A stretch of 64,000 bases of DNA from Anaerostipes hominis (ex Lee et al. 2021) (GTDB taxonomy: Bacteria; Bacillota; Clostridia; Lachnospirales; Lachnospiraceae): positions 1 to 64,000 of the forward strand of contig NZ_NQOG01000011.1 of the NCBI RefSeq assembly GCF_002270485.1. The letters run 5' to 3'. This document shows positions 1-64,000 of the stretch, one piece after another (positions within the stretch are counted from its first letter, which is position 1; each line of letters starts with the position of its first letter). The position numbers and the translations under genes are program-made. The notes under the pieces are model-generated. The model did not search any database, was not told the DNA's origin, and saw only the letters and a list, made by a program, of their open reading frames with translations.

Positions 1-138
1 CGACTTACCTCACCGTGCTTTGTAGTATAGCTTCTTTAAAAACTATTTTATCAGCAATGTGGAAAAGTGAAAGACTTTCATTACTATTTGTGCCGCCGAC
101 TTGGCGGCGGAATGGAGATTATTATGAAAGGGGGAAAC

Positions 139-636
139 ATGAAATTAATAATTCACGATCTGAACGAAGAAGAAGTCAAAAATTTATTTTCTGAACCGGA
201 TGAAGATGTGGTCCTGATAGGAAATAAAGGGGAAATCCGTAATTGTATCGGCTGTTTCGGATGCTGGATCAGGACTCCGGGCAAATGTATTATAAGAGAC
301 CGGTATGGTGACATGGGAGAGCTGCTTGCCCGGTGTGAGGAGGCTGAGATTATCAGCCGGTGCTGTTACGGAGGCTACAGTCCTTTTGTGAAAAATGTGC
401 TGGACCGGAGTATCCCTTATCTGCATCCGTATTTTGAGATTAAGAATGGCGAAATGCACCACAGGCAGAGATACGAGAAAATATTAAAATTAAAAGTGGG
501 ATTTTACGGAGAGTGTATATCAGAAGATGAGAAGTGGACCGCAGAGGAGCTTGTTAAGGCCAACGCAGTCAATTTGTATGCACAGGTGGAAGGAATACGG
601 TTTGTGAAAACACCGGATGAGTTAGGAGGAAGGTAA
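139..636 (+). CDS. Flavodoxin-like NAD(P)H-dependent oxidoreductase
   Basis: A 165-residue protein that resembles the flavodoxin-fold NADPH-dependent FMN reductase family. The visible signature is a CIGCFGCW cysteine cluster after a short N-terminal strand, as in iron-sulfur flavoprotein-like reductases, and a YGGYSPFVKNVLDRS segment matching the family's flavin-loop region. The ATG at 139 follows GAAAGGGGG at 7 nt; an upstream GTG at 67 in the same frame has no comparable site. It is 1 bp from the next gene, which has the same fold, so the two are probably co-transcribed and may form a pair. Bases 1-138 hold no other recognisable gene, only a small GC hairpin near 93-112. The electron acceptor cannot be read from the sequence. 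Confidence 0.75.
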   Translation: MKLIIHDLNEEEVKNLFSEPDEDVVLIGNKGEIRNCIGCFGCWIRTPGKCIIRDRYGDMGELLARCEEAEIISRCCYGGYSPFVKNVLDRSIPYLHPYFEIKNGEMHHRQRYEKILKLKVGFYGECISEDEKWTAEELVKANAVNLYAQVEGIRFVKTPDELGGR

Positions 637-637
637 C

Positions 638-1273
638 ATGAAGATCGTATGTATCAACGGAAGTCCCAAGCCTTCTGGAAGCAGTTCCGGAGTGATTTTA
701 AAGGAATTAAAAAACTTGCTGAAGGGGCTGGATATCAAAGAGATCTCCGTGCGAAAGCCGGAATTAACTGAAGAAATGAAAGCAGCAGTCATGGACAGTG
801 AGTGTCTTGTGTTTGCGTTTCCTCTTTATGTGGACAGTATACCTTCTCATCTGACGGCTGTGCTGCGGCAAATGGAAAAATTATTTCAGGAAACTGAGGC
901 TGACAGGATGGTCTATGCGATTGTAAACTGTGGATTTTACGAAGGATATCAAAATCATATTGCCCTAAACATTATGAAGTGCTGGTGTAAGAAAGCAGGT
1001 CTCTCATGGGGACAGGGCCTTGGCATCGGCGGTGGAGGAATGATCCCCATGCTTTCTGATATACCGGAAGGAAAAGGAATCAAGAAAGATTTCTCCGCTG
1101 CGCTGAAAGAGATGGCGTGCAGTATCAGCACCGGGCGGAAAGCCGAAGACCGGTTTGTTTCTCCGGGGATACCGAGAATCATGTATAAGCTGGCTGGCCA
1201 GATGGGATGGAGAAAACAGATCAAAGAAAATGGACTTTCAGTAAAGGAACTGTCCAGAAGGATTTTAAAATAA
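638..1273 (+). CDS. NAD(P)H-dependent FMN reductase family protein
   Basis: A 211-residue flavodoxin-fold protein. The N-terminal phosphate-binding loop INGSPKPSGSSSG, the AFPLYVDSIPSHL segment and the glycine-rich GIGGGG stretch match NADPH-dependent FMN reductases and related quinone or iron-sulfur flavoproteins. It starts one base after the stop of the preceding flavodoxin-like gene and has AGGAGGAAG just upstream, so the pair is translationally linked. A flavin-containing nitroreductase-like gene follows 22 bp later, which suggests a small flavin redox unit. The substrate is unknown. Confidence 0.75.
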   Translation: MKIVCINGSPKPSGSSSGVILKELKNLLKGLDIKEISVRKPELTEEMKAAVMDSECLVFAFPLYVDSIPSHLTAVLRQMEKLFQETEADRMVYAIVNCGFYEGYQNHIALNIMKCWCKKAGLSWGQGLGIGGGGMIPMLSDIPEGKGIKKDFSAALKEMACSISTGRKAEDRFVSPGIPRIMYKLAGQMGWRKQIKENGLSVKELSRRILK

Positions 1274-1295
1274 GTATTTTACGGGGGACTGGATC

Positions 1296-1766
1296 ATGAG
1301 AAGAAAAGACAGGGAAATCACAGATCCTGCAAAGATCAGGGCAATTATTTCGGCGTGCAGCTGCTGCAGGCTGGGATTTGCGGATGGAGAAAGCGTCTAT
1401 ATCGTGCCTTTAAGTTTTGGATACTGTGAGGATGGCGAAAAGAGGACTTTTTATTTCCACAGTGCAGGTGAGGGCAGAAAAATTGAATTGATCTCCAAAA
1501 ATCCCTGTGCAGGGTTTGAACTGGATACAAATTATAAGCTGAATGAGAGTACAAAAGCCTGCGGCTATTCCGCCCGGTTTCAGAGTGTTGTAGGAAGCGG
1601 AAATGTATCATTTGTGGAAGATACGAATGAAAAAAGAAAGGCACTTTTGGCTATTATGTATCAAAACACCGGGAAAGAAGAGTGGGAGTTTTCAGAGGAA
1701 ATGTTTGACGCAGTGTGTACTTTTAAGCTGGAAGTAAGTGAGATGTCCTGTAAGGAGCATTCCTAA
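1296..1766 (+). CDS. Pyridoxamine 5'-phosphate oxidase family (NimA-like) protein
   Basis: A 156-residue split-barrel flavin-binding protein. The opening MRRKDREITD..IRAIISACSCC..GFADG, then YIVPLSFGY and FYFHSAGEGRKI, is the usual pattern of NimA/5-nitroimidazole reductase-like PNPOx proteins: a short helix, then strands lining the flavin pocket. It lies 22 bp after two flavodoxin-like genes and probably shares their transcript. The family binds FMN, haem or F420; the actual cofactor and any role in nitro-drug detoxification are inference. Confidence 0.8.
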   Translation: MRRKDREITDPAKIRAIISACSCCRLGFADGESVYIVPLSFGYCEDGEKRTFYFHSAGEGRKIELISKNPCAGFELDTNYKLNESTKACGYSARFQSVVGSGNVSFVEDTNEKRKALLAIMYQNTGKEEWEFSEEMFDAVCTFKLEVSEMSCKEHS

Positions 1767-1808
1767 AACCAAAAATGTAAAATATTTCTAAAAAATTAAA
1801 GAAGGGTA

Positions 1809-1837
1809 TACCACACCCGGGGAAATTGTTATATAAT
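1809..1837 (+). promoter_or_regulatory. Possible promoter for the MazG-recQ unit
   Basis: A perfect TATAAT at 1832-1837 lies 40 bp before the next start codon. The matching -35 position (TACCAC, 1809-1814) is poor, so only the -10 is convincing. Confidence 0.35.
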
Positions 1838-1877
1838 AGCAGTATTCATGAAAACCAGATGTTGATGGAGAAGGTAT

Positions 1878-2246
1878 ATGGACACTTTAGAATATTTAAC
1901 AAAAGAGGTACAAAAGTTTTGTGAGGACAGAGACTGGGATCAGTTTCACGGGCCAAAGGATCTGGCCATCGGGTTGTCAACCGAGTCCAATGAGCTTCTG
2001 GATCTGTTCCGGTTCAAATCAGAGGAGCAGATGGGGGAGATGATGGATCGGGATACAGCACGGGAACGCATATCGGAAGAACTTGCGGATGTGTTTTTCT
2101 TCCTTCTCCGCTTTTCTCAGATGTATGAATTTGATTTGAAAGATTCTCTCCTTGCTAAAATTGAAAAAAACGGAGAGAAGTATCCCGTGGATAAAGTAAA
2201 AGGAAAGAATTTAAAGTATACGGAGTTAAAAACGACTACAGAATGA
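1878..2246 (+). CDS. MazG-like nucleotide pyrophosphohydrolase
   Basis: A 122-residue all-alpha NTP pyrophosphohydrolase of the MazG/RS21-C6 type. The metal-binding pattern is visible: STESNELLDLF supplies the first two acidic residues and ISEELADVFFFLLRF the E..ELAD second pair. Family members hydrolyse non-canonical or surplus (d)NTPs to NMP and pyrophosphate. It lies 10 bp upstream of recQ and probably shares its transcript, a sensible pairing of nucleotide-pool cleaning with DNA repair. The length is normal for a single MazG domain. Confidence 0.85.
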   Translation: MDTLEYLTKEVQKFCEDRDWDQFHGPKDLAIGLSTESNELLDLFRFKSEEQMGEMMDRDTARERISEELADVFFFLLRFSQMYEFDLKDSLLAKIEKNGEKYPVDKVKGKNLKYTELKTTTE

Positions 2247-2256
2247 AAGGTTACAT

Positions 2257-4107
2257 ATGGAGGATGCACGCGGATTACTGAAACAATATTTCGGATTTGA
2301 TGACTTCCGGGAAGGCCAGAAGCCTTTAATCGACGCGGTCTTAGAGGGGCGGGATGTTCTTGGGATCATGCCCACGGGCGCCGGGAAGTCTCTCTGCTTT
2401 CAGATCCCTGCCCTGATGATGCCCGGGATTACGCTGGTTGTTTCACCTTTGATCTCTCTGATGAAGGATCAGGTGGGAGCATTGAATCAGGCCGGGATAC
2501 ATGCAGCTTTTCTGAACAGTTCATTGAGCATGGGACAGTATAGAAAAGCCCTGGATCTGGCACGGGAAGGCAGGTATAAGATCATATACGTGGCTCCGGA
2601 GCGGCTGGAGACAGAGGGATTTTTACGGTTTGCTCTTTCGCCCGGCGTGGATATTTCTTTTTTGGCTGTGGATGAAGCACACTGTGTATCTCAGTGGGGA
2701 CAGGATTTCCGTCCCAGCTATTTAAAGATTCTCTCCTTTTTGGAGAAGCTGCCGAGGCGTCCGGTTTTAGGGGCGTATACGGCTACGGCCACTGTGGAGG
2801 TAAAAGAGGATGTCCTGGATATCCTAAATCTGAGAGACCCGCTGGTCGTGACAACAGGATTTGACCGGGCAAATCTGTTCTTTGGAGTTAAGAAGCCCAG
2901 AGATAAATACCGGGAATTAGAATCCTATTTAAGAGAGAAAGAAGAAAAAATGCCGGGAAGCAGCGGCATTGTGTACTGCCTTTCCAGAAAAAGTGTGGAA
3001 GAAGTATGTTATCAGCTCAGAGAAGCAGGATTTTCGGTGACCAGATACCATGCGGGACTGTCGGATACAGAACGGCGTGAGAATCAGGATGACTTTATTT
3101 ATGACCGGAGACAGATCATGGTGGCAACCAATGCGTTCGGCATGGGTATTGATAAACCGGATGTGCGTTTTGTCATTCATTATAATATGCCGAAGAATAT
3201 GGAAAGCTATTATCAGGAAGCCGGAAGGGCAGGACGAGACGGGGAGCCTGCAGAATGTATCCTGTATTTTGGAGCCGCCGATCAGAGGACCAATCGTTTT
3301 TTGATTGAACATGGAGAGGATAATCAGGAACTGGATGAGGAGACCCGCAGGATCGTGATGGGAAAGGATCTGGAACGGCTGAAACAGATGACTTTTTACT
3401 GTGCGTCCAGCGGCTGTCTGCGGCATTATATCCTTGATTATTTCGGAGAAGACAGCGGCACGGAATGCCAGAACTGCAGCAATTGTTTAGAAGAGTTTGA
3501 CCTTTCGGATGTGACAGAACAGGCAGCGGCGGTTGTCAGATGTATCGAAAGCTGTCATAGAAATTTCGGAATCAATCTGATTGTGGATGTCCTGAGAGGG
3601 GCAGACAATCAAAAGATTCGTCAGAGGGGCCTGGAGGATAACCCGGAATATAAGGCATTGGCCGGAATGACAGTTCCGAGTCTGAAACAGCTGATGAATG
3701 AGATGATGATGCAGGGATTTCTGAATCTGAGCAATGACGACTATCCGGTATTGGAACTGACAGACCGGTCCGAAGAACTTTTGAGCGGTGAAAAACTTGT
3801 CATAAAAGTTCCGAAGAGAGAAGAAAAACAGGCGCCGAAAGCCAGGAAAAAGAAGGCCGGAGCCGCTTCTGCTCTGGAAGAAAAAGATCTGGGTCTGTTC
3901 GAGGAACTCAGAAAGCTTCGTATGGAGATCGCAAAGGAGGAGAAGATACCGCCGTATATGGTATTTTCGGATAAGACGCTGGCAGGCATGAGTGAGGCAA
4001 GGCCGCAGACTCTGGATGAGATGCTTAATATAAGCGGAGTGGGACAGTTTAAGCTTGAAAAATACGGGGAGAAGTTTCTTGAGAGTATTAAAAAGTATGA
4101 AGAATAA
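2257..4107 (+). CDS. recQ: ATP-dependent DNA helicase RecQ
   Basis: A 616-residue superfamily 2 helicase. Walker A is MPTGAGKS near residue 40, the DEAH box with the RecQ loop reads DEAHCVSQWGQDFRP near residue 145, and motif VI QEAGRAGRDGEP sits near 325. The zinc-binding region (C...CLRHYILDYFGE...CQNCSNC) follows near 380-405, then a winged helix, and an HRDC domain occupies roughly residues 540-612. It unwinds recombination and stalled-fork intermediates 3'-5'. It is co-directional with the MazG-like gene and followed 30 bp later by def. Length and domain order are standard for Firmicutes RecQ. Confidence 0.96.
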   Translation: MEDARGLLKQYFGFDDFREGQKPLIDAVLEGRDVLGIMPTGAGKSLCFQIPALMMPGITLVVSPLISLMKDQVGALNQAGIHAAFLNSSLSMGQYRKALDLAREGRYKIIYVAPERLETEGFLRFALSPGVDISFLAVDEAHCVSQWGQDFRPSYLKILSFLEKLPRRPVLGAYTATATVEVKEDVLDILNLRDPLVVTTGFDRANLFFGVKKPRDKYRELESYLREKEEKMPGSSGIVYCLSRKSVEEVCYQLREAGFSVTRYHAGLSDTERRENQDDFIYDRRQIMVATNAFGMGIDKPDVRFVIHYNMPKNMESYYQEAGRAGRDGEPAECILYFGAADQRTNRFLIEHGEDNQELDEETRRIVMGKDLERLKQMTFYCASSGCLRHYILDYFGEDSGTECQNCSNCLEEFDLSDVTEQAAAVVRCIESCHRNFGINLIVDVLRGADNQKIRQRGLEDNPEYKALAGMTVPSLKQLMNEMMMQGFLNLSNDDYPVLELTDRSEELLSGEKLVIKVPKREEKQAPKARKKKAGAASALEEKDLGLFEELRKLRMEIAKEEKIPPYMVFSDKTLAGMSEARPQTLDEMLNISGVGQFKLEKYGEKFLESIKKYEE

Positions 4108-4137
4108 GAAAGACAGAGAACTGAAGGAGGAGATGAA

Positions 4138-4599
4138 ATGGCTGTCAGAAAGATCCGTACCGGAAATGATCCGATATTAAAGAAGAAGTGTAAGACGGTG
4201 CCTGAGGTGGATGACAAGGCAAGGCAGCAGCTTGAAGATCTCATGGATACTCTGCACAGTGCAGAGAACGGGGCGGCACTGGCTGCGAACCAGGCCGGTA
4301 TTCTCAGGAGAATGATCGTCATTGACTATGAAGGGTATTATTTAAAACTGGTAAATCCTATAATCGTTGAGAGCAGCGGGTCACAGGAGTGTGTGGAAGG
4401 CTGTTTGAGTTTTCCAAACCGTTTCGGTAAAACTATTCGCCCGGCCAAAGTGACGGTAGAAGCGCTGGATGAACACGGACATGAAGTATCTTATACGGTG
4501 GAAGGTGAGATGGCAAAGTGTTTCTGCCATGAGATCGATCATTTGGATGGAGAAGTATTCATAGATAAAGTATATGAATACGTAGGAATCGATGAGTAA
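4138..4599 (+). CDS. def: Peptide deformylase
   Basis: A 153-residue iron/zinc peptidase that removes the formyl group from nascent N-terminal methionine. All three motifs are present: motif 1 reads GAALAANQAG (usually GxGLAANQ), motif 2 ECVEGCLSFP supplies the metal Cys, and motif 3 HEIDHLDG supplies two His and the catalytic Glu. The short form is typical of clostridial def. The start has GAAGGAGGAG upstream. Its 3' end overlaps the next gene by 8 bp, indicating coupling. Confidence 0.96.
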   Translation: MAVRKIRTGNDPILKKKCKTVPEVDDKARQQLEDLMDTLHSAENGAALAANQAGILRRMIVIDYEGYYLKLVNPIIVESSGSQECVEGCLSFPNRFGKTIRPAKVTVEALDEHGHEVSYTVEGEMAKCFCHEIDHLDGEVFIDKVYEYVGIDE

Positions 4600-5176
4600 A
4601 GAAAAGGTCCTCGTATTGTTCGGTGACTCTCTCACCGACTACTTTCCTATGGAATTGTTTCAAGATGTGGAGGCGCAGGTTTATAACAGAGGTGAAGAGG
4701 GCAATACAGTGCCGGAGATGGCTGCCAGGGCAGAGATGGATGTGGTTTCGCTGAAACCGGATTTAGTTCTAATGCAGGGCGGGGCCAATGATTATCTGCT
4801 TCCTTTTTACCGGGGCGCAGAGGTGGTAGCCGGTCAGCTGTTGAGGACGGCAGAGCGGATTTTGGAGAAACTTCCGGGGACAAGGATTTGTATCGAATCA
4901 CTGTACCCTATGTATACAAAAAAGACAGGAAATGCGCTTCCTTTCTGGTCAGAAGGGAAGTCAAACGAAGAGATACAGGCTGTTAATTCAGAAATTGAGA
5001 GACTTTGCGGGGAAAAAGAAATTCCATATGTGGATGTTTACCGGGAATTGATCGGGGAGGATGGAGAACTGCCGCTTTCTTATACGGTGGATGGTGTTCA
5101 TCTCAGCAGAGAGGGATATGAACAGGTGTGGAAGGTATTGTCCCAAGTGTTGATAGCGGAAAAATTCCTGAGATAG
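4592..5176 (+). CDS. SGNH/GDSL-type esterase
   Basis: A 194-residue SGNH hydrolase. Block I FGDSLTDYF carries the nucleophilic Ser, block III GANDYLLP the oxyanion Asn, and block V DGVHLSREGYE the catalytic Asp and His. No signal peptide is present, so it should be cytoplasmic. The family covers acyl, carbohydrate and thioester hydrolysis, and the substrate cannot be told. It overlaps def by 8 bp, which suggests co-translation rather than a shared pathway. Confidence 0.85.
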   Translation: MSKEKVLVLFGDSLTDYFPMELFQDVEAQVYNRGEEGNTVPEMAARAEMDVVSLKPDLVLMQGGANDYLLPFYRGAEVVAGQLLRTAERILEKLPGTRICIESLYPMYTKKTGNALPFWSEGKSNEEIQAVNSEIERLCGEKEIPYVDVYRELIGEDGELPLSYTVDGVHLSREGYEQVWKVLSQVLIAEKFLR

Positions 5177-5218
5177 AATTGTGGATAAAATGTGCCTGAG
5201 ACGGAAAAGGAGAAAAAT

Positions 5219-5899
5219 ATGGGAGAAAAAAGGCTTTCAGACAGTGCGGCAGAGGAAATTCTTGCAATGATCACGGTTGAGAAACGGTTTTTGCCCGGTG
5301 ATAAACTGCCCAATGAAAATGAACTCTCACAGGAGATGGAGATCAGCAGGACGACGCTGCGGGAAGCGGTCCGGGCCTTGGTCGCCAACGGTATTCTGGA
5401 GATTCAAAGGGGCCGGGGGACATTTGTGAAACAGGATATTGACACGGATGATGTGAAGCTGCTCACGCCTCTGAAAGATGTTAAGGTAAATGTAAGGGAA
5501 CTCTATGAGATGAGGCTGATCTTTGAACCGGAGGCTGCCTACTATGCGGCGCTTAGGGCAAGTGATAAAGAACTTGACCGTATTCTCGCATTTGGACGCC
5601 GGGTGGAAGAGAAGGTCCGCAGGGAGGAAGACCGGACAAAAGATGAGCAGATGTTCCACAGGTCCATTGCAAAGGCAACCCACAATGAATTTATGAATCA
5701 GCTGATGCCTGTGATCTATCAGGGGATCGGAGAGGGAGTCACGCTGTCCAGACAGAAAGAGATGGCGGTACAGGATACCTTAAAGGATCATCAGCTGATC
5801 ATGGAGTTTCTGGAAGCCAGAAATGCGGAGGGGGCCAGGAGCGCTATGAGAATTCATATCCTGCATGCTATGAAGGAATTAAATATAGAAAATTTGTAG
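5219..5899 (+). CDS. GntR-family transcriptional regulator (FadR/FCD type)
   Basis: A 226-residue regulator. The N-terminal winged helix includes RTTLREAVRALVANGILEIQ and the GRGTFV wing near residues 40-70. A C-terminal FCD ligand-binding domain follows, with FEPEAAYYAALRA and FHRSIAKATHNEF among the helices that normally hold a metal and an organic acid. ATG 5219 is preferred over an in-frame GTG at 5192 because AAAGGAG lies 6 nt upstream of the ATG. Directly downstream are remains of a sugar-acid dehydratase and a hydroxyacid dehydrogenase, so its former target was probably a sugar-acid catabolic operon that has since decayed. Confidence 0.9.
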   Translation: MGEKRLSDSAAEEILAMITVEKRFLPGDKLPNENELSQEMEISRTTLREAVRALVANGILEIQRGRGTFVKQDIDTDDVKLLTPLKDVKVNVRELYEMRLIFEPEAAYYAALRASDKELDRILAFGRRVEEKVRREEDRTKDEQMFHRSIAKATHNEFMNQLMPVIYQGIGEGVTLSRQKEMAVQDTLKDHQLIMEFLEARNAEGARSAMRIHILHAMKELNIENL

Positions 5900-6589
5900 T
5901 TTGAATTTATACAGGCAAAAGAAACGGCAGGTGATGATCTGCCTACATGTACTTTAAAGACAGTAGCTGAGAATATCAAAGGAAAAGAAATCAGGGATAA
6001 GACAGTTATCCGGCCGGCAGAGGAGCCTTACAGCAGGACCGGCGGAATTGCTGTGCTGAAGGGAAATCTGGCGCCGGAAGGATGTGTGGTGAAACGGTCT
6101 GCGGTGGCAGAAGAGATGCTCAGCCACAGAGGAAGGGCAAGAGTCTTTGACGGTGAGGAAGCAGCCCTCGAAGCAATCTATGCCGGCAGGATCGAATCCG
6201 GAGATGTGGTGGTCATCCGTTATGAGGGCCCAAAAGGGGGACCGGGCATGTGGGAGATGCTGAATCCTACATCTGCCATCATGGGCAGCGGTCTGGGAGA
6301 CAGCGTGGCACTGATCACGGACGGCAGATTCTCAGGCGCCACAAGAGGAGCGGCCATCGGCCATGTTTCGCCGGAGGCGGCCGTAGGAGGACCCATCGCC
6401 CTGGTGGAAGACGGGGACCTTATTGAAATTAATATCCCCGATCATAAAATCCGGCTGCTGGTGGATGAAAATGAGATCAAAAACAGAAAAAGCAGGTGGA
6501 TGCCAAGACAGCAGAAATTAAAAAACGGATACCTGAAAAGGTATGCCAGGAGTGTCACATCAGGCAGCACAGGTGCCATTTTAGAGTGA
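5900..6589 (+). pseudogene. IlvD/Edd-family dehydratase, 5'-truncated remnant
   Basis: An uninterrupted reading frame begins right after the GntR stop codon, without a start codon or ribosome binding site. It matches only the C-terminal ~230 residues of a ~570-residue dihydroxy-acid/sugar-acid dehydratase: [67 protein letters not shown] and [12 protein letters not shown]. The [Fe-S] and active-site cysteines of the N-terminal half are gone. An ATG at 6053 could start a shorter piece but has no clear Shine-Dalgarno. A deletion reaching to the regulator's stop codon explains the structure. Confidence 0.85.
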
Positions 6590-6610
6590 TGATATGTGTA
6601 AAATAAAAAG

Positions 6611-6707
6611 ATGACAGAGGATGAAGTGATTGAACAGTGCGCCGGGGCAGATATATTCATTGTACAGTATGAAAGCGCTGCCGGAGCTTAAATATGTCGT
6701 GAGATAG
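6611..6707 (+). pseudogene. Fragment of a D-2-hydroxyacid dehydrogenase
   Basis: Two short stretches in different frames together resemble the N-terminal domain of D-isomer 2-hydroxyacid dehydrogenases: TEDEVIEQCAGADIFIVQYE (6614-6673), then MKALPELKYVVR (6669-6704). The family normally reads EEVIEACKDADAxLVQY...ALPKLKYIVRYG. A small deletion and frameshift separate them and nothing of the dinucleotide-binding domain remains. It lies 21 bp after the dehydratase remnant and was probably part of the same lost sugar-acid operon. Confidence 0.5.
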
Positions 6708-6730
6708 CAATTCATTGTCATGTGGATATA

Positions 6731-6767
6731 TAAAATGGGACCGAACGTTTGATGCGTGCGGCCCCAT
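6731..6767 (-). terminator. Intrinsic terminator of the ABC exporter gene
   Basis: On the minus strand ATGGGGCCG pairs with CGGTCCCAT (one G-T) and is followed by TTTATATA. It lies just past the stop codon of the ABC transporter gene. Confidence 0.7.
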
Positions 6768-6771
6768 TGTT

Positions 6772-8520
6772 TTAGATTTCAAAGGTTTCCAATCCCTCAA
6801 ACTGCATTTTGTAATATTTTGCGTACATTCCGTCCTGTTTTAACAGCTCTCTGTGGGAACCGCGTTCCTGGATGGTATGGTCATCTATGACGAGGATCTC
6901 ATCGGCATGTTTAATCGTAGAAAGCCGGTGGGCGATGGTGATCGTCGTCCTGTTTTTGGACAGCTCTTCCAGACTTTTTTGAATGTGGCGTTCACTTTCA
7001 TTATCTAATGCACTTGTTGCCTCATCGAGAATCAGGATTGGAGGATTCTTTAAAAACACACGGGCAATAGAGATCCGCTGTTTCTGCCCGCCGGAAAGCC
7101 GGGTACCCCGCTCTCCCACAAAGGTGTCATAACCGTCGGGGAGTTCCGCAATAAAGCCGTGGATGTTAGCTTTTTTGGCTGCCTCGATGATCTCCTCCAT
7201 AGAGGCCTCCGGTTTTCCGTATGCAATATTATCCCGGACGGTCCCTCCGAACAGGTAAACGTCCTGCTGGACGATGCCGATGGAATTTCTCAGGCTCTGA
7301 AGAGTCATTCTTCGTATATCCTGGCCTCCGATGGAAACGGTGCCGCCGCTTACGTTATAAAACCTTGGGAGAAGGGAACAGATCGTAGTTTTTCCTCCTC
7401 CGGACGGTCCCACCAGGGCCACGGACTTTCCCGACTCAATCTCAAATGAAACATGGTCCAGAACCACTTCGTTGTCTTCATAGCCAAAGCTGACATCCTT
7501 ATAGGCGATATTGCCGTCCGGATCGGCGATAGGTTCTGCGCCCGGCAGATCGACGATCTCAGGCTCTGTCTCAATAATATCCAGAAAACACCGGAAACCG
7601 GACAGTCCTTTCTGCATCATTTCAGTGAGCTCTACGAGGATCTGGATCGGGCTGATAAAAATACCGATGTACAGGGCATACATTGCCAGATCTCCGGGAG
7701 TCATCTGACCGGCGGCGATGAAGCAGCCTCCCGCCACGAGAGTTACCAGATACATGATACCCTGAAAGAACGTATTGCCGCCCTGGAAGGTTCCCATGGC
7801 TTTGTAGTTATCCCGCTTGGACATGAGGAAGCCTTCATTCCCCTGATGAAACTTTTCCCGTTCAATATCTTCATTGGCAAAGGACTGTACGATCCTGATG
7901 CCGGCCAGAGAATCCTGAAGGGTTGCGTTGATGTTACCGATCTTTTTCCGGTTATCCAGGAAGGTGGCCTGCATCCGTTTATTCTGGCGGGCCGAAAAGA
8001 GGATCATCATCAGCACTACCGCAGACAGGATCAATGCCAGTTTCCACTGGATGATAAAAAGAAAAATAAACGATCCGATGATCTTTACCACGGAGATGAA
8101 CAGGTTTTCCGGACCGTGGTGCGCAAATTCGGAAATATCAAATAAGTCGGACACTAAGCGGCTCATCATCTGTCCTGTGTTGTTCTGGTCATAATAGGAA
8201 AATGAGAGATTTTCATAGTGTTCAAACAGTTCCCTGCGCATATCCCTTTCCATCTGGGCACCCATGATATGCCCCTGGCAGCTTACATAATACTTGCATA
8301 ATGCCTGGAGGATATAGAAGATCAGCAGAATTCCTCCGATAACAAAGATATTTTTAAGGATCACGGAAGATTCCTTTAAAAACAGTGTATTTGTAAGGGT
8401 TCGGAGTATCTGCGGGTATGCCAGATCTACGATGCTGATGAAGGCCGCGCAGAGCAGATCAAAAAAGAAAACAGCCTTGTAAGGACCGTAATATTTGATG
8501 AATTTTTTATAAGTATCCAT
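6772..8520 (-). CDS. ABC exporter, fused membrane and ATPase domains
   Basis: A 582-residue half-size exporter of the MsbA/LmrA/BmrA type, which would work as a homodimer. Six hydrophobic segments fill roughly residues 1-300. The ATPase domain carries Walker A GPSGGGKTT, the Q-loop IVQQDVYLF, signature LSGGQKQRISIARVF, Walker B ILILDEATSAL and the H-loop IAHRLSTI. The start is placed at 8520 (MDTYKKF), which has GGAG 10 nt upstream, rather than at in-frame starts 18 codons further out. The XRE-regulator gene is divergent 160 bp away. The substrate (drug, lipid or peptide) is not visible. Confidence 0.93.
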   Translation of the reverse strand: MDTYKKFIKYYGPYKAVFFFDLLCAAFISIVDLAYPQILRTLTNTLFLKESSVILKNIFVIGGILLIFYILQALCKYYVSCQGHIMGAQMERDMRRELFEHYENLSFSYYDQNNTGQMMSRLVSDLFDISEFAHHGPENLFISVVKIIGSFIFLFIIQWKLALILSAVVLMMILFSARQNKRMQATFLDNRKKIGNINATLQDSLAGIRIVQSFANEDIEREKFHQGNEGFLMSKRDNYKAMGTFQGGNTFFQGIMYLVTLVAGGCFIAAGQMTPGDLAMYALYIGIFISPIQILVELTEMMQKGLSGFRCFLDIIETEPEIVDLPGAEPIADPDGNIAYKDVSFGYEDNEVVLDHVSFEIESGKSVALVGPSGGGKTTICSLLPRFYNVSGGTVSIGGQDIRRMTLQSLRNSIGIVQQDVYLFGGTVRDNIAYGKPEASMEEIIEAAKKANIHGFIAELPDGYDTFVGERGTRLSGGQKQRISIARVFLKNPPILILDEATSALDNESERHIQKSLEELSKNRTTITIAHRLSTIKHADEILVIDDHTIQERGSHRELLKQDGMYAKYYKMQFEGLETFEI

Positions 8521-8613
8521 AATATAAGACTCCATTCTCATAGTAAATATCAGTGATAGTAAAGATTCTAACACAGGACAGAAAGCATGTAAACAGAGGA
8601 ATGTAAAATATGC

Positions 8614-8665
8614 TTGACATTAAATGTAAAGCGAACTATACTAATATTGTAAAGCAAACTATACA
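8614..8665 (+). promoter_or_regulatory. Promoter and direct-repeat operator of the XRE gene
   Basis: TTGACA (8614-8619), a 17-nt spacer and TATACT (8637-8642) form a near-consensus promoter. TGTAAAGCGAACTATAC at 8626-8642 recurs as TGTAAAGCAAACTATAC at 8649-8665, 23 bp apart (16 of 17 identical). The first copy covers the -10 and the second covers the likely transcription start, as expected for an autoregulatory operator of the downstream small repressor. Confidence 0.75.
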
Positions 8666-8680
8666 AAAAAGGGTGTGCAT

Positions 8681-8893
8681 ATGAAAACAAGAATTCAGGA
8701 ATTGAGAAAGGATCAAAAGGTGACACAGATGGAGCTGGCCGAATCCGTAGGGGTGACCCGGCAGACCATTATCTCTCTGGAAAACGGCAGGTACAAAGCC
8801 TCGCTGGTGCTGGCCCACAAGATTGCGCAGTTTTTTGGAGTAACGATCGAGGATATTTTTATATTTGATCAGGAGGAGGAAAACTTATGTTAG
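8681..8893 (+). CDS. XRE-family HTH regulator (small, YgzD-like)
   Basis: A 70-residue protein that is almost entirely a Cro/CI helix-turn-helix: MKTRIQELRKDQKVTQMELA, then VGVTRQTIISLENGRY as the recognition part. It resembles the small repressors that Firmicutes place before a membrane protein gene. ATG 8681 has AAGGG at 7 nt, and an in-frame GTG at 8675 is a poorer choice. Its promoter carries a 17-bp direct repeat, so autoregulation is likely. A small membrane protein follows immediately. Confidence 0.9.
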   Translation: MKTRIQELRKDQKVTQMELAESVGVTRQTIISLENGRYKASLVLAHKIAQFFGVTIEDIFIFDQEEENLC

Positions 8894-8902
8894 GATTATT
8901 TT

Positions 8903-9286
8903 GTGCAGGCAATGCCAGGAATGATGAAGAATATGGGAGGGCAGTCAGGAGTAAATAAGATCAATGAACATATGATATCCACGTATGCAGGAGTGGGGTC
9001 AGGAATCATGACAGCAGCCGTGGTCCTTTGGATACGGTTTCAGCTCATATTGAAAAATCCGAAAAAGCTGAAAGAAATGCGGCTCAGCAATACCGACGAG
9101 AGAAATCAGGAGATTGGAAAGAAGGCATACAGATTTGCCTCCACCGGACTGATCATGGCACTTTATCTCATCTGTCTGATCGGAGGTCTGTGGTATCCGG
9201 TCTTGATCAGTGTCGTAGGAATACTTATGTGGATCTTCCTGCTCACTTATGTAATCTCTTATAAAGTGTTTGAAAGAAAAATGTAA
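8903..9286 (+). CDS. Small membrane protein next to XRE regulator (DUF2178-like)
   Basis: A hydrophobic protein of about 125 residues with three membrane segments: one near residues 28-50 and two close together near 83-120. Between them is a conserved-looking NTDERNQEIGKKAYR motif of the kind seen in DUF2178/SdpI-like partners of small XRE repressors. The start is uncertain. The strong GGAGGAGG site points to ATG 8887, which opens a different frame that stops at 8958. The hydrophobic frame itself begins only at GTG 8903 or ATG 8912 without its own site. Either a frameshift has detached the N-terminus or translation is coupled. Confidence 0.65.
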   Translation: MQAMPGMMKNMGGQSGVNKINEHMISTYAGVGSGIMTAAVVLWIRFQLILKNPKKLKEMRLSNTDERNQEIGKKAYRFASTGLIMALYLICLIGGLWYPVLISVVGILMWIFLLTYVISYKVFERKM

Positions 9287-9296
9287 AAAAAGAAAT

Positions 9297-9337
9297 ATCC
9301 GGGAACAGTTGATTTGCTGCCATCCCGGATGTTTTTT
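9297..9337 (+). terminator. Intrinsic terminator after the XRE/membrane protein pair
   Basis: ATCCGGGA pairs with TCCCGGAT and is followed by GTTTTTTATT. A dispersed structured repeat starts directly behind it. Confidence 0.85.
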
Positions 9338-9341
9338 ATTT

Positions 9342-9524
9342 CATTTCATAGGAAAGTTCTACGACCTTCCCTATGAAATAAAAACGCTCCGCGGGTTGTG
9401 CACAGATGCGTAAGGAAATTATTTGCCTGCGGCAAATTGCATCTGGCACGCAAAGTTGTCAAGCCCCTCAAAGAGTGAGTGAGGGGTTGGGGCGTTGAAG
9501 TGGGCTTGCCCACTTTGTTCTTTT
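9342..9524. repeat. Structured dispersed repeat A, copy 1
   Basis: This is about 183 bp of non-coding sequence, strongly similar along its whole length to 15075-15253. It opens with ATTTCATAGG...CCTATGAAAT, contains the hairpin ATTTGCC-TGC-GGCAAAT (9421-9437), and ends with AAGTGGGC-TT-GCCCACTT (9498-9515). Copy 2 keeps both hairpins with compensating base changes. It starts 4 bp after a terminator T-tract and ends at the stop codon of the convergent MATE gene. No transposase or target duplication is visible. Confidence 0.85.
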
Positions 9525-10885
9525 CATCCCTGCTGTGCAGCCGATTCTTTTTGTTCCCATTTCTTGCTTTTAAAATAGCAAAAACCGGCGATGGCAGGCA
9601 GCAGGGATGACAGAGCCTGCCCCAGATAGATTCCGGGGAATCCCAGTTTAAGAGGAAATGCAAACAGCCAGCTCAGGGGCAGGCGTACGATGACGGCATC
9701 TAAAACTGCATTTACCATGGCAATATGGGAAGAACCTATACCGATTGCGAAGGAATCAAACGTATACATAACTGCATAGACCAGACTGTTTGCACCACAG
9801 CATATTCGGAGGTACAAAATCCCGCTTTTCAGGACCTCCGGACTCGAGGGGTCAAACAGCATAATGATGGGCTCAGCAAAGATCTGGACGATCAGAACAG
9901 AGAACAGCGTCACCATGACATTGAGACGGAGACCGGTCAGGGTTGTTTTTTTCACGCGCCGGATATCATTTGCACCTATATTTTGACCGGCCATGGCTGT
10001 GACTGCCTGCCCCACAGCCCAGCACGGCATGCCTGCAAAAGTATTGATTTTCAGCCCGACACCGGATGCCGCTGCGGCGGCTGTACCGAAATTGTTGAGC
10101 ATACCTGTAATCAATAGATAAGAAATATTGACGATGATCATCTGGCCGGCCGCCGGCAGACCAATTTTCATAATGACTGCCAGCTTATCGGCTTTGACCG
10201 CAAAGTTTCTGATTTTAAAATCAAAGACAAAGTTCCTGCGTTTCAGATGAATGACTGCGGTTACAAGTGAAATACCCTGGGAAAAAACTGTCGCGTAAGC
10301 CGCTCCTCTCGTTCCGATTCCCAGATAAGAGACTAAAAGCAGATCCAGTATGATATTAACGGCAGCAGCCACCGCGACAAAGTAAAGCGGACTCTTTGAA
10401 TCTCCGAGCCCCTTCATAACCGAGCAAACGGAATGATACCCAAATACAAAAACAGTTCCCCAGCAGATGATTTCCATGTATGCACAGGCATCCTGCATTG
10501 CATCGGCAGGAATTTTTAATAAAATAAAAAGCGGTCTGCAGAATAGAAGTCCAAGTATGGTTATAAAAAGCGAAGCGATAAAGGTAACTGAAAAAAGCGT
10601 TCCGGTTGTTTCCGCCTGGCCTTTTATGTCGCCGGCTCCTTTAAATTGGGCGATCAGTACAGTCCCGCCCATGGTGATTCCCAGGCAGAAAGAATTAATA
10701 ATAAAACAGAGCATGGAGGCGTTGCTTACAGCGGCAAGCCCGGCTTTTCCGACGGTCCTTCCGACCACCAGCATATCTGCGATGCTGTAAAATGATTGCA
10801 GCAGATTAGCTGACAGGAGAGGGAGTGCGAACAGGACCAGATTTTTTGTAATGTTTCCTTTGGTCAGGTTTTGTTTTTCTTTCAT
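9524..10885 (-). CDS. MATE-family efflux transporter
   Basis: A 453-residue multidrug/toxin extrusion protein with about 12 membrane segments in two similar halves. Typical N-terminal features are NLLQSFYSIADMLVVGRTVG and GLAAVSNAS. The start at ATG 10885 has AGGA 7 nt upstream; longer in-frame starts run through two terminators and are excluded. Its leader (10901-11174) holds a peptide and two tandem terminators, so expression is probably controlled by premature termination, perhaps in response to a ribosome-acting drug. It is a second, unlinked MATE gene relative to 16566-17906. Confidence 0.93.
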   Translation of the reverse strand: MKEKQNLTKGNITKNLVLFALPLLSANLLQSFYSIADMLVVGRTVGKAGLAAVSNASMLCFIINSFCLGITMGGTVLIAQFKGAGDIKGQAETTGTLFSVTFIASLFITILGLLFCRPLFILLKIPADAMQDACAYMEIICWGTVFVFGYHSVCSVMKGLGDSKSPLYFVAVAAAVNIILDLLLVSYLGIGTRGAAYATVFSQGISLVTAVIHLKRRNFVFDFKIRNFAVKADKLAVIMKIGLPAAGQMIIVNISYLLITGMLNNFGTAAAAASGVGLKINTFAGMPCWAVGQAVTAMAGQNIGANDIRRVKKTTLTGLRLNVMVTLFSVLIVQIFAEPIIMLFDPSSPEVLKSGILYLRICCGANSLVYAVMYTFDSFAIGIGSSHIAMVNAVLDAVIVRLPLSWLFAFPLKLGFPGIYLGQALSSLLPAIAGFCYFKSKKWEQKESAAQQG

Positions 10886-10900
10886 TTTCATGTTCCTTTC

Positions 10901-10939
10901 AAAAAAGCAGAGGGCATCATTAAAAGGGTGTGCCCTCTG
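10901..10939 (-). terminator. Leader terminator T2 before the MATE gene
   Basis: On the minus strand CAGAGGGCA (10939-10931) pairs with TGCCCTCTG (10916-10908) across a 14-nt loop and is followed by CTTTTTTG. It ends just before the MATE ribosome binding site. Its loop contains CACCCTTT, complementary over 8 nt to the leader peptide's Shine-Dalgarno region (11155-11162). Confidence 0.8.
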
Positions 10940-10949
10940 TTCATATAAA

Positions 10950-10991
10950 TAAAAAATACAAAAGGCAGCAGACAAAACATTGTCCGCTGCC
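10950..10991 (-). terminator. Leader terminator T1 before the MATE gene
   Basis: On the minus strand GGCAGCGGACA (10991-10981) pairs with TGTCTGCTGCC (10974-10964), an 11-bp stem with one G-U and a 6-nt loop. It is followed by TTTTGTATTTTTT. Its apex, ACAATGTTTTG (10983-10973), is perfectly complementary to 11096-11086 in the leader, so an alternative antiterminator pairing is possible. Confidence 0.85.
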
Positions 10992-11067
10992 CAGGTATGA
11001 TTTATTTCCAGCTGTGAAAAACATACAAACAAAACCTGATGTCTCCATCAGTGTTTGGCATACTTCT

Positions 11068-11148
11068 TCATAATCTTGGCTCCGTACAATGTTTTGAATC
11101 ATCAAATTGTATGGAGCTTTCATCAATACATAATTTTCCGAATATCAT
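11068..11148 (-). CDS. Leader peptide of the MATE gene (26 aa)
   Basis: A 26-codon reading frame starts at ATG 11148 with a strong AAAGGGTGA site 6 nt upstream and begins MIFGKLCIDESSIQ. It sits between a consensus promoter and two terminators. Codons 11-24 contain a near-perfect inverted repeat (GCTCCATACAAT with ATTGTACGGAGC), so ribosome position on this frame would decide whether that hairpin forms. Size, strong start site and location fit a regulatory uORF rather than a functional protein; the sequence is not enriched for one amino acid. Confidence 0.6.
   Translation of the reverse strand: MIFGKLCIDESSIQFDDSKHCTEPRL
11079..11117 (-). promoter_or_regulatory. Leader hairpin P1 with alternative antiterminator arm
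   Basis: On the leader RNA GCUCCAUACAAU (11117-11106) pairs with AUUGUACGGAGC (11090-11079), 11 of 12 pairs, inside the leader peptide frame. The 3' arm plus adjoining bases, CAAAACAUUGU (11096-11086), can pair instead with ACAAUGUUUUG at the apex of terminator T1. P1 and the antiterminator are therefore mutually exclusive. Confidence 0.65.
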
Positions 11149-11180
11149 TGTACTCACCCTTTCTTTTCGTTGATAAGATA

Positions 11181-11209
11181 ACTATAAAGGTCTCAGCTTC
11201 CTATGTCAA
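11181..11209 (-). promoter_or_regulatory. Promoter of the MATE leader transcript
   Basis: On the minus strand TTGACA (11209-11204), a 17-nt spacer and TATAGT (11186-11181) form a near-consensus promoter. Transcription would begin near 11174, giving a leader of about 290 nt before the MATE start codon. Confidence 0.8.
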
Positions 11210-11226
11210 GCACTTCATAAATATGT

Positions 11227-12924
11227 CTAAAGCTTTCTGCAGCGGTTGAACGCCGCATGGATCTCCTGCCGTCTCGGCATTGCCAGATTAGATCTCACAT
11301 ATCCGCTGTCCAGTATCGCCGCAAGCCCTTTGGCGTCGATGAGCGCTAAAAGTTCCTCTGCGATTTGGCGCAGGTCTTTTCTGCCGTCGATCAGATGCAG
11401 CTGGGCATAAAGCAGAGCATAGGCGAGAGCTGTTGTCTGCTCAGAGTCACAGATCTGTTCTGCATACCGCAGGTCCACAGTCTCTTTGTTGATCTGGAAT
11501 GCGTCTTTTCCGAGGGTTTTTAATTTGTTCCGGCTGTTTTTCAGGGACGGACGGCTGGGGTTTACAACACGGTGAAAAGAAGGGCTGTCCGGCTTTTCTT
11601 TCGGAATTGTTACCGGCGGAAAGGCTTTGGACTCCTCTTTTGCAAAGTCTGTGATCTCCCTCGGCACATAGCGGTCCATCTGTAAAATGTGGTCGGCAAC
11701 CTGGAAATAAGCCCCGGAGCTTCCTGCCACAATGACGGAAGAAATACCGTGGTCTTCATACAGTCCCCGGACCCGTTCAATAAACGGAGTAATAGGCTCA
11801 TGATCCCTGTGGACCACTCTCTGCATCAGTTCGTCACGAATCATAAAGTTGGTGGCGCTGGTGTCTTCATCGATGAGGAAAAGAGAAGTTCCGGCCTCCA
11901 TACTCTCGATCACATTGGCCGCCTGGGAGGTGCTGCCGCTGGCGTCTTCAGTGGAGAAAGAAACCGTATCTTTTCCGTTTGGAAGATTATTGATAAACAG
12001 GGAAATATCTGTGTTTTTTATGCTGCGCCCGTCCTCTGCGCGGAGTTTTACCGCCGTGTCATCGGTGATGACATATTCACGGCCGTCATTTCTTATATGG
12101 TTGTAAACACCTAATTCCAATGCTTTCAGCAGTGTTGATTTTCCATGATAGCCCCCGCCTACGATCAAGGTAATGCCTTTTGGTATTCCCATGCCGGAGA
12201 GGGGACCGTGATGAGGAAGATTTAATGTGACTTTCAGGGAGTCCGGCGAATGGAAAGCCACAGCCTGCCTCATCGGACGCGGAGATACCCCGCTCTCCCT
12301 TGGGAGGACAGAACCATCTGCTACAAAAGCACAGAGATTCAGCTTCGGAAGCTGGTCACGAATATATTTTTGATCTTCAGCAAGACTGATCACATCTTCG
12401 ACGGCGCCTACGTTAAGCTTCTTATAATAGAAGGAAGACAATACACAGTCGGGAAGAAAGTCAAACAGGATTTTGATCAGTTCAAATGCGGCGATGGTCC
12501 GGCCCCTGGCAGGAAATCCGATCTCAAAATGGACAGAGATATCACCGGACTCGGGATGGATGGACAGGGCGGTCCGCTCTAAAATCTCCTGCCCGCATCT
12601 ACTGACAGAAATCAGGCCGCTCTTGCCTGAACCCTTTGCCTTAAAATTATAGGATTCCAGTTTCTTTCCGAAAACGCGGGTCAGATAGTCCTGAAGTGCG
12701 GTCCGCTTATGGGGCTGGTCAAACAGTTCTAAAGGGAATCCGGCTTTTATGCCGGGGATGCTGAGGCTTACTTTGGAGGGAGAGGCAAAGGGATCTCCCT
12801 GTACATGGTCAATATGCAGGGTATAGCCGCCGAACCGGTAACTCCCCCTGGTGTCTTTATAGGCAGGATAGCCTTTATGGTCGATACGCTCTAACAGCGA
12901 TCTTAAATCATCTGAAGTCTTCAT
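11227..12924 (-). CDS. ABC-class P-loop ATPase, predicted (COG3044 type)
   Basis: A soluble protein of 565 residues that resembles the 'predicted ATPase of the ABC class' family. The Walker A variant is GGGYHGKSTLLKALE near residue 255. LFLIDEDTSATNFMIRD near residue 350 is the Walker B region, and VIAGSSGAYFQVADHILQMD follows, typical of the family. There is no membrane domain, and no cognate permease nearby. ATG 12924 is chosen because AAAGGTGA lies 8 nt upstream. The family's function is unknown. The gene ends 17 bp before the promoter of the MATE leader on the same strand. Confidence 0.88.
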   Translation of the reverse strand: MKTSDDLRSLLERIDHKGYPAYKDTRGSYRFGGYTLHIDHVQGDPFASPSKVSLSIPGIKAGFPLELFDQPHKRTALQDYLTRVFGKKLESYNFKAKGSGKSGLISVSRCGQEILERTALSIHPESGDISVHFEIGFPARGRTIAAFELIKILFDFLPDCVLSSFYYKKLNVGAVEDVISLAEDQKYIRDQLPKLNLCAFVADGSVLPRESGVSPRPMRQAVAFHSPDSLKVTLNLPHHGPLSGMGIPKGITLIVGGGYHGKSTLLKALELGVYNHIRNDGREYVITDDTAVKLRAEDGRSIKNTDISLFINNLPNGKDTVSFSTEDASGSTSQAANVIESMEAGTSLFLIDEDTSATNFMIRDELMQRVVHRDHEPITPFIERVRGLYEDHGISSVIVAGSSGAYFQVADHILQMDRYVPREITDFAKEESKAFPPVTIPKEKPDSPSFHRVVNPSRPSLKNSRNKLKTLGKDAFQINKETVDLRYAEQICDSEQTTALAYALLYAQLHLIDGRKDLRQIAEELLALIDAKGLAAILDSGYVRSNLAMPRRQEIHAAFNRCRKL

Positions 12925-12955
12925 ATGTTCTATCACCTTTCAAAATATGAGTTTT

Positions 12956-13005
12956 TTACCACTATTTCCGTCACGCTTTGAAATGCGTTCCTCCAATAGC
13001 GTTAA
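12956..13005. repeat. Palindromic 50-bp repeat B, copy 1
   Basis: A 50-bp element bounded by TTACCACTATT and AATAGCGTTAA, nearly identical to 46527-46576, where the right arm is AATAGTGGTAA (exact complement of this left arm). The central segment contains ACGC...GCGT. Similarity extends a few bases outward (GAGTTTTTT on the left, AAA.ACT..CGTT on the right). It lies in a 318-bp intergenic stretch (12925-13242); the rest of that gap, 13006-13242, holds only a weak TATAAT at 13216-13221 and no recognisable gene. Confidence 0.8.
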
Positions 13006-13242
13006 AATACTTTCGTTGGATAAAGATACTTGTCTGATGGATACCTATCCAGTTGATATTACGTCCATTTTCTGCATGATTGGAGTGAGGCATTCTAAGA
13101 GCCGAACGGGAAATCATGTGGAAAATGTCATCATAAGTATCCCACGATTAATTCGGTCAGTCAATCTGGTCCGAGTATTTTTTTTCTTTCAATGGCAAAC
13201 ACTGCGGGCAGTTGATATAATAGATGAAAGGAGGATTAGCCG

Positions 13243-14073
13243 ATGGAAATTGAAAGAGTCTGGGCAGTTTATTTCAGCGCTACAGATACAACGAAGAAAA
13301 TTGTGACGGTTTTAGCCGGGGAGGCGGCCCGAACACTGCGTGCAGAGTACTGTGAATATGACTTTACGCTGCCTGCTTCAAGAAAGGATCTTCTTGTTTT
13401 TGGACCCCGGGATCTTGTGATCTTCGGGACGCCGGTATATGCGGGGAGAGTGCCAAATGTTCTGCTTGACTTTCTGAAAGAGTATATCAAGGGAAATCAT
13501 GCCTGTGCGGTGCCGGTCACGGTTTACGGCAACAGAAACTATGACGATGCCCTGATCGAGCTTCGGGATCTTTTAGAGCAGAACAGGTTTCATACTGTGG
13601 CAGCAGCAGCTTTCGTGGGCGAACACTCTTTTTCGGATACCTTGGGCAGAGGGCGGCCGGATAACAGGGATGTGAGCCTTATAAGGGAGTTTGCATTCGG
13701 GCTCTGCGAACGTTTGAAGAGGACTGAAAAAGAAGATTACAGCCGTCCGGTATACGTAAAAGGGATCCGGAAGCCATACAGAGGCTATTACCGGCCCAGA
13801 GACAGAAAAGGAAAATTCATTGATATCAGAAAAGTAAAGCCCTTAACCTCCGGGGACTGTGACGGCTGCGGAATCTGTGCAAAAGTCTGCCCCATGGGTT
13901 CTATAAGGCGTGAAGATGTTGGGACAGTGGACGGGATCTGCATTAAATGCGGGGCCTGTATCAAGAAATGCCCGAGACATGCAAAATATTATGAGGATGA
14001 AGGGTATCTGTACCATAAGACAGAATTGGAAGAACAGTATACAAAGAGGGCTGAGCCTGAGATTTTTTTCTGA
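13243..14073 (+). CDS. EFR1-family flavodoxin-ferredoxin fusion protein
   Basis: A 276-residue cytoplasmic redox protein. A flavodoxin-like domain fills about residues 1-175: VYFSATDTTKKIV is the phosphate loop and FGTPVYAGRVPN the next flavin contact. A 2[4Fe-4S] ferredoxin domain follows with CDGCGICAKVCP and CIKCGACIKKCP near residues 205-250. This order is the EFR1 family, common in gut Clostridia; its electron partners are unknown. AAAGGAGG precedes the ATG. It is followed by decayed genes, so it stands alone. Confidence 0.93.
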   Translation: MEIERVWAVYFSATDTTKKIVTVLAGEAARTLRAEYCEYDFTLPASRKDLLVFGPRDLVIFGTPVYAGRVPNVLLDFLKEYIKGNHACAVPVTVYGNRNYDDALIELRDLLEQNRFHTVAAAAFVGEHSFSDTLGRGRPDNRDVSLIREFAFGLCERLKRTEKEDYSRPVYVKGIRKPYRGYYRPRDRKGKFIDIRKVKPLTSGDCDGCGICAKVCPMGSIRREDVGTVDGICIKCGACIKKCPRHAKYYEDEGYLYHKTELEEQYTKRAEPEIFF

Positions 14074-14093
14074 ATACATAGTGGGAGGAACGG

Positions 14094-14403
14094 ATGATTA
14101 AAAATGTGATATTTGATATAAGAAATGTTCTTGCAGATTTTGGGTAGGAGAGATTATTTTTGAGGCTGGGTTTTGAAGGAGAAGCATTTTATTCGCTGGC
14201 GCCGGAATATAAAGAGCAGATTGACCTGCTCTATGAGCGCATTCACAAGATGACCGAAGAATATTCTTATGCATCCGGAAGAGCCTGTCTTTATCGGTGA
14301 TATGGAGGAAAATATTACCGCGGCAAAACTATATGGATACGAAGGAATCGTATTTAAAAGCAGGAAACAAACAGAGAAAAAGCTTGCAGAGCTCAGCATC
14401 TGA
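14094..14403 (+). pseudogene. HAD-superfamily hydrolase remnant
   Basis: A good ribosome binding site (GGGAGG) and ATG 14094 open with MIKNVIFDIRNVLADFG, a HAD motif I (normally DIGNVL) now stopped by TAG at 14145 where a Trp codon is expected. The frame continues with ERLFLRLGFEGEAFY to a TGA. Another frame then supplies the HAD C-terminal end HPEEPVFIGDMEENITAAK...GIVFK (14272-14403). The middle ~100 residues are missing. It is dead by a nonsense codon, a frameshift and an internal deletion. Confidence 0.8.
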
Positions 14404-14407
14404 AAAT

Positions 14408-14880
14408 AAAGATTGTGCTTTTTATAGTTCGTTTATTAAAAAATATCAGGATATTCTCAGAGAATATGAAATTTCTCCGGAGCTGGTCCCGCTGGAGATT
14501 ACGGAAAGCGTCATGTCAGAGGCTGAGGTGCTGCTGAGAAATATTATAGATGAACTTCACAGCATCGGTTTTTCTGTGCTTATGGATGACTTTGGAACGG
14601 GCTACTTTTCCATGACGATGCTTGGCACCATGCCGATCGATGTGCTGAAGCTTGATAAAAGTTTGTGGACGATATCGGGGAGAGCAAAGGAGAGAAGATC
14701 GTAAGGAGCATTATTGATCTGTCGAGAGGTCTGGGTATCCGTCTCACGGCGGAGGAGGTCGAGACAGAGGAGCAGTACAAATTTTTGAGGAAACTGAAAT
14801 GTGATGAAATCCAGGGATATTATTTTGTAAAGCCAATGTCGGGCGCTGTTTTTCAAGCTTTATTGAAGACTGACAAATAA
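14408..14880 (+). pseudogene. EAL-domain (c-di-GMP phosphodiesterase) remnant
   Basis: This is the second half of an EAL domain: ELVPLEITESVMSEAE, LMDDFGTGYFSMTMLGTMP and IDVLKLDKS. The frame then shifts to continue VDDIGESKGEKIVRSIIDLS, LTAEEVETEEQYKFLRKL and CDEIQGYYFVKPMS, ending at 14880. One missing T near 14662 (GTTTGTGG where GTTTTGTGG would keep frame) explains the shift. The N-terminal half, including the EAL signature, is absent and the fragment abuts the HAD remnant. It cannot encode an active phosphodiesterase. Confidence 0.85.
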
Positions 14881-14927
14881 AGTACAGAAAAATATACAAT
14901 AATTTTAAAAAAAAATGAAATTTCCTC

Positions 14928-14956
14928 TTCCATTTTGGGGCCAGACGTAATATAAT
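14928..14956 (+). promoter_or_regulatory. Likely promoter of tRNA-Pro
   Basis: TATAAT at 14951-14956 lies 8 bp before the tRNA. TTCCAT at 14928-14933 is a weak -35 at 17 nt spacing. Confidence 0.5.
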
Positions 14957-14964
14957 AGCAAAAG

Positions 14965-15038
14965 CGGGGCATGGCTCAGCTTGGTAGAGCGCGTGGTTCG
15001 GGACTACGAGGTCGCAGGTTCAAATCCTGTTGCCCCGA
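14965..15038 (+). tRNA. tRNA-Pro (anticodon CGG)
   Basis: A complete 74-nt cloverleaf. The acceptor stem CGGGGCA pairs with TGCCCCG plus discriminator A. The D arm is GGCTCAGCTTGGTAGAGC. The anticodon stem CGTGG/CTACG encloses loop TTCGGGA with anticodon CGG, and the T arm is GCAGG-TTCAAAT-CCTGT. The 3' CCA is not encoded. It has its own -10 box and terminator. Confidence 0.96.
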
Positions 15039-15048
15039 CTGCTGAAAG

Positions 15049-15074
15049 CATCAGACGAAAGTCTGGTGTTTTTT
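15049..15074 (+). terminator. Terminator of tRNA-Pro
   Basis: CATCAGAC-GAAA-GTCTGGTG followed by TTTTTT: a stable stem with a GAAA tetraloop. Confidence 0.9.
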
Positions 15075-15253
15075 CATTTCATAGGAAAGTTCTACGACCT
15101 TCCCTATGAAATAAAAACGCTCTGCGAGCTGTACACAGATGCATAAGGAAATTATTTGACTGCGTCAAATCGTATCTGGCACGCAAAGTTATCAAGCCCC
15201 TCAAAGAATGAGAGGTTGGGGAGATGAGGTGGTCTTGACCACTTTGTCCTTTT
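15075..15253. repeat. Structured dispersed repeat A, copy 2
   Basis: About 179 bp collinear with 9342-9524. The first hairpin is unchanged. The second reads ATTTGAC-TGC-GTCAAAT (15154-15170) against ATTTGCC-TGC-GGCAAAT in copy 1. The last reads GTGGTC-TT-GACCAC (within 15227-15244) against GTGGGC-TT-GCCCAC. Both differences are paired substitutions that keep the stem. It starts at the T-tract of the tRNA-Pro terminator and has no coding potential of its own. Confidence 0.85.
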
Positions 15254-15270
15254 GAAAATCCTGTTGCCCC

Positions 15271-15299
15271 TTGTTATCTTTTTTTTCACGTCGTATAAT
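15271..15299 (+). promoter_or_regulatory. Promoter of the symporter-MATE operon
   Basis: TTGTTA (15271-15276), 17-nt spacer, TATAAT (15294-15299), about 67 bp before the symporter start codon. Confidence 0.7.
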
Positions 15300-15365
15300 A
15301 GTATTTTGTGGGGCAGACTGTTTTCTGCCGTTCAGAACAGAGAAAAATAGGGAGAATTATTTTAT

Positions 15366-16562
15366 ATGAAGAAGAAAAAATTAGGCCTGCTGATCCGGCT
15401 GCTGATCGGTATCACAGCGGGTATGCTGATCGGCTCTGCCGGAGATATATTCGGCGTCGGGGATACGTTTATCTTTAAAGGCGTAATCCGTCTTTTTGTT
15501 ACTTTTACTACATTGTTCAGTACATTTTTAAATTTTATTATTCCGCTGCTGATTCTTTCTTTTGTGGCCGCAGGACTGGCCGACCTGGGGAAGAAGGCCA
15601 ATAAGCTGTTTGGGGTGACTCTGCTGCTCGCATACGCATCTACGGTGATCGCAGGGATCAGTGCATTTTTTGCGGGAAAGGCACTTCTTCCTTACCTGAT
15701 TCAGCGGATCACCGGCAGCGAGATCCAGACCAGGTCTTTTGAAGCCATCTTTGCGATTCAGGCTGACCCGGTGTTCGGAGTTATGACGGCTCTGATCCTG
15801 GCGTTCCTTTTAGGACTTGGAATCGCAAACAGTAAAAATGATACGCTGCTGCTTTGTTTAAAGGATCTTCAGGAGATCATCACCAAGACATTAAACAAGA
15901 TTATCATACCGATGATCCCGTTTTACGTGGCAGGGCTGTTCAGTAAAATAGCAGCCGAAGGGAAACTGCTTCCGACCATAAAGATGTTTGTTAAACTGTA
16001 TGTGATGATCCTGATCTTTCAGTGGCTTTACATTGCATTTCAGTTTTTGATATCCACACTGTTTACGAAAGAGAACAAGTTTAAGAATTTAAGAGGCATT
16101 GCGCCGGCGTATTTTACGGCACTGGGTACACAGTCTTCCGCATCGACGATCCCGGTAAACCTTGAAAGCAGTAAGGACAGCGGTGTGTCAGAAGATATTG
16201 CAGACTTTGTCATTCCATTATGTGCGACAATCCATCTCTCCGGAGACACGATCTGTCTGGTAATCGGTTCCATGGGTATTATGCTCGCCAACGGACTGAC
16301 GCCGACATTGTCCATGTTTCTTCCGTTTATTTTTATGCTGGGTATTACCATGGTGGCGGCTCCGGGAGTTCCGGGAGGCGGAGTCATGGCGGCTCTCGGC
16401 CTCATCAAATCTATGCTTCATTTTACAGACCCGATGAGCCAGCTGATCATTTCTCTTCATTTTTCCCAGGACAGCTTTGGGACGGCCTGCAATATTACGG
16501 GCGATCAGGCAATCGCTTACATGGTCGACAGCATCGACAGAAAAAACGGAGAAAAGAAATAG
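15366..16562 (+). CDS. Dicarboxylate/amino acid:cation symporter (DAACS family)
   Basis: A 398-residue secondary transporter of the GltP/SstT/DctA family, driven by Na+ or H+. It has about eight membrane helices and two hairpins. The serine-rich hairpin signature is ALGTQSSASTIPVN near residue 255. IPLCATIHLSGDTI follows, and the second hairpin is APGVPGGGVMAALG. The substrate (glutamate, serine/threonine or C4 acid) cannot be fixed by eye. A consensus promoter lies upstream and a MATE gene starts 4 bp after the stop, so the two share a transcript. Confidence 0.9.
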   Translation: MKKKKLGLLIRLLIGITAGMLIGSAGDIFGVGDTFIFKGVIRLFVTFTTLFSTFLNFIIPLLILSFVAAGLADLGKKANKLFGVTLLLAYASTVIAGISAFFAGKALLPYLIQRITGSEIQTRSFEAIFAIQADPVFGVMTALILAFLLGLGIANSKNDTLLLCLKDLQEIITKTLNKIIIPMIPFYVAGLFSKIAAEGKLLPTIKMFVKLYVMILIFQWLYIAFQFLISTLFTKENKFKNLRGIAPAYFTALGTQSSASTIPVNLESSKDSGVSEDIADFVIPLCATIHLSGDTICLVIGSMGIMLANGLTPTLSMFLPFIFMLGITMVAAPGVPGGGVMAALGLIKSMLHFTDPMSQLIISLHFSQDSFGTACNITGDQAIAYMVDSIDRKNGEKK

Positions 16563-16565
16563 GGA

Positions 16566-17906
16566 ATGGAAAAAAGAAAGGAATTATTTACCAATAAAGA
16601 TTTGAAAAAGCTGATCATTCCGCTGATCATCGAACAGCTTCTGACGGTAACCGTGGGTCTTGCCGACTCCATTATGATCTCCAGCGTGGGAGAGGCGGCG
16701 GTCTCAGGGGTGTCTCTGGTGGACAGCATCATGATTCTGCTCATCAACATGTTTTCGGCTCTGGCCACCGGGGGAGCCGTGGTGGCAGGCCAGTATCTGG
16801 GCCAGAAAAAGCACGTGATGGCCTGCAAGACCGCAGACCAGCTGATCTTATTTATTTCAGCCCTGGCTGCGGTGATCATGGCCGGCATTTATGCAATGAG
16901 AGGCTTTATCCTCCACGGAGTTTTCGGGGCCATTGAACCGGCAGTTATGCACAGCGCGGAAGTTTATCTTCTGATCGTGACGGCGTCGATTCCGTTTCTG
17001 GCAGTTTACAACGGATGTGCGGCCTTGTTCAGGACTATGGGGAATTCCAAGACAGCCATGCAGATGTCACTCTTTATGAATGCTGTCAATATCATAGGCA
17101 ACGCTGTCCTGATCTACGGTGTGGGAATGGGCGTGGAAGGAGCGGCGATTCCTACGCTGGCATCCCGGGTAATCGCTGCGGCAGTGATCCTTGTGCTTTT
17201 GAAAAACAGGAATCAGGCAGTCCATATCAGCAGAAATTTTAATTTCAAGTTCAAAGGTTTTTTGGTCGGCAGAATATTGAAGATCGGTGTCCCCAACGGG
17301 GTGGAAAACAGCATGTTTCAGCTTGGAAAGATTCTTGTTTTAAGCCTGGTTGCCGGGTTTGGGACTGCATCGATCACGGCCAATGCAGTCAGCAACATGG
17401 TGGCTATGTTTGAGATCATCCCGGGAATGGCAGTAGGGCTTGCGGTGCTGACTGTTGTATCCAGATGTGTAGGTGCCAATGATTATGAGGCAGCCCGGTA
17501 TTATACAAAGAAACTGTTAAAGATCGCCTACGCTTCCCTGATCGTGTTTAACCTGTTTATTGTTGCCATGCTTCCTGTGATCATCCGGGCATATCATCTG
17601 TCGCCGGAGACCGCGGCCATTACAAGAAAGATCTTGCTGTACCACACACTGTGCTGTGTGACGATCTGGCCTGTTTCCTTTACTCTGCCCAATACTCTCA
17701 GGGCTTCCAATGATGTAAAGTACACGATGGTCACCGCAATCATTTCTATGTGGATCTTTCGAATCTTTTTCAGCTTTGTCCTCGGGAAATGGCTTGGATG
17801 GGGAGTGTTTGGAGTATGGGTCGCAATGACACTGGACTGGGCGGTGCGGGCCGTGCTTTTCCTGATCCGGTACATAAAAGGCAAGTGGCAGTACAGGACG
17901 ATTTAA
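16566..17906 (+). CDS. MATE-family efflux transporter
   Basis: A 446-residue, 12-helix Na+ or H+/drug antiporter. The opening LIIPLIIEQLLTVTVGLADS and VSGVSLVDSIMILLINMFSA, with ATGGAVVAGQYLGQK, are typical of the MATE N-lobe, and RCVGANDYEAARYYTKK matches the second lobe's repeat. It starts 4 bp after the cation symporter and is probably co-transcribed. Unlike the MATE gene at 9524-10885 it has no leader of its own. The substrate is unknown. Confidence 0.92.
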   Translation: MEKRKELFTNKDLKKLIIPLIIEQLLTVTVGLADSIMISSVGEAAVSGVSLVDSIMILLINMFSALATGGAVVAGQYLGQKKHVMACKTADQLILFISALAAVIMAGIYAMRGFILHGVFGAIEPAVMHSAEVYLLIVTASIPFLAVYNGCAALFRTMGNSKTAMQMSLFMNAVNIIGNAVLIYGVGMGVEGAAIPTLASRVIAAAVILVLLKNRNQAVHISRNFNFKFKGFLVGRILKIGVPNGVENSMFQLGKILVLSLVAGFGTASITANAVSNMVAMFEIIPGMAVGLAVLTVVSRCVGANDYEAARYYTKKLLKIAYASLIVFNLFIVAMLPVIIRAYHLSPETAAITRKILLYHTLCCVTIWPVSFTLPNTLRASNDVKYTMVTAIISMWIFRIFFSFVLGKWLGWGVFGVWVAMTLDWAVRAVLFLIRYIKGKWQYRTI

Positions 17907-17907
17907 C

Positions 17908-17936
17908 TTGACAAGAACGAGACAATCGTGTAAATT
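17908..17936 (+). promoter_or_regulatory. Promoter of the DAHP synthase leader
   Basis: TTGACA (17908-17913), 17-nt spacer, TAAATT (17931-17936). A transcript starting near 17943 would have a leader of about 320 nt before the DAHP synthase start. Confidence 0.7.
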
Positions 17937-18011
17937 AATAGGCATAAGCTATTGGTTTGATAGATAAAAGTTATTAATTCAGAACGAAAGCAGCAATATT
18001 CGGAGATTATC

Positions 18012-18125
18012 ATGTCAGCAAAAGGTAAAATGACAAATACATATGGTTTTTCATTTTATTTCTGGGGTTATTATTTTAATCCCGGCTTTTTGCGCTACAA
18101 TGAATCATCTCCTGAAATCCGGTAG
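18012..18125 (+). CDS. Aromatic-rich leader peptide of DAHP synthase (37 aa)
   Basis: A 37-codon frame starts at ATG 18012 with CGGAG 6 nt upstream. Eleven residues are aromatic: five Phe, five Tyr and one Trp, concentrated in TYGFSFYFWGYYF (residues 10-22) with F26 and Y29 after. It stops 27 nt before a 13-bp intrinsic terminator that precedes a DAHP synthase gene, the committed step to Phe, Tyr and Trp. The arrangement matches classical ribosome-mediated attenuation. The mutually exclusive antiterminator could not be drawn by eye. Confidence 0.8.
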   Translation: MSAKGKMTNTYGFSFYFWGYYFNPGFLRYNESSPEIR

Positions 18126-18152
18126 AAAGATCCATCGGTAAAGATCATTTTT

Positions 18153-18190
18153 AGGACCTGTATTCTTGTAGTGGAATACAGGTCCTTTTT
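18153..18190 (+). terminator. Attenuator terminator before DAHP synthase
   Basis: AGGACCTGTATTC and GAATACAGGTCCT form a perfect 13-bp stem with an 8-nt loop, followed by TTTTTATTT. It lies inside the leader, between the aromatic leader peptide and the aroF start codon, so it must be regulated or leaky. Confidence 0.9.
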
Positions 18191-18221
18191 ATTTCACAGA
18201 AAAGGTTATAACCTTTCCTGT
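18191..18221. repeat. Palindrome resembling the 5' hairpin of repeat A
   Basis: ACAG-A-AAAGGTTATAACCTTT-C-CTGT is a 26-bp near-perfect palindrome just after the attenuator T-tract. With the preceding TTTC it aligns to the first hairpin of repeat A (TTTCATAGGAAAG...CCTTCCCTATG), so it may be a third, partial copy. It could equally be an operator or a second leader hairpin. Confidence 0.5.
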
Positions 18222-18264
18222 TCGCAGGCAAAAATCTATTTAATTTTCAAGGAGGAAAAGTACA

Positions 18265-19272
18265 ATGATTATTATTTTAAAGAATGACGCAGAAAAACAG
18301 CAGGTGGAAGAATTAAAGCAGGAGATGGTATCCCAGGGCTTTGCCATTCATGAATCTGCAGGGATCAACACCCAGCTTTTAGGGCTGATCGGGGACACAT
18401 CCAAGGTCGATGTCGACCATGTGATGGCAAATGATATTGTGGAGACCGTGCAGCGGATTCAGGAACCATACAAGAAGGCAAACAGGAAGTTCCATCCGAA
18501 TGACACGGCTGTGGATATCGCGGGAGTAAAGATAGGCGGAGGAGAGTTTCAGGTGATCGCCGGTCCGTGCTCCATTGAGACGAAAGAGCAGATGACAGAA
18601 GTGGCACAGAAGGTAAAAGAAGCAGGAGCAGGTCTTCTGCGCGGAGGGGCATTTAAGCCGAGGACATCACCTTACGCTTTCCAGGGGCTCCACGATGAGG
18701 GGCTCAGGCTTCTGCTGGAGGCTAAAAAAGCCACGGGTCTTCCCGTGGTGACAGAGATCATGGATGCCAGCCATCTTCCTCTGTTTGAGGGTGTGGACCT
18801 GATCCAGGTGGGAACCAGAAATATGCAGAACTTTGAACTGTTAAAAGAACTTGGCAAGATAGATAAACCAATTCTTTTAAAGAGAGGAATGGCCTGTACC
18901 ATTGACGAGTGGCTTATGAGCGCCGAGTACATCATGGCAGGCGGGAATGAGAACGTGATCTTGTGTGAGCGGGGGATCAGGACTTACGAGACCGCGGTGA
19001 GAAATACGCTGGATCTGTCCGCCATTCCGATGATCAAGAAGAAATCCCATCTCCCGGTTATCGTAGATCCTTCTCACGCCACAGGCATCCGTTTCATGGT
19101 AGAGCCTATGGCCCTTGCCGCCATTGCGGCGGGCGCCGACGGCCTGATGGTAGAGGTACACAACAATCCGGCCAAGGCACTCTGCGACGGCCCTCAGTCA
19201 CTGACACCGGAAGGATTTGACCATATGATGCAGAAGGTGATGAAAACAAGAGACTTCTTTCAAAATTTATAA
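18265..19272 (+). CDS. aroF: 3-deoxy-7-phosphoheptulonate (DAHP) synthase
   Basis: A 335-residue type I-beta DAHP synthase that condenses phosphoenolpyruvate with erythrose 4-phosphate, the first step of aromatic amino acid synthesis. The N-terminal ~70 residues form the short ferredoxin-like regulatory domain (MIIILKNDAEKQQVEELKQE). The barrel then shows IAGPCSIETKEQM, LLRGGAFKPRTSPYAFQG, VTEIMDASHL, KPILLKRGM and IVDPSHATGIR, with metal and phosphate ligands intact. AAGGAGG precedes the ATG. Expression is probably controlled by the upstream aromatic leader peptide and terminator, and allosterically through the N-terminal domain. Confidence 0.95.
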   Translation: MIIILKNDAEKQQVEELKQEMVSQGFAIHESAGINTQLLGLIGDTSKVDVDHVMANDIVETVQRIQEPYKKANRKFHPNDTAVDIAGVKIGGGEFQVIAGPCSIETKEQMTEVAQKVKEAGAGLLRGGAFKPRTSPYAFQGLHDEGLRLLLEAKKATGLPVVTEIMDASHLPLFEGVDLIQVGTRNMQNFELLKELGKIDKPILLKRGMACTIDEWLMSAEYIMAGGNENVILCERGIRTYETAVRNTLDLSAIPMIKKKSHLPVIVDPSHATGIRFMVEPMALAAIAAGADGLMVEVHNNPAKALCDGPQSLTPEGFDHMMQKVMKTRDFFQNL

Positions 19273-19337
19273 TCTTTTGTTATACTGGTTCCAGACTTAT
19301 TTGAAAAGAAAAGGAATCAGGACAAAGGAGCAGCAAA

Positions 19338-19910
19338 ATGAAAGTAATCGTCGGACTGGGCAATCCCGGAAGACAGTATGAACGGACCAGACACAACATC
19401 GGCTTTGAAGCCATTGATTATATTGCCGGGAAAAACCAGATAGAAATTTCTTCAAGAAAGCATAAGGCGCTCATCGGAAGCGGATACTTAGGAGGACAGA
19501 GGGTACTGCTCGTAAAGCCGCAGACCTTTATGAACTTAAGCGGGGAGAGCCTTCGGGGAATCATGGACTTTTACAAACTGGAGCCTTCAGACTTTATTGT
19601 AATATTCGATGATATTTCTCTGGACGTAGGGCAGCTCAGGATCAGGAGAAAGGGCAGTGCCGGAGGCCATAACGGGATCAAGAGCATCATCAGCCATCTG
19701 GGAAGCATGGATTTTCCGCGGGTAAAAATAGGAGTCGGAGAAAAGCCCAAGGGATATGATCTGGCAGACTACGTGCTGGGCCATTTTTTAAAGAATGAAC
19801 TGGAAATTTATGATGATGTGTTTCCGGATGTGGACAATGCGGTGAAACTTATGGTGATAGATGACATATCCGGGGCTATGAACCAATATAATAAAAAAGC
19901 GAGGAAGTAA
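19338..19910 (+). CDS. pth: Peptidyl-tRNA hydrolase
   Basis: A 190-residue enzyme that recycles peptidyl-tRNA released from stalled ribosomes. The conserved blocks are VGLGNPGRQYERTRHNIGFE (catalytic His within), KPQTFMNLSGES, DDISLDVGQLRIRRKGSAGG and HNGIKSII. The length is standard. It begins a run with mfd and a foldase lipoprotein, the usual Firmicutes order. AAAGGAG precedes the start. Confidence 0.97.
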   Translation: MKVIVGLGNPGRQYERTRHNIGFEAIDYIAGKNQIEISSRKHKALIGSGYLGGQRVLLVKPQTFMNLSGESLRGIMDFYKLEPSDFIVIFDDISLDVGQLRIRRKGSAGGHNGIKSIISHLGSMDFPRVKIGVGEKPKGYDLADYVLGHFLKNELEIYDDVFPDVDNAVKLMVIDDISGAMNQYNKKARK

Positions 19911-19936
19911 CCGCAGCAGAAAGTAAGGAATGAGAC

Positions 19937-22900
19937 GTGTTAGATCATATTTTTGAGAATGATGCAGTGTTTGAACAGATAAAAACAGGCCTTGAGAACA
20001 ATCAGGGCCCTGTTTTAGTGTCAGGATGTACGGACGGGGCAAAAGCCCATCTGGTCAGTGCACTGAGAGGAAAAAAGAAGCGCGGTAACTATAAGGTGAT
20101 CGTGACAGCAGATGAGAATAAGGCCAAGGAGTGGGTGGAAAACTATCGGTTCTTCGGGGAAGACGCCGTCTACTTTCCTGCCAAAGACCCGCTGTTTTAC
20201 AGCGCCGACATCCATGGAAATGCCATTGCAAAAGAACGGCTCAGGGGGATCGAGAGTATCATCAAAGGACAGGGAGGTGTCTTCGTCCTTTCTGTCGACG
20301 CCCTGATGGACCGGGTTGTACCCCTTGCGGAGATCAAGAAAAACCGGGTGATGATCAGCCTGGAGACAGAGGTTTCCGAGCAGGAGATTACGAAAAAATT
20401 TACCGCTATGGGGTATGAGAGGACTCCATTTGTAGAGGCGGCCGGAGAATTTGCGGTCAGGGGCGGGATCATCGACATTTACCCGTTTACATCGGACTGC
20501 CCGTACAGGATTGAACTCTGGGGGGAGGAGGTCGATTCGATCCGCAGTTTTGATGCCCAGAGTCAGCGGTCCATTGAAGAAGTAAAGAGTCTGACGGTCT
20601 ATCCTGCCACGGAGATTGTTTTAAGCGAAGAACGGATCTCACAGGGACTAAAAAAGATCGAGGCCGAGTATCAGGACTTGAAAGAGACGTTCCACAAAGC
20701 CTTTGAGACGGACAAAGAGGTCAGGCTCACGAAGGAATTTCAGAGGATCAGAGAAGAGCTCTCGGAACTTTCCATGCTCATCGGAGTAGAAGGATATCTT
20801 CCGTATTTTTATGACAGGCTGGTGTGTTTCCTTGACTATTTCCCGAAAAATACCGCGGTCTATGTGGATGAGCCGCAGCATGTGGAAGAGAGGGGACGGG
20901 GCTTTTTCCTGGAGTTTACGGAGAGCATGAAAAGCCGTCTGGAGGCCGGATATCTGCTGCCGGGACAGATGGATACGGTAGCTTGTTTTGACGAGACTCT
21001 GAACCGCCTGCTGAAACAGCCGGCCGTTTTCTTGGCTTCACTGGCATCTGAGGTGAAGGCTGCGAAGGCGGCAGACACATTTTTCATGGAGACAAAGTCT
21101 GTCCAGTCCTACAACAACAGCTTTGAGCAGCTGATCAAGGACCTGAGAAGGTACCAGAAAAAAGAATATCGGATTCTTGTTGTCTCCCCTTCGGTGACCA
21201 GAGCAAAACGCCTGGCTGAGGATATGAGAGACAGCGGACTGACTGTCACATATGATAAGAAACCGTCAGAAGATATGGTTCCCGGACAGATCGTCATCAC
21301 GCCAGGCAAATTAAAGAGCGGCATCGAATACCCGGAGACGAAATGGGTGCTGATCTCTGAGAGCGATATTTTCAGCGGAAGGAAAGAAAAACGCAGGAAG
21401 AAAGCCGCTTTTAAGGGAAAAGGCGAGAAGATAAAGAACTTCGCGGATATTTCCATCGGCGACTATGTAGTTCATGAAAAGCACGGCGTCGGAATCTACC
21501 GGGGAATTGAAAAAATCACCGTAAACAACGTCGAGAAGGACTATATCAGCATCGAGTATAAAGGCGGGGACAATCTGTTTATTCTTGCCTCGGCCCTGGA
21601 CCAGATCGCAAAATACGCCAGCGCCAATGCAAAGAAGCCCCGGCTTAACAAGCTGGGAGGGAATGAGTGGAAGAAGACCACGAAACGGGTCAGGGGCCAG
21701 GTGCGTGAAACCGCCAAAGAGCTGGTGGAGCTGTATGCGGTCCGGCAGGCCAAAGAAGGGTATGTCTATGATAAAGATACGGTTTGGCAGAGAGAGTTTG
21801 AGGAAATGTTTCCTTATGAGGAAACGCAGGACCAGCTCAATGCCATAGAGGACGTGAAGCGGGACATGGAAAGTACGAAAATCATGGACCGGCTCATCTG
21901 CGGGGATGTGGGATACGGAAAGACGGAAGTAGCCATCCGGGCGGCCTTCAAGGCTGTGACCAACGGAAAACAGGTGGCATATCTGGTACCTACAACGATT
22001 CTTGCCCAGCAGCACTACAATACATTCTGCGAGCGCTTTCAGAATTATCCGATGACCGTCAGGGTGATGTCCAGATTCTGTACTCCCAGGGAACAGAAAG
22101 AGACGATGGAAGGCCTGAAAAAAGGAATCGTGGATGTGGTCATCGGGACACACCGGCTCCTTTCCAAAGACGTGAAGTATAAAGACCTGGGACTTTTGAT
22201 CATAGATGAAGAACAGCGTTTCGGCGTGGGACATAAAGAGAAGATCAAGACACTGAAGAAAGATGTGGACGTGCTTTCTCTCTCCGCAACACCGATTCCG
22301 AGGACGCTGCATATGAGTCTGATCGGGATCAGGGATATGAGCATTTTAGAGGAACCTCCCCACGACCGAAGAGCGATCCAGACTTATGTGATGGAATACA
22401 ACGAGGAGCTCGTAAAAGAAGCAGTCCACCGGGAGATGACGAGAGGCGGTCAGGTATACTATGTATATAACCGGGTCAATAACATTGCGGAGATCACGAG
22501 TGAGCTCCAGAAACTCCTGCCCAATGCAAAAGTGGCATTTGCCCACGGACAGATGCGGGAGAGGGAACTTGAAAATATCATGATGCAGTTTATGGAAAAG
22601 GAGATCGACGTGCTCGTCTCCACGACTATCATTGAGACCGGGCTGGATATACCGAACGTGAACACGATGATCATTCATGACGCCAACCAGCTGGGACTTT
22701 CCCAGTTATATCAGCTAAGGGGACGCGTCGGGCGCTCCAACCGGAACGCATTTGCATTTTTAATGTATAAAAGGGACACTTTATTAAAAGAGACAGCGGA
22801 GAAAAGGCTCCAGGCGATCCGGGAATTTACGGACCTGGGATCGGGATACAAGATCGCCATGCGGGATCTGGAGATTCGGGGAGCGGGAAATCTGCTGGGG

Positions 22901-23464
22901 GAAGAACAGTCCGGCCATATGGAAGCGGTGGGATATGATCTGTACTGTAAGATGCTCAATGACGCAGTGCTGAGACTCAAAGGTGAACTTTCAGAGGATA
23001 CGGATTTTGACACGACACTGGATCTGAATATTGATGCCTTTCTTCCATCCGCCTATATCAGAAACGAAGTGGAGAAGCTGGAGCTTTATAAACGGATATC
23101 TGCCATCGAGACGAAGGATGAGCTGGAAGATATGCAGGATGAGCTCCTGGACCGTTTCGGCGATCTCCCGGCAGCGGTGGTCAATCTGCTCCATATCGCT
23201 CTGTTAAAATCTATGGCTCACCACGCTTATATGACGGATGTGAAACAGAAGGGCGAGAAAGTATTCTTTGAGATGAATCCGGAGGCAAATGTGCAGGTGG
23301 AGAAGATCCCGGATGTGCTGAACGAATTTCCGAAGGAACTCTCTGTCAGTGCCGGGGAGCATCCTGTATTTGTACTGGATCTTTCATCCGCGAAGAAAAG
23401 CGCATGGCTTTCAAAGATTGAACATTGTGTGAACTCATTGGATGCGTTGATTATCAGATCGTAA
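19937..23464 (+). CDS. mfd: Transcription-repair coupling factor Mfd
   Basis: An 1175-residue DNA translocase that removes stalled RNA polymerase and recruits UvrA. The UvrB-like N-terminal module fills about residues 1-460. The polymerase-interacting domain near 510-570 begins GDYVVHEKHGVGIYRGIEK. The RecG-like motor carries Walker A GDVGYGKTEVAIRAAFKA, motif II DEEQRFGVGHKEK and motif VI QLYQLRGRVGRSNR. The UvrA-binding C-terminal domain fills the last ~150 residues. It starts with TTG or GTG-like usage (GTG at 19937). Intact by every motif. Confidence 0.97.
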   Translation: MLDHIFENDAVFEQIKTGLENNQGPVLVSGCTDGAKAHLVSALRGKKKRGNYKVIVTADENKAKEWVENYRFFGEDAVYFPAKDPLFYSADIHGNAIAKERLRGIESIIKGQGGVFVLSVDALMDRVVPLAEIKKNRVMISLETEVSEQEITKKFTAMGYERTPFVEAAGEFAVRGGIIDIYPFTSDCPYRIELWGEEVDSIRSFDAQSQRSIEEVKSLTVYPATEIVLSEERISQGLKKIEAEYQDLKETFHKAFETDKEVRLTKEFQRIREELSELSMLIGVEGYLPYFYDRLVCFLDYFPKNTAVYVDEPQHVEERGRGFFLEFTESMKSRLEAGYLLPGQMDTVACFDETLNRLLKQPAVFLASLASEVKAAKAADTFFMETKSVQSYNNSFEQLIKDLRRYQKKEYRILVVSPSVTRAKRLAEDMRDSGLTVTYDKKPSEDMVPGQIVITPGKLKSGIEYPETKWVLISESDIFSGRKEKRRKKAAFKGKGEKIKNFADISIGDYVVHEKHGVGIYRGIEKITVNNVEKDYISIEYKGGDNLFILASALDQIAKYASANAKKPRLNKLGGNEWKKTTKRVRGQVRETAKELVELYAVRQAKEGYVYDKDTVWQREFEEMFPYEETQDQLNAIEDVKRDMESTKIMDRLICGDVGYGKTEVAIRAAFKAVTNGKQVAYLVPTTILAQQHYNTFCERFQNYPMTVRVMSRFCTPREQKETMEGLKKGIVDVVIGTHRLLSKDVKYKDLGLLIIDEEQRFGVGHKEKIKTLKKDVDVLSLSATPIPRTLHMSLIGIRDMSILEEPPHDRRAIQTYVMEYNEELVKEAVHREMTRGGQVYYVYNRVNNIAEITSELQKLLPNAKVAFAHGQMRERELENIMMQFMEKEIDVLVSTTIIETGLDIPNVNTMIIHDANQLGLSQLYQLRGRVGRSNRNAFAFLMYKRDTLLKETAEKRLQAIREFTDLGSGYKIAMRDLEIRGAGNLLGEEQSGHMEAVGYDLYCKMLNDAVLRLKGELSEDTDFDTTLDLNIDAFLPSAYIRNEVEKLELYKRISAIETKDELEDMQDELLDRFGDLPAAVVNLLHIALLKSMAHHAYMTDVKQKGEKVFFEMNPEANVQVEKIPDVLNEFPKELSVSAGEHPVFVLDLSSAKKSAWLSKIEHCVNSLDALIIRS

Positions 23465-23475
23465 TGTAGTATAAT
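23447..23475 (+). promoter_or_regulatory. Promoter of the foldase lipoprotein gene
   Basis: TTGATT (23447-23452), 17-nt spacer, TATAAT (23470-23475), overlapping the 3' end of mfd. Confidence 0.65.
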
Positions 23476-23511
23476 CCAAAATGGAAATAAATTAAACGGA
23501 GGAAACGAAGA

Positions 23512-24624
23512 ATGAAACGTGTAGCGAAGAAGATCGTATGTCTTGCGGCGGTTATGGCTTTGTGCGCGGCCTTATTGGCGGGCTGCAAGAAGCAGGATGA
23601 CAAGACGCTGTTTGAATATGCAGGAAATAAGGTGACCTATAAGGAAGCCCATGTATATGCCAGGATCATGCAGTACAGCGCAGAGCAGCAGTACGCATCC
23701 TATTTAGGCGATAAACTGTGGTCTACCCAGGTCGGTACCGATAAAAAGGGCAAAAAGATCACAATGCAGGATTCAATTAAAGACAATGTCATCAACCAGA
23801 TCAAGACTGTAAAAGTATTGGCCGACCACGCAGATGACTACAAGGTAAAGCTTACTTCGGATGAGAAGAAACAGCTGGACGAATCCGTAAAATCTTTTAC
23901 AAAAAATGAACTTGGAAAACGTGTCATGAAGGTGACCGGGGCAGACAAAGATTACATCAAGGAAATTCAGCAGGAAAATCTGATCGCCCAGAAGGTTATG
24001 AATGCGATCATTGAAAAGGCAGATGTGAAAGTGACAGACGACGAAGCGAAGACCGTAAAAGTATACAAGCTCGTTTTCACGACGAAGAAAACAGACAGCA
24101 AGACCGGCAAAGAAGTAAATATGACTGCAAAAGAAAAGGCAGCTCAGTTAAAGAAAGCCAAAGAAGCATTAAAGGCGATCAAGAAAGGCCAGAGCGTCAA
24201 GGCAGTAGCCAAAAAGTATAAAGTCGACACAGACAACGAAGAAAGCTACACAAAGGGAAAAGCAGCTCTCGGAACCAAGTTTGAAGATGCGGCTTCCAAA
24301 TTAAAGAAGAATCAGGTCAGCGGCGTAGTCGAGACAGACGATGCGTATGTCATTATCAAGATGCTGAACCCGAATGTAAAGAGTGAGCTTGCCACATCCA
24401 AGAGTACGCTTCTGCAGGAAAAACAGCAGGAAGCATACCAGAAGGTATATAAAAAGTGGACGAAGGATGCAGACAAGGAGTGGGACGATGACAAGAGCAT
24501 CGATCAGGAACTGTGGAAAAAGATCACATTTAAGTATAAGGCAACGACTACAGCTACCGAAAAAACGACCACAGAAGCCACAACCACAGCAAAGCAGAAA
24601 GCAACGACAGAGAAGAAAAAGTAA
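23512..24624 (+). CDS. PrsA/SurA-like peptidyl-prolyl isomerase lipoprotein
   Basis: A 370-residue exported lipoprotein. The signal peptide ends in a lipobox, ALLAGC, at about residue 24. A SurA N-like helical region precedes a parvulin-type region (VKVYKLVFTTKK...AKKYKVDTDNE...AALGTKFEDAASKLKKNQVSGVV) around residues 175-290. The C-terminus is a low-complexity Thr/Lys tail from repeated Thr and Lys codons, probably a wall-spanning tether. The expected role is folding of secreted proteins outside the membrane. It follows mfd, as in related genomes, with its own promoter and terminator. Confidence 0.82.
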   Translation: MKRVAKKIVCLAAVMALCAALLAGCKKQDDKTLFEYAGNKVTYKEAHVYARIMQYSAEQQYASYLGDKLWSTQVGTDKKGKKITMQDSIKDNVINQIKTVKVLADHADDYKVKLTSDEKKQLDESVKSFTKNELGKRVMKVTGADKDYIKEIQQENLIAQKVMNAIIEKADVKVTDDEAKTVKVYKLVFTTKKTDSKTGKEVNMTAKEKAAQLKKAKEALKAIKKGQSVKAVAKKYKVDTDNEESYTKGKAALGTKFEDAASKLKKNQVSGVVETDDAYVIIKMLNPNVKSELATSKSTLLQEKQQEAYQKVYKKWTKDADKEWDDDKSIDQELWKKITFKYKATTTATEKTTTEATTTAKQKATTEKKK

Positions 24625-24640
24625 TACAGCTCTTTGTGAA

Positions 24641-24669
24641 AGGCAGCCCATGATCCGGCTGCCTTTTTC
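24641..24669 (+). terminator. Terminator of the foldase gene
   Basis: AGGCAGCC pairs with GGCTGCCT across an 8-nt loop, followed by TTTTTCG. Confidence 0.85.
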
Positions 24670-24697
24670 GTAAAGATCAGAGAAAAGGAGGCAGTGT

Positions 24698-24886
24698 ATG
24701 GAATTTCAGATCGGCGATGTGATCAAAATGAAGAAACCTCATCCGTGCGGGAGCAATGAGTGGGAGATATTGAGGGTCGGCATGGATTTCCGGCTGAAAT
24801 GTACGGGCTGCGGCCGGCAGGTAATGGTGTCAAGGAAGCTCGTGGAGAAGAATTTCAGGGGATTTGTGAAAAAAGCTTGCGGTTAA
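24698..24886 (+). CDS. DUF951 family protein
   Basis: A 62-residue protein that is one DUF951 domain: FQIGDVIKMKKPHPCGSNEW, then LKCTGCGRQVMVSRKLVEKN. The Cys-Gly pairs suggest a small zinc-binding fold. The family is common in Firmicutes, usually near ribosomal or DNA-replication genes, and its function is not established. AAAGGAGG precedes the ATG. The rpsF operon leader follows. Confidence 0.85.
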   Translation: MEFQIGDVIKMKKPHPCGSNEWEILRVGMDFRLKCTGCGRQVMVSRKLVEKNFRGFVKKACG

Positions 24887-24934
24887 AAGGAATTTATGGT
24901 AACATATCAACTTGTGATATATAAATTTATCCTT

Positions 24935-24957
24935 GCTCTTGGCAGAAGATCAAGAGC
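24935..24957 (+). promoter_or_regulatory. Candidate S6:S18 autoregulatory leader hairpin
   Basis: GCTCTTG-GCAGAAGAT-CAAGAGC followed directly by CGAAAAG lies about 30 nt before rpsF. The Rfam S6:S18 leader is a hairpin with a conserved CCG-containing bulge just upstream of rpsF. The position and the GCCGAA junction agree; the full consensus was not checked. Confidence 0.5.
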
Positions 24958-24986
24958 CGAAAAGACCAGAAGGAGGTGCAGATAAC

Positions 24987-25274
24987 ATGAGTAAATATGA
25001 ACTCGCATTAGTCGTGAATGCTAAGATCGAAGACGAAGCAAGAGCGGAAGTAGTGGAAAAAGCAAAAGCTATGATTACAGAAGCAGGAGCTGAGATCACG
25101 AATGTCGATGAATGGGGAAAGAAGCGTTTAGCTTACGAGATCCAGAAGATGAGAGAAGGATACTACTACTTCATCCAGTTCGACGCAGAGACAGAAGTTC
25201 CGGCTGTTTTAGAAGAAAAACTTCGAATTACAGAAAATGTATTACGTTATTTAGTCGTAAAACAGGATGCCTAA
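24987..25274 (+). CDS. rpsF: 30S ribosomal protein S6
   Basis: A 95-residue S6 (MSKYELALVVNAKIEDEARA...YYYFIQFDAETEVPA...ITENVLRYLVVK). It binds 16S rRNA's central domain as a heterodimer with S18, encoded two genes on. ATG 24987 has AAGGAGG 10 nt upstream; a longer in-frame start at 24933 would run through the leader hairpin and is rejected. Confidence 0.97.
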   Translation: MSKYELALVVNAKIEDEARAEVVEKAKAMITEAGAEITNVDEWGKKRLAYEIQKMREGYYYFIQFDAETEVPAVLEEKLRITENVLRYLVVKQDA

Positions 25275-25301
25275 CACTTTGATAGGCAGGAGGAATCCAA
25301 T

Positions 25302-25754
25302 ATGAATAAAGTGATTTTGATGGGCCGTCTTACCAGAGACCCGGACGTGAGATACTCACAGGGTGAGAGAGCGACGGCAGTTGCAAGATATACTTTAGCT
25401 GTAAACAGGAGATTCAAGAGGGATGGCGAACCGGATGCAGACTTTATCAACTGTGTCGCATTTGGACGTGCCGGCGAATTTGCCGAGAAGTATTTTCGCC
25501 AGGGAATCAAGATTGTCATCTCAGGAAGAATCCAGACAGGCAGTTACACCAACAAGGACGGAATCAAGGTCTATACCACCGATGTTATTGTAGAAGAACA
25601 GGATTTCTGCGAGAGCAAAGCGGCAACTGACCAGTACAACGGAGGAGGAATGCAGACAGCAAATCCTTCGAAGCCGCCGCAGCCGAGCCAGGCCGCAGGA
25701 GACGGTTTTATGAACATTCCGGACGGATTGGAAGAGGAACTGCCATTTAGTTAA
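25302..25754 (+). CDS. ssb: Single-stranded DNA-binding protein
   Basis: A 150-residue SSB. The OB fold begins [20 protein letters not shown] and includes [18 protein letters not shown] and [20 protein letters not shown] over residues 1-105. A Gly/Pro/Gln-rich linker follows, ending in the acidic partner-binding tip GLEEELPFS. It coats single-stranded DNA as a tetramer. It sits between rpsF and rpsR, the standard bacterial arrangement. Confidence 0.97.
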
Positions 25755-25770
25755 ATTAGGAGGTTTAATC

Positions 25771-26025
25771 ATGGCTTATAATAGAGGTGATTCTCCAAAC
25801 AGGAGAAGAGGCGGACGCAGAAGAAGAAAAGTATGTGCATTCTGTACAGAAGCCGATGCCGTTATCGATTACAAAGATGTAGCGACATTAAAGAAATATG
25901 TTTCTGAGAGAGGCAAGATCCTGCCGAGACGTATCACAGGAACATGTGCAAAGCATCAGAGAGCTGTCACAAGCGCGATCAAAAGAGCAAGACATCTCGC
26001 TTTAATGCCTTACACACAGGACTAA
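25771..26025 (+). CDS. rpsR: 30S ribosomal protein S18
   Basis: An 84-residue S18. The zinc-binding form is visible: [20 protein letters not shown] with CxxC, then [20 protein letters not shown]. It partners S6. TTAGGAGG precedes the start and a strong terminator follows, closing the operon. Confidence 0.97.
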
Positions 26026-26036
26026 TAAAAGACAAG

Positions 26037-26069
26037 CCGCCGTATCCCTATGGATATGGCGGTTTTTTT
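26037..26069 (+). terminator. Terminator of the rpsF-ssb-rpsR operon
   Basis: CCGCCGTATCC pairs with GGATATGGCGG (one G-T) across a 4-nt loop, followed by seven T. Confidence 0.93.
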
Positions 26070-26096
26070 GACCTTGCCTGCCAGTCATGCTATAAT
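26068..26096 (+). promoter_or_regulatory. Promoter of gdpP-rplI-dnaB
   Basis: TTGACC (26068-26073), 17-nt spacer, TATAAT (26091-26096), starting within the T-tract of the preceding terminator. Confidence 0.75.
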
Positions 26097-26138
26097 GAAA
26101 AATACAATATTTGAATCCGAGGTTTAAGGAGCCGTATC

Positions 26139-28205
26139 ATGAAAAATAAAAATACAAGTATAAGCGTCAGCAAAGATATCGTCTGGCCCGTTCTGGCCGG
26201 ACTGTTGTTTTTGATGGCAGACATCCTGGTGTTTTCCATTGACGTGAAGTCCGGGATCATCCTGGCCTGTTTTGTACTGATCTTCTTTTTGTTTTCCGTG
26301 CTTTATTATCCGTATTATAAGAAGAAGATGACACAGGAAACGATGGACTTTTTATTCGAGCAGAGCCGGGTCCAGAACCATTTGATCAAAGAGCTGCCCC
26401 TGCCCTATGTACTGATTGGCGGGGACGGGGATATCATGTGGTATAATCAGGCATTTGAAAAGATTTTGAACGGGAAGAACATTTCCAAGCTTCAGCAGAT
26501 GTTCCCCGAATTGGACAAGAATCTGCTTCCGTCGGAGATGAATCATGCAGTCTCCCACGTGAAAAAAGAGATCAGGGAGAAAGAACAGGAAATGACCTGC
26601 TTTTACAAGATCGAGTTTGTGAGGATCCAGATGGACAGTCTTATCGATGAGGAGACAGAGAGCAAGTCCAAACAGTGGCTCAGAGACCAGTCGATGATTG
26701 CCGCCTATATCTTTGACCAGACCATGCTCAAGATGTATATGGAGCAGAACGAAAATCAGCGGATGGTGGTCGGACTGATCTATATTGATAATTATGATGA
26801 ACTTCTGGACAACGTGGATGAAGTAAAACAGTCCATGCTTCTGGCGCTGACAGACCAGAAGATCAATAAATTTATCCAGAATATTTCAGGCATTGTCAAA
26901 AAGACGGAGAAGGATAAGTATTTGATCATCTTTCAGCAGAAGTATCTGGAGAAAGTCAAAGCCGAGAAGTTTCATATTCTGGAGGAAGTCAAGAGTATCA
27001 ATCTCGGAAGCAGCGGCAATATGACGCTGAGCATCAGCCTTGGAATCAACGGTCAGAGCTACCAGGAAAACTACGAGGCTGCATGCACGGCCATGGACCT
27101 GGCTCTTGGACGGGGCGGCGACCAGGCGGTGATCAAGGACGGCGAGGATATTTCCTACTACGGGGAGAATGCCGCCGTAGTTGAGAAAAATACGAGAGTC
27201 AAAGCCAGAGTCAAGGCCCACGCATTGAGAGAACTTCTGGAGTCCAAAGAAAATGTAGTTATTATGAGCCATAAAATACCGGACCCGGATGCCATGGGGG
27301 CTGCGGTGGGATTATACCGCCTGGGGCTTTCTCTGGGCAGAAAGGCCCACATCGTCATGAATGAGGTGACGATTTCGGTGCGCCCGATCATGGAAGAACT
27401 GCTGTCGTGTGAGGAATACGACGAGGACATGTTTATCTCCAGCGATACGGCCAGGGAAATCACGGATGACAACACCCTGCTGATCGTTGTGGACGTAAAT
27501 CATGCAAGCTATACCGAGTGTGAAGATCTGCTGGAACAGACCAATACGATCGTCATACTGGACCACCACAGGAAAGGAAAAGAGACGATTAAGTATCCGG
27601 TCCTCTCTTATATCGAGCCTTATGCCTCTTCTACGTGCGAGCTGGTGGCGGAGGTTCTTCAGTATATCACTACGAAGCCTAAGCTTCTCCCGGTGGAAGT
27701 CAATGCCATGTACTTCGGCATGCTGATTGATACGGATAATTTTGTCAACAAGACAGGGGTTCGGACGTTCGAAGCGGCGGCGTTTCTGAAACGGAGCGGA
27801 GCAGACTTAAATAAAGTACGGAAAATGTCCAGGACCAGTATGGACTCATACAGAATCCGGGCAAAAGCGGTCAGCGATGCTGAGATCATGTATGATTCCT
27901 TTGCCATTGCTACTCTGGTGGGGATCGGCATCGACAGTCCGACGGTGGTCGGGGCCCAGGTGGCCAATGAACTTTTAGATATTGACGGAATCAAGGCATC
28001 CTTTGTATTGACCGGCGTGGAAGAGCGCGTCTATGTCAGCGCCAGATCAATTGACGAGGTGAATGTACAGAAGATTATGGAGCAGTTCGGAGGAGGAGGC
28101 CATCTGACCGTGGCCGGTGCCCAGATGGTCGATGTTTCCCTGTATGACGCAAAACAGATCATCAAGGGGACTCTGCAGTTTATGAAAGAGGAAGGAGACA
28201 TATAA
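26139..28205 (+). CDS. gdpP: Cyclic-di-AMP phosphodiesterase GdpP
   Basis: A 688-residue membrane-bound phosphodiesterase that hydrolyses c-di-AMP. Two N-terminal membrane helices (about residues 12-55) lead to a PAS-like domain ([20 protein letters not shown]) and a degenerate GGDEF domain ([17 protein letters not shown]). The DHH domain carries [16 protein letters not shown] and ILDHHRKGK, and DHHA1 carries [13 protein letters not shown] near the end. The length is slightly above the usual 650-670. rplI starts 1 bp after its stop and dnaB follows, the conserved Firmicutes order. Confidence 0.96.
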
Positions 28206-28206
28206 A

Positions 28207-28653
28207 ATGAAAGTTATTTTATTGCAGGATGTAAAAAATGTAGGAAAGAAAGACGATATCGTTGAAGTGAATGACGGATACGCAAGAAATGTGCTCCTGC
28301 GCAAGGGACTCGGCGTGGAAGCCAGCAAGAAAGCGGTCAACGATCTGAAGCTTAAGAAGGCCAATGAAGACAGAGTGGCAAAAGAGAAATTAGAGGAGGC
28401 AAAGAAATTTGCCGAGGAACTCAAAGAAAAGGAAGTTATCTTAAAGATGAAAGTGGGAGAGGGCGGAAGAACCTTCGGAGCCGTATCTACAAAAGAGATC
28501 GCAGAGGCTGCCAAAAAGCAGCTGGGCTATGAACTGGATAAAAAGAAGATGCACACAGAGCCGATCAAAACGCTCGGGGTACACAATATTGAAGTGAAAG
28601 TGCACCCGAAAGTGACTGCCACATTAAAGGTAAAAGTACAAGAGGATAAATAA
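28207..28653 (+). CDS. rplI: 50S ribosomal protein L9
   Basis: A 148-residue L9: N-terminal [20 protein letters not shown] and [15 protein letters not shown], a long connecting helix, and a C-terminal domain with [18 protein letters not shown]. It binds the base of the L1 stalk. It starts one base after gdpP's stop, so translation is coupled. Confidence 0.97.
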
Positions 28654-28658
28654 AGACA

Positions 28659-29999
28659 ATGGATGAGGCATTTATCAAGAAAATACAACCCAACAGCATG
28701 GAGGCAGAGCAGTCTGTCATAGGTGCCATGATCATGGACAGGGACGCGATTGCCGATGTTTCCGATATTGTCACCAAAGAGGATTTTTATCAGAAGCAGA
28801 ACGGGATTCTGTTTGAATCGATGACAGAGCTGTATAAGGAGGGGAAACCCGTAGATCTGGTCACCCTCCAGAATAAGCTGAAAGAAAAAGATGTGCCGGA
28901 ATCCATGAAAAGCCTGGAGTTTATAAGGGATCTTCTGGAGGTGGTGCCTACCTCTGCCAACGCCAAGCAGTATGCCCGGATCGTGAAAGAAAAGTCCACC
29001 CTGCGAAAGCTGATCAGGGTTACGGAGGAGATCACGAAGGACTGTTATCTTGGAAAGGAAGAGGTTCCACAGATCCTGGAAAAGACGGAAAAGGACGTGT
29101 TTGGTCTCCTGCAGGAGGCCAGCGGCCGTGAGGATTTTGTCTCTATCGATCAGGTTGTATTAAACACGCTGGAGAGCATAGAGGAAGCGGCGGCCTCCGA
29201 TGGAAGGATCACCGGGGTTGCCACAGGGTTTGATGATCTTGACTTTAAGCTTACCGGCCTTCACCCGTCGGAGCTCATTATGGTGGCTGCAAGGCCTGCC
29301 ATGGGTAAGACTGCATTTGTCTTAAACATCGCCCAGCATGCTGCGGTAAGAAAACAGGTTCCCACAGCTATATTCAGCCTGGAAATGTCCAAGGAACAGC
29401 TGGTGACTCGTATGATCTCCATGGAGGCCATGGTGGACTCTCAGGCGATCCGTACCGGAGAGCTTCAGGAGAGCGAGTGGGAGAAGATCATGGAGAGTGC
29501 CGGGACCATCGGGCGTTCCCCTCTGATCATCGATGATACTCCGGGAATCACTGTGGCGGAATTAAGGTCCAAATGCCGCCGTTATAAGCAGACCTACGGG
29601 CTGGGCCTGATCATCATCGACTATTTGCAGCTGATGTCCGGAGGGAAAAAGTCAGAGTCAAGGCAGCAGGAGATCTCCGAGATCTCTCGTTCCTTAAAGG
29701 CGCTGGCCAGAGAGATGGATGCGCCGGTCATCGCCCTGTCACAGCTGAGCCGTATGGTGGAGCAGAGGAAACCGCCCAAGCCGGTCCTTTCCGACTTGAG
29801 GGAATCCGGTTCCATCGAGCAGGATGCCGACGTCGTTATGTTCATCTACAGGGATGACTATTACAACGAAGACTCTGAAAAAAAGGGTCTTGCAGAGATC
29901 ATTGTGGCAAAACAGAGAAATGGTTCCACAGGAAGCGTGGAACTTGTCTGGTTAGGACAGTATACGAAGTTTGGAAATAAAGAGAGAGTCAGGATGTAG
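28659..29999 (+). CDS. dnaB: Replicative DNA helicase DnaB
   Basis: A 446-residue hexameric fork helicase (DnaC in Bacillus naming). The N-terminal helical domain begins QPNSMEAEQSVIGAMIMDRD. The RecA-like motor has Walker A ARPAMGKTAFVLN, Walker B GLIIIDYLQLMSG and LSDLRESGSIEQDADVVMF. No intein interrupts it. It is 5 bp after rplI and ends the operon before a terminator. Confidence 0.97.
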   Translation: MDEAFIKKIQPNSMEAEQSVIGAMIMDRDAIADVSDIVTKEDFYQKQNGILFESMTELYKEGKPVDLVTLQNKLKEKDVPESMKSLEFIRDLLEVVPTSANAKQYARIVKEKSTLRKLIRVTEEITKDCYLGKEEVPQILEKTEKDVFGLLQEASGREDFVSIDQVVLNTLESIEEAAASDGRITGVATGFDDLDFKLTGLHPSELIMVAARPAMGKTAFVLNIAQHAAVRKQVPTAIFSLEMSKEQLVTRMISMEAMVDSQAIRTGELQESEWEKIMESAGTIGRSPLIIDDTPGITVAELRSKCRRYKQTYGLGLIIIDYLQLMSGGKKSESRQQEISEISRSLKALAREMDAPVIALSQLSRMVEQRKPPKPVLSDLRESGSIEQDADVVMFIYRDDYYNEDSEKKGLAEIIVAKQRNGSTGSVELVWLGQYTKFGNKERVRM

Positions 30000-30016
30000 C
30001 CTGCAGATTATGATAG

Positions 30017-30045
30017 AAACCGTCGTCTTTTAGAGGGCGGTTTTT
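30017..30045 (+). terminator. Terminator after dnaB
   Basis: AAACCGTC pairs with GGGCGGTTT across an 11-nt loop and runs into TTTTT. Confidence 0.75.
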
Positions 30046-30046
30046 C

Positions 30047-30076
30047 TTGTCCCGCAAAGAGCCCCCACCTTATAAT
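30047..30076 (+). promoter_or_regulatory. Possible promoter of the MerR-type gene
   Basis: TTGTCC (30047-30052), 18-nt spacer, TATAAT (30071-30076). The start codon is 26 bp downstream. Confidence 0.5.
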
Positions 30077-30101
30077 AAATTAAGAAGAAAGGAAGGGACT
30101 T

Positions 30102-30641
30102 ATGAAGGAAAAAAGACGAATGATTTCTGAAGCAGCCAAAGAATTAGGGTTAGAAACCTATACTTTAAGGGCCTGGGAGGAAGAGCTGAAGCTTAATATT
30201 CCGCGGAATGACAAAGGCTACCGTTACTATGGGGAAAAAGAACTACATACATTTATCAAGATCCGTGATATGAGGGATGAGGGTATGAGCATGGATGAAA
30301 TCAAGGAGGCTCTGCCAAAGAATGTCATTCCTTTTCCCGCAGGCGGGAGCAGTGTGGGTCCGCAGGATAAAATGGAACAGTTCCAAAATGTTATGGTTAA
30401 GATTATGGGACGGGCCTTAAACGAACAGAAAAATCAGCTGAGCCGGGAAATCGGAGATCAGGTTACCAGGCAGGTGGCAAAGGAAATGGATTATCAGTTC
30501 CGTCAGAAGGAGGAGTCGGAAGAGAAGAGATTCCAGAAGCTGGACGAGCTGATCCGCCTGCAGCAGCAGAGCAGGGAAGAAATTGCAGCTACAAAAGAGA
30601 GAGGCTTCTTTTTTAGGAAGAAAAAAAGAAACCGCGAATAA
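30102..30641 (+). CDS. MerR-type HTH regulator with coiled-coil tail
   Basis: A 179-residue protein. The N-terminal MerR-like winged helix has ISEAAKELGLETYTLRAWEE and RGYRYYG-like NDKGYRYYGEKE over residues 6-60. A linker (FPAGGSSVG) and a long charged helix, probably a coiled coil (QFRQKEESEEKRFQKLDELI), follow. It ends in a very basic FFFRKKKRNRE. This resembles RacA/DUF3967-type DNA-binding proteins more than metal-sensing MerR, since no Cys is present. The role is unknown. The terminator at 30661 serves it and the convergent ferredoxin. Confidence 0.78.
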   Translation: MKEKRRMISEAAKELGLETYTLRAWEEELKLNIPRNDKGYRYYGEKELHTFIKIRDMRDEGMSMDEIKEALPKNVIPFPAGGSSVGPQDKMEQFQNVMVKIMGRALNEQKNQLSREIGDQVTRQVAKEMDYQFRQKEESEEKRFQKLDELIRLQQQSREEIAATKERGFFFRKKKRNRE

Positions 30642-30660
30642 TCATCATCGCAAACAAAAA

Positions 30661-30687
30661 AGAGATGCCGGGCGGCATCTCTTTTTA
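30661..30687. terminator. Bidirectional terminator between regulator and ferredoxin
   Basis: AGAGATGCC-GGGC-GGCATCTCT with TTTTT on the plus side and a poly-A run (poly-U on the minus transcript) at 30656-30661, so it can stop both convergent genes. Confidence 0.85.
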
Positions 30688-30695
30688 TGTATCGA

Positions 30696-30866
30696 TTATT
30701 CCTGGCTGATAGCGCCGGTTGGACATCCGTCTGCGCAAGCTCCGCAGTCTAAGCATGTATCTGCATCGATTACGTACTGTCCGTCCCCTTCGCTGATAGC
30801 TCCTGCCGGGCAAGTACCTTCGCAAGCGCCGCAAGAGATACAAGCGTCTGAAATTACATATGCCAT
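30696..30866 (-). CDS. 2[4Fe-4S] ferredoxin
   Basis: A 56-residue clostridial-type ferredoxin: MAYVISDACISCGACEGTCP, then DTCLDCGACADGCPTGAIS. Eight cysteines in two CxxCxxCxxxCP motifs ligate two cubane clusters. It is a low-potential carrier for hydrogenase, PFOR or Rnf-type systems. AAGGAGG is 8 nt upstream of the ATG. A near-consensus promoter lies on the same strand at 30933-30961 and a small GC hairpin (GGCGGGTCACCCGCC) is in its leader. Confidence 0.96.
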   Translation of the reverse strand: MAYVISDACISCGACEGTCPAGAISEGDGQYVIDADTCLDCGACADGCPTGAISQE

Positions 30867-30932
30867 ATCTATATTCCTCCTTTAAAAAGTTGTGTATGAA
30901 ATGGCGGGTGACCCGCCTTTCAGGTACTTTTC

Positions 30933-30961
30933 ATTTTAATATACTTAATATACAATATCAA
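30933..30961 (-). promoter_or_regulatory. Promoter of the ferredoxin gene
   Basis: On the minus strand TTGATA (30961-30956), 17-nt spacer, TAAAAT (30938-30933). Confidence 0.7.
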
Positions 30962-31074
30962 GGGAATTCCGGTGAATTATTGTATTTTTAATTATAATGT
31001 ATTATACTAAATAGGATTCTTCTTCAGGGATTTATGGAGAAGAACGGCGACTGTTAAGAATGGAGGTATTATAA

Positions 31075-31284
31075 ATGAATACAATCACAAAGGACATGGT
31101 GATCGGTGACCTGCTTGCCATCGATGAAAACTTCGCGGCTATTTTAATGGCATCCGGCATGCACTGCGTGGGCTGCCCGTCTTCTCAGGGAGAGACACTG
31201 GAAGAAGCTGCTTTTGTTCACGGAATGAATGTAAATGAACTTCTCGGCAGACTGAATGAATATATGGAGACAAAACAGGCCTGA
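31075..31284 (+). CDS. DUF1858 domain protein
   Basis: A 69-residue single-domain protein: ITKDMVIGDLLAIDENFAAI, then GMHCVGCPSSQGETLEEAA. The CVGC pair is the redox-disulfide motif of the DUF1858 / hybrid-cluster-associated disulfide domain (TIGR03980). It may be a small thiol redox partner in anaerobes. GGAGGT precedes the ATG, and a terminator separates it from the sugar operon. Confidence 0.88.
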   Translation: MNTITKDMVIGDLLAIDENFAAILMASGMHCVGCPSSQGETLEEAAFVHGMNVNELLGRLNEYMETKQA

Positions 31285-31309
31285 CGCCCTGTCACCGTAA
31301 GATTTAGAG

Positions 31310-31351
31310 GACAACCTTCAGATGAGATTCTGGAGATTGTCTTCTTTTTTT
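31310..31351 (+). terminator. Terminator of the DUF1858 gene
   Basis: GACAACCTTCAGA pairs with TTCTGGAGATTGTC (one mismatch, one G-T) across a short loop, then a TTCTTTTTTTT run. Confidence 0.8.
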
Positions 31352-31381
31352 TGCCCTGATTTATATTTTGCGGTGCGTTGT

Positions 31382-31394
31382 GCAATCGGATTGC
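31382..31394. promoter_or_regulatory. Palindromic candidate operator before the PTS operon
   Basis: GCAATC-G-GATTGC is a perfect 13-bp palindrome about 50 bp upstream of the candidate -35 box. Two TGAGCAA direct repeats follow within 30 bp. It is a plausible site for the operon's PRD regulator; no binding motif is known to me. Confidence 0.4.
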
Positions 31395-31444
31395 GCATGC
31401 TTGTGATGAGCAATTCAATGAGCAACTTTGGGACCCAATTCAGA

Positions 31445-31474
31445 TTGTTTTAGTGGGTATTACAGGGTTACAAT
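31445..31474 (+). promoter_or_regulatory. Possible promoter of the PTS-Dha operon
   Basis: TTGTTT (31445-31450), 18-nt spacer, TACAAT (31469-31474), 46 bp before the first PTS gene. The weak -35 fits an activator-dependent promoter. Confidence 0.45.
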
Positions 31475-31519
31475 TTAAGAGTACTAAGAATGAAATAAAA
31501 AGAAAAGGAGTGATAATGT

Positions 31520-31984
31520 TTGAAACGCGACATGATTTACAAAGACCTGATCCAGCTGGATATGGAAGCGGCAGACACCGATGACTTTTTTGACAAGATG
31601 GCCGCAAAACTTGAAGAACTTGGTTTTGTAAAGAGCTCATTCGTGGATGCGATCAAGACAAGAGAGAAAAACTTCCCGACGGCATTGGCGGTAGAGCCGT
31701 ATCCGGTGGCGATCCCTCATGCAGATCCGGAACATATCTTAAAGCCTTTCATCGCGCCGGTCAGATTAAAAGAACCGGTCAAGTGGTGTGAAATGGCAGC
31801 AAACGATGTGGAACATGATGTGAAGTTTATCTTTATGCTTGGCTTTAAGCGTTCCGACGAGCACGTGGAACTGCTTCAGATCCTTGTGGCAAACTTCCAG
31901 GATGAGTCCCTGATGGAACGCCTGATGGATGCAAAAACCAAAGAAGAGTATATGGAAGCGATTCTTTCCATGGAAGGACTCTGA
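31520..31984 (+). CDS. PTS sugar transporter subunit IIA (galactitol type)
   Basis: A 154-residue fructose/mannitol-fold IIA resembling GatA. The phosphorylated His is His67 in YPVAIPHADPEHI. It passes phosphate from HPr to the IIB encoded next. The start is probably TTG 31520, since AAAGGAG lies 9 nt upstream; ATG 31532 is in frame but too far from that site, and ATG 31516 is out of frame. It is the first gene of an eight-gene operon running to 39210. Confidence 0.88.
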   Translation: MKRDMIYKDLIQLDMEAADTDDFFDKMAAKLEELGFVKSSFVDAIKTREKNFPTALAVEPYPVAIPHADPEHILKPFIAPVRLKEPVKWCEMAANDVEHDVKFIFMLGFKRSDEHVELLQILVANFQDESLMERLMDAKTKEEYMEAILSMEGL

Positions 31985-32041
31985 TCACAGAGTGAAAGTA
32001 AATGAAAACAAGGGCTTATCTCAAGAAAGGAAATAAAAATT

Positions 32042-32317
32042 ATGAAAAAGATCATTGTAGCATGCGGAAGCGGAGTAGCAACATCTCAGACAGTAGCAAG
32101 CAAGGTGAACCGTTTATTAAAAGAAAATAAGGTAGACGCTCAGGTGGAAGCGGTAGATTTAAAATCCGTAGACCGCTATATGGATTCAAGCGTGGCATAT
32201 ATCGCGATCACAAAAATCGACAAGGAGTATCCGATTCCGGTCATCAACGGAATCGCATTCTTAACCGGTGTAGGTCAGGATGCAGAATTGAAAAAACTGA
32301 TCGAAGCATGTAAATAA
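32042..32317 (+). CDS. PTS sugar transporter subunit IIB (galactitol type)
   Basis: A 91-residue IIB with the phosphocysteine at Cys8 in IIVACGSGVATSQTVASKV, the GatB/lactose-IIB-like loop. It accepts phosphate from IIA and gives it to the sugar as IIC transports it. The gene is 57 bp after IIA and 52 bp before IIC. Length and motif are standard for a stand-alone GatB. Confidence 0.92.
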   Translation: MKKIIVACGSGVATSQTVASKVNRLLKENKVDAQVEAVDLKSVDRYMDSSVAYIAITKIDKEYPIPVINGIAFLTGVGQDAELKKLIEACK

Positions 32318-32369
32318 GAGGAGAAAAACTACAAAAGACACATCGTAAGAGGATGAAAGGAGAGATTGT

Positions 32370-33743
32370 ATGCAAGTATTGAGTTCAGTTGTCAACTATC
32401 TGTTAAGTTTGGGGGCGGCGATTTTCGTTCCTATCATTATCATTATCGCCGGACTGATCGTAAGGATGAAGGTGAAAGATGCGGTTTCCGCCGGTATTAC
32501 ACTCGGGGTGGCGTTTACAGGAATGACAATGCTCATTTCCTTCATGACGGATACCATCAGCCCAGCGGCTCAGGCCATGTTAAAATCAACCGGTATTTCA
32601 CTGCCTATCGTGGATGGAGGCTGGACCACCATGTCAACCATATCCTGGTCCTGGCCATACGCATTTTTAATGTTCCCACTGCTGATCATCATCAATGTCA
32701 TCATGCTGGTCATTAACAAAACAAATACATTCAACGCCGATCTTTGGAACGTATGGGGTAAGATTTTTACTGCCGTTGCCGTTGTAGCCATCACAAAACC
32801 TCATTTTGGAGGGGCAGGATCCATTGCCTGCGCATTTGTGGTAGCAGCTATCCAGATCATTTTTGAGCTGAAAGCGGCAGATATGCATCAGCACAGAATC
32901 GAAAAGCTTTCCGGAATTCCGGGTGTAACCTGTACCCATAAGATGACCTTCCTGGCAGCTGTCATGTATCCGATCGACTGTATTTTAAAGAAAGTACCTG
33001 CATTAAACAAACAGTTTGACGCAGCGGCATTAAAAGATAAAGTTGGTATTTTTGCAGAGAACCATATCCTTGGATTCATTCTTGGTATTATTTTCGGAGT
33101 TCTCGCCAGATACAGTGTAGCAGATACTCTGACCCTGGCGATTAAGGCAGCGACAGCGCTGACTCTGTTCCCGGTCATCACAAAATACTTTATGCAGGCA
33201 TTGGCTCCGATCTCTGAGGCAGTCAGTGACTTCATGAATAAGAAATTCTCAGGAAGAACTCTCGTAGTAGGGCTTGACTGGCCGTTCCTCGGAGGATCCA
33301 ATGAGATCTGGCTGGCAGTGATCTACTCTGTGCCAATCACATTATTATTCTCTATGTTCCTGCCGGGAAATGAAATCCTTCCGTTTGCAGGTATCATCAA
33401 CCTTGCACTTGCCGTACCAGCATTCCTTGTTACTGGAGGAAACCTGATCCGTATGATCATTCTCTGCACCGTCTTCGCGCCGGTATTCTTATGGGTTGGT
33501 ACTGCGTTCGCGCCGTTTATGACCGACCTTGCAAGGACAACAGGAGCAGTATCCCTGAAAGCGGGAGAGATGATCTCCAACAGTTCCATTGATGGACCGA
33601 TCCAGACTTACGCTTTCTCCCATGTATTTAAGGTACTGGACGGAAACTTTATTCCGCTGGCCATCCTGATCGTCTGGGTGATCTGTTTTGTACTCTACTA
33701 CAGAAGCCTTAGCAAAGAAGCACAGCAGGAAACAAACAACTAA
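32370..33743 (+). CDS. PTS sugar transporter subunit IIC (galactitol type)
   Basis: A 457-residue membrane permease of the GatC family, with roughly ten hydrophobic segments. VDGGWTTMSTISWSWPYAF and GLDWPFLGGSNEIW are recognisable family stretches. It carries and phosphorylates an incoming polyol or sugar together with IIA and IIB. The neighbouring aldolase and dihydroxyacetone-kinase-type genes suggest a ketose or polyol yielding a C3 fragment, not necessarily galactitol. AAAGGAGAG precedes the ATG. Confidence 0.92.
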   Translation: MQVLSSVVNYLLSLGAAIFVPIIIIIAGLIVRMKVKDAVSAGITLGVAFTGMTMLISFMTDTISPAAQAMLKSTGISLPIVDGGWTTMSTISWSWPYAFLMFPLLIIINVIMLVINKTNTFNADLWNVWGKIFTAVAVVAITKPHFGGAGSIACAFVVAAIQIIFELKAADMHQHRIEKLSGIPGVTCTHKMTFLAAVMYPIDCILKKVPALNKQFDAAALKDKVGIFAENHILGFILGIIFGVLARYSVADTLTLAIKAATALTLFPVITKYFMQALAPISEAVSDFMNKKFSGRTLVVGLDWPFLGGSNEIWLAVIYSVPITLLFSMFLPGNEILPFAGIINLALAVPAFLVTGGNLIRMIILCTVFAPVFLWVGTAFAPFMTDLARTTGAVSLKAGEMISNSSIDGPIQTYAFSHVFKVLDGNFIPLAILIVWVICFVLYYRSLSKEAQQETNN

Positions 33744-33773
33744 ACGTTTTAGACATAGAAAAGGGGAAGAATT

Positions 33774-34778
33774 ATGCAGAGGTTTGTCAATGATCCGGAT
33801 TACGTCGTAGAAGATATGCTCAAAGGCTTTTTAAAAGCCCACGGAGATCTTGTCGTGAAGTCTGAGGCCAATGACCGTGTGGTAAAATACATAAATACAC
33901 CGGTGGAAGGAAAAGTCGGACTGGTAACAGGCGGCGGCAGCGGACATGAACCTGCTTTTCTTGGCTATGTCGGAAAGAATATGGTGGATGCTGTGGCAGT
34001 CGGCGAAGTTTTCTCTTCGCCGTCCGCCCAGGCATTCTATGACGCATTTATGGAGGCGGACGCTGGAGAAGGCGTGGCCTGTCTGTTTGGAAACTATGCC
34101 GGAGACAACATGAATGTAAAAATGGCTGTACGAAAAGCGAAAAAAGCCGGTGTCACTGTAAAGTATGTAACCGCAAACGATGATGTGGCTTCATCTCCGA
34201 AGGAAACGAAGGAAAAACGCCATGGTATCGCAGGCGGCGTTTTTATGTGGAAGATCGGGGGAGCCAGGGCAGCAAAAGGCGGAGATCTGGATGAGGTCAT
34301 TGCATCTGCCCAAAAAGCAGTGGACAATACAAGAAGTATCTGTGTAGGATTAAGTCCATGTGCCATACCTGCAGTTGGACATCCCAATTTCCATATCGAA
34401 GAAGGAACTATGGAGGTGGGGATCGGACACCACGGGGAACCGGGCATTAATGTGCAGGACCTGGAGCCTGCCGCAAAGATTGCAGAGAACATGGCTGAAA
34501 CAGTAGCAAACGACCTGGAACTCAGAGAAGGGGAAGAGGCGGCGGTGCTGCTTTCCGGTCTCGGGGCGACACCGGTCATGGAACTGTATGTACTGTACGA
34601 TGAAATTGAAAGATACCTGAGAGAAAAGGGAATTTCCGTTTATAAGACTTTTATTGGGGACTATGTGACTTCCCTTGATATGAACGGAGCCGCGCTGACG
34701 GTCATGCGCCTGGATGATGAATTAAAGGAACTGCTGGATTACGAGGCAAAATCACCGGGCATTGAGGTTACCAGATAG
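33774..34778 (+). CDS. dhaK: Dihydroxyacetone kinase subunit DhaK, paralogue 1
   Basis: A 334-residue DhaK. The substrate-binding subunit holds the ketone covalently on His220 (in MEVGIGHHGEPG), with His58 (GGGSGHEP) and Asp111 (AGDNMNV) as the catalytic pair. All are present. A second DhaK (37559-38566) and one DhaL (38587-39210) lie in the same operon, but no DhaM is in the window. The substrate could be dihydroxyacetone or a larger ketose such as erythrulose. Confidence 0.92.
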   Translation: MQRFVNDPDYVVEDMLKGFLKAHGDLVVKSEANDRVVKYINTPVEGKVGLVTGGGSGHEPAFLGYVGKNMVDAVAVGEVFSSPSAQAFYDAFMEADAGEGVACLFGNYAGDNMNVKMAVRKAKKAGVTVKYVTANDDVASSPKETKEKRHGIAGGVFMWKIGGARAAKGGDLDEVIASAQKAVDNTRSICVGLSPCAIPAVGHPNFHIEEGTMEVGIGHHGEPGINVQDLEPAAKIAENMAETVANDLELREGEEAAVLLSGLGATPVMELYVLYDEIERYLREKGISVYKTFIGDYVTSLDMNGAALTVMRLDDELKELLDYEAKSPGIEVTR

Positions 34779-34805
34779 CACCGGAACGATGAAAGAGGGA
34801 TTCTA

Positions 34806-36884
34806 GTGTATTTAGACGAAAGAGGCTATTTAGTATTAAAAACAATTGTAAATAATCCGTCTATAACTGGAAAGGAAGTGGAGCAGTCATTAGATTTGTC
34901 CAGGAAGCAGGTCAGCTATACGATGGATAAGATTAACCAGTACCTGGCGGATAACGGACTGCCCAAGATAGAAAGACTGCGCACCGGGAAATTTGTGATA
35001 CCGGTTCCTGTGCTGGAACAGTACCAGACCGAGGATATCGGGATCAAAGACAGTACCTATGTGTACTCCGACAAAGAACGGGGAGCTCTGATCTTCCTGA
35101 TCCTTCTGTGCACAAGGGAAGAATTATCAATTTACCATTTTACATCAAAGCTGGATATCAGCAAGAATACATTTTTGATCGACGTTAAAAAACTGGAGGA
35201 AAGGCTGGCGCCGTACGGCCTTGGAATCCATTACAGCAGACAGGACGGATATCATCTGGCCGGAAGTGAGTTCTGCAAACGGGAGGCCATGATCCCTATT
35301 GTGCGGCAGATCTTAAATATGCCGAACGGGCAGGAAGCCATTATGGAGATTTCCCAGGTCGATCCGGAACTCATGGAGCAGGTGCGGGGGCAGATCAGTG
35401 AGATTGAGAATAAGTTAAAGATCCGTTTCACCGATGAAAGGCTGAGGGAACTTCCGTATATCCTCTGTCTGGTGCTGATTCGCATCAAGAAAGGGAGAAT
35501 TCTGGAAGATCTTCCTGAGTCCTTCCAGCATATCGCCGGAACAAAAGAGTATTCTGTCATGGTGGAGTTTGCAAAAGAGCACGACGTGGCATGGCAGACG
35601 GAAAAGATCTTTTTTGCCGCGCAGATTCAGATTTCCAACTATCACAGTTTCCAGTCGGATAATTTGAGAAGCGAAGTGGAGATCATGGAGGCGGCCAGAC
35701 AGGTCATCGACAATTTTGAGAAGATTATATGCGTCAACATCAAGGAGCAGGACATTCTTCTTGAAGCGCTCTTTCAGCATGTGAAGCCGGCGTTTTACCG
35801 GGTCAAATACCACTATCATATTGAACAGAGTATTGTAGACATGGTACTTCCGAGATACAGTTCCCTGCACGCCATGGTAAAGAGATCCATGAAACCGCTG
35901 GAGGAACTGGCGGGAAGTGAATTTCCCGATGAAGAGCTGGTTTATATTACAGCGCTCTTCGGGGCATGGCTTCAGAGAGAAGGAATCCTGGACATAGAAA
36001 ATCAGAAAAAAAGAGCTGTGATCGTCTGTGCCAACGGGGTGTCGGTTTCCAACTTCTTATTTTTCACACTGCGGGAGCTGTTTCCGGAGATCGAGTTCCT
36101 CACATGCCTTTCTATGAGGGATTTTACCGAATACAAAGAAGAATTTGAATTAGTCTTTACTATGGTCCGGCTGGAGACGGATAAACTTCAGTTTCTCGTA
36201 AAACCATTTCTCGATGAAGCCTCCAAGCATAAGTTCAGGGAAAAGGTGCTGAGTGAGATTAACGGTATTATGCCCCATGAAGTGGATGTGACAGAAATTG
36301 TAAGGGCTGTGGAGCAGCACGCAGTCATTGAGGACCGGGACGCGCTGGTCAGAGAGATAAACAGAGTCTTAAACCCTGTAAATGTCCAGGGAACTGCAGA
36401 AAGAACAGCGGAGATAAAAGAACAGCCCATGCTGGCAGATGTACTTACAAAGGAAACAATTCGGATATCAGAGAAGCCGATGGAATGGGAAGATGCCGTA
36501 AGGACGGCGTCGGCTCCGCTGCTTGCACGGGGAGATATCGAACAGCGCTATGTGGAGCGGATGGTCCAGATCATCCGGGAAGATAAGCCATATATTATGA
36601 TCGCTGACGGAGTCATTATTGCCCATGCGGGAGTGGAGGACGGAGCCGGGAGGATCTGCATCTCTTTGTTAAAGCTTCCGGAAAGGATTGACATCAATGG
36701 GTACCTGAACGCGGATATTGTCATAGTTCTTGGGACTCCGGATGCCACCAATCATTTGGGAGTGCTGTTCCAGCTGAATGAGATCCTGGAGGACCCGTCT
36801 GCATTAAAGAAGCTGAAGCAGGCAAAACAGCCGGAAGAGATCCTTACCATTGTTCAAAAAGAAAAGGAGAAATCATTATGTTAG
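34806..36884 (+). CDS. PRD-domain PTS-responsive transcriptional activator (BglG/LicR-like)
   Basis: A 692-residue regulator. The N-terminal helix-turn-helix is GKEVEQSLDLSRKQVSYTMD near residues 20-40. Two PRD domains follow (about 190-400; second PRD includes FQHVKPAFYRVKYHYHIEQ). A IIB-like domain carries AVIVCANGVSVSN near 410, and a C-terminal IIA-like domain carries IIAHAGVEDGAGR near 605. PTS phosphorylation on these domains would signal sugar availability. The start is GTG 34806. It lies inside the operon it probably activates, and its 3' end overlaps the aldolase gene by 7 bp. Confidence 0.9.
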   Translation: MYLDERGYLVLKTIVNNPSITGKEVEQSLDLSRKQVSYTMDKINQYLADNGLPKIERLRTGKFVIPVPVLEQYQTEDIGIKDSTYVYSDKERGALIFLILLCTREELSIYHFTSKLDISKNTFLIDVKKLEERLAPYGLGIHYSRQDGYHLAGSEFCKREAMIPIVRQILNMPNGQEAIMEISQVDPELMEQVRGQISEIENKLKIRFTDERLRELPYILCLVLIRIKKGRILEDLPESFQHIAGTKEYSVMVEFAKEHDVAWQTEKIFFAAQIQISNYHSFQSDNLRSEVEIMEAARQVIDNFEKIICVNIKEQDILLEALFQHVKPAFYRVKYHYHIEQSIVDMVLPRYSSLHAMVKRSMKPLEELAGSEFPDEELVYITALFGAWLQREGILDIENQKKRAVIVCANGVSVSNFLFFTLRELFPEIEFLTCLSMRDFTEYKEEFELVFTMVRLETDKLQFLVKPFLDEASKHKFREKVLSEINGIMPHEVDVTEIVRAVEQHAVIEDRDALVREINRVLNPVNVQGTAERTAEIKEQPMLADVLTKETIRISEKPMEWEDAVRTASAPLLARGDIEQRYVERMVQIIREDKPYIMIADGVIIAHAGVEDGAGRICISLLKLPERIDINGYLNADIVIVLGTPDATNHLGVLFQLNEILEDPSALKKLKQAKQPEEILTIVQKEKEKSLC

Positions 36885-37546
36885 AATCATTAAAAAAGGA
36901 TGTAGTTCAGATTGCAAAAAGAGCTCAGAAGGACGGACTGTGCAAGCATTTGTCCGGAAACTTCAGTGCCAGGGATAAAGAGACAGGCTATGTAGTCATC
37001 ACACCGACTCAGGTGGACAGAGAACTTCTCACGGCAAGGGATATGGTTGTCTTAGACCTGGATGCCAATGTCATCGAGAACCTTTCCGGGCTGCGTCCGA
37101 CCAGTGAGTCTTTAATGCATTTACAGATTTATAAGACGAGACCGGAGGTCAATGCAGTTGCGCATACACATTCAATGTATGCTACCACCTTTGCGGTGCT
37201 GAAAAAACCGATCCCGGCTGTTGTATACGAAGTTGCCAATTTAGGAGTGAGCAAATCCAGAATTCCGGTGGCTCCATACGGACGCCCAGGTTCCACGGAT
37301 CTCTCCGACAGCGTTATTGAACCAGTTCAGGAAGCAGATTGTTTCCTGCTTCAGGGACACGGCGCCGTTGCCGTAGACAGCAGAGAAATTTACGATGCTT
37401 ACCTGAAAGCCTCCTATATTGAAGAACTTGCTCAGTTATACTTCAATTCTCTCGTTGCAAACAGAGGACAGGAGCCGGATTACTTCCCTCCGGAAGAATT
37501 ACAGAGCTGGGCATATCCTTCACAGATTAAATTCCCAAATAAATAA
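36878..37546 (+). CDS. Class II aldolase (FucA/AraD family)
   Basis: A 222-residue zinc aldolase of the fuculose-1-phosphate aldolase/ribulose-phosphate epimerase family. SGNFSARDKETGYVVITPTQ binds phosphate, TSESLMH carries the catalytic Glu, and the zinc His residues are in VAHTHSMYAT and LLQGHGAV. Aldolases of this type split a ketose 1-phosphate into dihydroxyacetone phosphate and an aldehyde. AAAAGGAGA precedes the ATG. Inference: it acts on the phosphorylated product of the operon's PTS. Confidence 0.9.
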   Translation: MLESLKKDVVQIAKRAQKDGLCKHLSGNFSARDKETGYVVITPTQVDRELLTARDMVVLDLDANVIENLSGLRPTSESLMHLQIYKTRPEVNAVAHTHSMYATTFAVLKKPIPAVVYEVANLGVSKSRIPVAPYGRPGSTDLSDSVIEPVQEADCFLLQGHGAVAVDSREIYDAYLKASYIEELAQLYFNSLVANRGQEPDYFPPEELQSWAYPSQIKFPNK

Positions 37547-37558
37547 GGAGTGTGAGAG

Positions 37559-38566
<1,008 letters not shown>

Positions 38567-38586
38567 GTGAGGAGGCAGAATTAGGA

Positions 38587-39210
38587 ATGGATAACAGTTA
38601 TTTAATCAGGCTTTTGAAAGAAATCAGTGACATCATGGCAGAAAACAGGGATCACCTGATTGAGATGGACAGCATTGTGGGAGACGGTGACCTGGGACTT
38701 ACGATGGGAGATGGATTCAAGGCTGCCTATGAGAAAGCTGCGGATGGGTCCGTTACAGATGCCGGAAAGCTTTTATACCAGGCCGGAAAGGCCATGGCAT
38801 CTGCCGTGCCGTCTACGATGGGTACACTGATGGCGTCCGGCCTGATGCAGGCGGGCAAAGTCCTGAAGGGTACGGAAACGCTTGAAAATGCCGATGTGGC
38901 AAAGATTTTTGAGGCCTATGAAGCAGGTGTTGCAAACCGCGGAAAAGCCAAAGTGGGAGAAAAGACGTTCATTGACGGTATCCACCCGGCGGTGGAAAGT
39001 CTGAATGCCGCTGCGGCATTGGGTGCTCCCTTGGAAGAGATGGCAGCCGGTGCAGTGAAAGCAGCAGAGGACGGATTTAAGAGTACGACTACTATGCTTG
39101 CGGTTCACGGACGCGCCGCAACCAGGGGAGAGGCTTCCAGAAGCCTTGAAGATCCGGGAGCTTATGTGGCGGTGCTTATTATGAAGGCGTTTGAGAAGAG
39201 TACAAAATAA
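38587..39210 (+). CDS. dhaL: Dihydroxyacetone kinase subunit DhaL
   Basis: A 207-residue nucleotide-binding subunit. The magnesium-ADP site is Asp28, Asp33 and Asp35 in IEMDSIVGDGDLGLTMGDGF, and the second segment is SAVPSTMGTLMASGLM. In DhaKLM systems ADP stays bound and is rephosphorylated by DhaM. No DhaM is present here, so either it lies elsewhere or ATP exchanges directly. It is the last gene of the operon, before a strong terminator. Confidence 0.93.
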   Translation: MDNSYLIRLLKEISDIMAENRDHLIEMDSIVGDGDLGLTMGDGFKAAYEKAADGSVTDAGKLLYQAGKAMASAVPSTMGTLMASGLMQAGKVLKGTETLENADVAKIFEAYEAGVANRGKAKVGEKTFIDGIHPAVESLNAAAALGAPLEEMAAGAVKAAEDGFKSTTTMLAVHGRAATRGEASRSLEDPGAYVAVLIMKAFEKSTK

Positions 39211-39230
39211 ACAGAATGTGCTAAGGAGAG

Positions 39231-39266
39231 ACCGGTCCTGCAAAATATTGCAGGATCGGTTTTTTG
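39231..39266 (+). terminator. Terminator of the PTS-Dha operon
   Basis: ACCGGTCCTGCA pairs with TGCAGGATCGGT (12 bp, one G-T), followed by TTTTTTG. Confidence 0.93.
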
Positions 39267-39379
39267 TATTTTTCTTATTAAAATCCAATTACTTGAAAAA
39301 AAGAATCTTTCATGATATAATAGTAAAAATAGTTGTTGAGAAGTTGAATAAAATAAATATATTGTGGAGAAATGTTTTA

Positions 39380-39760
39380 ATGATAGAAAGAGATTTAACG
39401 AGCAGAGAAATATGGATTATGAAGTGTATATGGGCTAATCCCGGGGGGATGACATTACAAGATCTCCAGAAAGAACTAAAAGAAATATTTGATTGGGAAA
39501 TAAAAAGATCTACGATACACACCTACCTGACAACGATAGAAGGAAAAGGATATATAGAAGTCGAGAAGAAGGGAAGAAACTTAATTATGAAACCGTCTAT
39601 CAGCGAAGAAGAACATAAGAAAGAGCAGGCAGAGAGGATGATCAGCTTTTGGTATGACGGGTCAAGACAAGGACTTATTAAAACACTGGTAGGGGATAAT
39701 ATTTCTCAAGAGAGCGGGCGGCATCTTATGGATGTATTGGATGAACTGGAAGAAATATAA
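39380..39760 (+). CDS. BlaI/MecI/CopY-family repressor
   Basis: A 126-residue winged-helix repressor: LTSREIWIMKCIWANPGGMT, LQDLQKEL, IKRSTIHTYLTTIEGKGYIEVEKKG, the pattern of BlaI-type proteins. BlaI proteins normally pair with a BlaR1 sensor protease, but none is adjacent here. The next two genes encode exported proteins in the same direction and similarly AT-rich DNA, so they may be its targets. GTGGAG lies about 10 nt before ATG 39380. Confidence 0.88.
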   Translation: MIERDLTSREIWIMKCIWANPGGMTLQDLQKELKEIFDWEIKRSTIHTYLTTIEGKGYIEVEKKGRNLIMKPSISEEEHKKEQAERMISFWYDGSRQGLIKTLVGDNISQESGRHLMDVLDELEEI

Positions 39761-39807
39761 GAAAAAATATAAAACAGTTGTAAGAGTCTTTACTGAGATA
39801 TACAAAA

Positions 39808-40341
39808 TTGATAAAAATTATGCTCTGTTTGGCGATGGCAATAGTGCTTACTGTTTGTTATGTAATGCCAAGTCAGGCAGCGAATGAGTCAAAAAATACA
39901 GAAACTGCAGATACAAATGAAGATCTTGATACACATGTTGATGATGGAGTGCCAGGAATTATGGAAGAAGATGATTTTGATACTCCGGAGAAATATAGAA
40001 AGTATTTAGAGGAGCATCCTGAACAGCAAGTTGAGACTTATGCTGCAAAAGCGTCCGCTAATCATAATGTAAAAGCAACAGCAACGTTACGTTACAAAAT
40101 TCAAAATTTACCATCAAAAAATGCCATACAGAAGACTTATATAGGTTCTACTTATATTTATGTTATACAAAGAGTAGGAGCCAATTCATTGTTATCTAGG
40201 TGTACGATAAATGGGAATTTTGGGAAAAGCACAGAAACAGAAGGCATCCAGTTAAAAGGGAATCTGGTCTATTTCGGTATTTGTGATAAGAGTAAGGCAG
40301 ACCCTGCATGCATATACTCAATTAATAAAAGTGCTTTTTAA
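39808..40341 (+). CDS. Secreted protein of unknown function
   Basis: A 177-residue exported protein. An N-terminal hydrophobic stretch (IMLCLAMAIVLTVCYVMPSQAA) reads as a signal peptide cleaved near residue 24. An acidic linker with DTPEKYRKYLEEHPEQQV follows, then a Thr/Lys-rich domain with GSTYIYVIQRVG and NSLLSRCTINGNF. The latter faintly recalls helveticin J-like blades; that is only an impression, and the protein would be a truncated form. The start is TTG 39808 or ATG 39820, both with weak sites. The DNA is much more AT-rich than the flanks. Confidence 0.6.
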   Translation: MIKIMLCLAMAIVLTVCYVMPSQAANESKNTETADTNEDLDTHVDDGVPGIMEEDDFDTPEKYRKYLEEHPEQQVETYAAKASANHNVKATATLRYKIQNLPSKNAIQKTYIGSTYIYVIQRVGANSLLSRCTINGNFGKSTETEGIQLKGNLVYFGICDKSKADPACIYSINKSAF

Positions 40342-40383
40342 ACAAACTAAACAAAAAATTTTAAGAATGTGGAGGAATAAATA

Positions 40384-41631
40384 ATGATTAGAAAAAAGTT
40401 TTATAGTATTTTCATGAGCCTAGTGCTATTATTTTCAATGCTTTCTTATACACCAATGGTTAGTGTAAAAGCGTCTCAATTAAGGTATGGAGATTATACA
40501 TATCAGATTCAGACAAATGGTAGTAAAGAAAAGTACATTTATATTACGGGATATAGTGGAAAAGGAGTAAATATTGTATTGCCAAGTCAAATTAATAATA
40601 TAAAAGTAACGACTATTTCAGAAGACTTATTTAAAAACAATGATTTGGTGAAAAGTATAACATTATCAAAAAATATAAAAGATGTGTATGGCAGATATTT
40701 TAAAGAGATCAATCATTTAGAGGAGTTAAAAGCAGTAAAAGAGAATCCATATTATACTTCTTCAGATGGAGTTTTATTTGATAAAAACAAACGTGAGTTG
40801 GTCTGCTATCCAAGAGCAAAAACAAACAAGAACTATTCGATTCCGTCAACAGTAAAAGAAATACAATCAGATGCCTTTGCAAATAACTCAAGTTTAGAAA
40901 AAATTGTTTGCAATAAATTAATGGATGCTATTCCAGATGATTTTGCAGCAGAAAGTAATATTAAAACAATCGAAATGGGCAAGAATATTCAAAGAATTGG
41001 AGAAAGGGCCTTTTATAAATGTAAAAAACTTAAAGCAGTAAATTTGAGTAAAGGTTTAAAATATATAGATGATGAGGCTTTTCGTGAATGTACGGCTCTT
41101 ACCAGCATAAAACTTCCATCCAAGTTAAAAAATATTAGATTTTGGGCGTTTAGGAACTGTAAATTACTAAAGAAAATCACAATTCCGGACAGTGTTACAT
41201 TTATAGAGACATGTGCATTTGAAGGATGTCCTGCGAAATTAAAAAAACCATCGTATTTAAAGAAAAATAAATTGGAACTTGGGGGATATGAGTACAGAGC
41301 AATCGCAGCGGTGAAAATTCCAAGAAAGGGGAAAGACAAAAAAGTAAAATATAGAGCTTCCAAAATCACAAAAATTACAACTTTAAAAAAGAACATAAAA
41401 TTAAAAAAGGGAAAGAAGAAAAAAATTTATACGAGGATCTATGTCTCTAAAAAGAAGAAACAGGGCTATTTAGATTATTCTATTTTAAAATTTACTTCTT
41501 CAAATAAGAAAGTTGTCAAGGTAAGTAAGTACGGAAATATCAAGGCGCTGAAAAAAGGGAAAGCCACTATTACAGTGAAACTCAGAACTTCCGGAAAGTC
41601 TTATAGAATTAAGGTGAGGGTAACAAAGTAA
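40384..41631 (+). CDS. BspA-like leucine-rich repeat surface protein
   Basis: A 415-residue exported protein. A signal peptide (KFYSIFMSLVLLFSMLSYTP) is followed by BspA/LRR_5-type repeats. Recognisable units are IQRIGERAFYKCKKLKAVNL, YIDDEAFRECTALTSIKLPS and NIRFWAFRNCKLLKKITIPD. A lysine-rich linker leads to a Big2-like Ig domain (TSSNKKVVKVSKYGNIKALK). There is no LPxTG; attachment may be by the basic tail. Such proteins bind host matrix or other cells. AT-rich codon use and the neighbouring BlaI gene point to acquisition. GTGGAGG precedes the ATG. Confidence 0.88.
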   Translation: MIRKKFYSIFMSLVLLFSMLSYTPMVSVKASQLRYGDYTYQIQTNGSKEKYIYITGYSGKGVNIVLPSQINNIKVTTISEDLFKNNDLVKSITLSKNIKDVYGRYFKEINHLEELKAVKENPYYTSSDGVLFDKNKRELVCYPRAKTNKNYSIPSTVKEIQSDAFANNSSLEKIVCNKLMDAIPDDFAAESNIKTIEMGKNIQRIGERAFYKCKKLKAVNLSKGLKYIDDEAFRECTALTSIKLPSKLKNIRFWAFRNCKLLKKITIPDSVTFIETCAFEGCPAKLKKPSYLKKNKLELGGYEYRAIAAVKIPRKGKDKKVKYRASKITKITTLKKNIKLKKGKKKKIYTRIYVSKKKKQGYLDYSILKFTSSNKKVVKVSKYGNIKALKKGKATITVKLRTSGKSYRIKVRVTK

Positions 41632-41684
41632 GCTTATAAAGGCAAATAAGGGCTTCTTTGTCATCGGCATAAGAGATAACCGTG

Positions 41685-41713
41685 ACAAGAAACTTGTTAT
41701 TTTCTTGTTTTTA
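41685..41713 (+). terminator. Possible terminator of the LRR protein gene
   Basis: ACAAGAAA pairs with TTTCTTGT across an 8-nt loop, followed by TTTTATT. The stem is AT-rich and weak. Between here and 41838 nothing else is recognised. Confidence 0.5.
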
Positions 41714-41838
41714 TTCCTGAGGGATCAGGAAAAGCAAATCCGGCCACGGCAGTGTTTGTCAGAAAAAAACAAAGTGTGGAGACTAAGTAATTATTACAGT
41801 GAGTAAATAAAACTTAAAGCTTTCATAGTCCATAAAAG

Positions 41839-41897
41839 AAAGCACTATTCTTTGTAATTCGCCAATATGGGAATACACTTTCAAAGAATAGTGCTTT
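41839..41897 (-). terminator. Long-stem terminator of the iolG-symporter operon
   Basis: AAAGCACTATTCTTTG and CAAAGAATAGTGCTTT form a perfect 16-bp stem with a 27-nt loop, just past the symporter stop codon on the minus strand. Flanking A and T runs make it usable in both directions. Confidence 0.8.
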
Positions 41898-41914
41898 TTT
41901 ATGAAACTTTTCGT

Positions 41915-43297
41915 CTATAATTCTCCTCTGGCCTCACGATCAAGCAATTCTTTCATAATAGAATCATATCGTTTATCCAACTTGTAAAATGCAAGCGTAA
42001 CGACTGCAAGGGCTGCGACGAGTACCGGGCCGATCTTGTAAATGTTGATGATCATATTCAGTGCGGAACCTGGCTGTGTCACGGAACCGGCAGCAGAACT
42101 GACATAGCCTGACAGAGAGAGCAGTCCGGTCATGGCGGCGGATGCCACACCTGCGCCTACCTTTGTTCCGATGGAACCGCCTGCGAAGATCAGACTTTCC
42201 TGGCGGACATGGGTTTTCCACTGTCCGAATTCCACTACGTCACCGACCATTCCAAATACAGCTGCGTTCAATGGGGCCAGGCCTATAGCGCGGGTTACAC
42301 AGCTCATGACTATCCATGGAAAACTGTACGGATTCAGGAAAAACAGAAGCTGTCCTGCCAGTGCGATAAATGCTCCGGCAAATGCAACATTTCTCTTGCC
42401 GAATTTCCCGATCAGCGGGGCGCATGCAAAGATACAGCCTACTAAAGTCAGAGTCTCTGTCATAAACAATGCACTGTACATCCAGGTATCATTGTGGAAA
42501 ATATATTTACAATAGTAAGGAAGAATTGTCCCTGAGATACCGAAGGATACACTCTGAAGCATCCAGAGCACAAGTACTGCCCAGAAATACTGGTTTGTTA
42601 CAAGGGCTTTCAGGCCTTCTTTCAGAGGAACGCTTTTCACTTTTTCTTTTGCCGCAATGACAACGGTTTCTTTACATTTCAGAAAACAGTTGATGAGCAG
42701 TATCAATGCAAGAACTGCCCAGATGGACATGGTCTTTACCCACGCGGCCTGATCGTCTCCGAAAAGCTTTACTAATGGGAGAGTAAAAGTTACGGCTACG
42801 ATACGTCCGATTGGAGATAGTCCCATCCTCACAATACTCAACATATCCCTCTCGGAAGAAATTCTCGTCATCATGGCAGAGAGACTTCCGTAAGGAAGAT
42901 TGATGGCTGTATAACAGATTGTGGTACAGAAGTTATATGTAACAAACAGGTAAACTGCCTGAACGATTCCGGTCGTGTGAGGCACGGTGAAAAGAAGGAC
43001 GGCGGAGAGCGCATATGGTATGCTCATCCAAAGAATCCACGGCCTTGACTTTCCCCATTTTGAGTTTGTGCGCTCTACGATAATACCCATGACCAGGTCA
43101 GATACCCCGTCAAACAGCCGGGAAAGAAGCATAACCAGTCCGACAGTAGCCGGATTGATCCCAACATAATCCGTATAAAAAAGTGTGAGTAATGTACCGA
43201 TCATTCCAAAGATCACGTTACATGCCACGTCGCCGCCGGCATAAGAGATCCGGGTTCCCCAGCTTAATTTGTGGCCCTTGACATAGTTTTTTTCCAT
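41915..43297 (-). CDS. GPH-family sugar:cation symporter (MelB-like)
   Basis: A 460-residue, 12-helix transporter of the glycoside-pentoside-hexuronide family. Family marks are YAGGDVACNVIFGMIGTLLT, SRLFDGVSDLVMGIIVERT and WGKSRPWILWMSIPYA near the N-terminus, the second being the conserved cation-site loop. AAGGAG lies upstream of the ATG. It follows the inositol-dehydrogenase-like gene by 45 bp on the same strand. Uptake of an inositol or a hexuronide-like compound is inferred from that neighbour only. Confidence 0.9.
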   Translation of the reverse strand: MEKNYVKGHKLSWGTRISYAGGDVACNVIFGMIGTLLTLFYTDYVGINPATVGLVMLLSRLFDGVSDLVMGIIVERTNSKWGKSRPWILWMSIPYALSAVLLFTVPHTTGIVQAVYLFVTYNFCTTICYTAINLPYGSLSAMMTRISSERDMLSIVRMGLSPIGRIVAVTFTLPLVKLFGDDQAAWVKTMSIWAVLALILLINCFLKCKETVVIAAKEKVKSVPLKEGLKALVTNQYFWAVLVLWMLQSVSFGISGTILPYYCKYIFHNDTWMYSALFMTETLTLVGCIFACAPLIGKFGKRNVAFAGAFIALAGQLLFFLNPYSFPWIVMSCVTRAIGLAPLNAAVFGMVGDVVEFGQWKTHVRQESLIFAGGSIGTKVGAGVASAAMTGLLSLSGYVSSAAGSVTQPGSALNMIINIYKIGPVLVAALAVVTLAFYKLDKRYDSIMKELLDREARGEL

Positions 43298-43342
43298 TTA
43301 TTTTTCTCCTTATTTCATCTGGTATATCGAAAAAATTCCTAT

Positions 43343-44356
43343 TTATACCGTGATTTCAGAAATTTTTACAGGGCGGTGTTCTTCCAGTGACTTTTTAGCC
43401 GCAAGCCCCATGAGTACCGGCTCAAGTCCGTCCATAACTCCGAGTGGTGTTTCTGTGTCTTTTTCGATGGCATCGATAAAGCATTTGATTTCTTTTGCGT
43501 AAGCTGCCATGTAGCGCTCCAGGAAGAAGTAAAGAGGTTTTTCTCCGGTTACTCCTTCTGCATTGCTGATGACCGCTGAAGATGCGGAGTCATTCGCTGT
43601 TGCGACCATTCCTTTTGAGCCGAATACTTCAGCTCTCTGATCATAGCCGTAAACTGCTTTTCTGGAGTTGTCGATGACTGCGATCGCACCGTTTTTCATT
43701 TTTAAGGTAATGACTGCGGTGTCTACATCTCCTGCTTCGCCGATGGCCGGATCTACCAGGACAGCTGCCTCGACGTAAACTTCTTCCGCATCGCATCCTG
43801 CGAGGAAACGTACCATGTCAAAGTCATGGATTGTCATGTCTAAGAACATTCCTCCGGATACCTTTACATATTCTGCACTCGGCGGTTCCGGATCTCTGGA
43901 TGTCACTTTAATGATCTGTGTCTCACCGATCTTTCCGGCAGCAACTGCATCTCTGACCGCTTCAAAGTTGTGGTCAAACCGGCGGTTGAAGCCAACCTGG
44001 TATTTCACACTGCTGTTTTTTAAAGCATCAATTACTTCCTGAATCTTCTTTACGTCATGATCGATCGGTTTTTCACAGAAGACATGTTTTCCTGCCTTGA
44101 TAGCTTCCACGGAGATCGGAGAATGTGTATCTGTGGAAGAACAGATCAGCACTGCATCAATTTCAGAATCATTCAAGATATCTTTGTAATCCTTGGTTGT
44201 TTTTTCAACGCCCATCTCTTTTGCCCATACTGCTGTTTCCTCTGTCATAAAAGGATCTGCAAGTGATTTAACCTTTGCGTTGCCAACCTGTGTACAGATG
44301 CTTTCTACATGTACTCTTCCGATTCTTCCTGCCCCGATAATACCTACATTTACCAT
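43343..44356 (-). CDS. iolG: Gfo/Idh/MocA oxidoreductase, probable inositol 2-dehydrogenase
   Basis: A 337-residue NAD(P)-dependent dehydrogenase. The Rossmann motif is VGIIGAGRIGRVH at the N-terminus. The lysine signature is FCEKPIDHD near residue 95. RDPEPPSAEYVKVSGGMFLD and TIHDFDMVRFLAG place it among IolG-like members, with the Asp/His catalytic pair. It would oxidise myo- or scyllo-inositol to the inosose. AAAGGAAG precedes the ATG. No other iol gene is near, so an alternative polyol substrate remains possible. Confidence 0.87.
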   Translation of the reverse strand: MVNVGIIGAGRIGRVHVESICTQVGNAKVKSLADPFMTEETAVWAKEMGVEKTTKDYKDILNDSEIDAVLICSSTDTHSPISVEAIKAGKHVFCEKPIDHDVKKIQEVIDALKNSSVKYQVGFNRRFDHNFEAVRDAVAAGKIGETQIIKVTSRDPEPPSAEYVKVSGGMFLDMTIHDFDMVRFLAGCDAEEVYVEAAVLVDPAIGEAGDVDTAVITLKMKNGAIAVIDNSRKAVYGYDQRAEVFGSKGMVATANDSASSAVISNAEGVTGEKPLYFFLERYMAAYAKEIKCFIDAIEKDTETPLGVMDGLEPVLMGLAAKKSLEEHRPVKISEITV

Positions 44357-44520
44357 AATAAAAACTTCCTTTCTTATATTGAACTTGTTTGATTTCTCTA
44401 TGAGTTAATCATATCAGGACAAAGATATAACCAAAACCTGTACTATTTTTGGATTTGATAGTATTTTTATGTGAAAATTATGGGAGAGTTCTTTTTGTGT
44501 CTTTTTTTTAGAACAAAAAA

Positions 44521-44553
44521 CAAAAAAGAAATCCGCATTACACGATGCGGATT
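44521..44553 (-). terminator. Terminator of mecA
   Basis: On the minus strand AATCCGCAT-CGTGTA-ATGCGGATT followed by TCTTTTTTG, about 20 bp past the mecA stop. The 44357-44520 stretch between it and iolG holds only the AT-rich iolG upstream region. Confidence 0.88.
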
Positions 44554-44575
44554 CCTTTTTATTCGTTATGTTAAG

Positions 44576-45271
44576 TTAAAATTCGGCTATCTGCCGGATC
44601 GCATCCTCAGAAAGGATGGTTTGAAAATGTTCATTAAATAAAGCCTTAGTCGCATAAGTATTTGGGATACGTTTGCTGTACTCTGAAAGTCTGCTGCGGA
44701 CTTTCGTAAAATCATACTTGTTGTCCTCGGCAGACAGGCAGAGATAATAACAATTATTTTCGGTATCTTTATATAAGCGGCTTTCATGCGGAAAGCTAAG
44801 CACCAGTTTTGCTGCATTAGCTACTTCTTCCAGAGAAGAAAAGCAGTATACGTCACAATTGGAATCCATTATGGCCAGGTGCACTGCATCAGCCAGTTCG
44901 GACAGATCGCTGTCAGAAGCATCGTCAAGGAAATTGAGAACTCCGTCGGAATCTTCCAGATTCATATTGCCGGATGAAAGCTTTGAGTTGACTAATTTCT
45001 CGTAACGGTCGTTAAACTGATCGGCGTCTTCCACTTTCGTGACGACGAGGATCAGACATTCCTGGGAGACCGGGATCGCTTCTACCATAAGAGGAATGTT
45101 ATTGGTCTCAAAACCTAATTCCTGAGAAGCTTTCTTCATCAGTTCGCGGAACAGTCCTTTGGCCTTATCGGAACCAAATGCCAGTTCATTGAGCAGTGTC
45201 TCTTTTCCAGCAAGGTCAGCTTTATTCAAAGTACATCGGATTTGATTGTCACTAATTCGTTCTATCTTCAT
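44576..45271 (-). CDS. mecA: Adaptor protein MecA
   Basis: A 231-residue ClpC adaptor. The N-terminal substrate-binding domain begins MKIERISDNQIRCTLNKADL with LLNELAFGSDKAKGLFRELM. An acidic linker (around residues 95-120) leads to the ClpC-binding domain, with YCFSSLEEVANAAKL and YYLCLSAED. It delivers substrates to ClpC-ClpP. ATG 45271 is chosen because AGGGAG lies 8 nt upstream; ATG 45277 is too close to that site. It has a consensus promoter at 45299-45327 and its own terminator. Confidence 0.92.
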   Translation of the reverse strand: MKIERISDNQIRCTLNKADLAGKETLLNELAFGSDKAKGLFRELMKKASQELGFETNNIPLMVEAIPVSQECLILVVTKVEDADQFNDRYEKLVNSKLSSGNMNLEDSDGVLNFLDDASDSDLSELADAVHLAIMDSNCDVYCFSSLEEVANAAKLVLSFPHESRLYKDTENNCYYLCLSAEDNKYDFTKVRSRLSEYSKRIPNTYATKALFNEHFQTILSEDAIRQIAEF

Positions 45272-45298
45272 AGTCATCACTCCCTTACTTTATATTAT

Positions 45299-45327
45299 AG
45301 TATAGTATCTGAATGCATATGTGTAAA
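45299..45327 (-). promoter_or_regulatory. Promoter of mecA
   Basis: On the minus strand TTTACA (45327-45322), 17-nt spacer, TATACT (45304-45299). Confidence 0.75.
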
Positions 45328-45364
45328 GTGTTTCTGAACAACTTACAAAAATATACAGAAATAC

Positions 45365-45393
45365 TTGAAATTATTTACAGAATTTGATATTAT
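45365..45393 (+). promoter_or_regulatory. Promoter of the small acidic protein gene
   Basis: TTGAAA (45365-45370), 17-nt spacer, TATTAT (45388-45393), divergent from the mecA promoter. It gives a leader of about 130 nt. Confidence 0.65.
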
Positions 45394-45408
45394 AAACTTA
45401 CAGCATAT

Positions 45409-45465
45409 GGAAAAGAGCTCTTTCCTGCGCTGAGGCGCCGCATCTTCACTGCCTTTTCGGCAGTG
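45409..45465 (+). promoter_or_regulatory. Structured leader of the small protein gene
   Basis: Three potential hairpins lie in tandem: GGAAA-AGAGCTC-TTTCC (45409-45425), TGCG...CGCA around 45426-45442, and CACTGCC-TTTTC-GGCAGTG (45447-45465). They are GC-rich in an AT-rich intergenic region and sit in the 5' leader. No known riboswitch class was recognised. Confidence 0.4.
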
Positions 45466-45531
45466 TCTTAAATTTATATATCATAGCACTTTTCTGGCTC
45501 ATTTCACAAACATTTCAGAATGGAGATTATC

Positions 45532-45729
45532 ATGGGACATCGCAGTGATTTATTGGATTATTTAGAACTTGGATTGGCAGTCCAGGTCGATGGAATACCC
45601 GTAGACAACAGCAATCAGGAACAAATGGATCTTATGCTTGAGGAAGATGATTCCTACATGAAAGACTTCATTGATGATGAGAAAGGGGAGATCTGTGCCG
45701 TCTACTATCAAAAAGTAACCAATCATTAA
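45532..45729 (+). CDS. Small acidic protein of unknown function
   Basis: A 65-residue acidic protein starting MGHRSDLLDYLELGLAVQVD, without signal peptide, membrane segment or Cys motif. The sequence has 13 or so Asp/Glu beyond its basic residues and ends KGEICAVYYQKVTNH. ATG 45532 is chosen because GGAG lies 6 nt upstream; the ATG at 45520 contains that site. It has its own promoter and a structured leader. I do not recognise the family. An inverted repeat (TTAAGCCAAG...CTTGGCTTAA, 45764-45794) lies between it and the convergent cwlD end. Confidence 0.65.
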   Translation: MGHRSDLLDYLELGLAVQVDGIPVDNSNQEQMDLMLEEDDSYMKDFIDDEKGEICAVYYQKVTNH

Positions 45730-45774
45730 ACAATGCGTCATCTATACCAGTAGTATCTCAATTAAGCCAAGGGA

Positions 45775-46461
45775 TTATTTCTCTTGGCTTAAATAGGATT
45801 GAATTCCCTTATAGATGGCCTGTGCTGCTTTTTCCTGATAGGCTTTATCCTCAAGTTTCTGCTTTTCTTCTTCATTGCTTAAAAAACCGCACTCTGCGAT
45901 GACAGTCACATAAGGATTATCCCGAAGAAGGAAGTAATCGCTGTTTGCTTTTGCCACTCTGTGGTTGTCTGGATCCAAATTTTCCACCAGAGAACTTTGC
46001 ACGCAGTCGGCAAGCTGTTTTCCTTTTTGAGAACCCTGATAGTAAAATACCTGTGCACCGTGCACTTCACCGCTGGGATAGCTGTTCTGATGAACACTCA
46101 CCACAAGGACCGGCTCGGCATCAAAGATGATCTGCTTCCTGTTGGAGAGATCGGAAACTTTTACATTGGTCGTGCTGGTGGCCAGATTGTAGTCGCCGTC
46201 CCTGGTCATTTTTACCTTGAATTTTTTTTTCTCCAGGATCGTTTTTAATTTTTTTGATATGGCCAGATTGATGTCTTTTTCCAGCACATCTCCGCTGCCG
46301 ACTTTGCCGGGATCATTGCCGCCGTGTCCGGGATCGATGATGATGACATTCTGTTTCCCAATCGTCTGGTTTACAAAGATGGGAAGGGTGATCGAGGAAA
46401 TATAGAGCAGGACGATGATACAGAAGATTGCACCCCCTAAAAGTTGTTTGCGATATTTCAT
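45775..46461 (-). CDS. cwlD: N-acetylmuramoyl-L-alanine amidase CwlD
   Basis: A 228-residue zinc amidase (Amidase_3). An N-terminal membrane anchor covers about residues 8-30. The zinc site follows: VIIDPGHGGNDPG with the first His, EKDINLAIS with the Glu, VSVHQNSYP with the second His, and VIAECGFLSNEEE with the catalytic Glu. CwlD-type enzymes help make muramic-lactam in spore cortex, which would imply a spore former, but the family also includes vegetative amidases. AGG-rich sequence precedes the ATG at about 9 nt. Confidence 0.9.
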   Translation of the reverse strand: MKYRKQLLGGAIFCIIVLLYISSITLPIFVNQTIGKQNVIIIDPGHGGNDPGKVGSGDVLEKDINLAISKKLKTILEKKKFKVKMTRDGDYNLATSTTNVKVSDLSNRKQIIFDAEPVLVVSVHQNSYPSGEVHGAQVFYYQGSQKGKQLADCVQSSLVENLDPDNHRVAKANSDYFLLRDNPYVTVIAECGFLSNEEEKQKLEDKAYQEKAAQAIYKGIQSYLSQEK

Positions 46462-46526
46462 TTGGAGACCTCAGGACTTTTGTAATATTATATTCAGAAG
46501 AAGGCCTGATATATGAATGAGTTTTT

Positions 46527-46576
46527 TTACCATTATTTCTGTCACGTTTTAAAATGCGTTCCTCCAATAGTGGTAA
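46527..46576. repeat. Palindromic 50-bp repeat B, copy 2
   Basis: It is bounded by TTACCATTATT and AATAGTGGTAA and matches 12956-13005 at about 43 of 50 positions, with an identical AATGCGTTCCTCCAATAG core. It starts 65 bp from the cwlD start and ends 4 bp before the AGCS stop codon. Similarity runs on into the last codons of that gene. Confidence 0.8.
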
Positions 46577-46579
46577 AAA

Positions 46580-48019
46580 CTATCGTTTAAAATCGGAACG
46601 TCCCAGGTATTCGCTGGTCATTTTTACGACTTGGTCCGACAGCAGTGTGATGGAGATCAGATTCGGTATGGCCATCAAGCCGTTAAAGGTATCCGAGAGG
46701 TTCCAGACAAAGGACAGGTGCAGGATGGAGCCTAAAAATATAAAATAAAGAAAGACAAGTTTATAATTTGTGACGGCTTTTTTTCCAAATAAATAGGCAG
46801 CCGCCGTCTCGCCGTAAAAGGACCAGCCGATGAGGGTGGCAAATGCGAAGAATACGATGGCGATGGATACGAAGGCAGAGCCCCAGGAGCCGAAGACTGT
46901 GGAGAAGGCAGCGCTGGTCAGGGGGACTCCATTGGGCAGTGAATCAAAATGGATTGTAGTGCCCTGGGCCGCGTCCAGAGCCATGGCTTTTAGATAAGTT
47001 CCCTCGTCATAGACGCCGGAAGTGAGGATGGTAAGGGCTGTGATCGTACACATCACAACGGTGTCGGTAAATACTTCAAAGATACCCCACATGCCCTGGA
47101 CTACGGGTTCTTTTGCATCGGAATTTGTATGTACGGTGACGGAACTTCCCAATCCTGCCTCATTGGAGAAGACTCCGCGGGAGATTCCCTTTTTCATGGC
47201 AATGGTGATCCCGTAGCCAAGGACGCCTCCTCCGGCGGCTTTTGGTGAGAAAGCACCGTGAAGGATCGAATGGATGGTAGATGGAAGCCGGTCTATGTGG
47301 ACAAAAATAATAACAATACAGCCCAGTGTGAATAAAGCAGCCATTACCGGGATGATTTTTTCTGTCACGCCGGCGATCCGTTTGATTCCTCCCATTATGA
47401 CAAAACCTACCATGAACAGGGTGACAAGACCTGTGATTACTGGGGAGATTGAAAAAGCAGAAGAGAGTGCGGATGCCATAGAGTTTGCCTGTGTCATGTT
47501 TCCGATCCCGAGAGAAGCGAGAAGGCAGAATGCTGCAAACAGAGCGGCCAGCCATTTTGCGCCGAGACCCCGTTCCATATAGACCATGGCACCTCCGGCC
47601 CATTTCCCGTTTTTGTCCCGGTAACGGTATTTCATTCCGAGTGTGATTTCCGCATAATGTGTCATCATTCCCAGGATGGAAGAAATCCACATCCAGAAGA
47701 TGGCTCCGGGCCCTCCGGCAGTGATGGCAGTGGCAACCCCGGCGATATTTCCGGTTCCCAGGGTCCCGGCCAGGGCAGTGCAGAGAGACTGAAACTGCGA
47801 GATAGAAGCGGAATCTTTTGTTTTTCTTACCTCGGATTTTTTCAAAGAGGACAAGAGCGTGGAAGAAATCCACAATCGAAAATGTCTTAACTGGAAGCAT
47901 TTTGTTCTAAGCGTAAACATCAGACCGACACCTAAAAAACAGGCCAGCATAGGAGTTCCCCAGATAAAGGAATTGAATGCATTATTCAGACGGCTGATCA
48001 GAGTAAATATTTGAACCAT
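46580..48019 (-). CDS. Alanine/glycine:cation symporter (AGCS family)
   Basis: A 479-residue Na+-coupled amino acid transporter. Family signatures are CTALAGTLGTGNIAGVATAIT near residue 95 and GPGAIFWMWISSILGMMTHYAE just after. NEAGLGSSVTVHTNSDAKEPV lies near residue 285. It has about 11 membrane segments. AAAGAGG precedes the ATG. The last residues (RSDFKR) overlap the flank of repeat B. The substrate is alanine, glycine or D-alanine by family. Confidence 0.93.
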   Translation of the reverse strand: MVQIFTLISRLNNAFNSFIWGTPMLACFLGVGLMFTLRTKCFQLRHFRLWISSTLLSSLKKSEVRKTKDSASISQFQSLCTALAGTLGTGNIAGVATAITAGGPGAIFWMWISSILGMMTHYAEITLGMKYRYRDKNGKWAGGAMVYMERGLGAKWLAALFAAFCLLASLGIGNMTQANSMASALSSAFSISPVITGLVTLFMVGFVIMGGIKRIAGVTEKIIPVMAALFTLGCIVIIFVHIDRLPSTIHSILHGAFSPKAAGGGVLGYGITIAMKKGISRGVFSNEAGLGSSVTVHTNSDAKEPVVQGMWGIFEVFTDTVVMCTITALTILTSGVYDEGTYLKAMALDAAQGTTIHFDSLPNGVPLTSAAFSTVFGSWGSAFVSIAIVFFAFATLIGWSFYGETAAAYLFGKKAVTNYKLVFLYFIFLGSILHLSFVWNLSDTFNGLMAIPNLISITLLSDQVVKMTSEYLGRSDFKR

Positions 48020-48100
48020 ATATCAAACCTCTTTGTGATAATTAAAGTATTATATTCAGCCAAGCAGCAGGTTTATGATTTATGGCGGAAAACTCCTTGC

Positions 48101-48129
48101 TTTATTTTTCAGCAAAAGTTTGTTATAAT
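48101..48129 (+). promoter_or_regulatory. Possible promoter of tsaC
   Basis: TATAAT at 48124-48129 with a weak TTTATT -35 at 17 nt (48101-48106), 40 bp before tsaC. Confidence 0.4.
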
Positions 48130-48168
48130 AATTATTAATAGGTTTTTCTCAGAAGAAGGATGGGTTTT

Positions 48169-49215
48169 ATGAAGACAATTGTGAGAAACGTTGAGAACAA
48201 GGACAATAAGGAAGCGATCCGGGAAGCTGCCGGGCTTCTTCGGGAGGGGAAGCTGGTAGCTTTTCCCACGGAGACAGTCTATGGACTTGGAGGCAGTGGC
48301 TGGATGGAAGAGGCTGCTTCCAAAATCTACGAGGCAAAAGGGAGACCGTCTGACAATCCTCTCATCCTACATATCGGGAGCATGGAGATGATCGATGAGA
48401 TCGCATCCTGCGTACCGGGGCCGGCCAAAAAAGCGATGGAAGTTTTCTGGCCGGGTCCGCTGACCGTGATCCTGCCCAAAAGCGACAGGGTTCCGTACCG
48501 GGTTACCGGGGGACTCGATTCCGTAGCCGTCCGGATGCCCAGTCATCCTGCGGCATTGGCCCTGCTGAGAGAGACGGGTGTTCCTGTGGCCGCGCCCAGC
48601 GCCAACACTTCGGGAAGGCCCAGTCCGACAAAGGCGGAACATGTGGTAGAAGACCTGGACGGGAAGATCCCGATGGTATTGGACGGTGGGAAAGTAGAGG
48701 TCGGTGTCGAATCGACGATCGTTGATTTTACCGGAGAAGTACCGGTCATTTTAAGGCCGGGAAAGATTACAAAAGATGAACTCGAGAAGACTCTTTTGAC
48801 AGAGGTGCTGATGAGCACTCCGTCAGTCAAAGAGGATACAGTGCCCAAGGCACCCGGAATGAAGTACAAGCATTATGCGCCGAAAGCTCAGCTGATTCTT
48901 ATCCTTGGGGAGGACATAGAGAAAGTTGTAAAGGAGATCACCAAAAGGGTCCATGACTGCCGGGAGCAGGGCATGAAGACCGGAGTTATCGCCACTGAAG
49001 AGACAATGGGCGATTACGATGCAGATGAGGTGATCTCTGTGGGAAGCCGCAGCCATATGGAGACAGTGACGGCAAACCTCTATGACGTGCTGAGAGAGTT
49101 TGACCACATAGACGTGGACGTGATCTTTTCAGAAGGATTTGAAGGTGAAGAGTATGAAGAAGCGGTGATGAACCGTCTGGCTAAAGCAGCGGGACATCAG
49201 GTGATCCGTGTTTAA
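48169..49215 (+). CDS. tsaC: Threonylcarbamoyl-AMP synthase (Sua5/YwlC/TsaC)
   Basis: A 348-residue long-form enzyme that makes threonylcarbamoyl-AMP for t6A37 in ANN-decoding tRNAs. The YrdC domain has AFPTETVYGLGGSGWMEEAA, IYEAKGRPSDNPLILHI (the KxR motif) and SANTSGRPSPTKAEHV. The C-terminal Sua5 domain (about residues 235-345) is present, beginning KHYAPKAQLILI. ATG 48169 has AAGAAGGA 8 nt upstream. It heads the tsaC-phosphatase-rpiB block that precedes the atp operon, as in Bacillus (ywlC-ywlE-ywlF-...-atp). Confidence 0.95.
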   Translation: MKTIVRNVENKDNKEAIREAAGLLREGKLVAFPTETVYGLGGSGWMEEAASKIYEAKGRPSDNPLILHIGSMEMIDEIASCVPGPAKKAMEVFWPGPLTVILPKSDRVPYRVTGGLDSVAVRMPSHPAALALLRETGVPVAAPSANTSGRPSPTKAEHVVEDLDGKIPMVLDGGKVEVGVESTIVDFTGEVPVILRPGKITKDELEKTLLTEVLMSTPSVKEDTVPKAPGMKYKHYAPKAQLILILGEDIEKVVKEITKRVHDCREQGMKTGVIATEETMGDYDADEVISVGSRSHMETVTANLYDVLREFDHIDVDVIFSEGFEGEEYEEAVMNRLAKAAGHQVIRV

Positions 49216-49227
49216 AAGGAGATTAGT

Positions 49228-50109
49228 TTGAAAAAAATTATATTTGTAAGTACGAACAACACCTGCCGCAGTTTTATTGCGGAATCGGTGCTGCGGAAAT
49301 ATTTAAAAGACGCCCACAGAAGAGACATCCAGGTGGAGTCCAAGGGACTTGTCGTATTATTTCCGGAGCCGGTACACACAAAAGCAGCAGATCTGGTCAG
49401 GAAGAGCGGGATTGAGATCGTAGATTTCAAAGCATCCCAGCTTACGCAGGAAGATGTGGAGACTAGTGATCTGATTCTCACTATGAATGATAAGCAGAAG
49501 GAAAAAGTACTGGAAGACTATCATGGATATAAGGAAGTGGCCACCATCAACGAGTATGCCAACCATGAGGGGGCGGTCATTGATCCTTACGGGATGGATG
49601 ACGAAGACTATGAACATTGCTTTGTACAGATTACACAATTAATCCATAAAATCTGGAACCATAAGTTAGGAGGAAATGAAATGATAGGTATTGGATGCGA
49701 CCACGGCGGGTATGCGCTGAAACAGGCGGTTATTAAGCACCTGGAGGAAAAGGGGCACGCGGTAAAAGACTACGGATGCTACTCAGAGGAATCTTGTGAT
49801 TACCCGGTATACGCGAAAGCAGTGGCTGAGGGTATACTGAAGGACGAAGTGAAACAGGGGATTCTGATCTGCGGAACAGGCATCGGCATTTCCATCACTG
49901 CCAATAAGATCAAAGGCATCCGGGCAGCGCTGTGCGCAGATACATTCAGCGCAAGAGCCACAAGAGAACATAACAACGCCAACATTCTGGCGCTGGGGGC
50001 AAGAGTTACCGGAGAAGGCCTGGCACTGGATATCGTGGACACATTTTTGGAGACAAAGTTTTCTAACGATGAGCGTCATATCCGCAGGATCAATATGATC
50101 GAGGATTAA
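49228..50109 (+). CDS. rpiB: Phosphatase-like domain fused to ribose 5-phosphate isomerase B
   Basis: A 293-residue frame joins two proteins that are separate in Bacillus (YwlE and YwlF). Residues 1-150 are a low-molecular-weight protein tyrosine/arginine phosphatase domain: IIFVSTNNTCRSFIAESVL and the general-acid loop IDPYG. The nucleophilic Cys of CxGNxCRS is Ser8; Cys13 and Arg14 remain, so it should lack phosphatase activity. Residues 152-293 are a complete RpiB (GIGCDHGGYALK, LICGTGIGISITANKIKG, REHNNANILALGAR), converting ribose 5-phosphate and ribulose 5-phosphate. An intact ribosome binding site precedes ATG 49681, so RpiB is probably also made alone. The long frame starts with TTG. 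Confidence 0.88.
   Translation: MKKIIFVSTNNTCRSFIAESVLRKYLKDAHRRDIQVESKGLVVLFPEPVHTKAADLVRKSGIEIVDFKASQLTQEDVETSDLILTMNDKQKEKVLEDYHGYKEVATINEYANHEGAVIDPYGMDDEDYEHCFVQITQLIHKIWNHKLGGNEMIGIGCDHGGYALKQAVIKHLEEKGHAVKDYGCYSEESCDYPVYAKAVAEGILKDEVKQGILICGTGIGISITANKIKGIRAALCADTFSARATREHNNANILALGARVTGEGLALDIVDTFLETKFSNDERHIRRINMIED
49669..49683 (+). promoter_or_regulatory. Internal ribosome binding site and start for free RpiB
   Basis: GGAGG at 49669-49673 and ATG at 49681, 7 nt apart, lie inside the fused frame. The sequence TTAGGAGGAAATGAAATG looks like an ordinary intergenic start site whose upstream stop codon has been lost. Confidence 0.7.
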
Positions 50110-50125
50110 ATTTTCAGGAGATATT

Positions 50126-50171
50126 ATACGGCATGGACAGCACGCGCGGCTTCTGTGCCGTATGCTTTTTT
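50126..50171 (+). terminator. Terminator of the tsaC-rpiB unit
   Basis: ATACGGCA pairs with TGCCGTAT across a 22-nt loop (which can itself pair), followed by GCTTTTTTG. Confidence 0.8.
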
Positions 50172-50244
50172 GTTCAGAAAACAAGAAAGAGAATAAATAC
50201 CAGATAAATATGGAAATAATAGCTACTGTACGAAGCTTTTTTCC

Positions 50245-50273
50245 TAGCCATAATATGTTTTGGATGATATAAT
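50245..50273 (+). promoter_or_regulatory. Likely promoter of the atp operon
   Basis: TATAAT at 50268-50273 with TAGCCA (50245-50250) at 17 nt, 38 bp before the first atp gene. Confidence 0.5.
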
Positions 50274-50311
50274 TACAAAGTGTGGATAGAAACTTTTTCA
50301 AGGAGGTCTTT

Positions 50312-50548
50312 ATGAAGATCAATAAGGACATTGTCCGCTCATTATCTTTGATAACACAGCTGGGAATCACGATTCTGACATCGACATTTCTGTGCATGTT
50401 TTTAGGCCTTTGGCTGGACCGAAAGTTTTCTACCCATTTTTTTATCCCGTTATTGATTCTGGGCATTGGAGGAGGACTAAGCGGTGCCTGGAAACTCATA
50501 AGGAATGTCAGTGAAGACGAGGAGGGTGATGATAATAGAAGAGCTTAA
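50312..50548 (+). CDS. AtpZ/AtpI-type small membrane protein
   Basis: A 78-residue protein with two membrane helices: SLITQLGITILTSTFLCMFL and IPLLILGIGGGLSGAWKLI. The G-GGLSGAW pattern matches the AtpZ/putative F0F1-ATPase subunit family, which accompanies Na+ or H+ ATP synthase operons and may aid c-ring assembly or Mg2+ uptake. ATG 50312 is chosen for AAGGAGGT 7 nt upstream; an in-frame start at 50282 lacks one. It overlaps the next gene by 20 bp. Confidence 0.82.
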   Translation: MKINKDIVRSLSLITQLGITILTSTFLCMFLGLWLDRKFSTHFFIPLLILGIGGGLSGAWKLIRNVSEDEEGDDNRRA

Positions 50549-50963
50549 AGAGATCAATCCTGTCCTCTTGGAATTGCTGGCCGGATTGGGGATCTACGGT
50601 GCGGCGGCCGGTGCAGCCGGCATGGTCACATCAGGGGGATCTCTGTATTTTCTGGGAGGGATCCTTGCGGGGCTGTTTCTTGCGGCCTGTCTGATCCTGA
50701 ATATGTATCTGACCATTGATACTGCACTGGATCTGGATCCTGAATCTGCAAATAAGTATATGGTAAGGCGGACTCTGGTCCGCAAGTTCCTGACTGTCCT
50801 TGCGGCAGCCGTTGGGATTAAGATCCATATGCTGACATTTTCAGGGATCATACTTGGAGTTTTGGGGATTAAGATAGCGGCATATCTGCAGCCATTGATC
50901 CACCGCCGTGTATCGGAAAAACGATCCGGCAGGAACGAAGAAGTAAAAAGTAGAATGGATTAA
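50529..50963 (+). CDS. atpI: ATP synthase subunit I (AtpI-like)
   Basis: A 144-residue protein with four membrane helices arranged in two pairs (GLGIYGAAAGAAGMV; FLGGILAGLFLAACLILNMY; and a pair near residues 90-125). It ends in a basic tail. By position between AtpZ and AtpB it is the AtpI/ATPase-I protein that chaperones c-ring assembly. ATG 50529 follows GAGGAGG closely, within the end of the previous gene, indicating coupled translation. Confidence 0.78.
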   Translation: MIIEELKEINPVLLELLAGLGIYGAAAGAAGMVTSGGSLYFLGGILAGLFLAACLILNMYLTIDTALDLDPESANKYMVRRTLVRKFLTVLAAAVGIKIHMLTFSGIILGVLGIKIAAYLQPLIHRRVSEKRSGRNEEVKSRMD

Positions 50964-50978
50964 AAAGGAGGGAATGCT

Positions 50979-51707
50979 ATGGGAATGATTCAGGCCCCCA
51001 TGTTGGCTGCCGCATCGGGAAATGATGTGGACTTCATGGTGCACGGGCTGATACCATTGAATTTTTTCGGGCATAAGGTATGGATCACCACCACACATGT
51101 GACAACACTGATCGTGATGCTCTTTATCATGGCGCTGGCCCTGATCGCGAGGCGGAGTATCATGAAAGATTATGAAAAGCCCAGCGGTCTTGCCAATGCA
51201 GTGGAACTGGTGGTGGAAATGCTGGATAAGCTGGTGAAGAGCACCATGGGAAAACACTGGAAGCCGTTTGCCAACTATATCGGAAGCATCATGTTTTTCA
51301 TCTTTATTGCCAACACATCGGGGCTTTTTGGGCTCCGGGCGCCGACGGCCGATTATGGGACTACTTTGTCTCTGGCACTGATCACCTTTGTGATGATCCA
51401 GTACAGCGCATTTAAGACGAGGAAGTTCCGCATGTTTACGGACCTGTTTCAGCCGATTCCGGTGCTGTTTCCGGTCAATGTCATCGGTGAGTTTGCAACT
51501 CCGGTGTCGCTGTCGCTGCGTCTGTTCGGAAACATCATGGCAGGGACCATCATGCTTTCGCTGTGGTACGGCCTGCTTCCGATCTTTGCGAAGCTGGGAC
51601 TTCCGGCATTTCTGCATGTATATTTTGACTTGTTTTCCGGTGCGATCCAGACCTTTGTCTTTGCCATGCTGACCATGACATTTATCGCAGACAAGAGGAA
51701 CGCGTAA
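50979..51707 (+). CDS. atpB: ATP synthase subunit a
   Basis: A 242-residue membrane subunit that forms the ion half-channels. The essential Arg is in PVSLSLRLFGNIMAGTIM, and the C-terminal helix contains LFSGAIQTFVFAMLTMTFI. Other helices include YIGSIMFFIFIANTSGLFG. AAGGAGGG precedes the ATG. The c-subunit gene follows 60 bp later. Confidence 0.96.
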   Translation: MGMIQAPMLAAASGNDVDFMVHGLIPLNFFGHKVWITTTHVTTLIVMLFIMALALIARRSIMKDYEKPSGLANAVELVVEMLDKLVKSTMGKHWKPFANYIGSIMFFIFIANTSGLFGLRAPTADYGTTLSLALITFVMIQYSAFKTRKFRMFTDLFQPIPVLFPVNVIGEFATPVSLSLRLFGNIMAGTIMLSLWYGLLPIFAKLGLPAFLHVYFDLFSGAIQTFVFAMLTMTFIADKRNA

Positions 51708-51767
51708 ACCGGAAGAAACTATCAAGAGCAATAAAAAGAATAATTTTATTTTTAGGAGGATTTTCTT

Positions 51768-52031
51768 ATGAATATTTCAAGTGAAGCATTTGTATTAGGT
51801 TGTTCAGCAATCGGAGCGGGCCTTGCGCTGATCGCAGGTATCGGACCTGGTGTGGGACAGGGATACGCAGCAGGACAGGGTGCGGCAGCCGTAGGACGCA
51901 ATCCGGGCGCCAAGGGAGACATCATGTCTACGATGCTTCTTGGACAGGCAGTTGCAGAGACCACAGGTCTTTATGGTTTGGTTATCGGCCTGATTCTGTT
52001 ATACGCTAACCCGTTATTCGCTAAATTATAA
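51768..52031 (+). CDS. atpE: ATP synthase subunit c, Na+-type signature
   Basis: An 87-residue two-helix proteolipid. The ion-binding carboxylate is Glu64. The residues that define sodium-binding c-rings in Ilyobacter/Propionigenium are here as Gln31 ([11 protein letters not shown]), Val62, Glu64, Thr65 (Ser in Ilyobacter), Thr66 and Tyr69 ([10 protein letters not shown]). The hairpin loop [10 protein letters not shown] matches the F1-contact loop. Sodium specificity is inferred from this pattern, not proved. TTAGGAGG precedes the ATG. Confidence 0.96.
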
Positions 52032-52107
52032 TCCGGGAAATAAAACGGCGGCAGAAGCCGTCGGGAAATGACAAACCGGAGAGAATTCAGGGAAAGGAGG
52101 ACAGGAC

Positions 52108-52623
52108 GTGGACAGAATCTTTGGACTTGATATCCAGCTTGGATTTGACGTTTTATGCCAGGCAATCGCGGTTTTTATCATGTTTGCTTTTTTATCTTAT
52201 GTATTGTTTGAACCGGTCAGGAAGCTTTTAAATGACCGTAAAAATAAAATCGCACATGATCTGGATACTGCGGCGGCCGACAAAGAAGAGGCGGCCAGAC
52301 TGAAAGCTGAGTATGAAGAAAAGATCAGGGATATAGAAAAAGAAGCCGATGAGATTTTAAGCCAGGCCAGAAAGAAAGCCCTGAAAAGGGAAGAGGAGAT
52401 CGTTTCGGGAGCCAGACAGGAAGCACTGAGGATCACAGAGCGGGCGGAAAATGAGATCGAGCTGGAAAAGAAAAAGGTCCGGGATCAGGTGAAACAGGAA
52501 ATGATCCAGGTGGCAGTGGCTATGGCAGGCAAGATCATTACAGACAAGATCGATCCGGCAAAGCAGGATGCCCTTGTGGAAGAGACCTTAAAGGAGATGG
52601 GTGATCAGACATGGCGAAGCTAG
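52108..52623 (+). CDS. atpF: ATP synthase subunit b
   Basis: A 171-residue stator subunit: one N-terminal membrane helix (LCQAIAVFIMFAFLSYVLFE), then a long charged coiled coil (KAEYEEKIRDIEKEADEIL, QARKKALKREEEIV) to the end. AAAGGAGG precedes a GTG start at 52108. The 3' end overlaps atpH by 13 bp. Confidence 0.95.
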   Translation: MDRIFGLDIQLGFDVLCQAIAVFIMFAFLSYVLFEPVRKLLNDRKNKIAHDLDTAAADKEEAARLKAEYEEKIRDIEKEADEILSQARKKALKREEEIVSGARQEALRITERAENEIELEKKKVRDQVKQEMIQVAVAMAGKIITDKIDPAKQDALVEETLKEMGDQTWRS

Positions 52624-53156
52624 TCAGCAAAACATATGGAGATGCCTATCTTTCGCTGGCAGAGGAGAAAGGAAATCTTGACTCTGTCAAAGAAGAAGTC
52701 CTTAATGTGCGCCGGGTGTTTTTGGAGAGCGGGGAGCTGAATCAGATGCTTTCCCACCCCAAGATCGTAAAAGAAGAAAAAATGCGGATCCTGGAGACAG
52801 CATTTAAAGGCAGGATTTCTGAGGACATGATGGGCTTTTTGTTGGTCATTGTGAAAAAAGACCGATACCGTGACATAATGTCTGTTCTCGACTATATGAT
52901 CGGCCGGATGAAGAAGAAAGAGGGGATAGGGAGCCTTCAGGTTGCCTCCGCTTTTGAACTGTCCGAAGGGCAGAAAAAGGACATTGTGGATCGAATGAAA
53001 GAACTGACAGATTACAGGGAGTTTGAAGTGGACTATGAGATAGACGAGGGGCTGATCGGAGGGCTGGTGCTGCGGCTCGACGACAGGGTCATCGACAGTT
53101 CCATAAGGACGAAGCTTCAGACCATGGGAAAGAGTCTGTCAAAAATACAGTTGTGA
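52611..53156 (+). CDS. atpH: ATP synthase subunit delta
   Basis: A 181-residue stator subunit joining b to the top of F1. The N-terminal helical domain begins KLVSKTYGDAYLSLAEEKG, with LSHPKIVKEEKMRILE. The C-terminal stretch GLIGGLVLRLDDRVIDSSIR is the family signature. It overlaps atpF and precedes atpA. Confidence 0.95.
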   Translation: MAKLVSKTYGDAYLSLAEEKGNLDSVKEEVLNVRRVFLESGELNQMLSHPKIVKEEKMRILETAFKGRISEDMMGFLLVIVKKDRYRDIMSVLDYMIGRMKKKEGIGSLQVASAFELSEGQKKDIVDRMKELTDYREFEVDYEIDEGLIGGLVLRLDDRVIDSSIRTKLQTMGKSLSKIQL

Positions 53157-53183
53157 TTATAGGCAAGGAGGCAAAAAAGCAAA

Positions 53184-54695
53184 ATGAATTTAAGGCCAGA
53201 AGAGATCAGTTCTGTCATTAAAGAGCAGATCAAACAATACTCTACCAAGCTTGAAACCTCTGATATTGGAACCGTGATTCAGGTAGCCGACGGAATTGCA
53301 AGAATCCATGGTCTTGATGAGGCCATGCAGGGAGAACTTTTAGAATTCCCGGGGGAAGTATACGGAATGGTGCTGAACCTTGAGGAAGACAACGTCGGAG
53401 CCGTACTGCTGGGAGATCAGAAAAACATCAGTGAAGGGGATGTCGTAAAGACGACCGGAAGAGTCGTGGAAGTGCCGGTAGGTGACGCGATGACCGGACG
53501 TGTTGTGAATTCTCTGGGACAGCCGATTGACGGAAAAGGTCCGATCGAGACAGAAAAGTACCGTCCAATAGAAAGAGTTGCATCAGGAGTTATCTCAAGA
53601 AAATCCGTAGATACTCCGCTTCAGACAGGAATCAAAGCGATCGATGCCATGGTGCCGATCGGACGCGGGCAGAGGGAGCTGATCATCGGCGATCGGCAGA
53701 CCGGAAAGACTGCCATCGCGGTTGATACAATTATTAATCAGAAAGGTGAGGGGGTTCACTGTATTTATGTAGCCATCGGACAGAAGTCGTCGACCGTAGC
53801 CAATATCGTAAAGACACTGGAAGAGTACGGAGCCATGGATTACACCACAGTGGTGGCATCTACCGCAAGTGAGCTGGCACCACTCCAGTATATCGCCCCA
53901 TACGCAGGATGTGCCATCGGGGAAGAGTGGATGGAGAAAGGGGAAGATGTTCTTGTCATCTATGATGACTTGAGCAAGCATGCCACCGCATACCGTACCC
54001 TGTCCCTGCTGCTTCGGAGACCGCCGGGACGGGAGGCTTATCCGGGAGACGTCTTTTATCTTCACTCAAGGCTTCTGGAACGGGCAGCCAAGTTATCCGA
54101 TGAACTGGGAGGAGGTTCTCTGACAGCCCTTCCGCTCATTGAGACCCAGGCAGGAGATGTATCTGCCTATATTCCGACCAACGTTATTTCCATCACGGAC
54201 GGACAGATTTACCTGGAGACCGAGATGTTCAATGCGGGATTCCGTCCTGCGATCAATGCGGGGCTTTCTGTATCCAGGGTAGGCGGTGCGGCACAGATTA
54301 AAGCGATGAAAAAGATTGCAGGCCCGATCCGTACTGACCTTGCACAGTACAGGGAGCTCGCAGCCTTTGCACAGTTCGGTTCAGAACTCGATGATGACAC
54401 CAAAGAACGTCTGGCACAGGGTGAGAGGATCAAGGAAGTGCTCAAGCAGCCTCAGTATCAGCCGCTTCCGGTAGAACAGCAGGTGGTTATTATCTATGCG
54501 GCTACCAGAAAATATCTTTTGGAGATTAAGGTTGAAGATATCCTGGACTTCCAGAAGGAGCTGTTTGAATTGATCGACACCAAGTATCCGGATGTGTTCC
54601 GTTCGATCCGGGAGACAAAGGAGCTTGGAAAAGAAGCGGAAGACATGCTGATCACTGCGATCAAAGAGTGCAGGCAGCAGTTTGAAGCAAAGTAA
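53184..54695 (+). CDS. atpA: ATP synthase subunit alpha
   Basis: A 503-residue non-catalytic nucleotide-binding subunit. Walker A is [13 protein letters not shown] near residue 172, Walker [13 protein letters not shown] near 265, and the signature [17 protein letters not shown] near 355, containing the arginine finger. The length is normal. AAGGAGG precedes the ATG. Confidence 0.98.
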
Positions 54696-54709
54696 AGAGG
54701 TGAGCTTTT

Positions 54710-55567
54710 ATGGCATCAATTGTTGATATAAAAAGAAGAAAAGCCAGTATCGAGAGCACCGGACAGATTACAAAGGCGATGAAGCTTGTCTCAACGGTAA
54801 AGCTTCAGAGAGCAAGGGTGAGGGCCGAGGAATCCAGGACTTACTTCAACAAGATGTACCGGACCGTATCTTCGATCCTGGCCCAGTCAGATAATATCGA
54901 CCACCCGTATTTAAAGTCCAATGGTTCGGAAAAGAAAGCAGTGATCGCTGTTTCCTCCAACCGGGGACTGGCCGGAGGGTACAATAACAATATTGTCAAG
55001 ATGATCCGTGACAGCGGACTCAACAGGGAAGATGTGATGATCTACGGAGTCGGACATAAGGCTATGGACAGTCTGGCAAACAGGGGATATCATATCGTCT
55101 CCGATGACTCTGAAATGATCGACGAACCGGAGTATGAAGACGCCGTTGATCTGGGAAACCGTGTCCTCAAGGCCTTTAAGGACGGTGAAATCGGTGAGAT
55201 ATATCTGGCATATACCAATTTTAAAAATACGGTAGTTCATGAGCCCACGATGATCAAACTGCTTCCTGTGGAGATCGATCCAAAGGAAAAGGAAGGGGAA
55301 GACTCCAAAACACTCATGAACTATGAGCCGGAACCGGAAGAAGCTTTATCCATGCTGATTCCCAAGTACGTCTGCAGTCTGATCTTCGGTGCGCTTGTTA
55401 CATCGGTTGCCAGCGAAAACGGTGCCAGGATGCAGGCCATGGATTCGGCAACGACCAATGCCGAAGAATTAATTGACAACTTAAGCCTTGCCTATAACCG
55501 GGCAAGACAGGGCGCTATCACGCAGGAATTGACAGAAATCATTTCAGGAGCGGAGGCGCTGGAATAG
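54710..55567 (+). CDS. atpG: ATP synthase subunit gamma
   Basis: A 285-residue central-shaft subunit. The N-terminal helix reads SIESTGQITKAMKLVSTVKL and the C-terminal helix ends SLAYNRARQGAITQELTEII, the two halves of the coiled coil that turns inside F1. The globular part carries SSNRGLAGGYN. It lies 14 bp after atpA. Confidence 0.97.
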   Translation: MASIVDIKRRKASIESTGQITKAMKLVSTVKLQRARVRAEESRTYFNKMYRTVSSILAQSDNIDHPYLKSNGSEKKAVIAVSSNRGLAGGYNNNIVKMIRDSGLNREDVMIYGVGHKAMDSLANRGYHIVSDDSEMIDEPEYEDAVDLGNRVLKAFKDGEIGEIYLAYTNFKNTVVHEPTMIKLLPVEIDPKEKEGEDSKTLMNYEPEPEEALSMLIPKYVCSLIFGALVTSVASENGARMQAMDSATTNAEELIDNLSLAYNRARQGAITQELTEIISGAEALE

Positions 55568-55586
55568 AAGTAGGAGGAATTATTAA

Positions 55587-56984
<1,398 letters not shown>

Positions 56985-56996
56985 GCAGGTGATCCT

Positions 56997-57404
56997 ATGG
57001 CTGAAAATCTGATGAAACTGGAAGTGACCACTCCGGACCGCTCTTTTTATGCGGGAGTGGTCCGGATGGCTGAGTTTACGACCACAGAAGGGGATGTGGG
57101 AATCTATCCGAAACATATCCCAATGACAATGATTATAGCTCCCGGCATCCTGACCATCACGGAGGCAGACGGAACGAAGAAACAGGCGGCTCTGATGAAA
57201 GGATTTGTGGAGATCACCAAGGAGGCTGTCAACATTTTAGCAGAGGTTGCGGAATGGCCGGGTGAGATTGACTTAGAGCGGGTGGAGCGTGCCAAGAGAC
57301 GTGCCCAGGAACGCCTGAAACACAAGAGTGATACAGACCTCACCAGGGCGGAAATGTCTTTAAGGAGAGCTCTGGTAAGAGAAGAATTATCAAAAAGGAT
57401 GTAG
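56997..57404 (+). CDS. atpC: ATP synthase subunit epsilon
   Basis: A 135-residue subunit. The N-terminal beta sandwich begins LMKLEVTTPDRSFYAGVVRM with EGDVGIYPKHIPM. A C-terminal helical hairpin (ERVERAKRRAQERLK, AEMSLRRALVREELS) can inhibit ATP hydrolysis. It starts 12 bp after atpD and closes the operon. Confidence 0.96.
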   Translation: MAENLMKLEVTTPDRSFYAGVVRMAEFTTTEGDVGIYPKHIPMTMIIAPGILTITEADGTKKQAALMKGFVEITKEAVNILAEVAEWPGEIDLERVERAKRRAQERLKHKSDTDLTRAEMSLRRALVREELSKRM

Positions 57405-57408
57405 ACAG

Positions 57409-57462
57409 AACATATTTCTGGACGGGCAGCCATGAGAGCCGCGTTCAGAAATATGTTTTTTC
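57409..57462 (+). terminator. Terminator of the atp operon
   Basis: AACATATTTCTG and CAGAAATATGTT form a 12-bp perfect stem with a GC-rich 25-nt loop, followed by TTTTTTCGG. Confidence 0.92.
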
Positions 57463-57556
57463 GGTTTTATGGAAAGGGGCTGTAAAGATATGAAGAGAAT
57501 ATATCAAAGGCTTGGACCGGCAATGATACTGGATGGGTCTGTCATACTGAGAAGGT

Positions 57557-58000
57557 TCATCTGTTTGCCAAGTTGTTATTCTGATACCGGGGATCTAAAG
57601 TTACTTCGTCTTCAAACCACTCAGGCCCCTCGTAATCCAGAGCGGCTTCTTCGGACGCAAATTCAACTTCAGCCATCATGAGACCTTCGTGGTCACCGTG
57701 GAATACATCCAGTTCGATGGTGAGAGAGTCTGAGTCAGGAATCTGGTAGCGTGTCTTATAGATGAGAATACCGTCGATCTTGCTTTTCAGGTGCTCATAA
57801 GCCTGCTTCGTCAGAGGAAATTCATGCTCGGCCCGTTTCATCAGACCTTTAGACTTATAGGTCAGGATGTAATCATGGTCGAGTCTGCGGATCCGGATCA
57901 CCGGTTCCATGCACAGATATCCCTGCTCGATTTCGGAGTGGGGATAGGAATCAAGGTCTTTCGGCGGGTCGGTAACAATAAACTTGCGTTCTATTTCCAT
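57557..58000 (-). CDS. CYTH domain protein (triphosphate tunnel enzyme)
   Basis: A 147-residue CYTH protein. MEIERKFIV at the N-terminus is the EXEXK signature, and alternating basic and acidic strands follow (EQGYLCMEPVIRIRRLDHDY, TIELDVFHGDHEGLMMAEVE). The family covers class IV adenylate cyclases and inorganic tri/polyphosphatases; tripolyphosphatase activity is common in bacterial stand-alone members. ATG 58000 has AAGGAGG 9 nt upstream; longer in-frame starts lack one. It is convergent with the atp operon. Confidence 0.9.
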   Translation of the reverse strand: MEIERKFIVTDPPKDLDSYPHSEIEQGYLCMEPVIRIRRLDHDYILTYKSKGLMKRAEHEFPLTKQAYEHLKSKIDGILIYKTRYQIPDSDSLTIELDVFHGDHEGLMMAEVEFASEEAALDYEGPEWFEDEVTLDPRYQNNNLANR

Positions 58001-58126
58001 AGTGCGTTCCTCCTTTTTCCTCATTATATACGCAGCGGAGACAGAATGCAAAGGAAATTGACAACGGGGCGGAAAGCTTTTAAAATGTTTTAGAAACATG
58101 AATACAGAGAAGGCGAGGAAGATACA

Positions 58127-58762
58127 ATGCGTTTAAGGAATGTGCCGGGAGCGGCGGACATGATAGCGGCCAGTCCGTTTTCAGTCAATCAACCGGAAGA
58201 ATGGAAAGGCAAGTGGAGGGAACTGTTTGGCAATGACAGGCCGGTTCATATAGAGATCGGTATGGGGAAAGGAAAATTTCTTTTGACATTGGCGGAAAAG
58301 AATCCCGAAATCAACTATATCGGGATCGAAAAGTTTTCCAGTGTTCTCGTGAGAGCAGTAGAAAAAACGGAAGAGTTTGAGGGGAATAACTTGAGACTGA
58401 TGCGCATGGACGCGGAGAATCTTCAGGATGTATTTGCCGAGGGAGAGATCGACCGGATCTATCTGAATTTCTCCGATCCGTGGCCGAAAGAACGTCACGC
58501 AAAGCGGAGGCTTACGTCTACGAGATTTTATGAGAGGTATGACCACATCCTTGCGAAGGACGGGCAGGTTATTTTCAAAACGGATAACCGGGGGCTGTTC
58601 GACTTTTCCATGGAACAGACAGAGGAAGCCGGATGGAAGCTCCTTGACTGCACGTTCGATCTGCATCACAGTGAGTTTGCCAAAGACAATGTCATGACAG
58701 AATATGAGACAAAATTTTCTGAAAAAGGCAAGCCGATCTGCCGTTTCACAGCCTGCCGTTAA
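58127..58762 (+). CDS. trmB: tRNA (guanine-N7)-methyltransferase
   Basis: A 211-residue SAM-dependent enzyme that makes m7G46 in tRNA variable loops. The SAM site is IEIGMGKGKFLLTLAEKNP, YIGIEKFSSVLVRAVEK follows, and the catalytic motif is LNFSDPWPKERHAKRRLTS. A YETKFSEKGKPICRF end is typical. The length is standard. Confidence 0.96.
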   Translation: MRLRNVPGAADMIAASPFSVNQPEEWKGKWRELFGNDRPVHIEIGMGKGKFLLTLAEKNPEINYIGIEKFSSVLVRAVEKTEEFEGNNLRLMRMDAENLQDVFAEGEIDRIYLNFSDPWPKERHAKRRLTSTRFYERYDHILAKDGQVIFKTDNRGLFDFSMEQTEEAGWKLLDCTFDLHHSEFAKDNVMTEYETKFSEKGKPICRFTACR

Positions 58763-58810
58763 TATTTTTATCCGTGTTGCATACTATAATAAAAAAGTGG
58801 TAAGATAATT

Positions 58811-58939
58811 ATGAAACAGAAAAAGTGTCTAGTAAAGGTAAATCAATTCTTCTACCAGCATCCAAAGCACAGGAAATGGTTCTGCCGCCTGCTGGCATCG
58901 CTGGAAGAAGCAAAAGATTGTTTATGCCGGTCAAGATAA
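58811..58939 (+). CDS. Possible small basic Cys-containing protein
   Basis: A 42-codon frame (MKQKKCLVKVNQFFYQHPKH...LCRSR) lies between trmB and trxA, 20 bp after a TATAAT at 58785-58790. It has four Cys and many Lys/Arg but no good ribosome binding site. It may be a real small protein or only part of the trxA leader. Confidence 0.22.
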   Translation: MKQKKCLVKVNQFFYQHPKHRKWFCRLLASLEEAKDCLCRSR

Positions 58940-58950
58940 GGAGAATGAAT

Positions 58951-59268
58951 ATGGAGTATACGTTTACGAAGGAAAATTTCCAGGCAGAAGTGTTAGACTC
59001 AGAGCAGCCGGTACTTGTCGATATGTTTGCAACGTGGTGCGGACCGTGCAGGATGATGGGGCCGGTTGTGGAAGAACTGGCAAAGGAGTACGAGGGAAGC
59101 GTTAAAGTCGGAAAGCTGGATATCGATGAGAACAGTGATATCGCAGGGCAGTACGGCGTAATGTCAGTACCTACTTTCCTGGTCTTTAAGAACGGCCAGG
59201 TGGCAGCAAAGGTTGTAGGAGCTGTGCCTAAAGAAGAATTAAAGGAAGCCGTGGATAAAGCACGCTAG
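58951..59268 (+). CDS. trxA: Thioredoxin
   Basis: A 105-residue thioredoxin with active site FATWCGPCRMMGPVVEEL and the cis-Pro loop MSVPTFLVFKNG. It reduces protein disulfides. ATG 58951 is chosen because AAGGAG lies 7 nt upstream; several in-frame starts further out would add an unrelated 42-residue tail. No thioredoxin reductase is adjacent. Confidence 0.95.
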   Translation: MEYTFTKENFQAEVLDSEQPVLVDMFATWCGPCRMMGPVVEELAKEYEGSVKVGKLDIDENSDIAGQYGVMSVPTFLVFKNGQVAAKVVGAVPKEELKEAVDKAR

Positions 59269-59291
59269 AGACTAAGAAATGAACGAATAAA

Positions 59292-59329
59292 AACGGATGG
59301 ACGGAACGTAAACCGGCCATCCGTTTTTC
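59292..59329 (+). terminator. Terminator of trxA
   Basis: AACGGATGG pairs with CCATCCGTT across a 16-nt loop, followed by TTTTCTG. Confidence 0.88.
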
Positions 59330-59418
59330 TGTGGGTCTGCCCCGGGGATTTCGTTTGACAATATGAAAGACAGCAATTAAACTAAAAAACAGATAGTCAA
59401 TGAAGAAAAGGTGGACCC

Positions 59419-61200
59419 ATGAATATATTAAACATAGAACATATAAGTAAGATTTTTGGAGATAAGACCATATTTGATGACGTCTCTTTAGGAGTGCATC
59501 AGGGAGATAAGATCGGAGTGCTGGGCGTCAACGGGACAGGGAAATCAACTTTATTAAAGATCATTGCAGGAATGGAAACGGCTGACGAGGGAGAGGTGAT
59601 CTTCGGCAGAGGTATCCGAACGGCTTTCCTCCCACAGAACCCGGAGTTTCCGGACGGGGCAAAGGTGCTGTCCTATGTGACGGAAGGGAAACATGATCCG
59701 GACGGGGGTGAGCCGGTGAGCGAGGCCAAGACGATCCTTACAAAGCTTGGGATCTGTGATTTTGAGGAGACTGTAGATCACCTGTCCGGCGGGCAGAAAA
59801 AAAGAGTGGCGCTGGCCCGGACTCTTGTGGACCCGGCAGATGTACTGATTCTGGACGAGCCAACCAACCATATAGACAACGATATGGCCCTGTGGCTGGA
59901 AGATTATCTGAAACGGTTTAAAGGAGTCCTGATCATGGTGACCCACGACCGTTATTTTCTGGACCGTGTAACCAATAAGATCGCAGAGATTGACAAGGGA
60001 AAACTGTACACCTATGACTCCAACTATTCAGGCTTTTTGGCTTTAAAGACACAGAGAGAAGAGATGGAGCTGGCCGCGGAGCGCAAACGCCGGAGTCTTC
60101 TGCGGACGGAGCTGGAATGGGTGAAGCGGGGACCTCAGGGCAGAGGGACCAAACAGAAGGCAAGGCTTGACCGGTATGAACAGCTGAAAAACATGGAAGG
60201 CCCCGGGGAAGCCCGGAATGTAGAGATGGATTCCGTCGGAACGAGACTCGGCAAGAAGACCATTGAACTTCATCGGATTTCCAAGGCATACGGAGAGAAA
60301 AAGCTCATAAAAGACTTTACCTATATTATTTTAAGGGATGACCGGCTGGGGATTATCGGGCCGAATGGCTGCGGCAAATCCACACTGATGAAAATCATCA
60401 CAGGGCGTCTGGTCCCTGATTCCGGAGAAGTTGTGACCGGAGACACGGTAAAGATCGGATATTTTGCACAGGAAAATGAAGACATGGAGGATGACATCCG
60501 GGTTATCGACTATATCCGGGATGTGGCTGATTATATTCAGACACCCGGCGGGAAGATCAGCGCGTCTCAGATGCTAGAACGCTTTTTATTCACGCCTTCC
60601 ATGCAGTACACACCTCTGTCCAAACTTTCGGGAGGAGAAAAGAGGAGGCTCTATCTGCTCAAAGTTCTGATGGATGCACCGAATGTGCTGGTGCTCGATG
60701 AGCCCACCAACGACCTGGACATAGCGACATTGAGAGTCCTTGAGGATTACCTGGATTCTTTTCAGGGGATTGTTCTGACTGTGTCCCATGACCGCTATTT
60801 TCTGGACCGCATCGCCGGCAGGATTTTTGCATTTGAGGGCGGCGGTGAAATAAAGCAGTATGAGGGCGGGTATACAGACTACCTGAGAGCAGTAAAACCG
60901 GCGGAGCAGACAAAGCCGAAGGAAAAAACAGATAAGAAATCATGGAAACAGAAAGATACCAGACTGAGATTTTCATATAAAGAACAGAGAGAATATGAAA
61001 CCATAGATGAGGACATTGAACGGCTGGAAGAAAAAATTGCATCTGTGGGACAGCAGATGGAGGAAAACGCCAGCCAGTATACGAAGCTTGCAGAACTGAC
61101 AGAAGAAAAGTCAAAACTGGAAGAACAGCTGAACGGAAAGATGGAGCGGTGGGTTTACTTGAACGACCTGGCAGAAAAAATTCAAGCCCAGAATTCCTGA
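59419..61200 (+). CDS. ABC-F family ATPase (Uup-like)
   Basis: A 593-residue soluble protein with two ABC ATPase domains and no membrane part. Domain 1 has Walker A GVNGTGKSTLLKI and signature HLSGGQKKRVALARTL with ILDEPTNHID. Domain 2 has GPNGCGKSTLMKI, KLSGGEKRRLYLLKVL and VLDEPTNDLD. The linker is basic (LLRTELEWVKRGPQGRGTKQ) as in Uup, and the C-terminal ~80 residues form a coiled coil. ABC-F proteins act on the ribosome or, for Uup, at replication forks. The Uup-like linker and coiled coil argue against an antibiotic-resistance type. AAAAGGTGG precedes the ATG. Confidence 0.92.
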   Translation: MNILNIEHISKIFGDKTIFDDVSLGVHQGDKIGVLGVNGTGKSTLLKIIAGMETADEGEVIFGRGIRTAFLPQNPEFPDGAKVLSYVTEGKHDPDGGEPVSEAKTILTKLGICDFEETVDHLSGGQKKRVALARTLVDPADVLILDEPTNHIDNDMALWLEDYLKRFKGVLIMVTHDRYFLDRVTNKIAEIDKGKLYTYDSNYSGFLALKTQREEMELAAERKRRSLLRTELEWVKRGPQGRGTKQKARLDRYEQLKNMEGPGEARNVEMDSVGTRLGKKTIELHRISKAYGEKKLIKDFTYIILRDDRLGIIGPNGCGKSTLMKIITGRLVPDSGEVVTGDTVKIGYFAQENEDMEDDIRVIDYIRDVADYIQTPGGKISASQMLERFLFTPSMQYTPLSKLSGGEKRRLYLLKVLMDAPNVLVLDEPTNDLDIATLRVLEDYLDSFQGIVLTVSHDRYFLDRIAGRIFAFEGGGEIKQYEGGYTDYLRAVKPAEQTKPKEKTDKKSWKQKDTRLRFSYKEQREYETIDEDIERLEEKIASVGQQMEENASQYTKLAELTEEKSKLEEQLNGKMERWVYLNDLAEKIQAQNS

Positions 61201-61213
61201 GAGGTGGATTTGG

Positions 61214-62152
61214 ATGAAGAAGAGTAAAAAACATAGCAGGATAAAATCTCTGTATGAGGTTCTTTTGTGTGCTTTGCTCGCGGGAAGTCTGTTTGCCTGC
61301 CAAAAGCATGAATCTGCCGAGGCTGAGAACCCCAAGTATGTGATCGGCGTCGTGACAAAATCACGGAACAGTGAATATTGGATGTCAGTCTGTTCCGGCA
61401 TGGAAAAAGCGGCTTCAGATCTGGGAGCATCGGTCATTATTCTGTCTCCGGATACGGAGACAGATGAGAAAACCCAGCAGCAGATGATCGGCAGCCTTCT
61501 GAAAAAAGATATTGATGCCCTGGCAGTATCTCCGATCAATTCCCACAATGCAAAGGACTACTTAAAGAAGGCGGAAGAAAAAGGAATACAGGTTGTATCC
61601 TTTGACACAAAGATTCTTGAGAGAGGAGTTCCCTATATTGGAATAGACAATGAAAAAGTAGGGAGAGACCTGGCTGAATATATGGCGGGCCAGATGAAAA
61701 AGAAAGGGGTTGCAGGAATTATATCCGGAAACCTGAAACAGAGTTCCCATGCCTCAAGGATGAAAGGCTTTAAGGATTATATAGAGAAAAATACAGACAT
61801 AAAGATTGCCTTTACCGAGAGCGGATACAGCAATCTGCGGATGCCGGAGAAAGAAATCTCAAGGCTTATGAGAGAACATCCGGAGTTGAATGGGATTTTT
61901 GCTACGAGCGCCGTGACCGCACTTGGAATCATGGAGTACATGGAAGACCGTCCGGTGCTGATTGCCACAGTGGATGCCCAGGAGGATGCGCTCGATGCGG
62001 TTAAGAAGGGAAGAATCGGGGCTTTGGCTTATCAGCCGGGCTATGAAATCGGCTATGAGACGGTACGCTATATCGTAAACCAAAAAGAAGGCAAAAAGCA
62101 GCCGGAACAAAAAATCATTAAAGTAGATCTAAAAATAAAACCACAAAAATAA
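61214..62152 (+). CDS. Sugar-binding lipoprotein (RbsB-like, Peripla_BP_4)
   Basis: A 312-residue exported binding protein. The signal peptide ends in lipobox SLFAC near residue 29. The type I periplasmic fold follows: YVIGVVTKSRNSEYWMSVCS, LLKKDIDALAVSPINS, GIQVVSFDTKI, YIGIDNEKVGRDLAEYM. No permease or ATPase gene adjoins it, so it is an orphan. A sensor-kinase gene begins 1.2 kb downstream, so it may present ligand to a sensor rather than a transporter (inference). It starts 13 bp after the ABC-F gene. Confidence 0.88.
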   Translation: MKKSKKHSRIKSLYEVLLCALLAGSLFACQKHESAEAENPKYVIGVVTKSRNSEYWMSVCSGMEKAASDLGASVIILSPDTETDEKTQQQMIGSLLKKDIDALAVSPINSHNAKDYLKKAEEKGIQVVSFDTKILERGVPYIGIDNEKVGRDLAEYMAGQMKKKGVAGIISGNLKQSSHASRMKGFKDYIEKNTDIKIAFTESGYSNLRMPEKEISRLMREHPELNGIFATSAVTALGIMEYMEDRPVLIATVDAQEDALDAVKKGRIGALAYQPGYEIGYETVRYIVNQKEGKKQPEQKIIKVDLKIKPQK

Positions 62153-62170
62153 AAAAAGTACATACAGCTG

Positions 62171-62203
62171 AGGACCTTTGGCAGACCAAAGGTCCTTTAC
62201 TTT
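62171..62203 (+). terminator. Terminator of the binding-protein gene
   Basis: AGGACCTTTGG-CAGA-CCAAAGGTCCT, a perfect 11-bp stem, followed by TTACTTTC. The stretch 62204-62375 after it holds no recognisable gene. Confidence 0.85.
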
Positions 62204-62375
62204 CATATATTATATGGCAGCCGGAATGCGTTACAAAAATATAATATCAAATCTAAAAAATCCATGGATACGACTTCGGATACCGGAAGGTAAAATAAAA
62301 CCAAAGGCACAGATCATAGGATATCACATCGGAAAGTCTTTGGCAGACGAAACATCATAAAAAGGAGAGAAGTCT

Positions 62376-63232
62376 ATGCAGATTACCGTGAAATGCTGAA
62401 AAAAGCAGATATCGATGCAGTTGCCATAGTGACGACGAGCGGAGAGCACTGCTGGCAGATCGAAGCCGCTTTGGATGCGGGAAAGCATGTTTTTTCCGAC
62501 AAGCCGCTGGGATTAACGGTTGAGGAGTGCAGGACAGCTGAGGCTGCTGTGGAACGCCATCCGGAACTGACATTTTTCCTTGGGTTCATGCGCCGCTATG
62601 ATCCGTCTTATGCGTATGCAAAGGAAAAGATCAAAGAAGGGGCCATCGGTACACCATATATGGTGAAAGCGGCAGGAATCGATCCGGAAGCTCTGGTAGA
62701 AGGAGCCATTAAATTTGCAGCGACCAGCGGGGGGATCTTCATTGATATGGCGATCCATGACATCGATCTGATGCGCTGGTTCCTGGAATCCGATCCCGTG
62801 GAAGTATATGCGGCAGGAGCCACATTCAAACATCCGGAGTTTAAGGAAGCGGGAGATGACGAGACCGGTGCGGCAATGTATAAATGCGAAAACGGTGCAC
62901 TGGGATTTGTGCACGTCGGACGTACTGCGGCACATGGATATCACGTTGAGACAGAGATTGTCGGCACCGAAGGCTCTTTAAGGATCAGTCCGGTACCGGA
63001 AAAAAATCTGTGTATGATCTATGATAAAAACGGGGCTGTGAAAGAATGTGTCAGCGGTTTTCCGGAGAGATTTGCAGAGTCTTATCAGCTGGAAATGGCA
63101 GAATTCATCAACTGTGTCCAGAAAGGCGTTAAACCGGACGTCACCGTATACGACGGCACAAAATCAACACAGATTGGCTTCGCAACTACAAAAGCCTGGA
63201 AAAAGGGAGGCATTGTAAAGATCGAATATTAA
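62376..63232 (+). pseudogene. Gfo/Idh/MocA oxidoreductase lacking its NAD-binding start
   Basis: A good site (AAAAAGGAGAG) and ATG 62376 give only MQITVKC before a stop. A second frame, open from 62294, supplies the rest of an inositol/sugar dehydrogenase: VYADYREMLKKADIDAVAIV, VFSDKPLGLTVEECRTAE, GGIFIDMAIHDIDLMRWF, ending normally at 63232. The first ~60 residues with the GxGxxG nucleotide site are missing. ATG 62393 could express a 279-residue fragment, but without the cofactor site it should be inactive. The catalytic Lys, Asp and His regions look intact. Confidence 0.8.
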
Positions 63233-63244
63233 AAATCGGTCAGC

Positions 63245-63272
63245 TTGACACTCTTTGGGTGTCACGTATAAT
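63245..63272 (+). promoter_or_regulatory. Promoter with internal palindrome before the sensor kinase
   Basis: TTGACA (63245-63250), 16-nt spacer, TATAAT (63267-63272). TGACAC (63246-63251) and GTGTCA (63259-63264) form an inverted repeat spanning the -35 and spacer, a typical place for a repressor operator. Confidence 0.7.
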
Positions 63273-63316
63273 TAGAAATAGAAGAAAATATCAGGGAAGG
63301 GAGAGTGAGGTCTGAT

Positions 63317-64000
63317 ATGATACGCAGTATGCGGAGTAAAGTTTTCTTAGCCATCATCAGCATCACATTTTTGACTGCCTCGGCCATCACCCTGATATTT
63401 TATTTGAAATCTACTCAGATGATTGAGGACAATTACGGGACAAACCTCTATGGCCGCATTGAGCAGGTAGGGAATGCTTTCGATGATGCCATGAAAGAGA
63501 TCTATTACATTACGGTACAGGCATCCAACGCAGAAGGGCTTTCCCGGCAGGCAGAAAGCTATCTAAAGACAGAAGATGCGGGACGGCTGGAGAAGATGTC
63601 CGGTATGCTGGGAGGATTCAAGAAACGAAACAGTGATATCGGATCAGTCTATCTGGTTCTTCCGGAACAGAAAACCATTGTTACGTCGGAGGATTATCCG
63701 GTTTATGTAAAGAAAGTAAATAACTCTGTATTAAAGCATATTGCAGAGATTTCTCTGGAGGACCACCCCGTCATTATCAAAGATCCGGTGAGAAAACAGA
63801 ATAAAGTGCTGTCTTTTATCGAGCCCGTCATGAAAGACGGAAGTGTCCTTGGCTTTATCATGTGCAATATTGAAGAGCGGGCTGTCTATTATAAGTATCT
63901 GGATATTCTAAATGACGGCAGATCTTCGGAGGCGGTCCTCCTCAATAAGAAAAATGCCATTGTCTCTACGAAGAATGTCGAATCCATGGGCAAAATTTAC
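63317..64000 (+). CDS. Membrane sensor histidine kinase (YesM-like), N-terminal part
   Basis: A frame open to the window's end, 228 residues visible. A membrane helix follows the start (VFLAIISITFLTASAITLIF). A long extracellular sensor domain of dCache type comes next (YLKSTQMIEDNYGTNLYGRI, GSVYLVLPEQK, VMKDGSVLGFIMCNI). This layout is usual for YesM/LytS-type kinases that control sugar uptake in Firmicutes. HAMP and kinase domains would lie beyond 64000, so the assignment is from the N-terminus only. The ATG follows a GAGAGTGAGG site. Confidence 0.7.
   Translation, partial: MIRSMRSKVFLAIISITFLTASAITLIFYLKSTQMIEDNYGTNLYGRIEQVGNAFDDAMKEIYYITVQASNAEGLSRQAESYLKTEDAGRLEKMSGMLGGFKKRNSDIGSVYLVLPEQKTIVTSEDYPVYVKKVNNSVLKHIAEISLEDHPVIIKDPVRKQNKVLSFIEPVMKDGSVLGFIMCNIEERAVYYKYLDILNDGRSSEAVLLNKKNAIVSTKNVESMGKIY

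Follow-up and report, generated by a model that had tools for sequence, protein, structure and literature searches.

A probable drug-responsive attenuator with two terminators ahead of a MATE transporter gene in Anaerostipes hominis, related to uup RNA

Introduction

Leaders comparable to the one analysed here have been described for vmlR of Bacillus subtilis, cplR of Clostridioides difficile and msrD; the features given below are those set out in the parts of the cited reports on which we draw. In the vmlR leader, a uORF lies in an anti-antiterminator hairpin and is accompanied by an antiterminator, an intrinsic terminator and pause sites, with antitermination also predicted to open a further hairpin downstream (PMC9226507). 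Our leader resembles it in each of these respects, but differs in two: the vmlR uORF has only three codons, whereas the one here is longer and has a conserved peptide front; and the last vmlR hairpin hides a Shine-Dalgarno sequence, whereas the last hairpin here is a second terminator, a comparison made by description and not by sequence (PMC9226507). The cplR leader is likewise a clostridial ARE ABC-F leader with a uORF and a terminator, and drug induction is described for cplR; its terminator stem, in contrast, also hides the Shine-Dalgarno sequence (PMC10201436). In the msrD leader, a drug-stalled ribosome prevents a terminator ahead of an ABC-F gene, much as we propose here, except that there the first half of the terminator is masked directly by the stalled ribosome (PMC10314930); in our leader it would instead free an antiterminator arm about 100 nt upstream. 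By analogy with these systems, as far as the cited accounts describe them, our leader appears to work like the attenuators of the vmlR and msrD type, although their uORFs (MIN in vmlR, MYLIFM in msrD), and that of cplR (MR[I/M]), differ from the one found here (PMC9226507, PMC10314930, PMC10201436).

A further point of comparison is the ‘uup RNA’ (RF03060), which the source presents as a motif, offering no further evidence that it is a riboswitch; it has the same type of hairpin, with the same conserved strand, as our leader, and the description, in the part of the source cited, makes no mention of a uORF, antiterminator or terminator (PMC11477304). Among the papers listed in searches on uup RNA and on attenuation of ABC-F and MATE genes, none treats such a mechanism to judge by title and start of abstract, from which we make no claim of its absence from print.

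Results

Architecture of the leader

The DNA analysed, hereafter ‘the window’, is a stretch of 64,000 nt from Anaerostipes hominis (ex Lee et al. 2021) (GCF_002270485.1, contig NZ_NQOG01000011.1, positions 1–64,000). The leader lies on the minus strand, between an ABC_ATPase-family gene that ends at 11227 (by direct reading of that strand) and a gene for a MATE family efflux transporter (9524–10891; TIGR00797, 209 bits; PF01554, 160 bits). The latter has in-frame ATGs at both 10891 and 10885, and our protein searches were based on 9524–10885.

Following the transcript from its start, we see a promoter (TTGACA-17-TATAGT, 11181–11209; 11 of 12 consensus matches), then a Shine-Dalgarno sequence (AAAGAAAGGG, 11157–11166) and a uORF of 26 codons plus stop (11068–11148) that encodes MIFGKLCIDESSIQFDDSKHCTEPRL; both are read directly from the sequence, the uORF being supported also by its relatives. 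Codons 3–8 of the uORF, FGKLCI in the window and FGKFCI in the consensus (11125–11142), form a putative sensor segment, as judged by conservation at the protein level. Overlapping the second part of the uORF is the hairpin P1 (11079–11117; arms 11117–11106 and 11090–11079), the anti-antiterminator, whose 3′ side provides the antiterminator arm CAAAACATTGT (11086–11096). Below this, a short hairpin (CTGATG-GAGA-CATCAG) is followed by the T-rich stretch TTGTTTG (11020–11051 together), possibly a pause site to judge from the motif. The first terminator, T1 (10963–10992), presents an apex, ACAATGTTTTG (10983–10973), that is complementary to the antiterminator arm, whilst its 3′ end and U-tract, GCCTTTTGT (10958–10966), match the 5′ arm of the second terminator and are here proposed, from pairing energies and folding, as a second antiterminator arm. 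The second terminator itself, T2 (10901–10939), is formed by CAGAGGGC...GCCCTCTG and a U-tract.

A preliminary description of this locus had listed the promoter, Shine-Dalgarno sequence, uORF, P1, T1, T2 and MATE start, all of which we find where it had placed them on the minus strand, and had suggested RNA folding and comparative alignment as checks. The first of these bears it out, P1, T1 and T2 all appearing in the minimum-energy fold of the 299-nt leader (z = −6.0; none of 200 shuffles was equally stable). A terminator scan picked T1 as terminator-like (10992–10963) along with the short hairpin (11051–11036) and missed T2; both T1 and T2 are strong hairpins. The perfect 11-nt complement between the 3′ side of P1 and the apex of T1, also claimed in that description, is beyond chance, only 2 of 300 mononucleotide shuffles holding any 11-nt match at least 60 nt apart. 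An 8-nt match between the uORF Shine-Dalgarno region and the loop of T2 is likewise present as sequence; matches of this length turn up in 126 of 300 shuffles, however, and we reject it as a feature (see below). An Rfam search with the leader returned no family at its cut-off.

A family of related leaders

A homology search of the organism's own genome with the window leader returned a second T1-like hairpin, belonging to a parallel leader (L002) ahead of an ABC-F gene of the ribosome-protection type; this leader too has a uORF (MGLYRSDQPRRRVNSVQFRPMKHCAEYGGFYPL), P1, T1 and T2. When the pump protein was searched against 11 genomes of the genus, six had a match at E 1e-60 or better, and the sole close orthologue besides the window's own (68% identity, genome G006) also has the leader (L009). 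In a simple motif search of the fetched loci, neither P1 nor the T1 apex was found for the four matches of 30–33% identity.

Pattern scanning of named genomes gave 71 stretches, of which 65 are of the family type by uORF and context; the other six (L013, L034, L040, L056, L064 and L065) are without a family-type uORF and were set aside as chance matches. Two covariance models, R1 and R2, were built from the Shine-Dalgarno sequence, uORF and P1 of these family-type leaders, with T1 excluded. Within the taxonomic family, R1 matched in 10 and R2 in 16 of 397 genomes; R1 matched in 5 of 392 genomes of the order, R2 in 11 of 391 of the class, and RF03060 in 4 of 398 of the phylum, the window's genome being counted in each scan, and scans of more than 40 genomes using stricter filters at which weak matches are lost. 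A P1 pattern was found in four contigs of a viral collection, the MATE-class P1 pattern in none of its contigs; plasmid and phage searches using two leaders gave no match, and a plasmid search with the MATE protein gave matches all below 60% identity.

Together with the window, the collection comes to 116 leader loci, 94 of them distinct; some represent one genome present in two collections. By best tblastn match, the gene directly downstream encodes an ABC-F protein in 70, a MATE protein in 34, a Vat-like protein in 2 (one genome counted twice), a Mef-like MFS protein in 2 and an MBL-fold protein in 2, with 6 unassigned; five of these six have at most 400 bases downstream, and the sixth, L020, runs into a mobile-element-like region. 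The 34 MATE loci divide 26, 7 and 1 by the nearest of three reference groups. For the names Vat and Mef we rely on NCBIfam scores that do not reach the curated cut-offs, and of two ABC-F proteins tested, one passes the general NCBIfam ABC-F model (399.8 bits, cut-off 380) and the other fails it (345 bits), both falling far below the cut-off of the CplR model (183 and 231 bits against 780). On these sequence comparisons, we regard the leader as real and a member of a family, linked to genes of resistance type; the downstream genes mostly look like ones for resistance to ribosome-targeting drugs (ABC-F, Vat, Mef-like). An in-frame start upstream of P1 was located by script in 109 of the 116 loci, and by eye in the other seven.

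In relatives of the window leader, P1 matches the Rfam orphan uup RNA: of ten loci searched, seven reach the RF03060 cut-off (L094, L104, L108, L115, L119, L120, L121), the three that fail being of the MATE class (L081, L089, L091), and the hairpin with its conserved CATTGT-type 3′ strand is seen in alignment A3. The genome's own ABC-F leader passes as well (54.8 bits), alone in that genome, whereas P1 of the window reaches 17.9 bits (11079–11121, minus strand) against a cut-off of 36.8; by its sequence, then, the window leader is a relative of RF03060 that the model threshold leaves outside.

Conserved pairings

Comparative alignment supports the P1 and P1/T1 helices, both of which covary across relatives. 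In 36 of the 94 distinct leaders, chosen by eye for diversity, 91% of 432 cells of P1 are paired, with both-side changes in 6 of its 12 pairs. T1 is paired in 96.9% of 359 cells, 48 of them with both-side changes. For its pairing with P1, we turned to the 46 loci (window included) that had been retrieved without using T1; a script located T1 in 43 of these (in L107, a weak R2 match, from an anchor set by hand), L096 has by eye a T1 with a mismatch, and no T1 was found in L106 or L120.

The pairing between the 3′ side of P1 and the apex of T1 holds in 98.8% of 329 cells (33 of the 43 loci, near-identical ones dropped, window included), and 4 of its 10 pairs have changed on both sides (8 cells), compared to a pairing of 25–69% when the partners are slid by 1–3 columns; a leader's own partners beat all 20000 permutations, in a test that ignores relatedness. 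In the T1 loop, G-C replaces A-U at one place in L091, L126 and L127 and at another in L119 and L126, a swap best explained by pairing with P1, because the T1 stem does not hold these bases. L090, L112 and L128 pair poorly; L121 is misaligned in the covariation alignment, making the both-side change there unreliable, and pairs in its own register. Taken as sequence evidence, the comparison shows both P1 and its pairing with T1 to be conserved.

Two further pairings failed comparable permutation tests. For the match between the Shine-Dalgarno region and the T2 loop, which the preliminary description had put forward as the second antiterminator, we compared the 18 distinct MATE-class leaders that have a T2-like hairpin: the longest perfect match is 8 nt in the window and 7 nt or shorter in all 17 others, and swapped partners did equally well or better in 9626 of 10000 permutations; it is not conserved in this class, and the 3′ tail of T1 is the better-conserved partner of T2. 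A pairing of the uORF start region with the 3′ arm of P1, chosen by RNAalifold for alignment A1 and carried in the structure of model R1, is present in 101 of 104 cells, yet swapped partners equal it in 4543 of 20000 permutations; the start region is possibly a third partner of this arm.

The T1 tail (3′ end and U-tract, GCCUUUUGU) is complementary to the 5′ arm of T2. Over 47 leaders, the mean energy of this pairing is −13.8 kcal/mol for own partners, −12.7 for swapped partners and −7.2 for shuffled tails, and none of 20000 permutations was as good; T2 was mis-detected in five of the rows kept in this count (L055, L103, L108, L121, L126). Some complementarity is to be expected where purine-rich arms face U-tracts, which accounts for the low value of swapped partners as well. 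When the T1 antiterminator is enforced and the 5′ arm of T2 alone is out, the median of expected pairs between tail and arm rises from 7.0 to 11.8 (raised in 24 of 27 leaders tried), tail and arm thus being partly paired even without the T1 antiterminator. In the window the same step takes the figure from 0.0 to 11.4, with 10.2 still present once T2 is complete, whilst the family median with T2 complete falls to 1.1, the pairing being mostly lost. For the window, then, the model gives good support to a relay from T1 to T2, in which opening T1 would also disarm T2; for the family as a whole such a relay is plausible. Our script found no T2-like hairpin in 6 of the 26 MATE-class loci (L020, L022, L050, L055, L087, L091), of which L022 has one in another analysis.

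The uORF

In 19 distinct MATE-class uORFs, FGKFCI and the two codons after it (codons 3–10) give a pN/pS of 0.20 in frame versus 3.05 and 1.02 in the other frames; third positions are the most variable, and only 52 of 20000 column permutations gave as strong a signal. The P1/KHC segment of the same uORFs gives no codon signal (10633 of 20000 permutations). In L106, L119 and L120 the uORF ends inside P1, and in L112 and L128 it crosses P1 outside the KHC frame, in all five with the upstream start kept. The codon test and these early-stopped or out-of-frame uORFs together indicate, therefore, that the uORF is used as peptide in its front part and as RNA in its back part, the codon sequences showing selection on the front at the peptide level. 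For the ABC-F set, pN/pS is 0.56, a rough value from uORFs of two lengths mixed. With codon-level selection on the uORF and a MATE gene below it, we infer a translated uORF ahead of a gene of resistance type.

The uORFs of other classes, many from the ABC-F class included, carry different residues at the matching place, often RKKK-like. In the 26 MATE-class loci we find Phe6/Ile8 in 17, Phe7/Ile9 in 6, Leu6/Ile8 in 2 (the window and one other) and Val6/Ile8 in 1. In ErmCL it is isoleucine, not lysine, that precedes Phe7; ermC, moreover, is controlled at translation, whereas control in the window leader would be exerted at transcription. The arrest of ErmCL takes place with the P site at Phe7 and Ile9 (PMC13148051), a Phe/Ile spacing shared by most MATE-class uORFs; the likeness is short, and the window itself has Leu6 and Ile8.

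Folding with a stalled ribosome

We modelled a ribosome as a footprint, keeping −15 to +15 from the P-site codon single-stranded on a transcript that ends just after the T1 apex. For the window, the predicted probability of the antiterminator is 0.36 with no ribosome and 0.1 to 0.6 at codons 1–6 (0.6 at codon 1), then 0.9 at P-site codons 7–14, 0.4 at 15 and 0.0 at 16–26. The preliminary description had held that a stall in the first half of the uORF opens P1 and frees the arm; covariation and folding support this much, and the model places the switching at codons 7–14 rather than at codons 2–6. Among hand-picked leaders, the median rises at codons 7–13 (window start numbering) in 14 of the MATE class, and at codons 11–17 in 16 others. 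First-half switching is confined to codon 7 in L032 and L110 and to codons 7–9 in L081; the genome's own ABC-F leader reaches at most 0.5, and L007, L021, L075 and L127 stand at 0.79–0.97 already without a ribosome. Over 66 leaders, given as totals across classes, the antiterminator exceeds 0.5 when stalled in 54, and P1 exceeds 0.5 without a ribosome in 48.

The model predicts a second switching range immediately past the arm, in which nothing of P1 but its base is masked by the ribosome; at P-site positions 22 and 25 nt beyond the anchor base, the medians are 0.97 and 0.76 for the MATE class and 0.18 and 0.5 for the others. The window leader switches here (1.0) solely when its stop codon occupies the P site. 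Where the uORF is longer, ribosomes have to pass through this range.

Anti-antiterminator, antiterminator and intrinsic terminator are mutually exclusive, the switching between them being a modelled one that is not seen at equilibrium: once T1 is complete, equilibrium folding favours it, with a median antiterminator probability of 0.00 (0.01 or less in the leaders printed). Because T1 beats the antiterminator at equilibrium, the switch would have to be kinetic, acting during transcription. The motif TTNTTT, named as a NusG pause motif in the vmlR paper (PMC9226507), was counted in the segment from P1 to T1: 56 of 89 distinct stretches have it, where 28 would be expected and none of 300 mononucleotide shuffles gave more than 40. 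It is a simple, T-rich motif.

Discussion

We consider the window leader to be a drug-responsive, ribosome-mediated transcription attenuator with two terminators, a reading to which we give a probability of roughly 0.75. With the drug absent, ribosomes would cross the uORF, P1 would form and hide its 3′ arm, and T1 would fold and end transcription, T2 catching whatever leaks past. A drug-bound ribosome would stall with its P site at about codons 7–14, most likely at the end of the FGKFCI-type segment, and mask the 5′ arm of P1 over its GC-rich half; the 3′ arm released in this way, AAAACAUUGU, would then pair with the emerging T1 apex and block T1, leaving the unused T1 3′ end and U-tract to pair with the T2 5′ arm, such that T2 is disarmed and the MATE gene transcribed. 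The switching range and the relay to T2 are model predictions. The central interpretation of the preliminary description is thus partly supported, standing in refined form with its second antiterminator replaced.

The signal is probably an antibiotic, and by analogy with the known systems our best guess is a macrolide-like inducer, which we rate at less than even odds; for the Vat case, a streptogramin or a different drug that targets the peptidyl transferase centre would fit too. For the RKKK-like uORFs of other classes, we point to Arg/Lys-X-Arg/Lys, a known ketolide stall motif (PMC8298421).

The sensing step could be less specific than this, the switch being thrown whenever a ribosome is slow over the first half of the uORF, without peptide-specific arrest; such a general sensor of slow translation departs from our preferred explanation in this step only. 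The predicted switching range is indeed seven to eight codons wide, and vmlR, in the account cited, is also induced by ribosome assembly defects (PMC9226507). Set against this, the onset of the switching range coincides with the end of FGKFCI: peptide-level conservation stops just where the range begins, which points to a specific arrest and leads us to rate the less specific sensor as rather unlikely, though deserving serious attention.

That P1 might instead be a ligand-binding riboswitch, with the uORF incidental, we regard as improbable. Uup RNA is filed as a cis-regulatory motif, and among 64 distinct leaders that are not of the MATE class, 63 have, just after the uORF, a TTCATCGG-like segment that can pair with the P1 loop CGATGAA, as a raw count; in a few leaders the two change together (CGGTGAA with TTCACCGG), and by sequence they are candidates for an H-type pseudoknot or an alternative helix. 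The same partner is found in 0 of 24 distinct MATE-class leaders, though P1 is kept there. P1 is, moreover, a simple hairpin whose conserved strand is accounted for by its pairing with T1, and both the protein-level selection on the uORF front and the presence of a start upstream of P1 throughout the collection argue that the uORF matters.

Still less probable is classical attenuation, in which the uORF would sense starvation for an amino acid (Cys, Ile or His, for example) and not a drug: Cys and Ile codons do occur at the edge of the switching range (7 and 8), but the window's uORF has no run of any one codon, the residues at the matching place differ among classes, stalls at KHC would mask the antiterminator arm (0.0 at window codons 19–21), and the downstream genes are of resistance type, not biosynthetic. 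Least credible is that T1 and T2, strong as they are, serve as constitutive insulating terminators with decorative sequence matches, since a dedicated promoter and a uORF precede them and the T1 loop covaries with P1.

Returning to the drug-responsive attenuator, we put forward, at what we judge to be even odds, a wider proposal: that uup RNA and its unrecognised MATE-class cousin belong to a single family of antibiotic sensors with a modular leader, in which the arrest peptide at the uORF front can be exchanged whilst the RNA switch that it drives is shared, a single stall disarms two serial terminators (the body of the first being the antiterminator of the second), and one genome would employ the leader for a MATE pump, an ABC-F protector and also a Mef-like pump, all run jointly. 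This would offer a concrete function for a catalogued RNA of unexplained role, propose a two-terminator relay, and link ABC-F, MATE, Mef-like MFS and Vat-like genes of gut Clostridia through one ribosome-stall switch. If true, the leader would be a ready reporter of pairs of drug and stalling peptide, and common gut bacteria exposed to ribosome-targeting drugs would switch on several resistance functions together.

Genomic settings of the leader family

The gene lying upstream of the window's own leader encodes an ABC-class ATPase (PF09818/PF20446; 11227-12936, minus strand). Elsewhere in the same genome, a parallel leader with a uup-type P1 (i.e. an anti-antiterminator hairpin of the kind related to Rfam RF03060) precedes an ABC-F gene (L002/L003; G000:C44:63204-63448). 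One further genome holds three leaders of the family (L085, L097 and L108), which sit before MATE, ABC-F and Mef-like MFS genes.

Outside the MATE class, a conserved TTCATCGG-like segment is seen 3' of the uORF (e.g. L010, L094, L104, L115); able to pair with the P1 loop and adjoining the antiterminator arm, it represents a candidate pseudoknot. In two leaders, P1 and a shortened uORF are followed by a gene for an MBL-fold hydrolase (L106, L120); terminator T1 was not found in either, and any regulation they exert, if present, must be different.

A second MATE group (MNE.RIKILKEENI) carries the same leader at L115-L118 and, on contigs filed as viral in IMG/VR, at L129, L131 and L132; carriage of this pump and its leader by mobile elements is possible. 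On its downstream side, one MATE-class leader (L020) leads into mobile-element-like sequence, and a pump gene was not found.

In a single genome, entered twice as L050 and L087, the MATE-class uORF and P1 stand before a gene for a Vat-like streptogramin A acetyltransferase rather than a pump; terminator T2 was not found in this leader, and a different resistance gene seems here to have acquired the sensor.
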